Below are positions 1 through 32,899 of a stretch of 32,899 nucleotides of DNA, piece after piece. The notes below the pieces were generated by a model, which searched no databases, had not been told where the DNA came from, and saw only the letters and a program-made list of their open reading frames with translations. The stretch covers positions 1 through 32,899 of the IMG/VR virus record IMGVR_UViG_3300046011_003454. One strand, 5' to 3'. The position numbers and the translations under genes were made by a program. This DNA is from a virus. Numbering within the stretch: position 1 is the stretch's first letter; each line of letters opens with the position of its first letter.

Positions 1-36
1 TGTCTCCGGCGAAATTGGGATAATCGGATCGGCCAT
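1..36 (-). CDS. Start of a gene cut by the left edge; probably portal protein
   Basis: Only the first 12 codons are visible, reading MADPIIPISPET from an ATG at 34-36. A purine-rich stretch (AGAAAG) sits upstream on the minus strand as a possible ribosome binding site. The gene begins 32 bases after the terminase stop on the same strand. In tailed phages the gene directly downstream of the large terminase is most often the portal, so portal is an inference from position alone. No domain can be read from 12 residues. Confidence 0.45.
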   Translation of the reverse strand, partial: MADPIIPISPET

Positions 37-68
37 GGCTTATCTTTCTGGGGTTCAAGCCCATTATA

Positions 69-1568
69 TCAATAAAATGCCGCTTTGCGGAATTGCGGTT
101 GGATCTCAATGTCTTCTTCGTCGGTCGGGATCACGAATCCGCCCTGTCTAAACCGCATCAGAGCCATTGTCACGGCGTCAACGTAGTCGTCGTGGTCCCC
201 GGAGGGGAATGCGGCGCATTCCTCAACCACCTCCTCGGCAAATCGGTCGTCTGGTGCCCAAACCACACCCGACGCGAATACGTCTGTGATCGAGTTTACA
301 CGCACGATCTTGTCGCCCGTCGCCCGAGTCGGTGTAAACTCCTGCACAGGAACGCCAGCATTACGTAATTCTGCAATCAGGGGAGCACCGGAAGCCTTCT
401 TTTCGACGATGAACATGTCGGGCTTCCAATCCTTGTAATATTGGACCGTTGTGGCCTTCAGTTCGGGGAATTCCAGCTTATCCTTCCACGCATCCAACAG
501 AATCAGGTTTGGAATTGGCTTTCCGGTGGCATTGGGATGGTTAAAAACCCCGAAACAGACGCAGGCTGAGTAGTCGGAACGCTCAGTCTTGGAGAATGCA
601 GTGTCCATCGCGACGATAACCGCCTCAACCGAAGGTGGTTTTTCGCCTTCCCACACGTTCCACCAATCCCTCTTGATCAGAGCGCCCTCTTCCGAGGTCG
701 GGTCCTGCTGGTACTGCGCCGACCACTTGGAGATCGGAAGCTCAACTTTAAGTCGTTGAAGCTCGTCGATTGACCAAAACTCCGGCCAGAGAGGGTCTCC
801 CGATGGCATGATTGCAGGAAGCTCTATGACCTCCCACTCTCCGGCACCCTCTTTTTTAACGGATGCGTCGATGATTTGGCCGGTAAGATCCCTCTTTGCC
901 CACCGAGTCATCACTATTACGATTGCACCTCCCGGTTGCAAACGCTGGCGAGGTCCGGAGGAGTACCACTCAAACACCTTGTCGTAGACGGAGCCGTCAA
1001 ATTGGCCGATCATGGCCTCCTGCTCCGAATGAGGGTCGTCAATGATCAAAAGATCAGCGCCCTTACCCGTAACAGCACCGCCAACACCGATAGCGAAGTA
1101 TTCACCACCCTTGTTTGTCGACCAGCGTCCTGCGGCCTTTGAGTCCGACTGCAACCCAACCCCACTAAACACCTTCTGGTAATCGTCCGAGCCGACAAGG
1201 TTACGGACCTTGCGACCGAATCCAACGGCAAGTTCGGCGGTGTGGGCCGTCTGGATGATTTTTTTGTCCGGATACTTCCCGAGGAACCACGCTGGCAGCA
1301 GGTAAGACGCGAATTCAGACTTTGTGTGCCGGGGTGGCATGTTGATGATCAGGCGCTTCAGCTCGCCCTTGGCGACACGCTCAAAGGCGTCAGCCATGAT
1401 CTTGTGATGCCTTCCGGAGATAAACCCCGGCCACATCATCTTCACGAAGTCAAGGTAGTGCTCCTGAGCCGATTCGCGCTGGCGGGCCTCATCCAAAGCA
1501 CGAAGAAGCCGGAGGATCTCCGGCTTCTCTTCTTCTGGTATTTTACTTATGATTTCCGCGTAATTCAA
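69..1568 (-). CDS. terL: Terminase large subunit (packaging ATPase-nuclease)
   Basis: This is the motor that pumps DNA into the prohead and cuts the concatemer. The 499-residue product has the usual two-domain order. A Walker A-like loop INMPPRHTKSEF lies near residues 75-86, and Walker B ADLLIIDDPH near 171-180. A coupling motif follows at VIVMTRW (217-223). The C-terminal RNase H-like nuclease has AMDTAFSKTERSDY (320-333), VEKKASG (388-394) and SGDHDDYVDAV (456-466). The start is a TTG that overlaps the TGA of the upstream HNH gene (TTGA), with GAGGGG just upstream as ribosome binding site. This arrangement means translational coupling to the HNH gene. Length is typical for the family. Confidence 0.96.
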   Translation of the reverse strand: MNYAEIISKIPEEEKPEILRLLRALDEARQRESAQEHYLDFVKMMWPGFISGRHHKIMADAFERVAKGELKRLIINMPPRHTKSEFASYLLPAWFLGKYPDKKIIQTAHTAELAVGFGRKVRNLVGSDDYQKVFSGVGLQSDSKAAGRWSTNKGGEYFAIGVGGAVTGKGADLLIIDDPHSEQEAMIGQFDGSVYDKVFEWYSSGPRQRLQPGGAIVIVMTRWAKRDLTGQIIDASVKKEGAGEWEVIELPAIMPSGDPLWPEFWSIDELQRLKVELPISKWSAQYQQDPTSEEGALIKRDWWNVWEGEKPPSVEAVIVAMDTAFSKTERSDYSACVCFGVFNHPNATGKPIPNLILLDAWKDKLEFPELKATTVQYYKDWKPDMFIVEKKASGAPLIAELRNAGVPVQEFTPTRATGDKIVRVNSITDVFASGVVWAPDDRFAEEVVEECAAFPSGDHDDYVDAVTMALMRFRQGGFVIPTDEEDIEIQPQFRKAAFY

Positions 1569-2074
1569 TAGCTTTTCCCCTCGGCATAGCGCTGGCGACG
1601 ATAGTGTCTTCCATTTCCCTTGTTCCTAGCCTTGTAAGTCGGGGTTTGAGAATGGCAATTGGGGCATATCAGGCACACATTGTTTGGAGAGTTGTTTTCA
1701 CTGTTTCCATCAATGTGTTCAAGTTCAAGAGATATGGCTTTAGATTGCCACTCAGATACCCCGCACACCGCACACTTGTATCCATTTATGTCCGATAATA
1801 TAAGTTTTATTGTCTTGCTTGACTTTATCGACATAGCCCCAGACAGCCAAGCCAACCCCTTCTCTTCACGAACCTCGCGATGAAGACGCTTGGTCAACTC
1901 GGAGCGAGCTTTTGGCGGGCACTTTGTTCTCTTTCCACGACTTTGCATTCGCTTACATTCAATGCATTGACCGCTTTGAGTGTATCTTTCTGAAACATGG
2001 CCATTCACGCAAGGTGTGCTAGAAATGTACCTTACGTCCCCCCTTTCTATTGCCGCTTTTCTTTCTTTGTACAA
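1565..2074 (-). CDS. HNH endonuclease next to the terminase
   Basis: The 169-residue protein carries a C-terminal HNH/ββα-metal motif: CAVCG, then LELEHIDGNSENNSPNN, then CPNCHSQT. Its N-terminus holds a separate Cys/His cluster, PCVNGHVSERY followed by CIEC, also seen in the HNH protein at 5818-6417. The only in-frame start is a TTG at 2074, one base after the CCA end of tRNA-Thr. It overlaps the terminase start by four bases. HNH proteins encoded beside the terminase take part in DNA cleavage during packaging in HK97-like phages. It could equally be a free-standing homing endonuclease that landed beside the tRNA. The family call is firm; the role is inferred. Confidence 0.88.
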   Translation of the reverse strand: MYKERKAAIERGDVRYISSTPCVNGHVSERYTQSGQCIECKRMQSRGKRTKCPPKARSELTKRLHREVREEKGLAWLSGAMSIKSSKTIKLILSDINGYKCAVCGVSEWQSKAISLELEHIDGNSENNSPNNVCLICPNCHSQTPTYKARNKGNGRHYRRQRYAEGKSY

Positions 2075-2075
2075 T

Positions 2076-2150
2076 TGGTTCTCCCACCCAGAGTTGCACT
2101 GAGTTATCCGGGTTACAAATCCGGTGCATCACTGCCAATGCTTTAGGAGA
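2076..2150 (-). tRNA. tRNA-Thr, anticodon UGU, CCA encoded
   Basis: I folded this by hand on the minus strand. The acceptor TCTCCTA pairs with TGGGAGA, followed by discriminator A and an encoded CCA. The D-arm is GCAT/ATGC with an 8-nt loop. The anticodon arm is CCGGA/CCCGG (one A-C mismatch at the loop end) with loop TTTGTAA, so the anticodon is TGT (Thr, ACA codons). The variable loop is 4 nt, and the T-arm is CTCAG/CTGGG with loop TGCAACT. Total length is 75 nt with all standard arms. The loop sequence TGCAACT departs slightly from the usual TTCRANY. Confidence 0.9.
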
Positions 2151-2184
2151 ATAATATCACACTGTAAGAGCAAGTGTAAGTGCT

Positions 2185-2215
2185 GCCATTGCTCTACCAA
2201 CTGAGCTACCCCGGC
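2185..2215 (-). other. tRNA 5' half (tRNA remnant or attP core candidate)
   Basis: On the minus strand this reads as a textbook tRNA 5' half: acceptor GCCGGGG, TA, D-stem GCTC, loop AGTTGGTA, D-stem GAGC, then A. No 3' half able to pair with GCCGGGG follows. The next ~30 nt contain AGCA-CTTACACT-TGCT, which resembles a degenerate anticodon arm. The first bases of this segment are also the last codons and TAG stop of the upstream DnaA-like gene. It may be a decayed tRNA or a copy of a host tRNA segment used for integration. Confidence 0.6.
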
Positions 2216-2754
2216 ACGTATCCCATTATCTCGTCTACGGCCCTGACCTTGTCAGCAAATACAGCCTTGTACCGCTCGAACTTCTTCATCGAGTTCATAA
2301 TCGTGGCGTGGTCGCGGCCAAGATGCTTGCCCAACGCAAGGTAGGAAAGCCCCGGAAGATACCTCTTGACAGCCCATGCGTGGTGGTGCCGGGCAACCAT
2401 GATGTGCTGATCTCTGGTCCTGCCAGCAACTTCTGCGGGGTTGTATCCATAGACCTCAGATACGGCCTCAAGGGCAAGATCTGAAATGCAGGCTACGTGC
2501 TCCCTGTAGCATTCAAGCCTCTCCTGACGCTCAGAAAGGATCTTCGCCCTCTTCTCTGCCATGGCCTTGATCCGATCAACTGGAGCCTTTACCCTCACGT
2601 CGGGTGTGTATTTGGTCTCTTTCGGGGTTTGAAATTTCCGCTGGGCGCGGACAATCTCAATGCTCTCCTTGCTAACCGGCTCATCAAACCTGTTCGTTGG
2701 CTCCCAGAAGAACTTGCCCTCAAGAGCCTTTGCCATCTGGGCTTCAAGATCCAC
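2206..2754 (-). CDS. Protein with DnaA domain IV (DnaA-box-binding HTH)
   Basis: The 182-residue product ends in a clear DnaA C-terminal DNA-binding domain (about residues 97-165). It has EVYGYNPAEVAGRTRDQ, then ARHHHAWAVKRYL, then GLSYLALGKHLGRDHATI, the last matching the DnaA signature helix-turn-helix. The AAA+ domain of DnaA is missing; the N-terminal ~90 residues are charged and unrecognised. I chose GTG at 2754 because GGAG lies seven bases upstream, and the frame upstream is occupied by the glycosyltransferase C-terminus. It overlaps that gene by 11 bases. It could recruit or compete for DnaA boxes, or act as a regulator; this is inferred from the domain only. Confidence 0.8.
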   Translation of the reverse strand: MDLEAQMAKALEGKFFWEPTNRFDEPVSKESIEIVRAQRKFQTPKETKYTPDVRVKAPVDRIKAMAEKRAKILSERQERLECYREHVACISDLALEAVSEVYGYNPAEVAGRTRDQHIMVARHHHAWAVKRYLPGLSYLALGKHLGRDHATIMNSMKKFERYKAVFADKVRAVDEIMGYVPG

Positions 2755-3565
2755 TTTGCTTCTCCTCAATCCTGCGAAGTGTGTCGATAAGGTGCCCCAC
2801 AGATCCCTTGAATCCATAGGCACCATAGTGGGTATTCATGGCCCAAGGGAAGAGCCATATGTCACCACCCATCTCACGCCATTTCAGGCAGAAGTAGTAG
2901 TCTTCTGACAGATATCTTCCGTTAAAAATCCCGGTCCTGAAGAAGGCGTGCATCTTCTTTTCAACGCCAGACAGTACGTCGCGAGAATGATCCGAGACAT
3001 ATGCGTTGTCGGGATATGACTCCATCATTCGTTTAAACACATCACGCTTGATAAGCATCATGCCGGTGCCAGCCTCGCTAACCCGGACAATCTCCCCCAT
3101 CTTCGTTTGCTGATCGAGGGTTGAGAAAACATATTCACCGACGAGCTTCTCAAGGCTTTCCTGATTTGTCTCGCCGGTTTGAATCGCGGCAATAATCACA
3201 GGCCAATTGATGTGCTTCTTTGGGTACGGGCCGCAGATGACATCCTTGTCATATGACATCATCGCAAGGACATCCTCTGGCCTGAACTGGATGTCGGCAT
3301 CAATGAACAGCAGCCAGTCGGCATCGCTCTTGGTCAGGAATTCATAGACCAATCCGTTGCGGGCTCGGTCTATGAGGCTCTCGTTCATCATAAAGCAGTG
3401 CTGGAAGCCAATTTCGTATTGGTGGCACCGATCCTGCAACTGAAGCACACTTGAGAAGTACATGGTGTTACCCATGCCGCCATACATTGGCGTGGCAAGC
3501 ATGACCTTCTTGCCCTTCAGTTTCCCGACATTGATCTTTAGTTCCCGTTCATTCGTTGACATCAT
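2744..3565 (-). CDS. Glycosyltransferase, GT-A fold
   Basis: The 273-residue protein shows the nucleotide-sugar binding pattern of GT-A enzymes. It has a β-strand KKVMLATPMYGG near 19-30, then ADWLLFIDADIQF with a DxD motif at about D89-D91. Further on lie EAGTGMMLIKRDVF and SEDYYFCLKWREMGGDIW, the acidic acceptor-side region. There are two adjacent in-frame ATGs. AGGATCAATG precedes them, and the start overlaps the preceding gene's end. Phage enzymes of this type may glycosylate phage DNA, virion proteins or host surface sugars; which applies here cannot be told. Its place in a packaging/lysis operon is not typical for a lysogenic-conversion gene. Confidence 0.78.
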   Translation of the reverse strand: MMSTNERELKINVGKLKGKKVMLATPMYGGMGNTMYFSSVLQLQDRCHQYEIGFQHCFMMNESLIDRARNGLVYEFLTKSDADWLLFIDADIQFRPEDVLAMMSYDKDVICGPYPKKHINWPVIIAAIQTGETNQESLEKLVGEYVFSTLDQQTKMGEIVRVSEAGTGMMLIKRDVFKRMMESYPDNAYVSDHSRDVLSGVEKKMHAFFRTGIFNGRYLSEDYYFCLKWREMGGDIWLFPWAMNTHYGAYGFKGSVGHLIDTLRRIEEKQSGS

Positions 3566-3752
3566 TGATCCTTGTTATCGAAACCCCGGTTCCGTATCTG
3601 TGGTTCCAGAACATAGGGGCGGGGTTTCCCTGTATCCTCCAGCCAAACTTCTCCAGCGCCATAGCGTGGGTCATTGCGTCGGATACAGTTTCACCCCACA
3701 CATACCGCGTTTCAAGCGTGAAGGCCTTAGGCTTTGACGGCGATGTAGTCAT
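3549..3752 (-). CDS. Small hypothetical protein
   Basis: The 67-residue product starts MTTSPSKPKAF and continues with FTLETRYVWGETVSDAM and GWRIQGNPAPMFWNHRYG. I recognise no domain. The start ATG at 3752 lies inside the 3' end of the upstream gene (26-base overlap), and the stop lies inside the glycosyltransferase start region. Tight overlap on both sides supports it as a real member of the operon. The ribosome binding site is weak, consistent with translational coupling. Confidence 0.6.
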   Translation of the reverse strand: MTTSPSKPKAFTLETRYVWGETVSDAMTHAMALEKFGWRIQGNPAPMFWNHRYGTGVSITRINDVNE

Positions 3753-3984
3753 AGTCAAAGCTGTCGTTCTTCTTCTGAACAAGGTGGACAAGTCCGTCCA
3801 TATAGGCCCGCCAAGCGAGTGCCGCAGCAGCAAGCGCCGGAGGGGTCTTGCCCGTGTAAGATGTGTTGGCGAAGTGATGCTGGCGATCCTTCATAAGGAG
3901 ACCGCCGTAGTACTTCGCCTTTTCGCCCGACTTGGCCTTTGAGACCCAGCTTGCGAATTCAACGTCATTCTGAATGTTTTTCAA
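3727..3984 (-). CDS. Hypothetical protein, 85 residues
   Basis: The product begins MKNIQNDVEFASWVSK and ends DYDYIAVKA, with an alanine-rich helix (ALAAAALAWRAYMDGL) in the middle. The start is TTG in a TTGA overlap with the previous stop, preceded by AGAGGT. I recognise no catalytic motif. It is soluble by composition, and its position suggests a minor late or lysis-adjacent role. Confidence 0.65.
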   Translation of the reverse strand: MKNIQNDVEFASWVSKAKSGEKAKYYGGLLMKDRQHHFANTSYTGKTPPALAAAALAWRAYMDGLVHLVQKKNDSFDYDYIAVKA

Positions 3985-4205
3985 TTTACTGACCTCTTGA
4001 TCAATTTTTCAATTATGTCTGCCCGGAGACTTGAGACCATGATCTCCAAGAACTCAAGGGCGTGAAGTTCACTTTCGAAAGGATGGAGGTAAGCACGCTC
4101 ACCATCCTCCTTCGTGTACAGGATCATCGCGACATCAACGTTTTCCTCCTTTATGTCTTTGATTGCTTCCGTAATTGAGCTTTGTTTTGACGATTTTTTC
4201 TGCAT
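3981..4205 (-). CDS. Hypothetical protein, 74 residues
   Basis: The protein starts MQKKSSKQSSITEAIKDI and is rich in charged residues. It has a β-like segment (VDVAMILYTKEDGERAYLH) followed by a long C-terminal helix (ALEFLEIMVSSLRADIIEKLI). I chose the ATG at 4205, preceded by AGAGAAG at good spacing, over an earlier in-frame start. It overlaps the last 70 bases of the lytic transglycosylase gene in another frame. No known domain is visible. Confidence 0.6.
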   Translation of the reverse strand: MQKKSSKQSSITEAIKDIKEENVDVAMILYTKEDGERAYLHPFESELHALEFLEIMVSSLRADIIEKLIKRSVN

Positions 4206-4587
4206 ATGCACTTCTCTTTCTCTTGGTGCCGAGGCCAGCATTATACAGAATTGCAGCCCTGTATGCGTTACCTTTGGCCTGTTTGTACGCCATTTTCAAG
4301 TACAAAATGCCGTAATGAATGCCTGTCTGGCATTTATTTAAACCCGATGCCGTACCCTTGTATCCAATGCCTCTGGCGGTGCTTGGCTTGATCTGCATCA
4401 CGCCACGCTCACCCTGCTTGCCAACCGCCGAGCACTTGAAGTTGCTCTCGTGTTTGGCAATTGACAGGGCCAGATTTACCGGCACACCCTGCCTTACGGC
4501 TTCTCTCCTGACCATATCCTGAACCGAATCAGAGTAGGACGGGTTGGCAAAACAGATTCCAGCAACACAAAGAATGGCAAGTTTCAT
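4135..4587 (-). CDS. Lytic transglycosylase (SLT-like) with signal sequence; likely endolysin
   Basis: The 150-residue enzyme cleaves peptidoglycan glycan strands. The N-terminus MKLAILCVAGICFANPSYSD is a signal peptide or signal-arrest-release segment, so export would be Sec-dependent. The SLT fold shows SIAKHESNF with catalytic Glu at about residue 47, then ERGVMQIKPSTA and AAILYNAG. The C-terminus is short and basic (QRHKGGKR). The start ATG overlaps the upstream stop (ATGA). No classical holin is evident nearby, and an exported endolysin would fit a pinholin-type or holin-independent route. It could instead be a virion-entry transglycosylase, but its small size and signal favour lysis. 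Confidence 0.85.
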   Translation of the reverse strand: MKLAILCVAGICFANPSYSDSVQDMVRREAVRQGVPVNLALSIAKHESNFKCSAVGKQGERGVMQIKPSTARGIGYKGTASGLNKCQTGIHYGILYLKMAYKQAKGNAYRAAILYNAGLGTKRKRSAYAEKIVKTKLNYGSNQRHKGGKR

Positions 4588-4814
4588 CGTTCAAGCATCC
4601 CTTTGATTTCCGCGTCGAGCTTGGCCCGGTGCTCAATTGAGTGCCGGAGAACCAAGTTGTCGTCCCGGAGTTGGTCAAGCTCAAGGTACATATCCCTTAT
4701 CTGCTCAAGGCTGCGCACCAAGGCAGAGCGGAGCTTCTTGATCTCCCGCATCAATTCAGCGGGGCAGCTCTTGTCGCACGGATCGTTACCGCACTCATCA
4801 CACGCAGCAATCAT
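4584..4814 (-). CDS. Cys-cluster plus coiled-coil small protein
   Basis: The 76-residue protein opens with a four-cysteine cluster (CDECGNDPCDKSC, residues 5-17), which could bind zinc. The rest is a long amphipathic helix (MREIKKLRSALVRSLEQIRD and onward), a probable coiled coil. It starts in an ATGA overlap with the preceding small gene and ends in an ATGA overlap with the transglycosylase. That chain points to coupled expression with lysis. Function is unknown; a regulator or accessory lysis factor is possible. Confidence 0.7.
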   Translation of the reverse strand: MIAACDECGNDPCDKSCPAELMREIKKLRSALVRSLEQIRDMYLELDQLRDDNLVLRHSIEHRAKLDAEIKGMLER

Positions 4815-4972
4815 CTTTGACCTCTTTCTACATGCGAGGCTCTCTGCATGTCCAAAAGCTCAGACAGCAATGCAGCCTTCTCGCGTTTAAGTTGCTGTAT
4901 CTCCAGCTTGAGGTTCGCATTCTCATCCCAGAGCTTCCGGACCATTCCGGTTTCGTCGACGAATTCACGCAT
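4811..4972 (-). CDS. 53-residue coiled-coil protein
   Basis: This short gene sits between two overlapping neighbours. It reads MREFVDETGMVRKLWDEN, then continues as one charged helix with leucine heptads (NLKLEIQQLKREKAALLSEL). Its ATG overlaps the upstream stop (TGATG) and its TGA overlaps the next ATG. There is no membrane segment. Like the following gene it appears to be a coiled-coil protein, and the two may form a heteromeric pair. That pairing is an inference from adjacency. Confidence 0.65.
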   Translation of the reverse strand: MREFVDETGMVRKLWDENANLKLEIQQLKREKAALLSELLDMQRASHVERGQR

Positions 4973-5166
4973 CAGTCACGCCTCCCGGCTGTCCAGTTCT
5001 TCTGAAAACGGACCTCGGCGTTAGGTACGCACCAGATCTCGCGGTTCTCGTCGAGAACGATAACCCAGATAAGGTCGGCCTCAAAGCCATAATCAATAAC
5101 CGCGAAGGCATATCCATCACCTTTCACGGTGTTCATTGGGATCGGTGGTTCGAGTCTCGTAAACAT
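4972..5166 (-). CDS. Conserved phage hypothetical protein, 64 residues
   Basis: The product starts MFTRLEPPIPMNTVKGDG and contains the block DYGFEADLIWVIVLDENRE, IWCVPNAEVRFQKN. I recognise this block as recurring in small phage proteins of unknown function. AAGGAAG sits upstream of the ATG at 5166. It is the first gene after a terminator and a predicted promoter, so it heads its own operon. Confidence 0.7.
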   Translation of the reverse strand: MFTRLEPPIPMNTVKGDGYAFAVIDYGFEADLIWVIVLDENREIWCVPNAEVRFQKNWTAGRRD

Positions 5167-5217
5167 GTGCTTCCTTTTTGTGCGTCCGCACATACGCCGC
5201 TTCGCGGCTTCTGATGC

Positions 5218-5245
5218 AGATTAGAGGGTTGTGCCGGGTAGTCAA
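5218..5245 (-). promoter_or_regulatory. Candidate sigma-70 promoter
   Basis: On the minus strand, TTGACT (5240-5245) is followed after 16 bases by TAATCT (5218-5223). It lies just after the terminator and ~50 bases before the gene starting at 5166. A GCCGC-GAA-GCGGC hairpin (5196-5208) would lie in the leader. The -10 match is only partial. Confidence 0.45.
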
Positions 5246-5260
5246 GAAATATTTTCAAAC

Positions 5261-5290
5261 AAAAAACCCCGCAAGATCTCTCCTGCGGGG
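5261..5290 (-). terminator. Rho-independent terminator
   Basis: The minus-strand RNA forms CCCCGC ... GCGGGG (5267-5290) followed by six U. It lies 21 bases after the stop of the gene at 5312-5806, as expected for a transcript coming from the small terminase side. Confidence 0.85.
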
Positions 5291-5311
5291 TTCTGAATCG
5301 GGGTGTTTAAA

Positions 5312-5806
5312 TCACTTCAACTTGGTCGTGTATTTCTTGCCCTTGAAGGTGAATTCCTTCTTGCCAGCCTTGCGCTGCTTGGCAAATTCCTGCTCAAATG
5401 CAATTCGGGTCTTGGACTTACCAGCCACGCGGGACTTGTCTGTAGCGGGCTTTGGCTTCCTGTCCGGCTTGGGCTTTGGAATTGGAGCAGCAGCAGCCGC
5501 AGAAACACCCCTGTCCTTCTTCGGCACCATCGGAACGCCAGCGCCAGAATAGCTAGGATCATCCTTGCTGTACGCACGCTGTGTGGGGTTCCGCATGGCC
5601 TGACCGCTCGACTCAGCGCTCTTGGTCGACTGTACGGCAAATGTCTTCGGGGCGCGAGAAAGCGCGGGATCATTGCGGCGACGAGGAGCGGACCTTTTTG
5701 ATTCGCCAAACAGCTTTTCTCCGAACCAACGCTCGCCCTTTGGATAACCGGGCTTGATTGCGATTGCCTCAAATACGGATTCAAGCTTTGATTTCTTGTC
5801 GGCCAT
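5312..5806 (-). CDS. Basic, disordered protein with GKK-F-GKKYTT tail motif
   Basis: The 164-residue product is lysine/arginine-rich with a low-complexity middle (SAAAAAPIPKPKPDRKPKPA). It ends with FEQEFAKQRKAGKKEFTF and GKKYTTKL. That C-terminal pattern (FxxxFxxxRKxGKKxFxxxGKxYTT) recurs in podovirus proteins I know of, where the function is not settled. AAGGAA precedes the ATG at 5806. It is the last gene before the terminator. DNA binding or a minor virion role would fit the charge; neither is shown. Confidence 0.75.
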   Translation of the reverse strand: MADKKSKLESVFEAIAIKPGYPKGERWFGEKLFGESKRSAPRRRNDPALSRAPKTFAVQSTKSAESSGQAMRNPTQRAYSKDDPSYSGAGVPMVPKKDRGVSAAAAAPIPKPKPDRKPKPATDKSRVAGKSKTRIAFEQEFAKQRKAGKKEFTFKGKKYTTKLK

Positions 5807-5817
5807 GTTCTTATTCC

Positions 5818-6417
5818 TTACGGCGTTTGCTTCATTTTATCATCTTCGGGGTCGAATTTCAAAACCCCGGAAAAGGCACCCGCCGACTGAGGGGATACAT
5901 AGCTGCGATACTCAGGTAACACACAACAAGGATAGTGCCGGAGAGAAAGGGGATCCACATTGTTCTTCTTGGAGATATTCTCTTGTGCCGAGAGGTATTG
6001 GAGGTTCTCAAGGGAATGAACCGAGGGGAAAACCCCGTTCCGCAACGGAATGATGTGATCCACGTGAAACCCTTCGGGGCAACCAGAATAGAACTCCTTG
6101 ATTGCCGCTGTGTTCGCCCATTCCGGGGTTTTGGCAACCTTTTCCGCCCGCCTTTTGGCGGACTTGGTCTTCGATAAAAGGCGACCGGCAGGCGTCTTGC
6201 CATATGTCCGCTGCCACTCAATCTCCTTCTGCCAGTTGTCAGGATCCTCCCGGCGAGTCTGGACATTCGAATGGTTACACGAAACGCAGTCAGCACTACT
6301 GACATACCGCCTGTCTACATGACCATGCTTACAGGGTTTGCCAGTGAAGTAATACAAAGACCCCGAATCACGGGCTCCCTTACGGGATTTAGGTAATTTG
6401 CTATAGTCTTCCGGCAC
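5818..6417 (-). CDS. HNH endonuclease with N-terminal Cys/His cluster
   Basis: The 199-residue protein has an N-terminal cluster GKPCKHGHVDRRYVSS, CVSC (residues 27-47) and a C-terminal HNH core GFHVDHIIPL, HSLENLQYLSAQENISKKN. The same N-terminal cluster appears in the HNH protein at 1565-2074. Here it is joined to a different HNH subtype. The start is GTG at 6417, directly preceded by an in-frame TAA, with no strong ribosome binding site. It lies between the small terminase region and the late operon, which fits a mobile homing nuclease. Confidence 0.88.
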   Translation of the reverse strand: MPEDYSKLPKSRKGARDSGSLYYFTGKPCKHGHVDRRYVSSADCVSCNHSNVQTRREDPDNWQKEIEWQRTYGKTPAGRLLSKTKSAKRRAEKVAKTPEWANTAAIKEFYSGCPEGFHVDHIIPLRNGVFPSVHSLENLQYLSAQENISKKNNVDPLSLRHYPCCVLPEYRSYVSPQSAGAFSGVLKFDPEDDKMKQTP

Positions 6418-6776
6418 TTAGACAAAACCACAAGGTTTTTGAATTTTTGAAATATACTACCCGGGGTGTTTTATTTCAAATGATCGCAATGATTTAGGGG
6501 GTAGGGGGTGTGGAAAAGGGGGTAAGTGTTTGGGAAAATTGGGAGATTGGTTGTGGGGAATGCGGGAGTGGGGAATTGTTTGAGGGGAATAATATGTATA
6601 CATAGACGGTGAGGCTCGACGCGAAAAGGGGGGGTCCCCGTGGCGGGGGGTGTTCCCATTTCGTTCCCTTTTCGTTCCCGTTCCGTCCGAGCGATGCAAC
6701 CCTAGATAGCGCCTACACTGGCAAGCCCTTGATATTGCACGCTGTTTTAATTGACACTTAAAGCAGCGGCAATGCC
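6418..6776. other. Noncoding block with G-rich plus strand, G-quadruplex motif and short repeats
   Basis: There is no convincing gene. The plus strand is strikingly G/T-rich: runs G5-TA-G5, then G5 and G3 within 6497-6534 match a four-tract quadruplex pattern. More GGGG tracts follow to ~6590. A G7-T-C4 ... G6 segment (6628-6650) can form a CCCC/GGGG hairpin. Tandem TTTCGTTCCC copies lie at 6659-6668 and 6670-6679, followed by GTTCCG. The block lies just downstream of the small terminase gene. Candidate uses are a packaging-initiation or replication site. No -35/-10 pair stood out. Confidence 0.6.
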
Positions 6777-7304
6777 TTATGCGCTCTTAAGTCTTTGTAA
6801 TCTTTCAATCAATTCCTTTTCGATTGATTGTGAGTCGCTCGAAATATTCTCGATCTTCACCTGCTCAGTGAGCATCCCAGCCGCTTTTGCACCCAGAGAT
6901 AGCAGATTTGCCTTCACTGCTGGCGGCGTATCCGGCGCGTCAATCATCGCCCAGAGGTTGCGCCATACCCTGTCCGAATACTTTTCCCTCTGTCTGTCCG
7001 TGAACATGCTATTCCTACGCTTGTTTTCCTCAATCAGGGATTGCACCCTAGAGGAAATCGCAGGGTTTGTGGCCAGCTTGCTTGCCTCTGTATGGATTGA
7101 GGCGTCCTTCATGCCACTAGCGTCATATGCGGACCGATAAGCATCGGCGTTGCTGAGTCCGCTAGCCAATGCCTGCGCGAACGCTTCCTGTTTTACAGTG
7201 AGCCCGCTTGGCGTCTTGCCGCTTCTCTTTCCCTGTAGGGTGCTTTCCTTCCCCTCACTGGCCACTAGCACTAGCTTCGGTCTGTTGTCTGTTTCGTCTT
7301 TCAT
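6777..7304 (-). CDS. terS: Terminase small subunit
   Basis: The 175-residue protein recognises phage DNA and hands it to the large terminase. It shows the Terminase_2-type N-terminal helix-turn-helix pattern: LTVKQEAFAQALASGLSNAD, then AYRSAYDASGM and EASKLATNPAISSRVQSLI. The C-terminal half is helical (VKANLLSLGAKAAGML), probably for oligomerisation. The first ~30 residues are a loose linker. It is separated from terL by about 5 kb of other genes, which is unusual. It is the first gene of the minus-strand packaging block. Confidence 0.88.
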   Translation of the reverse strand: MKDETDNRPKLVLVASEGKESTLQGKRSGKTPSGLTVKQEAFAQALASGLSNADAYRSAYDASGMKDASIHTEASKLATNPAISSRVQSLIEENKRRNSMFTDRQREKYSDRVWRNLWAMIDAPDTPPAVKANLLSLGAKAAGMLTEQVKIENISSDSQSIEKELIERLQRLKSA

Positions 7305-7491
7305 GTGCCGTCATCCGCTCAAACGCCGCTTGGGCTTTCCGGGGTTTCAAAATTTCCCTTGCCCATATTTTAGCACTATTTCCCGCCATCACCCTAGTTA
7401 TGCGCTGAGTGCATAACAGCCATGCTCAATTGTGTGTTGTTTTAATTTCCGGGCATGATACCTAGGACGCGTCAACACAAGGAAAAGCGAT
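7305..7491. promoter_or_regulatory. Divergent control region between terS and the plus-strand small-gene block
   Basis: The region holds the first copy of a recurring element (7316-7354), a perfect inverted repeat GTTATGC-7 nt-GCATAAC (7397-7417), and a minus-strand extended -10 candidate TGCTAAAAT (7367-7375). On the plus strand, TTGTTTTAATTTCC (from 7437) matches the promoter region before 9333. The inverted repeat lies between the two candidate promoters, as an operator for a dimeric repressor would. Confidence 0.45.
7316..7354 (+). repeat. Recurring intergenic element, copy 1 of 3
   Basis: It begins CGCTCAAACGCCG and ends CCGGGGTTTCAAAATT. It shares this frame with copies at 9201-9236 and 10979-11015. 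All three lie upstream of a plus-strand promoter and contain a small GCC...GGC stem. Confidence 0.6.
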
Positions 7492-7674
7492 ATGAAAACA
7501 TATAACCTCAAAATGTTCTTCCATGTTCAATCTAGGGCGGCGACCCGATCGCAATGGAGGACGCTCAAAGCATTCCCGTCCTATGATGACGCAGTTAATT
7601 TCGCAAAATCCTTAGATGAGGATGGCCTAGAGCCGAATGGCAAAACGCTTAGAATTCAGCCAATAGCACAATAA
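7492..7674 (+). CDS. Hypothetical protein, 60 residues
   Basis: It starts MKTYNLKMFFHVQSRAA and ends GKTLRIQPIAQ. AAGGAAAA sits eight bases before the ATG. It is soluble and mixed α/β by composition (SYDDAVNFAKSLDEDG looks like one helix). No domain is recognised. It is the first gene of the plus-strand small-gene block. Confidence 0.65.
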   Translation: MKTYNLKMFFHVQSRAATRSQWRTLKAFPSYDDAVNFAKSLDEDGLEPNGKTLRIQPIAQ

Positions 7675-7739
7675 CTTGCGCTTAACAGGCGGGGCCAATG
7701 GCCCCGCTCATTAAACGCAACGCAACCAAAAGGTGTAAC

Positions 7740-8465
7740 ATGTCAATAATCTATTCCGGCCCGTCACTGATAGACGGACAACCAATAGTTGCAATTGCCA
7801 TCGGCAAGTCTGGCAATTCAAAGACTGGCAACATGGTACAGACCTATATCATTCGTTCCGACATTCATCCGTTGGAAGCCTCAAAGACTGGCGCTGATTA
7901 TTCTATTTGTGGCAATTGCCCGCATCGCGGCAACGTCACGACCGACCCGGCCCGCAAGCAAGCTGAAAAGCGATCCTGCTATGTAAACCTAGGGCAGGGT
8001 CCAACTATCGTTTACAAGGCATTGCAACGTGGCGTATATAAATCCGTAACAGGGCACGACGCCATTGCCGCAATCGGCGCGGGTCGCATGGTGAGGCTTG
8101 GCACATATGGCGATCCTGCCGCCGTACCTAGCTACATATGGGAAAGCTTAATCTCGCGGGCTTCTGGCCATACCGCCTACACTCACCAATCCGGCGTTGC
8201 ATCGGCGCAAGCCCGGCCTGAGTTTATGATGATATCCGCCGATAACAGGGCGCAAGCCGAATATGCTTGGCAATTCGGGCAACGGACTTTTCGCGTCATC
8301 AAGTCGGTGGATGAGATAGTGCGCGGCGCTGAAATCATCTGCCCTGCAAGTAAAGAGGCGGGCTTCAAGACAACATGCATGAAATGCGGGCTTTGCGGTG
8401 GCTCATCCGTCAAGGCCAAGTCTATCGCAATCGTAGATCATGGGCCGCAACGCAAGCGGGCTTAA
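7740..8465 (+). CDS. Conserved Cys-rich phage protein of unknown function
   Basis: The 241-residue protein belongs to a family I recognise as common in phages (opening MSIIYSGPSLIDGQPI, then GKSGNSKTGNMVQTYI). Two cysteine groups stand out. The first is SICGNCPHRG followed by RSCYVNLGQGPT. The second is a C-terminal EIICPASKEAGFKTTCMKCG, LCGG. The order CxxC...C...C...CxxCxxC could hold zinc or an iron-sulfur cluster. The conserved core includes AAIGAGRMVRLGTYGDPAAV and SGHTAYTHQ. I chose ATG at 7740 (AAAGGTG upstream) over an earlier in-frame start. The family's function is not known to me. Confidence 0.85.
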   Translation: MSIIYSGPSLIDGQPIVAIAIGKSGNSKTGNMVQTYIIRSDIHPLEASKTGADYSICGNCPHRGNVTTDPARKQAEKRSCYVNLGQGPTIVYKALQRGVYKSVTGHDAIAAIGAGRMVRLGTYGDPAAVPSYIWESLISRASGHTAYTHQSGVASAQARPEFMMISADNRAQAEYAWQFGQRTFRVIKSVDEIVRGAEIICPASKEAGFKTTCMKCGLCGGSSVKAKSIAIVDHGPQRKRA

Positions 8466-8482
8466 CAGGAAAGGGAAACCCA

Positions 8483-8695
8483 ATGGAAAACGCAAATCAT
8501 ACGCTGGAATTTAAGAAAGTCACCACATACACACGCGCACAAGTGAAGGATGCACTGGCAACATGGGGTGTTCCATACGATCCACCCAAATCAGGCAAAT
8601 CACTGCTCGTAGCAATGCCCGGTAAAATCGCAATCCGCATCACAAAACACAAGGGTGACAAGTCATTCGTCATGGAAATGGCGATAGCAGAATAA
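8483..8695 (+). CDS. Hypothetical protein, 70 residues
   Basis: It reads MENANHTLEFKKVTTYTRAQ, then VKDALATWGVPYDPPKSG, and ends SFVMEMAIAE. The leader AACAGGAAAGGGAAACCCA directly before the ATG recurs almost unchanged before the gene at 8788. A small α/β domain is likely. Function is unknown. Confidence 0.65.
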   Translation: MENANHTLEFKKVTTYTRAQVKDALATWGVPYDPPKSGKSLLVAMPGKIAIRITKHKGDKSFVMEMAIAE

Positions 8696-8768
8696 GCAAA
8701 CACACGACAAGGTGCGACAATCCGTCACATGGAATTGACTGACAATTAATGCAACACTGGACACGTTC

Positions 8769-8790
8769 AACAGGAAAGGGAAATCCAATG
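8769..8790 (+). repeat. Duplicated translation leader
   Basis: The bases before the ATG at 8788 (AACAGGAAAGGGAAATCCA) repeat those before the ATG at 8483, with one change. This suggests duplication of a leader or a shared post-transcriptional control. Confidence 0.6.
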
Positions 8791-9198
8791 TCAGAATATA
8801 AAACACTGCGCGAAAAGATCAGTGCCGAAAAGGCAGAACGCGAGGCACGCTATACCTTGTTCACCGAAATATTCGCGGTCGCATGGGAGAAGGGACGCGA
8901 TGCAGCCAGAGATTGCAGGCCGAAGCCCATGATCGTAACCAATGATCGCGGCGATTGGCTGGACTATGTGGATGATGGCGTTTGCGGCTTCGGCTGGGTA
9001 AATGTGCCGGGAAATACCAGCTTCGGCAAGTGGTTAAAGAAAACTGGGCGGGCTCGGCCAGACTATCCAACCGGCTTGTCTATTTGGATTAGCGACTATG
9101 GCCAGTCCTATGAACGCAAGGCAGCCCATGCATCTGCTATGGCCTCTCATCTACAGGCTAATGGGATCGCTTGTAGGGCTGGGTCACGATTGGATTGA
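8788..9198 (+). CDS. Hypothetical protein, 136 residues
   Basis: The product starts MSEYKTLREKISAEKAEREA with a charged helix, then a Trp/Gly-rich domain (DRGDWLDYVDDGVCGFGWVN and WLKKTGRARPDYPTGLSIWI). It ends in an alanine-rich helix. I chose the ATG at 8788 with AGGAAAGGG upstream. No motif is recognised. The next plus-strand gene is 134 bases away behind a new control region, so this gene ends its operon. Confidence 0.65.
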   Translation: MSEYKTLREKISAEKAEREARYTLFTEIFAVAWEKGRDAARDCRPKPMIVTNDRGDWLDYVDDGVCGFGWVNVPGNTSFGKWLKKTGRARPDYPTGLSIWISDYGQSYERKAAHASAMASHLQANGIACRAGSRLD

Positions 9199-9200
9199 CC

Positions 9201-9236
9201 CTCAAACGCCGGGCGGCTTGTCGGGGTTTTGAAATT
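9201..9236 (+). repeat. Recurring intergenic element, copy 2 of 3
   Basis: It begins CTCAAACGCCGGGCGGC and ends GTCGGGGTTTTGAAATT. It starts two bases after the preceding stop codon. GCCG-GG-CGGC can form a small stem. AGCCATGCAACAAA follows twice in direct repeat (from 9236 and from 9258). Confidence 0.6.
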
Positions 9237-9277
9237 AGCCATGCAACAAACGCATAGCAGCCATGCAACAAAAGATG

Positions 9278-9305
9278 TTGATTTAATTTCCGCCTGTGGT
9301 AATGT
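9278..9305 (+). promoter_or_regulatory. Candidate promoter for the gene at 9333
   Basis: TTGATT (9278-9283) and TAATGT (9300-9305) are separated by 16 bases. TTGATTTAATTTCC here matches TTGTTTTAATTTCC before the gene at 7492, and CGTCAACA follows in both leaders. Confidence 0.5.
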
Positions 9306-9332
9306 GAACACGTCAACAAAAAGGAGACTGCA

Positions 9333-9551
9333 ATGTCAAACTACAAAAAAGTAAGGCACGACCGCAAGTTCAGGCTGTTCCATGAGGGACGGGACTGGAT
9401 TGTTGACCTCGCCGAATGGAGGGATGAAACCAACGGCAAGGGAGAGCTTCGAGCCTACAGGATAGACGGCGACATAACCACGCCACTCTTGGTTGAGGCA
9501 CTAGACCTTGAGGCGCAAGCGCGTGGCTTGCAATGGTCTATGGATAAATAA
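9333..9551 (+). CDS. Hypothetical protein, 72 residues
   Basis: It starts MSNYKKVRHDRKFRLFHEGR and ends EAQARGLQWSMDK. AAAAGGAG lies seven bases upstream of the ATG. It is small and soluble with a C-terminal helix. Its stop is immediately followed by a ParB-site-like palindrome. No domain is recognised. Confidence 0.65.
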   Translation: MSNYKKVRHDRKFRLFHEGRDWIVDLAEWRDETNGKGELRAYRIDGDITTPLLVEALDLEAQARGLQWSMDK

Positions 9552-9565
9552 TTTCACGTGAAACA
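9550..9565. promoter_or_regulatory. parS-like palindrome
   Basis: The 16 bases match the bacterial centromere consensus TGTTTCACGTGAAACA at 14 positions, including the full 12-base palindrome TTTCACGTGAAA. The two mismatches are the first two bases. No parA or parB gene is visible in the window. Confidence 0.6.
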
Positions 9566-9566
9566 C

Positions 9567-9594
9567 CCCTGCATCCGAACAACCGGGTGCAGGG
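9567..9594 (+). other. Strong intergenic hairpin
   Basis: CCCTGCATCC pairs with GGGTGCAGGG (ten pairs, one G-T) across an 8-base loop. No T-tract follows, so it is not a standard terminator. It sits right after the parS-like site and before the ribosome binding site of the next gene. It could act in mRNA stability or translation. Confidence 0.6.
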
Positions 9595-9620
9595 ACACCA
9601 CAACCTAAAGGAGAAACAAC

Positions 9621-9848
9621 ATGAACCGCATTCTCATCTACATGGACGGTGGCGTCATCCAAGGCATTGCCGCAGGTCAGCCCGTCGAAATTTACATAGC
9701 TGACTATGACATCGACGGTGTAGACTCTGACCACCCACACTTGACCGAATTCGGCGGCAACGAATGCCTGTTGTTTGAGTTTGAGCCCGGAATCAACCGA
9801 AACGCGACCAGCCGCGCAGCGGAAATCGTTAACAAGAGGAGAGCCTAA
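9621..9848 (+). CDS. Conserved phage hypothetical protein, 75 residues
   Basis: It starts MNRILIYMDGGVIQGIAAGQ. The block VEIYIADYDIDGVDSDH is reminiscent of a recurring small phage family with a V-x-DYDxDG core. AAAGGAGA lies upstream of the ATG. It overlaps nothing, but the next ATG follows by one base after its stop. Function is unknown. Confidence 0.7.
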   Translation: MNRILIYMDGGVIQGIAAGQPVEIYIADYDIDGVDSDHPHLTEFGGNECLLFEFEPGINRNATSRAAEIVNKRRA

Positions 9849-9849
9849 C

Positions 9850-10065
9850 ATGACACCCCGCGAATACTGGACCGCATGTCGTTTGCATGACTGGTTCTAT
9901 ATGATGTCGGAAGCCAGCACCCCCTATTGGAACGGACTGCACCGCGAACAGGAATTGCAGAAAATCGCGGCAACCGACCCGGCTCTGGCCGACATATTCG
10001 ATGCTTGGCAGGCTCACAAATTCGAGTCCGGCCCCGTGCCACCTGAACCCAAACTGGAGGACTGA
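9850..10065 (+). CDS. Hypothetical protein, 71 residues
   Basis: It reads MTPREYWTACRLHDWFYMMS and is Trp-rich at the N-terminus, with a helical middle (EQELQKIAATDPALADIFDA). AGAGGAGA precedes the ATG. No domain is recognised. It is the second of six closely packed genes. Confidence 0.65.
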   Translation: MTPREYWTACRLHDWFYMMSEASTPYWNGLHREQELQKIAATDPALADIFDAWQAHKFESGPVPPEPKLED

Positions 10066-10066
10066 C

Positions 10067-10300
10067 ATGGAATACAAGCTGACCGTCACGCGAACCGTGA
10101 CAATGATGAATACAATATCAATCGAGGGTGACAGCCCGGATGATGCAATCGCACGTTTCCAACACCAATTGGAGAACAGAGAATGCTCCGCTGTTGAGGA
10201 TGAGGAAAGCTGGGGCGAGTCGTACTACTATCAAGTCGTCAAGGCTGGTCCCTATTGTGGGGAATACAGTGTCTTGAGCGCAGAACCTTATGAGGACTGA
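10067..10300 (+). CDS. Hypothetical acidic protein, 77 residues
   Basis: It starts MEYKLTVTRTVTMMNTISIE and has a DSPDDAIARF helix typical of small phage β-α proteins. The tail is acidic (SAEPYED). GGAGGACTGAC before the ATG recurs as GAGGACTGAC before the next gene. Both genes begin MEYK, which suggests a local duplication of the 5' end. Confidence 0.65.
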   Translation: MEYKLTVTRTVTMMNTISIEGDSPDDAIARFQHQLENRECSAVEDEESWGESYYYQVVKAGPYCGEYSVLSAEPYED

Positions 10301-10301
10301 C

Positions 10302-10562
10302 ATGGAATATAAATTCTTCTCCGACCCCGGCCACGGATGGCTCAGGGTGGATCTACAGAGCGTTTTTAGCGTAGGGCTATCCCGGTCCGACTTCTCCCGG
10401 TTTTCTTACCAGCAGGGCCTATGGCTCTATTTAGAAGAGGATCGAGACGCCAGCCTGTTCGTGAAGGCCTACATGGACAAACACAACCATCCGCCCCCGG
10501 TCAAGGAACACCACACCGAGGGACGTTCCGTCATCCGTAACTACGAAAGGATAGCAGCATGA
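10302..10562 (+). CDS. Conserved phage hypothetical protein (PGHGWL family)
   Basis: The 86-residue product contains FFSDPGHGWLRVDL and SRFSYQQGLWLYLEEDRDAS. I recognise this pattern (DPGHGWL...SYxxGxxxYLEEDxD) as widespread in phages and without known function. It starts at the ATG in GAGGACTGACATG. It overlaps the next gene by four bases (ATGA). Confidence 0.75.
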   Translation: MEYKFFSDPGHGWLRVDLQSVFSVGLSRSDFSRFSYQQGLWLYLEEDRDASLFVKAYMDKHNHPPPVKEHHTEGRSVIRNYERIAA

Positions 10563-10846
10563 CCAATACCCCCGATCCAATCGAAACGGTGATCTACGAA
10601 AGCCAGAATCCAATTGTGCCGGAAAGAAAGTTCTGTGCCTTTCTGGTAAGGGAAGTTGACGAGATCAAGGACAGAAAAAGAACAGGCGCAAAGGTCAAGG
10701 ATCAACTTCCGATGGTGTTTTGGTCTGACACCCATGAGGGTGCTGAGACAAAGGCCGTGACATGGTGGGAGACTGAGAGGACAAAGGAACGGAACAAGAC
10801 AGAACGCGGCAGGACCGTAGGACTGTCAAGGCGGAGGCACAACTAA
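10559..10846 (+). CDS. Hypothetical basic protein, 95 residues
   Basis: It starts MTNTPDPIETVIYESQNPIV in an ATGA overlap. Its C-terminal third is very charged (TERTKERNKTERGRTVGLSR). The middle has QLPMVFWSDTHEGAETKA. No domain is recognised. The stop overlaps the ATG of a tiny membrane-peptide gene (TAATG). Confidence 0.65.
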   Translation: MTNTPDPIETVIYESQNPIVPERKFCAFLVREVDEIKDRKRTGAKVKDQLPMVFWSDTHEGAETKAVTWWETERTKERNKTERGRTVGLSRRRHN

Positions 10847-10926
10847 TGGACGCCCTCATGTTCTTTGGTGTGTTCGGCACCATCATCGGCGCACTGGTCC
10901 TGTTCGTGGATGATCCATATGCTTAG
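10846..10926 (+). CDS. 26-residue membrane micropeptide
   Basis: It reads MDALMFFGVFGTIIGALVLF then VDDPYA: one hydrophobic segment with a short acidic tail. The ATG overlaps the upstream TAA (TAATG), and GGAGG lies ten bases upstream. The overlap and ribosome binding site support translation. It is too small for any family call. Confidence 0.5.
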   Translation: MDALMFFGVFGTIIGALVLFVDDPYA

Positions 10927-10927
10927 T

Positions 10928-10975
10928 ATGATTCTCATAGCGGTGTTTGTTGCTATGTGGGTTTACAGCGAGTGA
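10928..10975 (+). CDS. 15-residue hydrophobic micropeptide
   Basis: It reads MILIAVFVAMWVYSE and starts one base after the preceding stop. It is entirely hydrophobic apart from its end. Translation would rely on coupling, as no separate ribosome binding site is seen. It may be chance or the remnant of a larger membrane protein. Confidence 0.3.
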   Translation: MILIAVFVAMWVYSE

Positions 10976-10978
10976 TCC

Positions 10979-11015
10979 GCTCAGACGCCGCTGGGCTGTC
11001 GGGGTTTTGAAATTA
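10979..11015 (+). repeat. Recurring intergenic element, copy 3 of 3
   Basis: It begins CGCTCAGACGCCGCTGGGC and ends GTCGGGGTTTTGAAATTA. It starts four bases after a stop codon, as copy 2 does, and precedes a promoter. Confidence 0.6.
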
Positions 11016-11027
11016 TTCACGCTATGT

Positions 11028-11060
11028 TCCAATTCTGCGACAATTTGTCGCGGAATTGGA
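11028..11060. promoter_or_regulatory. 33-bp palindrome beside a promoter
   Basis: Arm TCCAATTCTGCGACAA is mirrored by TTGTCGCGGAATTGGA around one T; only one of 16 pairs is imperfect. It ends two bases before a -35 box, so it is well placed as an operator or activator site. No T-tract follows that would make it a terminator. Confidence 0.65.
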
Positions 11061-11062
11061 GG

Positions 11063-11091
11063 TTGACACAAGGACTCAATACGCTGACAAT
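11063..11091 (+). promoter_or_regulatory. Sigma-70 promoter for the gene at 11146
   Basis: A perfect TTGACA (11063-11068) and GACAAT (11086-11091) are spaced by 17 bases. The start site would fall about 45-50 bases before the ATG. Confidence 0.65.
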
Positions 11092-11102
11092 TAAATTGTC
11101 AG
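11084..11102. promoter_or_regulatory. Perfect 19-bp palindrome over the -10 box
   Basis: CTGACAATTAAATTGTCAG is a perfect inverted repeat (nine-base arms, one central A) that covers the -10 hexamer. A repressor dimer bound here would block RNA polymerase. Confidence 0.65.
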
Positions 11103-11145
11103 TGAAAACACTGACTTGCTGATTGAAAACCAAAGGAGAAGACAA

Positions 11146-11346
11146 ATGTTTTATGTCGTGACAAGCGGCCACCCAGTCAACATGCGCCATGCAGCTTATG
11201 CTGACATTGAAGGGGCAAAAGAATATGCGAAGGGATTGGCCCTGACCCTTCACAAAAACTATGACATAATCAAAATGGAAATCAAAATGAAAGAAGATCT
11301 TTGCTTCTTGGTTCAGACCACGGTCTGGTCAACATTGATGCAATGA
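11146..11346 (+). CDS. Hypothetical protein, 66 residues
   Basis: It starts MFYVVTSGHPVNMRHAAYAD and continues with one helix (DIEGAKEYAKGLALTL) and a strand-rich end. AAAGGAGA lies upstream of the ATG at 11146. It is the only gene behind the best promoter of this block and is followed by two strong terminators. That isolates it as a separately regulated unit. Function is unknown. Confidence 0.7.
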   Translation: MFYVVTSGHPVNMRHAAYADIEGAKEYAKGLALTLHKNYDIIKMEIKMKEDLCFLVQTTVWSTLMQ

Positions 11347-11351
11347 GAAAA

Positions 11352-11380
11352 GAAATGGGACCGCCAAGCGGTCCCATTTC
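11352..11380. terminator. Bidirectional hairpin terminator 1
   Basis: GAAATGGGACCGC pairs perfectly with GCGGTCCCATTTC (13 bp) across CAA. It lies between convergent genes ending at 11346 (plus) and 11486 (minus). Confidence 0.8.
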
Positions 11381-11391
11381 TATACAAAATG

Positions 11392-11421
11392 AAAGGCCGG
11401 GATGGGGCGTCCCGGCCTTTT
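11392..11421. terminator. Bidirectional hairpin terminator 2
   Basis: AAAGGCCGGGA pairs with TCCCGGCCTTT (11 bp) across a 7-base loop, with T-rich flanks on both strands. Together with the hairpin at 11352 it insulates two convergent operons. Confidence 0.85.
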
Positions 11422-11485
11422 CTTGTCGTGAAGCCTTAGTCGTGTAGCAACGAAACGCCCTACCGCGCGGGCAGCGCCATCCGGC

Positions 11486-11788
11486 TTATGCCGAATCTCT
11501 TTTCTGTATCTCAGCGGCCAGAGCCATGTAGGCCACACCGTCAACATACGAATCTGAATGCCCCGGAGTTTCAACCAGCCGGGAAATCTTTAACCACGCC
11601 ATGCAAAGCGCGACCTCGTGCGCCCTAACCTCAACCCCGAGGATCTCGGCCCACCCCTTCGCAATCCTAGCGTGCATCTCAAACGCATCACCATAATCCC
11701 GCGCCCGATCACCGTCGATCAGATCACCAGCGGTCTTGAGGACGGCCTTTCGAATGCTTCCTATCATACAAGATTCGTCCTCAGTCAC
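11486..11788 (-). CDS. DUF6378-like phage protein
   Basis: The 100-residue product has the pattern DLIDGDRARDYGDAFEMHAR, then IAKGWAEILGVEV and VALCMAWLKISRLVE, then GHSDSYVDGVAYMAL. I recognise this as the recurring phage family with GDRxxxYG...KxxRL...D(S/T)xxDxxGY, annotated as DUF6378. It is an all-helical fold, somewhat like MazG-type helical bundles, without known function. I chose GTG at 11788, which overlaps the upstream stop (GTGACTGA). A TTG at 11812 and an ATG at 11767 are alternatives. Confidence 0.75.
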   Translation of the reverse strand: MTEDESCMIGSIRKAVLKTAGDLIDGDRARDYGDAFEMHARIAKGWAEILGVEVRAHEVALCMAWLKISRLVETPGHSDSYVDGVAYMALAAEIQKRDSA

Positions 11789-12098
11789 GCTCAATTTCCC
11801 TTCGATATTCAAGATGCCATACGATCATGGCAATATAACGAGCCACCTTCAGGACTACCGCCTCCATCATCCAAGGGCAAGCTAAATGTAATGCCTCGTG
11901 GATAATTGTTTCTAACCTCGCGCGGCCTTCTAAACGCGAATCAATCTCCAGCTTCGGCTGATCTGGCGGGGCTTCGGCTGGCTCTGTGTGCAACAACTGC
12001 GTAGCCATTCCATCGGCAGAGTGCCGCATCAGCGGCCTCTCGACGATGAGAGGCAGCTTGCGCAAGTCAACACTGCCATCTTTCCGAAACCCCGGCAT
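11781..12098 (-). CDS. Small HEXXH putative metallopeptidase
   Basis: The 105-residue protein contains RLETIIHEALHLACPWMMEA with an HEALH zinc-peptidase motif (about residues 67-71), followed by a helix VVLKVARYIAMIVWHLEY. I recognise short phage proteins of this type (ETIIHExxHxACPxL). The N-terminal half is a proline-rich linker (HTEPAEAPPDQPKLEID). Whether it cleaves protein is unproven. It overlaps the downstream DUF6378-like gene. Confidence 0.7.
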   Translation of the reverse strand: MPGFRKDGSVDLRKLPLIVERPLMRHSADGMATQLLHTEPAEAPPDQPKLEIDSRLEGRARLETIIHEALHLACPWMMEAVVLKVARYIAMIVWHLEYRREIERD

Positions 12099-12101
12099 TG
12101 A

Positions 12102-12353
12102 CTAGCTCTCTGTTCTGGACTTGCCATCGAGGAACACATTTAAACGATGCTGCACCCTAACAACATGATACAGCGTCTCCGAGACATCGCTCGTGCTGAC
12201 GCATTCATACGTGCTCGACCCCGTAGGACGGCCAATCAATATGAGATCCTCGTATCTACCCTTCGCAGCCTCAATAATCGAGTCGGCTGTGACTACGTTC
12301 TTCGGCTGATCCGGCAGATCTGTGCCGGGAAATTTAACGATGTTATCAGTCAT
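12102..12353 (-). CDS. Hypothetical protein, 83 residues
   Basis: It begins MTDNIVKFPGTDLPDQP and has SIIEAAKGRYEDLILIGRPT followed by a β-strand-rich end. GAGGGGGAACA directly precedes the ATG, which overlaps the upstream stop (ATGA). The MTDNIVKFP opening is common in small phage proteins. No domain is assigned. Confidence 0.65.
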   Translation of the reverse strand: MTDNIVKFPGTDLPDQPKNVVTADSIIEAAKGRYEDLILIGRPTGSSTYECVSTSDVSETLYHVVRVQHRLNVFLDGKSRTES

Positions 12354-12556
12354 TGTTCCCCCTCAATCGGCAGTTCAATCCACCACCGCCAACGCACTCC
12401 ACTTTCACTCTTGCAAGCCTCCGGCCACGCATTCAAGGCAGCGGCGATGGCTGCACGAATTGCTTCATCATGCGTTTTGAGGCGCGGACAGTAGAAAAGA
12501 TATTTATACGCAGCCGCCTCCACCACCTCATTCGGTATCTGTTCAGGCTTGATCAT
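12350..12556 (-). CDS. Hypothetical protein, 68 residues
   Basis: It starts MIKPEQIPNEVVEAAAYKYL and contains DEAIRAAIAAALNAWPEACK. This AIRAAIAAALNAWP helix recurs in small phage proteins of unknown function. GAGGAG lies upstream of the ATG at 12556, which is inside the upstream gene's last codons. Confidence 0.65.
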   Translation of the reverse strand: MIKPEQIPNEVVEAAAYKYLFYCPRLKTHDEAIRAAIAAALNAWPEACKSESGVRWRWWIELPIEGEQ

Positions 12557-12740
12557 CACGGCTCTCCTCATACCAGCACCTCACCGGGAAATTCCCTTCA
12601 GTCCATTCATCTATGATGCTGCGCGGATAGCCCTGCTCCACCATCCACGCGATGATGTCGTGGCGGCGGTCATCCGGCACGGGCTTTGGAAATCCGTATT
12701 TCCAACCTTGTGGCGGGTCAACGATCAGTGTGTCAGTCAT
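12543..12740 (-). CDS. Hypothetical protein, 65 residues
   Basis: It starts MTDTLIVDPPQGWKYGFPKP, then VPDDRRHDIIAWMVEQGYP and SIIDEWTEGNFPVRCWYEE. The PPxGWKYGFPKPxP opening recurs in small phage proteins. GAGGGGAAGC precedes the ATG at 12740. It overlaps both neighbours. Function is unknown. Confidence 0.68.
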   Translation of the reverse strand: MTDTLIVDPPQGWKYGFPKPVPDDRRHDIIAWMVEQGYPRSIIDEWTEGNFPVRCWYEESRDDQA

Positions 12741-12990
12741 GCTTCCCCTCCAGCGCGGCGCGGGCTTCTTCTGATGTCTCCACTTTAAGTAAGACCACAC
12801 CCTCCATAAGTAGATCATCACAATCGTAGTTTGGGTACTGCAATAGGAAACCCTGACCAGAACAGAACTCGACAACGGTGAACGCCTTCAGTGCATACGC
12901 CCGCAGCCTCTCAATCTCATCTGCGGCTTCCCACCTGTAATCGCTCTGGTTTAGCGATGCTTGTCTCAATACCTCAACGATGTCAGTCAC
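12733..12990 (-). CDS. Hypothetical protein, 85 residues
   Basis: It begins MTDIVEVLRQASLNQSDYRW followed by EAADEIERLRAYALKAF. The leading half is the common phage pattern in which a small helical segment (xxAADEIERLR) precedes a variable tail. The start is GTG at 12990, overlapping the stop of the primase-helicase gene (GTGA). Confidence 0.65.
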   Translation of the reverse strand: MTDIVEVLRQASLNQSDYRWEAADEIERLRAYALKAFTVVEFCSGQGFLLQYPNYDCDDLLMEGVVLLKVETSEEARAALEGKHD

Positions 12991-14732
12991 AGCGTGAACT
13001 CCTCCTCTTGCTCGACAGGGCCGTCAATATACAGCGTTGTTGAAGTATCGTAAAGAAGATTTGTTGACCCTTGTTTGCCGACCCAACTAAACCGGCATTT
13101 CCACACATGGATCTGAACAACTTGCGGGGTTTCCTTTTCACGATGGACCGTGATCCCGCAGTCCGCCTTGGCGAACCATGCGGCCGACCCCGAGATGTCG
13201 AACCCACCCGGCACGGGGATCTTCCCGTCAGCACCACGCTGCATCTTCGTGGGATGTGCCACGAACCAAATGTGAATGCCGTGGCCCATCGCAAAGGCCT
13301 TCACCTTCGTGAGCATGTCTGAGATCCACTCCGTCTCAGACTTGTCACGGCTGTCTCGACTGATAAAATTGTAAGGGTCAATGACAGCACCGCGAATACC
13401 ATAACGCAGTATAGCCACACGCAGCCGGTCAAGAATACTGTCAAGGTCAGCAAGGCTGCCATCGTCCTGATGTACAAACGAGAAGTGCTCACCGACCCAC
13501 TTGATTGCAGCATCATATTCAGTCCTGTTCATGCGGGTATGAAACCCCGAGAAGAAGTGTAAACGCGCCCTCTTGGCCATCAGCTTGGCGATGTGGAACC
13601 GGGGCTCGTTCTCGAATGAACATATCCCAAAGTTCCAACCCCGTGCCGCAGCAAGATTGACCATCACTTGGTCAATGAACTCAGACTTACCAGAACTGGG
13701 TATGCCCGTAACAATCGTGACCTGTCCCGGAACGATGGTATATAGATCGTCCACCGTGGCATAACCCGTCGACTCGCCCTTGCCCAGTCCCTTGTCGTAT
13801 AGGTCCCATACCGTATCCTTGAAGTGCTCGATATCGTACAGGCCTTGGACGGGCCAAGCTTCCGCTTCGGCTGTTGCCTTCCGCAGAGCATCCGTGCCTT
13901 CTTTAAGAAGCAGGTCGTTTGAATCCTTGATACCGTCGGGGAACTTGACACGCCAGCACTTCTCTTTGCCCACTCGTCGAGCAATCTCTTCCGCAAGTGC
14001 GTTCCCCGGTCCATCTGCATCCGTCGCAACAACGATCCTCTTAGCTGCATCAATGTACTCCTTCGCATCCCACAGGAACCGGAACTTGGTGTCTTCCGCC
14101 GGGTCGATCTTGCCTTCGGTGATCTTCAGGTTAGCCCCGTTCGGCACGGAGACGGCGGTCATGCCAGCCTCCGCCATCGCGAGGACATCCATCTCCCCCT
14201 CGACAATGATCAAGTCATCGCCTTTCTTCAGACGGTGGAGTCCAAAGAATGTGCCGGGTGAACCAGAGCATTTAAACGCCTTGTCCTTCAGGTTGCGCTT
14301 CTTGATGGCGTTGACCATACCCTTGGCGTCAAAATACGGGAATCCGACATACTCGACCCCGCTGACCTCCTGCGACACAAGCTTCAGGCTCTTCGCAGTC
14401 GCAACAGAGATCCCTCGGGATTCCAAAAAATCATAGTGCCTATCGTCCAAGGACGGTAGATCGTCCCACTTGACCGGCACAAAGTCAGAGCTTGTGTGGG
14501 TTGTCATTTTTGCATAGCTCCTTTGCGTTTCTTGCAGGCGAACAACACCTGAAACCCCGCAGTCGCCATGGTAGCACTGATAAACAATGCGATCCCACTC
14601 CCGCAGGCTAGATAGGCAGGTGTCGTGCTTCTTCTTTCTGTTCGGCGAACACCAAGGACAGGTGTATCTATGCTGTCCATTCTTGGCGTGATTGATGAGC
14701 CATAGCTCTTCGGGGCCACGATTGTCAGCCAC
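12987..14732 (-). CDS. Bifunctional DNA primase-helicase (T7 gp4 type)
   Basis: The 581-residue replisome protein would make primers and unwind the fork. The N-terminus has a zinc site (CPWC at 25-28 and CYHGDC at 53-58). The TOPRIM primase core has IIVEGEMDVLAMAEAG (175-190) and VVATDADGPGN (234-244). After a linker, the RecA-like DnaB-family helicase has Walker A TGIPSSGKS (342-350), SFENEP (371-376) and Walker B GAVIDPYNF (448-456). The start is GTG at 14732 behind AAAGGAGGG. Length is close to T7 gp4. No DNA polymerase is present in the window. Confidence 0.95.
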   Translation of the reverse strand: MADNRGPEELWLINHAKNGQHRYTCPWCSPNRKKKHDTCLSSLREWDRIVYQCYHGDCGVSGVVRLQETQRSYAKMTTHTSSDFVPVKWDDLPSLDDRHYDFLESRGISVATAKSLKLVSQEVSGVEYVGFPYFDAKGMVNAIKKRNLKDKAFKCSGSPGTFFGLHRLKKGDDLIIVEGEMDVLAMAEAGMTAVSVPNGANLKITEGKIDPAEDTKFRFLWDAKEYIDAAKRIVVATDADGPGNALAEEIARRVGKEKCWRVKFPDGIKDSNDLLLKEGTDALRKATAEAEAWPVQGLYDIEHFKDTVWDLYDKGLGKGESTGYATVDDLYTIVPGQVTIVTGIPSSGKSEFIDQVMVNLAAARGWNFGICSFENEPRFHIAKLMAKRARLHFFSGFHTRMNRTEYDAAIKWVGEHFSFVHQDDGSLADLDSILDRLRVAILRYGIRGAVIDPYNFISRDSRDKSETEWISDMLTKVKAFAMGHGIHIWFVAHPTKMQRGADGKIPVPGGFDISGSAAWFAKADCGITVHREKETPQVVQIHVWKCRFSWVGKQGSTNLLYDTSTTLYIDGPVEQEEEFTL

Positions 14733-14750
14733 TCAATCCCTCCTTTAGGG

Positions 14751-15515
14751 CTATTGGCGTTCAAGTTTTTTGATCAGAAGGTCAACCTTCCGGTCGTAGT
14801 CGGCCAATATACCTGTTCTCTGTGAGAAAGCAATTGACTTTTTGACAACATCGGGATCTTTGATGAAGTCATTTCTTGCACCGAGATCTCCTTTTGCCAC
14901 GCGCTCTATGGTTTTCTCTAGGTGCCGGACTGGTGGCAATACAGCTTTTGCTCGACGTTTCCATAAGTTTTGGAACTGCTGATAACTCAGTTCACGCAAA
15001 GCCGATCTTATCTTTTTCTTTTTAGATGTGCCGTTCGTTACGGAAAGCCATATGGATGTCGCGTCCTCGACGGGAAGCTTAAAACTTTTCTGAAACAGAT
15101 GGAGCATCGCGTGACATTCGGAGCACAAGGGAAGGAGATCGCCATCTTCCTCCTGATATATTCTTGCATACGTCCTATGATGCAGGTGCATTTCTCTTTC
15201 GTCTGAGCCGCACGACCTGCATTCTTTGTGATGGGTTTCGTAGAACGAGGCCTTTCTGGCAGCCCATTCCGTGGAGTTTATGTACTTGTTGTAATCACCA
15301 AACCCAAACTTTTTCTGCTTTACCTTCTTCTTCCTGCGGGGTTCTGACTTTTCCGAGACCCCGAAGGCATCAATGACTGCAATTCTTTTCTTGAGTTTTC
15401 TCTCAGCCCTTTCAATAGCCCTTATTGTTTTTTCTGATTTTGAATTCTTCTTTTTTAGCTTCGCTATGTTTCTCTTTAATTGCTTCGCAGAGGTCTTTAT
15501 TGACTGGATATCCAT
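14751..15515 (-). CDS. HNH endonuclease with long basic helical flanks
   Basis: The 254-residue protein has a central HNH core: CRSCGSDEREMHLHHRTYAR followed by LPLCSECHAMLH. It is flanked by lysine-rich helices (KTSAKQLKRNIAKLKKKNSK and KKRIAVIDAF before it, and FIKDPDVVKKSIAFSQRTG after it). I chose ATG at 15515 with AGGAATTGAA upstream. The upstream in-frame extension is Cys/Arg-rich and lies in the structured noncoding region. It stands between the noncoding stretch and the primase gene, as a free-standing homing nuclease might. Confidence 0.85.
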   Translation of the reverse strand: MDIQSIKTSAKQLKRNIAKLKKKNSKSEKTIRAIERAERKLKKRIAVIDAFGVSEKSEPRRKKKVKQKKFGFGDYNKYINSTEWAARKASFYETHHKECRSCGSDEREMHLHHRTYARIYQEEDGDLLPLCSECHAMLHLFQKSFKLPVEDATSIWLSVTNGTSKKKKIRSALRELSYQQFQNLWKRRAKAVLPPVRHLEKTIERVAKGDLGARNDFIKDPDVVKKSIAFSQRTGILADYDRKVDLLIKKLERQ

Positions 15516-15896
15516 TTCAATTCCTGTCCAATGAGAGCGAGGTCTCGGGCAACAGACACCACTTCCCACGGACAATGGTCCGCAGGATTGGTGCCTGAAT
15601 TCTGTCCGAACGAGCCGCTTCGGCACGAACAACAGTCAACCAAAGATAGACTGCAATTCAGGCTGTTCTCCCTTCCGTTCCCGGAACCGCAATCAGGCGG
15701 CTATGAGGGGAGATTTGCCTCGTTTGCGTAGGGCAGCCGCTCTTCACTAACCGCCCCCGTCATCTATCCGACCCATCCCTTTCCGGGAAGCTACGGTTTG
15801 CCTGTGGACTATGGTTGACAATCAACAGGACCGACCTGCGCGAAGTGGTCAATTCGCAGGATTTGACTTGAACCTACAGCCTAACACACGGGGTCG
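15516..15896. ncRNA. 380-bp noncoding region rich in hairpins; candidate structured RNA or origin
   Basis: I see no credible gene here. Several inverted repeats line up. GCCTGAATT (15593-15601) pairs with AATTCAGGC (15655-15663) and encloses CCGAA/TTCGG (15606-15623). GTTCC-C-GGAAC lies at 15677-15687, and GCGGCT/AGCCGC at 15697-15740. GTTGA-CAA-TCAAC lies at 15814-15826. CCTG..CGAA/TTCG-CAGG lies at 15835-15860. No T-tract terminator and no clear promoter were found. It lies between the 15897-16247 gene and the HNH gene of the replication block. An untranslated regulatory RNA, a replication origin or a relic of an intron-like element are all possible. Confidence 0.4.
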
Positions 15897-16247
15897 CTAT
15901 TTGTCAATAGCGCGGTCCTTGTCTACATCCCCGGTGTGTAACTCTATGAAACTCCTGACAGAAAACCTGAATCTCATTGCGTGATGGAACGCACGCTTGC
16001 GATTTCTGTCCCGTAAAAGCCTGTGAATCAAAGCACTTATCAAGACATCATCAACACCAGCGGCACCGCAGATGTACTCAAAGTCCTCGGTGTCTACCCA
16101 TTCCTTGATCTCTTTTTTGATCTCTCGGCGCTTTGACGCAGCGTCAATTACTGCCTGCGCAAGAACATGTAGCCATAGTACTCTCTCTGGTTGAAGCACG
16201 GGGTCTGGCATGGACAAAAGGAATTGATAGTTGCTCTCTTCTCTCAA
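15897..16247 (-). CDS. Conserved phage hypothetical protein, 116 residues
   Basis: It contains QPERVLWLHVLAQAVIDAAS, then EWVDTEDFEYICGAAGVDDV. The scheme ERxLWxxVxxQAxxDA ... DFxxVCxxAG is one I recognise from many phages, with no assigned function. The C-terminal half is basic. The start is TTG at 16247 in a TTGA overlap with the RusA stop, with GGAGG eight bases upstream; ATG at 16211 is an alternative. A CGCTATT-TGTC-AATAGCG hairpin (15893-15910) covers the stop codon. Confidence 0.7.
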   Translation of the reverse strand: MREESNYQFLLSMPDPVLQPERVLWLHVLAQAVIDAASKRREIKKEIKEWVDTEDFEYICGAAGVDDVLISALIHRLLRDRNRKRAFHHAMRFRFSVRSFIELHTGDVDKDRAIDK

Positions 16248-16600
16248 CGGATGGCCTCCACTGTGATCTCAGCTCGTGGATCGGACTTGTCGAGGCCCCA
16301 ATAAATGTGCTGCTCCTTGAGTTGCCTGTCGTTCAGATAGATGCAGTCCTGCATGAGATCGAAGATGAGGCTTGGGTCGAGGTCCGGTCTGCGCGATGCG
16401 TAGTAAATCCTGACTGTGATCTTGAGGTCACCCAACATGAGCGGATTGAGCACGGGGCATTGCTCCTTGAACGCCTTGCTGTACTTTAGGGCCTTTTCCG
16501 ACTTGATGAAGAACTTGCCAGTCCAGCGCCGACTGTTTGCCTTACTTGCAGGCTCTCCGTGTACGGTGAATTTTACTGTTGACTGTTGCTCTTCGCTCAT
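16244..16600 (-). CDS. rusA: RusA-like Holliday junction resolvase
   Basis: The 118-residue endonuclease resolves four-way junctions and branches before packaging. The family pattern is intact: FTVHGEPASKANSRRWTGKF (11-30), then YYASRRPDLDPSLIFDLMQD (66-85) and LNDRQ (89-93). D73, D75 and D91 correspond to the three catalytic aspartates of RusA. DPRAEITVEAI ends the fold as usual. I chose ATG at 16600. The divergent nuclease gene starts only 14 bases away on the other strand. Confidence 0.92.
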   Translation of the reverse strand: MSEEQQSTVKFTVHGEPASKANSRRWTGKFFIKSEKALKYSKAFKEQCPVLNPLMLGDLKITVRIYYASRRPDLDPSLIFDLMQDCIYLNDRQLKEQHIYWGLDKSDPRAEITVEAIR

Positions 16601-16614
16601 GTATTCCGGGGTCC

Positions 16615-17559
16615 ATGAAAATAACAAACCACTACAACATACCTGAAACAATCGTTAGGGCAGTGCTCGATGACGAGTATGACCGTGGCGATTCTGTGAT
16701 GTCTGTTACCCAACTCATATCACCACCGAGAATCGTTCTACTACAAGATGTAAACAAAGACAACTTGGAGTTGGATGTTGTGGACAAGGTTCCAGCTCTG
16801 CTGGGAACCGCAGTTCACAAGATCATAGAAAAAGGCTCAGCAGGAATTCCGGGCCATATTGTTGAGGAGCGCATGTTCGCCGAGGTTCTGGGGTGGAAGA
16901 TCTCCGGGGCTGTGGACTTGCAGATCGACAATGGTGACGGAACTTGGGCAATCAACGACTACAAAGTCACGAGCGTTTACTCGGTGCTTTCAGACAAACC
17001 TGAATGGGAACAACAGCTTAACTGCTACGCATACCTGTCTTACATCACGCATGGCCGTAAGGTGTCGAGCCTCAAGATTGTCGCAATACTGCGCGATTGG
17101 CAACGCAAACAGGCCGGACTAAAACCTGATTACCCGCAGTCTCAGATTGCTGTTGTTGACATCCCGGTGTGGACCCCGATGCAGCAGAAGACGTTCGTTG
17201 AGGATCGTGTGGCCCTGCATCAGGCGGCACAGAAAGCTGTTGACAATGGCGAGCCTCTCACTTATTGTACAGATCAAGAGCGCTGGGTTCGTGGCGAATC
17301 GTGGGCTCTTATGAAGGAGGGCCGCAAGAGCGCGGTTAAGCTATATGACAACAAAGAAGATGCAGTCTCCGCAGCAAAAGAGCTTGGAGAAGCAAGAGGA
17401 CTCAACCCCGGACATTACATCGAACACAGACCCGGCAGCCCTGTTCGCTGCGCCGGTAACTACTGCCTCGTTTCCTCGTGGTGCCGACAATACCAAGAAG
17501 AACTTAGCGGCGGCGCTGGCGGCGGCTCAGGCGGAATGCCAGAACGTCACGATGAATAA
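16615..17559 (+). CDS. PD-(D/E)XK nuclease, RecB/Cas4-like with Cys cluster
   Basis: The 314-residue exonuclease-type protein has GTAVHKIIEKG (64-74), KISGAVDLQI (95-104), WAINDYKVTS (111-120, the D-x-K catalytic strand) and EQQLNCYAYL (132-141). That is the motif order of RecB-family nucleases. Four cysteines (218, 279, 284, 290) form a C-terminal group CAGNYCLVSSWC plus one upstream, as in the iron-sulfur-bound Cas4/AddB nucleases. With ERF next door it fits a 5'-3' exonuclease plus annealase recombination pair. A possible promoter TTGACT-17-TATTCC (16579-16607) would give almost no leader. Its last 215 bases overlap the ERF frame. Confidence 0.88.
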   Translation: MKITNHYNIPETIVRAVLDDEYDRGDSVMSVTQLISPPRIVLLQDVNKDNLELDVVDKVPALLGTAVHKIIEKGSAGIPGHIVEERMFAEVLGWKISGAVDLQIDNGDGTWAINDYKVTSVYSVLSDKPEWEQQLNCYAYLSYITHGRKVSSLKIVAILRDWQRKQAGLKPDYPQSQIAVVDIPVWTPMQQKTFVEDRVALHQAAQKAVDNGEPLTYCTDQERWVRGESWALMKEGRKSAVKLYDNKEDAVSAAKELGEARGLNPGHYIEHRPGSPVRCAGNYCLVSSWCRQYQEELSGGAGGGSGGMPERHDE

Positions 17560-17983
17560 AGTAAATCCGCATTTCCGCAGCAAGTATGCAGACCTTTCTG
17601 CTGTGCGTGATGCGATCATCCCGGTGTTCAACAAGCACGGGATTTCGGTTATCCAAGCCCCGACAACCGATGGCTTCTCGGGGTTTTCACTTGAGACACG
17701 CCTTATGCACTCGTCGGGTGAATACCTGATATTCAACTTCCCGCTTCCGTCCGATACAAATAAGATGCAAGCCATTGGCTCTGCAATCTCATATGCTCGG
17801 CGCTATACATTGAGCGCCATTGCTGGTATTGCCTCAGAGGAGGATGATGATGGCAACGCGGCGACGACTACCAATGGTGGGGGACGGTCCTTCTCCGGTG
17901 CCGGAAAGTCAGGTCAAGGTTCTTCTGGAGCGACCGAATCTAGAGGTTACTCTGGCGGCGAGAACGGAGGTATCACCCTATGA
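17345..17983 (+). CDS. erf: ERF-family single-strand annealing protein
   Basis: The 212-residue recombinase anneals complementary strands. The ERF core is visible as NLAAALAAAQAECQ, NKVNPHFRSKYADLSAVRDA, IIPVFNKHGISVIQAPTTDG, then MQAIGSAISYARRYTLSAIA and EEDDDGNA. The C-terminus is a Gly/Ser-rich tail (SFSGAGKSGQGSSGATESRG). The conserved core begins about 70 bases before the upstream nuclease stops, so a real overlap is required whichever start is used. The earliest ATG is 17345; ATG at 17360 has AAAGAAG upstream. An ATG at 17552 would cut into the core. Confidence 0.85.
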   Translation: MTTKKMQSPQQKSLEKQEDSTPDITSNTDPAALFAAPVTTASFPRGADNTKKNLAAALAAAQAECQNVTMNKVNPHFRSKYADLSAVRDAIIPVFNKHGISVIQAPTTDGFSGFSLETRLMHSSGEYLIFNFPLPSDTNKMQAIGSAISYARRYTLSAIAGIASEEDDDGNAATTTNGGGRSFSGAGKSGQGSSGATESRGYSGGENGGITL

Positions 17984-18188
17984 CAAGGAATTCGATTGGG
18001 ACGCATGGTCGGGGCTTTTGGTGGCCGCGCTAATCATACCGCGCTCAACGGATCATCTGATGGACTACTGGAAGGCCAACGCTAACTTGTTGGACTATGC
18101 ACAGAAGACCAAGCCAGATGTGTTTACACGGATACGGGCAGCGTTTACTGCCCGCAAACTGGAGCTACAAGGAGGCCAAGATGGCTGA
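17850..18188 (+). CDS. Hypothetical protein overlapping the ERF tail, 112 residues
   Basis: The convincing part is the second half: YDKEFDWDAWSGLLVAALII, then DHLMDYWKANANLLDYAQKT and FTRIRAAFTARKLELQ. It is a small helical domain with regular amino-acid use. ATG at 17850 is preceded by GAGGAGG six bases upstream, and ATG at 17874 is an alternative. Either start overlaps the Gly/Ser tail of ERF in another frame by over 100 bases. The N-terminal part may therefore be shorter than drawn. A role with ERF is likely from position only. Confidence 0.6.
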   Translation: MATRRRLPMVGDGPSPVPESQVKVLLERPNLEVTLAARTEVSPYDKEFDWDAWSGLLVAALIIPRSTDHLMDYWKANANLLDYAQKTKPDVFTRIRAAFTARKLELQGGQDG

Positions 18189-18438
18189 GTACGACAACCG
18201 AAATACGTTCACCCTGTTCCGAAACAACCGCAAGGAAAAGGATACCCATGCGGATTTTCAGGGGACATTCACCGACATGGATGGTCGTGAATACTGGATC
18301 AATGCATGGTCCAAGACCCCGAAGAATGGCGGCGAGAAGTTCCTTTCCGGCAGCATCAAGCTGAAGGAGCAGAAGGGCAACGGTATTTCACGCGCACCCG
18401 CCAAGAGCAACAGCATGTCGGATGAGATGCCGTTCTAA
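18181..18438 (+). CDS. Small SSB-like protein with acidic PF tail
   Basis: The 85-residue protein reads MAEYDNRNTFTLFRNNRKEK, then DTHADFQGTFTDMDGREYWI and a Lys-rich strand segment. It ends SNSMSDEMPF. I recognise the pattern (NxxxLFxNxxKxxxxxxDxxGxxxxxGxEYWxxxW) from small phage proteins. The tail resembles the SSB C-terminal tip (DDDIPF) that recruits partner proteins. AAGGAGG lies upstream of the ATG. Adjacent ERF and nuclease support a single-strand DNA role; binding is inferred. Confidence 0.72.
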   Translation: MAEYDNRNTFTLFRNNRKEKDTHADFQGTFTDMDGREYWINAWSKTPKNGGEKFLSGSIKLKEQKGNGISRAPAKSNSMSDEMPF

Positions 18439-18618
18439 CCAATAGCTGCCGAGAGGTAGAGCCGGTGGGATTTCCTCCTTTCCTCCGCGACCGGCACCAT
18501 TACGACTCCAGTGGAAAAACGGAAGAGGCTATAGTGGTAGCTGATTTTGTGTGGAGCCCCGCAATCTGGAGCGCAGACCGCCAATAACGTGAAGGCGGTC
18601 AATTTATCGGAGGAAAAA
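18439..18618 (+). promoter_or_regulatory. Leader region of the C5 methyltransferase with hairpin
   Basis: GACCGCC (18576-18582) pairs perfectly with GGCGGTC (18594-18600) across 11 bases. This stem ends eight bases before the ribosome binding site CGGAGG. A GCCGGT/ACCGGC inverted repeat lies further upstream. No clear promoter is seen. The hairpin could be an operator or translational control for the methyltransferase. Confidence 0.45.
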
Positions 18619-19365
18619 ATGAACGTGCTTGATCTTTTTTCCGGCATTGGTGGATTCTCCCTTGGGCTCGAAAGGGCGGGGATGAAGACGGTTGCATTTT
18701 GTGAGATTGACAAGAAGGCGCAACTTGTGCTGAAGAAGCACTGGCCTGAAGTTCCGATCTTTGAAGATGTGTCAAGGCTCAAGAAGGAGGATATCAATGA
18801 GCAAGTTGACGTTATTTGTGGAGGATTCCCCTGCCAAGACATCAGTCTTGCAGGAAGAGGGGAGGGACTTGATGGAAAGCGAAGCGGACTCTGGTTTGAG
18901 TTCCACAGGCTCATCAAGGAAATCAGGCCGCGCTACGCGATCATCGAAAACGTCTCAGCCCTTCGCTCTCGCGGATTGGAAGAAGTGCTCAGGGGGATCT
19001 CTGAGATCGGGTACGATGCGGAATGGCATTGTATACCCGCTTCCGCCGTTGGTGCCCCTCACCAAAGGGACAGGATATGGATCGTTGCCTACATTGGCGG
19101 CTCGGGAGGGGAGGGATTGGTCGCAAGCACAGATATTGGCAAGGCTAGACAAGGGTGGGTGCGTTGCGAGAAGAATTTGTTCTACATCTCAAGCTCTCCG
19201 TTCCAGTCAGGAGATCGTTGGCCTACACCCCTCATTCGGAGAATGGATGATGGGATTCCCAATAGGGTGGACAGACTTAAACAACTCGGAAACGCCGTAG
19301 TACCGCAAATACCAGAACTAATCGGCACCGCAATTATGAATGCTGAAAGGTTGAAAAAAGCATGA
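18619..19365 (+). CDS. DNA cytosine-C5 methyltransferase
   Basis: The 248-residue enzyme has the main C5 motifs: I, LDLFSGIGGFSLGLE (4-18); IV, GGFPCQDIS with nucleophile C72; VI, IIENVSAL (108-115); VIII, HQRDRIWIVA (148-157); and X, LGNAVVPQIPELIG (223-236). The target-recognition region between VIII and the end is only about 50 residues, much shorter than in HaeIII-type enzymes. ATG at 18619 follows CGGAGG. No cognate restriction enzyme is evident, so host-restriction evasion or regulation is likely. A second gene is nested inside it in the +1 frame. Confidence 0.93.
   Translation: MNVLDLFSGIGGFSLGLERAGMKTVAFCEIDKKAQLVLKKHWPEVPIFEDVSRLKKEDINEQVDVICGGFPCQDISLAGRGEGLDGKRSGLWFEFHRLIKEIRPRYAIIENVSALRSRGLEEVLRGISEIGYDAEWHCIPASAVGAPHQRDRIWIVAYIGGSGGEGLVASTDIGKARQGWVRCEKNLFYISSSPFQSGDRWPTPLIRRMDDGIPNRVDRLKQLGNAVVPQIPELIGTAIMNAERLKKA
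18797..19300 (+). CDS. Nested +1-frame protein inside the C5 methyltransferase gene
   Basis: The 167-residue frame lies wholly inside the methyltransferase gene. AAGGAGG (18784-18790) sits exactly six bases before its ATG. The protein starts MSKLTLFVEDSPAKTSVLQE, has LRSGTMRNGIVYPLPPLVPL and SLPTLAAREGRDWS, and ends LHPSFGEWMMGFPIGWTDLN-NSETP. These blocks match a phage family I recognise (EDSPAKTS ... SGTxRxGxxYxLPPLVPxT ... LPTP ... LNPxFxEWxMGFPxGWTDL), usually unlabelled or called methyltransferase-associated. SPAKTS is the +1 reading of the catalytic CQDIS codons, and GFPIGWTDL of the GIPNRVDRL codons. Function is unknown; it may partner the methyltransferase. Confidence 0.7.
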   Translation: MSKLTLFVEDSPAKTSVLQEEGRDLMESEADSGLSSTGSSRKSGRATRSSKTSQPFALADWKKCSGGSLRSGTMRNGIVYPLPPLVPLTKGTGYGSLPTLAAREGRDWSQAQILARLDKGGCVARRICSTSQALRSSQEIVGLHPSFGEWMMGFPIGWTDLNNSETP

Positions 19366-19934
19366 CTCTCGAACCAAGACTTGATCCCGACGAGATAGAA
19401 TATCTCAAGCAGTTCGTTTCGGAAACCCTAAATGGAAACCCCGAAACGCAGATGACCGAGTGGGGAAGCGGCGGGAGCACACTGATGTTCCTGCCATACT
19501 TTTCTTCCGGCACATTGATATCAATCGAGCACAACCCCGAGTGGTATGACAAGGTGATGAAGGCGGTGGGCGAAGCGAACTTGCCGGACAAGGTCGCCGA
19601 GAACTTCGTGTATTGTTACCAACCACCATCCGTCGACATCCGCTTCTACGGATACGGGGTTCCATTCGAGGAGAACCCATGCTTTGCGGCACGGTACATA
19701 GACCCCGGCCTGAAGTACAAGAACATCTTTGACTCCGACATATACTTCGTTGATGGAATATGCCGTGGGGCAGTGCTGGCCACGATCATTGCAAAAGCAA
19801 AGAAGCGCGGGGCAACGGTTTTTATCCACGACTACTACGGCCCCGAGCAAAGAGGGCAATGGTATCAATGGGCGTCCAGCCTATACAGCAGCGTTCATCA
19901 GGTGGGGTCTACGCTGGCGAGGCTTTACATATGA
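19362..19934 (+). CDS. Class I SAM-dependent methyltransferase-like protein
   Basis: The 190-residue product shows a Rossmann methyltransferase layout: QMTEWGSGGSTLMFLPYF (SAM-binding glycine loop, about 30-47), ISIEHNPEWYDKVM (acidic residue after strand 2), IYFVDGICRGAVLATII (motif with Asp) and ATVFIHDYYG. It resembles the small O-methyltransferase-like proteins found near sugar genes. The ATG overlaps the C5 methyltransferase end (ATGA), so the two are co-translated. Substrate is unknown. Confidence 0.72.
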   Translation: MTLEPRLDPDEIEYLKQFVSETLNGNPETQMTEWGSGGSTLMFLPYFSSGTLISIEHNPEWYDKVMKAVGEANLPDKVAENFVYCYQPPSVDIRFYGYGVPFEENPCFAARYIDPGLKYKNIFDSDIYFVDGICRGAVLATIIAKAKKRGATVFIHDYYGPEQRGQWYQWASSLYSSVHQVGSTLARLYI

Positions 19935-20176
19935 GCAGATACTTCATCGAGGTTGCGGACATCGTTGACAACGACGATGGTTCCGCAAAAATATCTATCG
20001 ACATGAGCCATGATGCAATGAGGGCCTTTGCCGCTGTTGGCATCCACAAGGCGCTCATGGACATGGCAGCAGTTGTTGAAAAGGAGCCGGATTTATATGG
20101 ACATATTGACACCCAAGGGGCAAGCGACGGTCGAACAGGAGCAGTTGGCTCTGACTATGTTCCGGGAAAGGTTTAA
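19931..20176 (+). CDS. Hypothetical protein, 81 residues
   Basis: It starts MSRYFIEVADIVDNDDGSAK, then ISIDMSHDAMRAFAAVGIHK and LMDMAAVVEKEPDLYG. It overlaps the end of the previous gene by four bases and the start of the next by 80. A small α/β domain is likely. I do not recognise the family. Confidence 0.65.
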   Translation: MSRYFIEVADIVDNDDGSAKISIDMSHDAMRAFAAVGIHKALMDMAAVVEKEPDLYGHIDTQGASDGRTGAVGSDYVPGKV

Positions 20177-20576
20177 GCACGTCGAGTTTATTGAAACCCC
20201 GAAGCATGAGCCAGCCGACATTGACGGCTTCGTTGTCGCCAACGACGTGATCAGTTGCGGCGTTGAGGTCAAGTGCCGGAACATGACGGCAAGTGAACTC
20301 AAGAATCAGTTTGGCAATAGGTGGCTTATAACCGCTGACAAGCTGGAACGCGGCATGAAGGTGTCTCGCGCTCTGTGTGTGCCGTTTCGGGGTTTCCTGT
20401 ATCTAGTGCCTGACAAGATGCTTTTGATTGTTCCGATTTGGGATCCCGCCAAGGGATGGAATCCGAACATAGACCATGAATACACAGAGACTCAGGCGAC
20501 TGTTAACGGCGGCACGGCTCGGCGTTTAAATGCCTATGTGGACGTGAGCGGTGCCACAGTTATTGCGGAACTCTAG
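20097..20576 (+). CDS. Putative PD-(D/E)XK endonuclease
   Basis: The 159-residue protein has the core HEPADIDGFVVANDVISC followed by GVEVKCRNMT: an Asp (D41 or D43), then E57-x-K59, as in restriction-type nucleases. The rest is β-rich (LYLVPDKMLLIVPIWDPAKG). I chose ATG at 20097 with GGAG ten bases upstream; it overlaps the previous gene by 80 bases. It may be a structure-specific or recombination nuclease. No VRR-NUC signature is clear. Confidence 0.65.
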   Translation: MDILTPKGQATVEQEQLALTMFRERFKHVEFIETPKHEPADIDGFVVANDVISCGVEVKCRNMTASELKNQFGNRWLITADKLERGMKVSRALCVPFRGFLYLVPDKMLLIVPIWDPAKGWNPNIDHEYTETQATVNGGTARRLNAYVDVSGATVIAEL

Positions 20577-20844
20577 GCTACGCAGCAAGAAGCACCTAGC
20601 CAAGGTCCGGTCCTACGGCTGCTGCATTTGCAAGAACCCCGTGGCGGATGCCCACCACCTGAGATCTGAGGGGCATCTCGCTTCGGCAGCCCTCAAGAAC
20701 GGAGACGACTTCACCATACCATTGTGCCGGAAACACCACGATGAGCTTCATGCTTTCGGGGATGAAAATTTATACTTGTCAATGCACGGTATTGATGCTA
20801 AGTTAATTCTCGCCGCGATAAAGGAGGGCAAAGATGAGCTTTAA
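20551..20844 (+). CDS. HNH-like nuclease (DUF968/NinG-like)
   Basis: The 97-residue protein has VRSYGCCICKNPVADAHHLR and FTIPLCRKHHDELHAFGDEN. The order C-x2-C, HH, C-x2-HH-x3-H matches small phage recombination nucleases of the DUF968/NinG/Ref kind. The start is GTG at 20551, inside the 3' end of the preceding nuclease gene. Its location among recombination genes supports a recombination role. Confidence 0.78.
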   Translation: MPQLLRNSRLRSKKHLAKVRSYGCCICKNPVADAHHLRSEGHLASAALKNGDDFTIPLCRKHHDELHAFGDENLYLSMHGIDAKLILAAIKEGKDEL

Positions 20845-21388
20845 GGTTAAGGTACGCGCACTGGTTGAGTACGACGCCGCTGGCGCGTTCGCGCTGGAGC
20901 GCCACGGTGAACAGGATCACGGGTGCCTCAAGATCGGGGATCACCTTCAGGATGTGGTCCGCAATGTTCGTAAGCACTATGATCCTCATGTAAACATTCG
21001 GAGCCCCGAAGAGGTGCTCGCGGCAGCATGGTTACATGACCTCGTGGAGGATACCAGCACAACCTTGGACGAGATCGCCAGCCGATTTGGCGATAGCGTT
21101 GGAGAGGTTGTATCGCTGCTGACCGATAAGAAGGGGCGTAACCGTATGGAGCGCCACCTGAGAACCTACCACATGATTCGCCGCGACCCCGATGCCACAC
21201 TCATCAAGCTGTGTGACCGTCGGCACAACCACGAGCGGTCGATCAAGCACGGCGAGCATTGGATGACGATGTACCGGGACGAGTTCGTGTACTTCAAGTT
21301 CGCGCTCTGGACGCCCGGCAAGTTCGAGAATCTGTGGTCTGAACTAGATGATCAACATGAAGAAATGAAAAGGAAACTGTCATGGTAA
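20834..21388 (+). CDS. HD-domain hydrolase, SpoT/MESH1-like
   Basis: The 184-residue protein has the HD scheme of RelA/SpoT hydrolases. An N-terminal His (ALERHGEQ), H37, AAAWLHDLVEDTSTTLDEIA with the HD pair at 68-69 and ED at 72-73, FGDSVGEVVSLLTDKKGRNR, then ATLIKLCDRRHNHE with the distal Asp at 128. There is no synthetase, TGS or ACT domain, so it resembles a stand-alone small alarmone hydrolase. It could lower (p)ppGpp in the host. Other nucleotides are possible substrates. GGAGG precedes the ATG. Confidence 0.8.
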   Translation: MSFKVKVRALVEYDAAGAFALERHGEQDHGCLKIGDHLQDVVRNVRKHYDPHVNIRSPEEVLAAAWLHDLVEDTSTTLDEIASRFGDSVGEVVSLLTDKKGRNRMERHLRTYHMIRRDPDATLIKLCDRRHNHERSIKHGEHWMTMYRDEFVYFKFALWTPGKFENLWSELDDQHEEMKRKLSW

Positions 21389-21621
21389 AGAGAGACCTGA
21401 AAAAAGAATACCTTGAGTATCACGCAACCCCGGAACAGAAGAAGCGCCGTGCTCAGCGTAACGCCGCCCGCCGCAAGGCGCTGGCCGCTGGCAAGGTGAA
21501 GAAGGGGGACGGCAAGGAGGTTGATCACATCGCGGCACCTCGCAAGGGAAGCCTTGACGGAATAAGGACGCGGGTGACATCAAAGGTCCTTAACAGAAAG
21601 AAGCAGCCGAAGCGGAGTTAG
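21382..21621 (+). CDS. Small basic HNH-like protein
   Basis: The 79-residue protein starts MVKRDLKKEYLEYHATPEQK, then KRRAQRNAARRKALAAGKVK, and has KGDGKEVDHIA and VLNRKKQPKRS. This scheme (basic helix, KGDGKxVxH, C-terminal NR) is one I know from phages and is often called HNH. Here the His/Asn half of the metal motif is degenerate (GSLDGIRTRV). Nuclease activity is doubtful; DNA binding is likely. The ATG overlaps the HD gene's end. Confidence 0.7.
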   Translation: MVKRDLKKEYLEYHATPEQKKRRAQRNAARRKALAAGKVKKGDGKEVDHIAAPRKGSLDGIRTRVTSKVLNRKKQPKRS

Positions 21622-21622
21622 C

Positions 21623-22075
21623 ATGACCGAGTGGGCCAAGAAGAACACCCTGCAATGTGAAGTTGTGAAGATAGCCATGTCGCAGGACAAGAACGGGCAT
21701 GTCCTGAAGCTGGCCATCCACCCAAACGACCTTCCAAAGGATCTAGTGTTGGATCCTCTTGGTTCACGGTATGTTATGGTGCTTGCGCGTCTAAATGATC
21801 AAGACGAAATTATGGCCCCGAAGGAGAAGACAGATGGGGAAAGGGCGGTGGCTTCTGCCAGTCTTATGTGCCGTAATGATCGGTTTGTGGCTTGGCTTGC
21901 TGATCGGGGTTACGCTCGTGATGACACTGAAGATTCCGCCCGTGAAGGGGTTCGAGAATTTTGCTCCGTCAAATCCATCTCCGAGCTGGCCACCAACGAA
22001 GACGCGCGTCGTAAGTTTGTAGGATTGAGAGAAGAGTTTGACCGGGCAGTTAAAAAAGGAGAGGCACCAAAATGA
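21623..22075 (+). CDS. Conserved phage hypothetical protein, 150 residues
   Basis: It starts MTEWAKKNTLQCEVVKIAMS, then QDKNGHVLKLAIHPNDLPKD and RYVMVLARLNDQDEI. The second half has ERAVASASLMCRNDRFVAWL and SVKSISELATNEDARRKFVG. The scheme (QCExxKIAMSQDKxGHxLKLxIHPxDxP ... AGxLCRxxxF ... SxxEL) is a recurring phage family whose function I do not know. It starts one base after the previous stop and overlaps the integrase start (ATGA). Confidence 0.75.
   Translation: MTEWAKKNTLQCEVVKIAMSQDKNGHVLKLAIHPNDLPKDLVLDPLGSRYVMVLARLNDQDEIMAPKEKTDGERAVASASLMCRNDRFVAWLADRGYARDDTEDSAREGVREFCSVKSISELATNEDARRKFVGLREEFDRAVKKGEAPK
21834..22022 (+). CDS. Possible nested membrane protein, 62 residues
   Basis: In another frame of the preceding gene, AAGGAG is followed after seven bases by ATG. 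The product reads MGKGRWLLPVLCAVMIGLWL, then GLLIGVTLVMTLKIPPVKGF: one strong transmembrane segment with a Pro-rich tail (APSNPSPSWPPTK). Nested spanin and holin-like genes are known in phages. It may also be a chance product of the conserved codons beneath it. Confidence 0.35.
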   Translation: MGKGRWLLPVLCAVMIGLWLGLLIGVTLVMTLKIPPVKGFENFAPSNPSPSWPPTKTRVVSL

Positions 22076-22890
22076 CGTTCGAGGAATTGTTCAGGAAATA
22101 TGAAAGGTCGCCGGGGTTTGAAAAGCTCTCGGTCAAATCAAAACAGGCATACATCTATTGCGGCAAACGAATAGCTGCACAGCTTGGAGATATGGATGTG
22201 ACCTCTGTTCGGAGGTCAACCTTCATCAAGATGCAGGGCGACATGAAGGACACACCCGCTTTGGCGAACCTGTTCACGCGGATCGCGTCCATTGCTTTCT
22301 CATATGGCGTGGATCTGGACATCATCAGCGCCAATCCGGTTGCGGGGCTCAAGTCCCTAAAGACAGGGGGCCACGAAAAATGGAACCCCGAAGAGGTCAG
22401 GCAGGTGATTGCATTGAATGATAGGAAGATCTCAACCGCAGTTGCGCTTGCGTGGTACACCGGCCAGCGCGAAGGCGACATCTTGTCGATGCGTTGGTCC
22501 GACTACAAGGACGGCTACATCTCTCTGGCACAGCAGAAGACCGGGCAAGAGATGAAGCTGAAGGTGCATCCCGATCTTGAGGCGTACCTTGATTCTGTGC
22601 GCGGCACGGAGCCTGAGGGGTACTTCATTGTGTCGGGCAAGAATCAGGTGACCGGAGGGTCTTTCCGCGTCACGTTCAGGCGGAAGATGGATTCTATCGG
22701 GATCAAGAAGACATTCCACGGCATCCGCAAGGGCGTGGCGTGTTCTCTTGCCGAGAATGGCAGGTCCGTAAATGAAATAGCCGCCATCCTCGGTCACAAG
22801 ACCATTAGAATGGCGGCGTATTATGCGGATCAGGCCAGTGGAAAAAGGCTGGCTGAGAATGCCGTGAGCAGCATTGTTAGCTGCGTTTAG
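22072..22890 (+). CDS. int: Tyrosine recombinase (integrase)
   Basis: The 272-residue protein has an N-terminal SAM-like core-binding domain and a catalytic domain with all key residues. These are R133 in TGQREGDIL, K156 in QQKTGQEM, H216-x-x-R219 in FHGIRKG, H242 in LGHKT, and the Tyr nucleophile at 250/251 in AAYYAD. It lacks the N-terminal arm-binding domain of lambda integrase and is closer in size to compact phage integrases. The gene ends convergent with the big virion gene, overlapping it by four bases. It marks the phage as temperate or derived from one. Confidence 0.94.
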   Translation: MTFEELFRKYERSPGFEKLSVKSKQAYIYCGKRIAAQLGDMDVTSVRRSTFIKMQGDMKDTPALANLFTRIASIAFSYGVDLDIISANPVAGLKSLKTGGHEKWNPEEVRQVIALNDRKISTAVALAWYTGQREGDILSMRWSDYKDGYISLAQQKTGQEMKLKVHPDLEAYLDSVRGTEPEGYFIVSGKNQVTGGSFRVTFRRKMDSIGIKKTFHGIRKGVACSLAENGRSVNEIAAILGHKTIRMAAYYADQASGKRLAENAVSSIVSCV

Positions 22891-25800
22891 CGGCCAATCT
22901 TCTCGTTGATTTCGGAAACCTTTGAAGCAAGATTGAGGCGGGTCTCGCGGAGCTTCCGCATCGCCTCAAACTTCTCATCTCGTGTCATCTCCTGATCGGC
23001 TGCGATTTGACGCTCTCTTGCGGCAAGCTTGTTTAGACCTTCAACAAGCCTGAACACATACTTCCTGTACGAAAGCACATCACGATTCTCGTCGAGGTAG
23101 TCTTTTACTGCCTCGGCGTCACCAATCTGCTTCAGCCTGCTGAACGACCTGTTGGCTTCATCTACAACGCGGAACAGTTCGTAGGCCTGAGAGACGACCT
23201 TTGGATTGCGGTCCTCTGTGTCAATGAAGAATCGCCGAACAACGGGCATTTCACTGAGGCTTCTTGGCAATCTTTCGGGGCCGACATCAAAATTTTCCAT
23301 AGCAAGAGACGCAGCCTGAGATATATAGGTTCCAAAAGGTCCGGCGTAGCCGCCAATCAGATTGTCGATCACAATTGGGCTTGCGCCCTCGAATCTGCCG
23401 GTCGTCATGTCGTAGAAAATCGGCACACCGCTAATCATCATGGCCAATTGAGACGTTCTGGCGTTGTACTGAAGCTCCGGGGCAAGTCGGGCTTGACCTT
23501 CAGATATCAGAGGGAGGCCGGTATAGAAATCGTGGTTGACAATCACCTCAAGTGCCGGAAGCATGAACTGGGGAATCGGGGTTATACCAAATGTTGAAGC
23601 GAAAGAAGATGTAAACAGAGCCACGTTCTCTCTTGTAGATGCCTCTCCAGTCATGCTCTTGTAGAACTGCTGCGGGAACGTGCTGAACAAGAGACCGGCT
23701 TCAAACGCCTTCGGGACTGCAATGAACTCCCCCTTGAGGCCGAATCCAGAAAGTGGGATCAACAGGTTGGCGTTCTTTACGTAGTCTTCAATTTGCTGAT
23801 AGTCCTCGTCGTCTTCATTGATCATTTCGAGGGCCATTGATATGGCGGCTAGCATACCGCCACGAATCAAGAACTTCTTTCCGAGGTTTGCCTCACTTTC
23901 ACTGCGAGCCTTGCCAATTGCCACGCGGACACCTGCCTGACCCGCTTGATAAAGGACATCAAGACCCTGAATGCGTGCGTTCAAGAACGGGACAAGCTTT
24001 GTCAGTATGGACAGTGTCTGGCTTGCACCGTGACGGCTGAAGTTCATGATCCTGAGCGCCTGCCAAGATGCCTCCGCCTCAGAAAGACCTTTAGCCCGCG
24101 CAGCATCAAACACAGCTATGCGTGTTGCCGCATCTGACATTTCTGATAGGGCACCGAGCCTATTCCAAATCGTGGATGTTGCGGCGACAAGAGCCTGAGA
24201 GCTAGTTATCATGTGTATATTCTTGGGCATCTTGTCGCGGCGAATACGAGCAGCAAGTTCTCTTGGCCCAATCATGGCACGGTCATAGGAGCCAACGATG
24301 CCGCGAGACTGGAGGGCTTGGAAGCTTGCGCCATTACTGTACGCATTAGCAAAACCCTTGACTGTCCCGATGAATGGCAGAATGTCAGCCCCGGATGTGA
24401 TCCAAGCGGCTACCGTATCTCGCATAAGGTTCGCAACCATGAAGCCCGGATCTCTGGTGATCGACTCACGGAGCCAGCCAGTCGGCAGGCCCATAACTTC
24501 CCAGAACCTTCCAACGTTTACACGGTCGTCCGATCCAAGAGCCGTCACAAGCAATGGATCGCTGACTGCGAACCTTCTTTCGACGCCCTTGTCACGATAA
24601 AACATGACCTGATCTTCTTCGCCGCGAGTCCTGTCGGGGTCCTCGCCCGTGCCGAGAGCCCTAGCAACACCCATGCGCTTGGCAAGTTCAAATGATTTTC
24701 TGGTTGCAATATTTTTGGCAATTGCCGAGACCCAGAAATTCATGTTCGTGAGCATCACGTACATTGGGTCATTAACGAGACCGCCAAGCTCCGTGCCCTT
24801 ATACGGACGAAGATTAAATCGGCTCGCTGTCTTTGTCGAAATGTTGGGGCCTTTTACCTCCTCAAACACTTCGTAATAATAGCTGTAGTAATCCATGCGC
24901 TTGGTGAGGTCTGCAAGCTCCTGTTGGCTTATGACCTCAGCCTCGACCGCTGCCTCAAGGAGGCGCTTGTTGAAGCGCTGATACATTTTGTATGCTTCAA
25001 CAATCTCCGGGTAGTTTGTCTCGGTGAACGAGATCGTCTCCCTTACTGCGGCATCTGTCAGCTCCGCCGGTACGCGCTTTCCTTCAGCCTTTAGGCCGAT
25101 TGCCCTCTTGGCTGTTGCGTATAGACGCCATATCTTGCGCTTGTCTTCTTGCTGGCCAGTTTCTGGATTGATTTGCCCCGGCTCAAGCATGACAGAAAAA
25201 ACATTACCGAGATTGTCTGGGCTTTCCCTCGTCTTAATTGTCGAAGAGAGGATATCCCCGGACTGATCTTTTTCAATGTACATTATGCCTTTGTAGGCGA
25301 GATCAACGGCCAGATGACTGGCCCTGTCCTTCATTTCAAGTGCGAAGAGGGAGGAGTAGTCAGCAGACTCAAGCTCGAATCCCTTGCCCTTAATTTCCGA
25401 CTCCATCTTTTCAAGATGGTCGATTACAGTGTTCTTGTCTACCGCAGCCGCCCGACCAATCAATCCGGCACGGGTCCACTTGCCGATTTTCACGTCCCCA
25501 TACAAAGGACTTTTGAACACGCGATCAGTTGGGGTTTCCGAAAGGAAGAAGTCGAAGACCATATCCTTGAACGATTTCTGTGGTGCCGGGGCGTAAAGCT
25601 TTTCGTTCATCGCCTCCAGATTTGCGGGAAGCGGGGCTGCCGAAACTCTTACATCAGTTTTGATTGTTGGCTCTGCGGCTCCTTCATCGACCTGAGTTTC
25701 CACCACGGGGGCTGCTTCGCGACTTCCAACCTCTCCCGACTCAATGCGACGGAATACCTGCGTCTGTGCATCAGACTTCAAAACCCCGAAGATGCGACGG

Positions 25801-28259
25801 AAGAACTCACGCAGACGATTGAGAAGGCCGGTAGCATTCTGCACAGGCTTGGACTTGCCGCTAACCCAGTCCTTGTACATTTCAGCAACGGCCTCTTCGA
25901 GTACCGCCTCGGGGTCTGCGTAAACGCCGCCCATTGGCTCATACACAGCCTGCGCCTTGTCAAGATATGTGTAGCTCTTTCCCGGCACCTTTGTGTTCTT
26001 GACGGCCTTGGACAGGATGTTCCATTCGGCAGGACGGAACAAACCCATGCGACGGACAACGTGGATGATCTCGTGGTTCATCACTTCCGTCAGGGCTTCG
26101 ATGTTCTGCTCAACCGTCAGCCTCGGGTCGAGAATGCCCTTGGACAATTCCAGAATGATCTTCATGTCATTCGGGGTGCCCTTCGCGTCCACAAAGCCAC
26201 GGACCAGATATCCGGGCTTCTTGTCGATCATCTCGCGAAGCACAGGCTCGATGCCCGGCAGGTTCAGAGTTGAGAGGCGGGACTTCAGGCCTGTGAATAC
26301 ACGCTCATCAAAAGCCTTCTGCTCAGGAGTGTAGTCCCGGGGCGCTGTGACTTCAGCGGTGACCTCTCTGACTGTCTTCGGGGTTGGCGCAACCTCTGGT
26401 AGCGGCCCCGCAGATAGCTGCTCGGGTGGTGCCTCGGGTGGACGGCTAAGGATATCCTGCGCCTCCTCCGGACGCATGTTGAAGATCTGCTCCTCGGTGT
26501 AACCACGACCCCGGAGATCAGAGCGGATCTTGTTGGTCATCATGAACGGCACGGAGCCGACGGTCGGGGGCGCTTCCGGGGCCTCAATAACCGCCTCAGG
26601 AGCCTCCACAGCGGCTTCTTCCGCCATACCTATCGGAGACACCGGCTCAACAGAAACGGCCTCAGGGACGTCCGTAATGGCTTCTGGGGGCGTCTCCAAG
26701 GTGGGTGCCGGGGTAGCTTCCGGAGCAGTCACCTCTGGCGCTGGAACCTCAGGAGCAGGCTGTGTGATTATGGGAGCAGCCGTTGTGCCGGTAATGAACT
26801 CATCAAGCGGCTTGAGTTGCTTCTCAAGGCCCTCGATCCTCTTGGAGGTCTGTTTGGTGAACTCCTCGGGAGACACCTTGTTTTGCGTTGCACCAATCTG
26901 TGTGAATTCCGGGGTCGATATGTAAAGCTTCGACTTCTCAATCTCGGTCGCAATGCGATCCCGAGACGCCTTGATTTCATCGGCGCTTTTGTATTGCTGA
27001 CGGCCAATCTTGACGGGGAATATGCTCGGGGCTTCTGCCGCCTCAATAACGTCAACCTTGGCCCCTGTCTTGGCCTTGTAGATGTCCAGAGCTTCCGTCA
27101 CGGCATTCCGGTCGGCGAACTCTCCAATGATGTTACCGGCACGGGTCTTCAGGCTGAAGATGGGGACGTTCTCCACCTCATCCTGAATGACCTCTACGGG
27201 GCCTTCAACATTGTATTGGCGGAGCTGTTCCGCAGCCGTCGAGATGATGCCCCGACGAGCGTCAATCGCATTCTGCTGTTTCTCAGCCGCCAAGTCCTTC
27301 TGGAGTTGACGGTAGGGACGGAGCCTGCGACCAGCGGCAAGCTGAACGAGACCCTCAACGAACGAACCGGCAAATGCGCCAGTGCCTGCGCTGCTAAGGA
27401 GATCCTGCCCGATCTGCACGTCAGGATTGTAGACCCCGTATTCCATGAGATCGTTGGCAATGCCGGATGCGGCTTCCTGTGCGCCTTCAGCAAGACCGGC
27501 CTTCGTGATCTTCGCCAGACGGCTCTTCACGATCTTTTCAACGACAGGTGCCTTGGATGCTGGAACCTTGCTCAGCAACTGTGTGAGTGGCCCGAAGAAG
27601 CGCTCAAGAGGCGCAGCTTCTAAAGAGCCAATCAAGCCGCTGAGCTGCTGGGACGCAAGCTGTGTCTCGGGGCTGATCTCCATGCCGGACGCAAGCTGTC
27701 CGCGAATCGTTTCTGCACGTTGTCCGGCACCAAGGGCAACACCCTGTGCCGCAGCAGTGGCCGTGCCTGCGCGGGTCGCAATCCGAGCTGCTTTTTCTGC
27801 CGCAGCAATCTCGCCAAGAGCGCCAGCCGCACGAGCACCACGACCGGCAAGCGATGCGACCTTCGCCACACCTGTTGCTGGAATCAGGAACGAACCAACG
27901 CTACCAAGAGCCTCCGCCGCCTGCTGTGCTGCGGTTGGATCCTTGGTCGGATCAATTCCGAATGTTTCCTGAAGGTACTTGCGTGACTGCTCGGAGATCT
28001 GTCCGAGAGAAGATGCCGCAGCCTGTTCGGCTGGCATCACAAGAGCAGCAATGCCGCCCGGGATTTCAGTAATGCCAGTGGCAAAACCATAAGCCGCCCG
28101 ACCCAGAAGGGTGGACTCATCAGGACCTGACGGAGGCGCGGCAGGGGTCGAACCACGGCCATACACCTTGTCAACATATGCAACGATTTCAGCGTTAGAG
28201 GCTTCGTCGGGAAAGTCAATGACACTGCCCGCCGCTGGAACGTATATAGATTTAGGCAT
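22887..28259 (-). CDS. 1790-residue polyvalent virion/ejection protein with HEXXH domain
   Basis: The giant protein likely enters the host with the DNA. It begins MPKSIYVPAAGSVIDFPDEA, a common opening for such proteins, then long Ala/Gly-rich helices. A Pro/Ala/Glu-rich linker (~residues 485-620) follows. A metallopeptidase-like domain has EVMNHEIIHVVRRMGLF (HEXXH near residue 730) and a downstream Glu helix LEEAVAEMYKDW (~790). A C-terminal part around 1280 (DPGFMVANLMRDTVAAWI) resembles the LPD38-type domain of large polyvalent proteins. The tail is helical. No lysozyme motif was seen. Neighbouring structural genes are the same strand. Confidence 0.82.
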   Translation of the reverse strand: MPKSIYVPAAGSVIDFPDEASNAEIVAYVDKVYGRGSTPAAPPSGPDESTLLGRAAYGFATGITEIPGGIAALVMPAEQAAASSLGQISEQSRKYLQETFGIDPTKDPTAAQQAAEALGSVGSFLIPATGVAKVASLAGRGARAAGALGEIAAAEKAARIATRAGTATAAAQGVALGAGQRAETIRGQLASGMEISPETQLASQQLSGLIGSLEAAPLERFFGPLTQLLSKVPASKAPVVEKIVKSRLAKITKAGLAEGAQEAASGIANDLMEYGVYNPDVQIGQDLLSSAGTGAFAGSFVEGLVQLAAGRRLRPYRQLQKDLAAEKQQNAIDARRGIISTAAEQLRQYNVEGPVEVIQDEVENVPIFSLKTRAGNIIGEFADRNAVTEALDIYKAKTGAKVDVIEAAEAPSIFPVKIGRQQYKSADEIKASRDRIATEIEKSKLYISTPEFTQIGATQNKVSPEEFTKQTSKRIEGLEKQLKPLDEFITGTTAAPIITQPAPEVPAPEVTAPEATPAPTLETPPEAITDVPEAVSVEPVSPIGMAEEAAVEAPEAVIEAPEAPPTVGSVPFMMTNKIRSDLRGRGYTEEQIFNMRPEEAQDILSRPPEAPPEQLSAGPLPEVAPTPKTVREVTAEVTAPRDYTPEQKAFDERVFTGLKSRLSTLNLPGIEPVLREMIDKKPGYLVRGFVDAKGTPNDMKIILELSKGILDPRLTVEQNIEALTEVMNHEIIHVVRRMGLFRPAEWNILSKAVKNTKVPGKSYTYLDKAQAVYEPMGGVYADPEAVLEEAVAEMYKDWVSGKSKPVQNATGLLNRLREFFRRIFGVLKSDAQTQVFRRIESGEVGSREAAPVVETQVDEGAAEPTIKTDVRVSAAPLPANLEAMNEKLYAPAPQKSFKDMVFDFFLSETPTDRVFKSPLYGDVKIGKWTRAGLIGRAAAVDKNTVIDHLEKMESEIKGKGFELESADYSSLFALEMKDRASHLAVDLAYKGIMYIEKDQSGDILSSTIKTRESPDNLGNVFSVMLEPGQINPETGQQEDKRKIWRLYATAKRAIGLKAEGKRVPAELTDAAVRETISFTETNYPEIVEAYKMYQRFNKRLLEAAVEAEVISQQELADLTKRMDYYSYYYEVFEEVKGPNISTKTASRFNLRPYKGTELGGLVNDPMYVMLTNMNFWVSAIAKNIATRKSFELAKRMGVARALGTGEDPDRTRGEEDQVMFYRDKGVERRFAVSDPLLVTALGSDDRVNVGRFWEVMGLPTGWLRESITRDPGFMVANLMRDTVAAWITSGADILPFIGTVKGFANAYSNGASFQALQSRGIVGSYDRAMIGPRELAARIRRDKMPKNIHMITSSQALVAATSTIWNRLGALSEMSDAATRIAVFDAARAKGLSEAEASWQALRIMNFSRHGASQTLSILTKLVPFLNARIQGLDVLYQAGQAGVRVAIGKARSESEANLGKKFLIRGGMLAAISMALEMINEDDEDYQQIEDYVKNANLLIPLSGFGLKGEFIAVPKAFEAGLLFSTFPQQFYKSMTGEASTRENVALFTSSFASTFGITPIPQFMLPALEVIVNHDFYTGLPLISEGQARLAPELQYNARTSQLAMMISGVPIFYDMTTGRFEGASPIVIDNLIGGYAGPFGTYISQAASLAMENFDVGPERLPRSLSEMPVVRRFFIDTEDRNPKVVSQAYELFRVVDEANRSFSRLKQIGDAEAVKDYLDENRDVLSYRKYVFRLVEGLNKLAARERQIAADQEMTRDEKFEAMRKLRETRLNLASKVSEINEKIGR

Positions 28260-28260
28260 A

Positions 28261-29514
28261 TTAATTCCCGGCTAGAGCTTTTCTCATTTCCTCAAGGGTA
28301 GGTCCCTTGTAGCCATATCCAGAGGCGCTCATAATTGTGGCTATAGATGCGCGAAGCGCCTCTATCTCTCCAGCAATTTCGTTTTTGCGCTCTTCACTGG
28401 TCTCGATGTTGTTGAACTCTTCGCTCAATCCCTTGATTTGCTCTTGATAACCCTTTATTGCCGTGTCGGGTCCAAGGAACCTAAGCTTTTCCATCTCTCT
28501 TGCGTAGTTCGCCTTGCCCCTTGCAATGTCCGCTTCTTCCTTCCGTTGGGCTTCATACTTGCTGATATCCCATTCAAGAAGTGCCTTCTCCCTTGCAAGT
28601 TCGGATTCGCGTTCTGCCGCACTTTCTCCTGCTGCACCACCAGCAAATGCACCAGCGGCTCCAACAAGACTCTGCATCAATGTCTGGTCTGGCTGGAGAA
28701 ACTGCTGAGATGCTGCAAACCACTTCTGCGCCTTCTCCCAATCAGACAATCCTGTCTGCCCATATAGCGCCTCAATCCGCTCGCGGAAATTTTCCTCAGC
28801 TCCAGCCGCTGCAATATCTTTGTTTTCAGTTGATGTACCGGCGGTTGAATTCTCCGGATCGCGTGGTATGGGAGGTGGTTTGTTAAATGCCATTCCGCCA
28901 GCAGAACCGGGGGCAATTTCTGGGAAAATCCTTGGGGGTGCCGCAACCTTTTTACGCTGCTCAGCTATGCCCTCAACAGTCGGGGCTTGAAGTATTGCGC
29001 CGGAAGGTTCCGACCCCGCAACATCTGGAAACAAGAAGTTTTTCATGCTCTCAAGAATGCTGACATCATCTCGCGGGACGGGAGGCGGAGCGCCCGCACC
29101 GCGAGGTCCGTAGCGGTTGTATCTCTGAACAAGACCTTGGTCCTGATACCGCTGCACGGGACCACCTGCACGCATAACCTGCTGCGGCATGACCTGCTGT
29201 GCCGCCTGCTGCATGGCCTGCTGCTGCTGGAGGGCCATCACCCCCTGCATCTGCGGGGTCGGAGGAACTGGCGGCGTTGTCATCTGGCCGCTCTGGATAT
29301 TCTGCGGCACCTTAGCCATCTGCTTGGTCAGCGTGTCTACGACTGATTCCTTCTGTTCAGTTCCCGCGAACTGCTGGCGGATTGCCTGACGGCGCTGAGC
29401 CTCCGCTGCAACAAGAAAGGGCGGTATGTCCCCTACGGGGTTTTGCAAAAGCATCGCGAGCCTTGCGTCGGGGAGGCCTTTGAGGAGGTCTTGCTGCTGG
29501 ATAATGTTTGGCAT
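28261..29514 (-). CDS. Virion-associated protein, Gln/Pro-rich, 417 residues
   Basis: The protein opens MPNIIQQQDLLKGLPDARLA, then QNPVGDIPPFLVAAEAQRRQ. This opening (LKxLPDxxLxxxLQxPxGxIPPFLVxxExxRR) is one I recognise from internal virion proteins of podoviruses. The middle is Gln/Pro-rich and disordered (MALQQQQAMQQAAQQVMPQQ). Near 255-300 there is AQKWFAASQQFLQ followed by an Ala/Gly stretch (LVGAAGAFAGGAAGES), possibly membrane-active. It ends in long charged coiled coils. It starts one base after the preceding stop. Confidence 0.72.
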   Translation of the reverse strand: MPNIIQQQDLLKGLPDARLAMLLQNPVGDIPPFLVAAEAQRRQAIRQQFAGTEQKESVVDTLTKQMAKVPQNIQSGQMTTPPVPPTPQMQGVMALQQQQAMQQAAQQVMPQQVMRAGGPVQRYQDQGLVQRYNRYGPRGAGAPPPVPRDDVSILESMKNFLFPDVAGSEPSGAILQAPTVEGIAEQRKKVAAPPRIFPEIAPGSAGGMAFNKPPPIPRDPENSTAGTSTENKDIAAAGAEENFRERIEALYGQTGLSDWEKAQKWFAASQQFLQPDQTLMQSLVGAAGAFAGGAAGESAAERESELAREKALLEWDISKYEAQRKEEADIARGKANYAREMEKLRFLGPDTAIKGYQEQIKGLSEEFNNIETSEERKNEIAGEIEALRASIATIMSASGYGYKGPTLEEMRKALAGN

Positions 29515-29515
29515 G

Positions 29516-31111
29516 TCAACGCTCGTATGAATCGTAGTATTCGGGTTCTAGATCTGCGAGGCCACCGCCCCGGTAATAGTACTGAGGATACTGGCCGTAG
29601 GGAACAAGGCCACCGGCAGCAAATAGACTTCCGACCGCGCTGCCAATGTTGCCAATCGTGTTGCCAATTCCGCTGGCAATGTTACCAATTCCCTGTGCAC
29701 CACCTAGCCCCTGCGCCAATCCGCCGATGGCCGTAGCGCCAGCCAGAACATTCTGCCATGTGGATGGCTGGTCAGGCTTTGTTGATGGAAGCGGGGAGCT
29801 TGAGCCGCTCAGAGGTGCCATGATATTAGCACCTGCGGTTGCAACGTCAAGTGGGAACATTGTACGGGACAGTTGATAACCCTGCTGCTGCTGGCCACCA
29901 GCCTGTGCCGCAGCAAGGTTGGCAATCTGCATGTTCTTCCTCTGTTCTGCGAGAACCGCCTGACGAGAAGCCGCGCTCTCCTGCCCGGCCAGCCCAGCAA
30001 ACTGAGCTTCCTTTGCAGCCGCTGTCTGAGCAGCTTCCTGCTGGCGTGTACCCATAAGACCGGCCAGCCCTTGAAGTTCAGCCTCTTTGGCTGCGGCTGT
30101 CTGAGCGGCCTCAAGCTCACGGGTGCCGCGAAGCCCCGCAAGACCCTGAAGCTCTGCCTCCTTAGCAGCAGCAGCTTGCGCTGCTGTAGCCTCACGGGCT
30201 CCCATTGCACCGACCAGAGCCTGAAACTCAGCGCCCTTTCCGAACTGACGAGAAGCCTCACCAGCCTGACGGGCCGCAAGAGCACTCTCAATTCCCTGCA
30301 CACCAGCCTGCTGTGCAAACTGGCGGGATTGCTCTTCTGCCTGCTCAGCAGCCATGCGGTCGGCAAACTCCTTGCCATACAGGCCAACTGCGGACTCATA
30401 AGATGACTGAAGGCTCTGGGCCTCAAGATCAGCTAGCCGGTCAAGGTAGTCGCGACGGGCAAGCTCTTCCTGAACCGCAGACCCCGAACCGCCGAATGTG
30501 CCGGAACGAATGGCCTCTAGTTCGCGCTGACCCCGACCTTCCTGATATGCTTTTTCAAGCCGAGCCTTCTGCCGACCGGCCACAAGCTCCTCATAGGGAG
30601 ACATTCGCTCTTGAATGTTCCGGGTTGTGTAGTCCGACCTGCTGAACTGAGACGGGTCGAATCCCGCCTTGGCAGCAGCCTGCGCCTCGATGTCAGCGTA
30701 TGAGGTCGGGGCATACTGACCTGCGGCACCATATCGGCTCTCAAGGTCGCCAAACTGCGTCTGATCATACAGACCGGCCTGACGATACAGGTCTGCGATG
30801 TCGCCGTAGGCAGTCTTGTCATAGATGCCTGCTCTGCGATACAGATCGGCAATGTCGCCGTACTGCGTCTTGTCATAGCCTCCGGCTGCGCCGTAGGCTC
30901 CGTAAAGATCGCCCATGCGCTGGAGCGCCTGCATCTGCTCGGGGTCGCCATACATGTAAAGCGACGGGATGCCATAGTAATATGCTTGGGTGAGAAGAGA
31001 CTCGTCTGGATATCCAGCCTCAAGAGCAGCCTGCTGAGCCTTTCTGGCCTCGCCAAGCTGTTCCTTGGTGTACTCTTCTATGCTCTTGCCGATTGATGTT
31101 TTTTCAGCCAT
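29516..31111 (-). CDS. Repeat-rich virion structural protein, 531 residues
   Basis: The N-terminal third carries four ~18-residue repeats of the type GDIADLYRRAGIYDKTAY. The middle is helical and charged (ELARRDYLDRLADLEAQSLQ). It includes near-identical ~28-residue repeats with TAAAKEAELQGLAGLRGTRE. The C-terminus is Gly/Ile-rich (IGNIASGIGNTIGNIGSAVG), then Tyr-rich (PYGQYPQYYYRGGG). This is typical of internal or tail-tube proteins in podoviruses. Exact role is not known. No enzyme motif was seen. Confidence 0.72.
   Translation of the reverse strand: MAEKTSIGKSIEEYTKEQLGEARKAQQAALEAGYPDESLLTQAYYYGIPSLYMYGDPEQMQALQRMGDLYGAYGAAGGYDKTQYGDIADLYRRAGIYDKTAYGDIADLYRQAGLYDQTQFGDLESRYGAAGQYAPTSYADIEAQAAAKAGFDPSQFSRSDYTTRNIQERMSPYEELVAGRQKARLEKAYQEGRGQRELEAIRSGTFGGSGSAVQEELARRDYLDRLADLEAQSLQSSYESAVGLYGKEFADRMAAEQAEEQSRQFAQQAGVQGIESALAARQAGEASRQFGKGAEFQALVGAMGAREATAAQAAAAKEAELQGLAGLRGTRELEAAQTAAAKEAELQGLAGLMGTRQQEAAQTAAAKEAQFAGLAGQESAASRQAVLAEQRKNMQIANLAAAQAGGQQQQGYQLSRTMFPLDVATAGANIMAPLSGSSSPLPSTKPDQPSTWQNVLAGATAIGGLAQGLGGAQGIGNIASGIGNTIGNIGSAVGSLFAAGGLVPYGQYPQYYYRGGGLADLEPEYYDSYER
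29990..30205 (-). repeat. Tandem coding repeats
   Basis: Three units of about 28 codons (TAAAKEAELQGLAGL plus a variable tail) lie head to tail inside the structural gene. Their nucleotide similarity is high, so they could recombine and change copy number. A second array of four ~18-codon units lies at about 30720-30905. Confidence 0.65.
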
Positions 31112-31113
31112 GA

Positions 31114-32220
31114 TTATGCCGGTATGAATTCACTGGGGTTGATGGGTTCTGACCCTTTGATCAATTCTGATCCGGCCTCACGAAGGCGGGCAACCATTGC
31201 ATCAAGGACCTTTGCTCCGGCCTCCGTTGACCCGTCACCAAGTGTGGCAACTGCCCATGCCGGTATTACGTACTCACCGCTTGCAATGCGGACATCCTCG
31301 CGGCCATCTATCGACCCGGGGACCAAATCTGCAACCCCGCTTCCGGGGCCGCTAACTACACCGCCATCGGCATAGGCCCGCATAAGCTCTGCGGTGGCCT
31401 CTGGGCCGAACATCTTGTCGTAGGCGTCGAGTGCCTTACGTGGCTCTGGATGCTGCCCACGGAGCGCCGCAATGCCTCCTGAGACCACACCACCCTTGTC
31501 CAACGTCTGCTGGACAACGCCACCCTCGGCATAACCAACCGCCCTACGCCCAAGTGACGCTAGGGAAGCCGCCTTTCCACCGTAGGAGCTTGCCTGTCCA
31601 AGGCCAGCCAGAGCGGCCTCCGCAGGACCTATGGCCAAGTATGGGGCAATATATCCGGCCACGTCCCCAACAAGGGCGGCTGCGGGGTTTTTCTCTTCGC
31701 CTTCCTTGAGGGCGTACTCTTCCTCCGAAAGCTCACGCTGGTAATCGGGAGAGTTTTCGTAGCCCAGCATGTCCATCAGGTAGTCGTAGGCGTAGTCGCC
31801 ACCCGCCTTACCATATTTGTACGTGCCGAAGGTAGCCTTGTCCGCCGCATTGCGGAGAGCCGTGTAAAAGTCGTCGGAGTAGCCATCGTTTCTGCGAACC
31901 CCGCCACCCTCTGCCATTGCCTGCCCGGCACGGATCTTTCCATAGGGCATAAGGGGTGTGATTGTCTTTCCACCAAGGCCAGCGGTTGAGTTGACGGGGG
32001 AAGATCCCGTCTGAGATTGTGTCGAATATGTTCCCTGCTGGGAATACTGGTTTTGCTGATCCGACAGATTGCCTAGCTGGGGTGCTGGCTGGCTGGGTCC
32101 GGATTGGTTTTGTAGGCTTCCAATACCTTGATTATAGCCGAACATGGGCTTGTCCACAAGTTCCTGCGGCTTCTGATATTGGCCAAGGCCAAAGTTCTGG
32201 GGCATGTTGTTGAAATACAT
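31114..32220 (-). CDS. Virion protein with GGVV repeats, 368 residues
   Basis: The protein starts MYFNNMPQNFGLGQYQKPQE and has a Gln/Ser-rich N-terminus. Recurrent motifs AEGGGV, AEGGVV, KGGVV and ADGGVV punctuate it. Near the C-terminus is EDVRIASGEYVIPAWAVATL, then GDGSTEAGAKVLDAMVARLR. The SGEYVIPxxxVxxLGxGSTxAGAKxLD block recurs in marine and soil podovirus structural proteins. The precise place in the particle is not known. Confidence 0.72.
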   Translation of the reverse strand: MYFNNMPQNFGLGQYQKPQELVDKPMFGYNQGIGSLQNQSGPSQPAPQLGNLSDQQNQYSQQGTYSTQSQTGSSPVNSTAGLGGKTITPLMPYGKIRAGQAMAEGGGVRRNDGYSDDFYTALRNAADKATFGTYKYGKAGGDYAYDYLMDMLGYENSPDYQRELSEEEYALKEGEEKNPAAALVGDVAGYIAPYLAIGPAEAALAGLGQASSYGGKAASLASLGRRAVGYAEGGVVQQTLDKGGVVSGGIAALRGQHPEPRKALDAYDKMFGPEATAELMRAYADGGVVSGPGSGVADLVPGSIDGREDVRIASGEYVIPAWAVATLGDGSTEAGAKVLDAMVARLREAGSELIKGSEPINPSEFIPA

Positions 32221-32221
32221 A

Positions 32222-32482
32222 TTAGCTCACAATCTTTAATACGCCACTGTCCGACCACACGCTTCCAGAAGGAAGGCCGGTAGAGGATGTTGGGATGTTC
32301 TGGATCGTCAGGCCCGATATTGGATAACCGGCCACCTCGCCGGAAAGATCGGAGCCAACCGTTACAGGCCGAATTGTGTTCAGCTTGTTCACGATAATGT
32401 TTAGCTGCCTGATCAGGCGGTTCATATATTCCCGATCATACTCCTTTGGAGGAAGCGGGAGTGCCGAAGTAGTGATTGTCAC
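32222..32482 (-). CDS. Small conserved structural protein, 86 residues
   Basis: It reads MTITTSALPLPPKEYDREYM, then NRLIRQLNIIVNKLNT, and ends IPTSSTGLPSGSVWSDSGVL-KIVS. The tail block TGLPSGSVWSDSGVLKIV recurs in podovirus small structural genes between tail and internal protein genes. It starts in an ATGA overlap with the upstream gene. A helical N-terminus and β-rich C-terminus are apparent. Confidence 0.72.
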   Translation of the reverse strand: MTITTSALPLPPKEYDREYMNRLIRQLNIIVNKLNTIRPVTVGSDLSGEVAGYPISGLTIQNIPTSSTGLPSGSVWSDSGVLKIVS

Positions 32483-32899
32483 CTGCGGCCATCCTTTCTC
32501 ATGTCAAGACGCGGGGTTCCCAAGCGCCAAGCCACGCCGGTTTCATCGCTCTCAACGCGCAGTATAACAGACCTTGCGCGGAGGCGTGTAAACACCTGAT
32601 CGGTGAAGCGGTTCACGTTAAGAGTGGCTGCGGAGTTTCTCTGAACATTACGTTCATCACCAGCACCAATTGCAGCGCCCGGGTAGTCCTGAGGCTTGAT
32701 AGTGAACTTCACAATTGGCTGATCACCATTGTTCGTTGTCGAGTTTCGGAATGTGATGTCTGGGATGACGCGGTTTATGAAGAGGAACTCATTGCCCTCC
32801 TCAATTTCAACGGGGCTAGATTGCACGTATGCCGTGATAGGTGATGCAGGACTTGTTGACCCGTCATCGAATCCGCTTTCCTGATCATACAGGTATTTC
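32479..32899 (-). CDS. Tail-component protein, C-terminal part (cut by the right edge)
   Basis: The reading frame is open from the right edge to its stop at 32479, about 139 codons. It has EFLFINRVIPDITFRNSTTN, then PIVKFTIKPQDYPGAAIGAG and FTDQVFTRLRARSVILRVES, ending GVAWRLGTPRLDMRKDGRR. That ending (RxxSxxxRxESxxTGVxWRLGxPRLDxRxDGRR) is one I recognise from podovirus tail/stabilisation-type proteins (P22 gp10-like annotation is common). The N-terminus lies outside the window. Confidence 0.75.
   Translation of the reverse strand, partial: KYLYDQESGFDDGSTSPASPITAYVQSSPVEIEEGNEFLFINRVIPDITFRNSTTNNGDQPIVKFTIKPQDYPGAAIGAGDERNVQRNSAATLNVNRFTDQVFTRLRARSVILRVESDETGVAWRLGTPRLDMRKDGRR

Follow-up and report, generated by a model that had tools for sequence, protein, structure and literature searches.

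A probable mobile HNH cassette that homes into and replaces tRNA-Thr(UGU) genes of phages

An orphan tRNA half beside a complete tRNA-Thr gene

The IMG/VR virus record IMGVR_UViG_3300046011_003454, whose 32,899 bases are referred to here as the window, harbours a complete tRNA-Thr gene next to an isolated tRNA 5' half. This raises the question of where the half came from, and how it is related to the complete tRNA and to the HNH gene that follows. The answer that we propose, with a probability of about 0.78, is that a mobile HNH cassette occupies the locus, one that homes into phage tRNA-Thr(UGU) genes and replaces them. The HNH gene appears to have invaded the only threonine tRNA gene of the phage, bringing a complete spare copy with it, and the half appears to be the scar. 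In order of transcription on the minus strand, the locus consists of the DnaA-like gene, the orphan 5' half, a gap of 39 nt, tRNA-Thr, the HNH gene and terL. These features, together with the integrase gene of the window, are as follows.

2206-2826, minus strand: DnaA C-terminal-domain-like gene (PF08299, E 3e-11)
2190-2215, minus strand: orphan 5' half of a resident tRNA-Thr(UGU), 26 nt, the presumed insertion scar (26/26 bases shared with the intact tRNA-Thr that occupies this site in L229/L002/L007)
2151-2179, minus strand: putative HNH promoter (-35 TTACAC at 2179-2174, 17 nt, extended -10 TG-A-TATTAT with the -10 at 2156-2151, abutting the tRNA 5' end)
2076-2150, minus strand: incoming, complete (replacement) tRNA-Thr, anticodon UGU, encoded CCA (ARAGORN, Rfam)
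1565-2074, minus strand: HNH endonuclease gene (TTG start assumed, 1 nt past the tRNA CCA; the TGA stop overlaps the terL start)
69-1568, minus strand: terL, right boundary of the insertion (TTG start in the window, ATG in the HNH-free relative)
22072-22890: integrase gene

The sequence from 2215 to 2190, GCCGGGGTAGCTCAGTTGGTAGAGCA, is a canonical tRNA 5' half up to position 26. Its positions 8-10 are the TAG stop codon of the DnaA_C-like gene, and the stop lies within the tRNA in the intact relative as well. The sequence-only reading had described a complete tRNA-Thr(UGU) with an encoded CCA, and this was borne out by ARAGORN, the check it had proposed, and by Rfam; both programs found a single tRNA in the window, a tRNA-Thr (TGT) at 2150-2076 on the minus strand (RF00005, 36.9 bits). 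That the half encodes the end and the stop codon of the DnaA-like gene, and that it has no 3' counterpart, also proved correct: the 26-mer occurs once in the window, and no matching 3' half was found anywhere within it. Codon usage for Thr in 11 ORFs of the window was nothing special (ACA, 78/253). The window also carries genes for an Anp1-like glycosyltransferase (2744-3565), a Toprim/DnaB-like primase-helicase (12987-14732), a PD-(D/E)XK nuclease (16579-17559) and a C5 cytosine methylase (18547-19365), as well as an ORF of 1790 aa (22887-28259).

Occupied and empty sites in close relatives

The locus was compared with that of a contig, IMGVR_UViG_3300042465_002588 (loci L002, L007 and L229 all derive from it), whose DNA is 97% identical to that of the window on both sides of the locus. 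In this relative, an intact tRNA-Thr(UGU) with the same first 26 bases is followed by 12 nt and then by terL, and the HNH gene is absent. Since a relative with both flanks 97% identical has an intact tRNA-Thr(TGT) that begins with the same 26 bases, the orphan half is no chance resemblance to a tRNA.

A scan with terL provided 80 relative loci, of which 41 (L229-L268 and L271; terL at least 87%, with the N-terminus) were used for counting within the lineage. L269 and L270, without the upstream part, and the more distant L272-L308 stood outside this count. One of the 41, L264, is also without the upstream part, leaving 40 informative loci. An intact resident tRNA-Thr(TGT) was present in 36 of the 40. 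Three others (L231, L234 and L252) carry the HNH gene, as does the window, and the last, L242, has a tRNA of the cassette type and no HNH gene, which is possibly the result of HNH loss. The tRNA-Thr of L242 (2887-2961) lies at the dnaA-terL junction, with no -10 element ahead of it. ARAGORN calls of tRNA-Thr in the close lineage end 12-13 nt ahead of terL in 33 of 38 cases. We infer that the ancestral order was probably the DnaA-like gene, tRNA-Thr(UGU) and terL. As deletion of an HNH gene cannot regenerate a lost tRNA 3' half, the state in the window would be the derived one. Among more distant terL relatives from cultured phages, a tRNA at terL was seen in 0 of the 5 inspected. In locus L003, terL (971-3361) is interrupted in frame by an intein-like insertion, and an HNH-like ORF (1867-2433) lies there in a different frame.

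These counts bear on the possibility that two tandem tRNA-Thr genes were ancestral and that one decayed, with the HNH gene arriving independently. Two tRNA-Thr(TGT) genes do occur in some phages, for example in L023 and L078. However, 36 of the 40 informative relatives have a single tRNA, of the resident type, between the DnaA-like gene and terL, the foreign tRNA occurs at the site only together with the HNH gene (L242 excepted), and none of the 40 has both tRNAs intact in the absence of an HNH gene. We regard tandem ancestry as improbable. The complete tRNA-Thr(UGU) of the window is the incomer and not the resident gene, and the half is what is left of the tRNA-Thr(UGU) native to the phage. 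The suggestion that a second tRNA had decayed after insertion of the HNH gene was therefore essentially right.

Structure and transfer of the cassette

All four HNH-bearing genomes share one anatomy. An orphan 5' part is followed by a short gap, at the end of which lies an extended -10-like element, then by the foreign tRNA-Thr(UGU) and by the HNH gene, whose stop codon overlaps or abuts the terL start in each of the four. The orphan parts of the window, L231, L234 and L252 are exact prefixes (26, 23, 14 and 20 nt in the four loci) of intact tRNAs of their kin and match three resident tRNA types: GCCGGGG (window, L231), GCCGAGG (L234) and GCCCGTT (L252). The foreign tRNA-Thr is 92-99% identical among the four genomes (92-97% between the window and the other three) and 49% identical to the resident type. 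The four loci share ancestry, so they are incompletely independent.

When L231 and L234 were compared, the cassette tRNA and the end of the HNH gene were 98-99% identical, whereas the first 600 bases of terL were 84% and the upstream region 66% identical. As the cassettes are more alike than their flanks, the cassette has moved between genomes. Two versions of the HNH N-terminal part occur, one shared by the window and L234 and the other by L231 and L252. In L277, a related cassette is followed by a 34-nt orphan tRNA-Thr 3' half identical to the 3' part of tRNA-Thr in L272. Comparison at the sequence level thus demonstrates the insertion site, the truncation and replacement of the resident tRNA, the polymorphism and the horizontal spread of the cassette.

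Two further explanations of the half can be judged here. The sequence-only reading had considered it as a possible attP core. An integrase gene is present at 22072-22890, and att sites are often found in tRNA genes. However, in the 97% identical relative these 26 bases are the start of a complete tRNA gene that belongs to the phage and has the equivalent syntenic position, and the halves follow the resident tRNA type in all four HNH-bearing loci. The points already raised against attP, that the segment is a 5' rather than a 3' end of a tRNA and lies about 20 kb from int, were upheld. A search of the genome contigs for relatives of the window integrase found none. With HNH-free relatives carrying the segment within an intact gene, attP identity was rejected as very improbable.

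The other explanation is that the half is the remnant of an HNH-carrying group I intron in the anticodon loop of a tRNA. HNH genes are known in introns and introns are known in tRNA genes (compare PMC3984707). On the other hand, the window contains no Rfam intron match, the 3' exon is absent in 4/4 HNH-bearing loci and the 5' exon in L277, and a complete, different tRNA is present. Without an Rfam core and with one exon missing, the intron was rejected, and we consider it hardly credible.

Allele pairs in T5-like and Klebsiella phages

Pairs of alleles with and without the HNH gene were also found in other phages. In the T5-like phages HdH2, PMBT27 and MET_P1_137_112, the HNH gene ends at the first base of tRNA-Thr. 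GEC_vB_N5, oldekolle, chee24 and KS_S14 served as the HNH-free T5-like set; between the two sets, tRNA-Thr hardly differs outside the anticodon stem. When tRNA-Thr of HdH2 and GEC_vB_N5 were aligned by eye, 8 of the 10 anticodon stem positions differed, as against 0/7 in the loop and 2/58 elsewhere, and the recoded stem of HdH2 retains perfect pairing. A 30-mer of the recoded form was found in 11 records representing 8 phages, five of which have the HNH gene, and the naive 30-mer in 288 records. Phagemcphageface (L309, 1202-1275), smaug and SelmaRatti have the recoded stem and no HNH match; they are possibly escape alleles or cases of HNH loss. Conversely, the HNH gene (at least 95%) was present in 7 T5-like phages, and the stem is recoded in 6 of them (3 inspected, 3 by the exact 30-mer), with MET_P1-88 left out. 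In a second T5-like group, represented by Klebsiella phage AmPh_EK80, a quite different tRNA-Thr(UGU) and an HNH gene lie between identical flanks shared with K7PH164C4; the latter carries a tRNA-Thr of its own and lacks the HNH gene at the equivalent site.

Identity of the HNH protein

The residues C101, C104, H120, N132, C137, C140 and H141, corresponding to the HNH and zinc-binding positions, are invariant in 23 aligned sequences. A profile of the HNH protein matches HNH nuclease chains in PDB with E values of 2e-5 and weaker. With Pfam HNH, the window protein scored below the cut-off (E 0.021), and the proteins of L277 and HdH2 above it. Foldseek matches were mostly HNH folds and weak, none reaching E <= 0.001. 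GIY-YIG was absent from the Pfam results for the protein, in which only HNH families were named. Close relatives differ in whether the gene occupies this site, and the empty allele retains an intact tRNA-Thr (36 loci). The HNH-bearing allele is altered at the presumed target, with the tRNA replaced in the window lineage and EK80 and the stem recoded in T5-like phages, and the alteration would lie at the target of the nuclease. Taken together, the protein is best read as acting like a free-standing homing endonuclease.

The HNH family and tRNA-Thr(UGU)

We grouped 80 relatives of the HNH protein into 50 clusters. A tRNA lies within 110 nt of the HNH gene in 45 of the clusters, and a tRNA-Thr(TGT) in 30. 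Thr(TGT) accounts for 30 of the 61 HNH-neighbour tRNAs, compared to 38 of the 344 tRNAs of the same loci (expected 6.7, hypergeometric p 4e-19). The adjacency count is a lower bound, as tRNA-Thr-like genes that we recognized by eye in L016, L020 and L026 were missed by ARAGORN. The other 20 clusters are without an adjoining ARAGORN tRNA-Thr(TGT), and other neighbours include Leu(UAA) (8) and Lys(UUU) (3). Orphan tRNA-Thr halves lie beside the HNH gene in L019 (a 5' half reaching into the anticodon loop), in L016 and L026, and in L053 (a 3' half). Half-like matches, counted with overlapping matches and redundant loci, amount to 1.0 per kb near HNH genes and 0.19 elsewhere. A broken or swapped tRNA-Thr beside this HNH family thus recurs across several unrelated phage groups. 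In the T4-like Escherichia phage L14 (L101, 1908-2546; L310), an HNH relative occupies the tRNA-Gln site of HNH-free T4-like phages, with 7 nt of the tRNA-Gln 5' end left and no replacement tRNA-Gln nearby.

The same data can be set against passive co-transfer, in which tRNA-HNH segments would be swapped by ordinary recombination at conserved tRNA sequences, with no targeting of tRNA-Thr and the half a by-product. The junctions do lie in conserved D-arm sequence (GGTAGAGC), a possible seed for recombination, and many HNH genes reside in the tRNA arrays of large phages. Passive exchange does not sit well with the dominance of one anticodon among the neighbours, with the restriction of the T5-like change to the anticodon stem next to the HNH gene, or with the independent repetition of the swap in Klebsiella phages. 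We consider it unlikely, while giving it more weight than the alternatives discussed above.

Proposed mechanism

In the homing mechanism that we favour, a cassette composed of the promoter, the foreign tRNA-Thr(UGU) and the HNH gene would have displaced the resident tRNA from position 27 onward, along with the 12-nt spacer to terL. The 26-nt 5' half would have been kept in part for its coding role, since the DnaA-like gene ends in it. The HNH protein would cut the tRNA-Thr gene of a cassette-free phage in or near the anticodon arm, and the cassette-bearing genome would template repair of the break. The cassette tRNA, diverged in the anticodon arm, would escape cutting and supply the UGU tRNA function, which would make the invasion cheap for the phage. 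The spare gene copy would play the role that splicing plays for an intron.

We infer that the nuclease cuts the anticodon-arm region because the 5' halves end at or before approximately position 34, the 3' halves start around the point where the anticodon stem ends on its 3' side, and in T5-like phages nearly all of the change falls within that stem. The cassette tRNA would presumably resist cutting. We looked for a universal resistance pair at 31-39, and C-G was found in 8/38 HNH-adjacent and 33/149 other tRNA-Thr(TGT), showing no difference. Recognition must therefore differ between subfamilies or lie elsewhere.

A broader view, which we hold tentatively and at somewhat less than even odds, is that widespread selfish phage cassettes are specialised on tRNA-Thr(UGU), acting as destroyer and rescuer at once: the HNH protein would destroy the naive gene and the cassette would supply a recoded tRNA with the same anticodon. 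The replacement tRNA may, in the lineage of the window, double as an expression switch for the nuclease. If true, this would explain the turnover of phage tRNAs, particularly tRNA-Thr(UGU), and their proximity to HNH genes. Some phage tRNAs would then be kept or swapped through nuclease selection for uncleavable copies rather than for codon usage, and a selfish gene would have a simple, splicing-free route into an RNA gene.

Relation to known systems

Integrative elements with tyrosine integrases restore the tRNA gene that they enter by bringing sequence that preserves its function. The cassette resembles them in that the incoming sequence preserves tRNA function, and differs in that a whole, diverged tRNA is brought, no integrase acts at the site and a phage gene is targeted. 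In cyanophages, F-CphI reportedly targets psbA, with protection through an intron, whereas protection of the cassette would come from a diverged full copy of the gene. The likeness to F-CphI and intronless homing lies in a free-standing nuclease beside its target gene with its own allele protected, as described in passages of PMC6083498.

The nearest precedent is SegB of T-even tRNA regions. T4 SegB and its homologues are likewise free-standing nucleases in a phage tRNA region, where SegB breaks DNA inside tRNA genes (passages of PMC13096335), and control by a promoter plus RNA structure (passages of PMC13096335 and PMC2988022) is a further likeness to what is predicted for the cassette. SegB is a GIY-YIG nuclease, whereas that of the window is HNH. 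SegB is associated with tRNAs without isotype preference, according to passages of PMC13096335, whereas the HNH family favours tRNA-Thr(UGU). The cassette brings a replacement tRNA of the destroyed specificity, a feature that the passages of PMC13096335 and PMC2988022 do not describe for SegB. In open-licence literature, with most subscription papers outside its scope, neither an HNH cassette that brings a replacement tRNA nor a preference for tRNA-Thr(UGU) turned up. The homing-endonuclease mode is already known; these two features are what sets the cassette apart from SegB-type homing as described there. Further, hegA / F-TflIV and other HNH genes of T5-like tRNA regions are distant relatives (44% over 78 aa), and hegA of BF23 follows tRNA-Ile and does not adjoin tRNA-Thr.

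Expression of the HNH gene

An extended -10-like element ends exactly at tRNA position 0 or 1 in 6/6 cassettes, against a background of 67 such elements in 470,094 bases of related loci. A promoter consensus scan of the window alone was not significant (1 found, 0.9 expected). From its position against the tRNA 5' end, the putative promoter would start HNH mRNA inside the tRNA. Read-through RNA would fold as tRNA, with the Shine-Dalgarno sequence hidden in the acceptor arm, and RNA begun at the tRNA-abutting promoter would lack the 5' strand, freeing the Shine-Dalgarno sequence. By folding, exposure was predicted to rise clearly in four of the six cassettes; the rise was slight in one and absent in one. 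The acceptor arm as a hairpin-like expression switch is thus supported only partly by these models. In T4 homing genes, according to passages of PMC2988022, the ribosome site can be masked by a hairpin, and the promoter is sited such that this hairpin cannot form in late transcripts.

The hairpin of the orphan D-arm exceeded shuffled sequences in 3 of 8 loci, but not in the window. In these three, the D-arm and downstream sequence form a strong hairpin (L252, 2107-2155, z -5.5; L016, 3801-3856, z -3.1; L026, 3795-3850, z -3.4), which has perhaps been reused for regulation. In larger phages, the motif TATAAATA, which we take to be that of T4 late promoters, was found in the 80 nt preceding the HNH start at 22 of 80 loci (a redundant set), with 0.9 expected.
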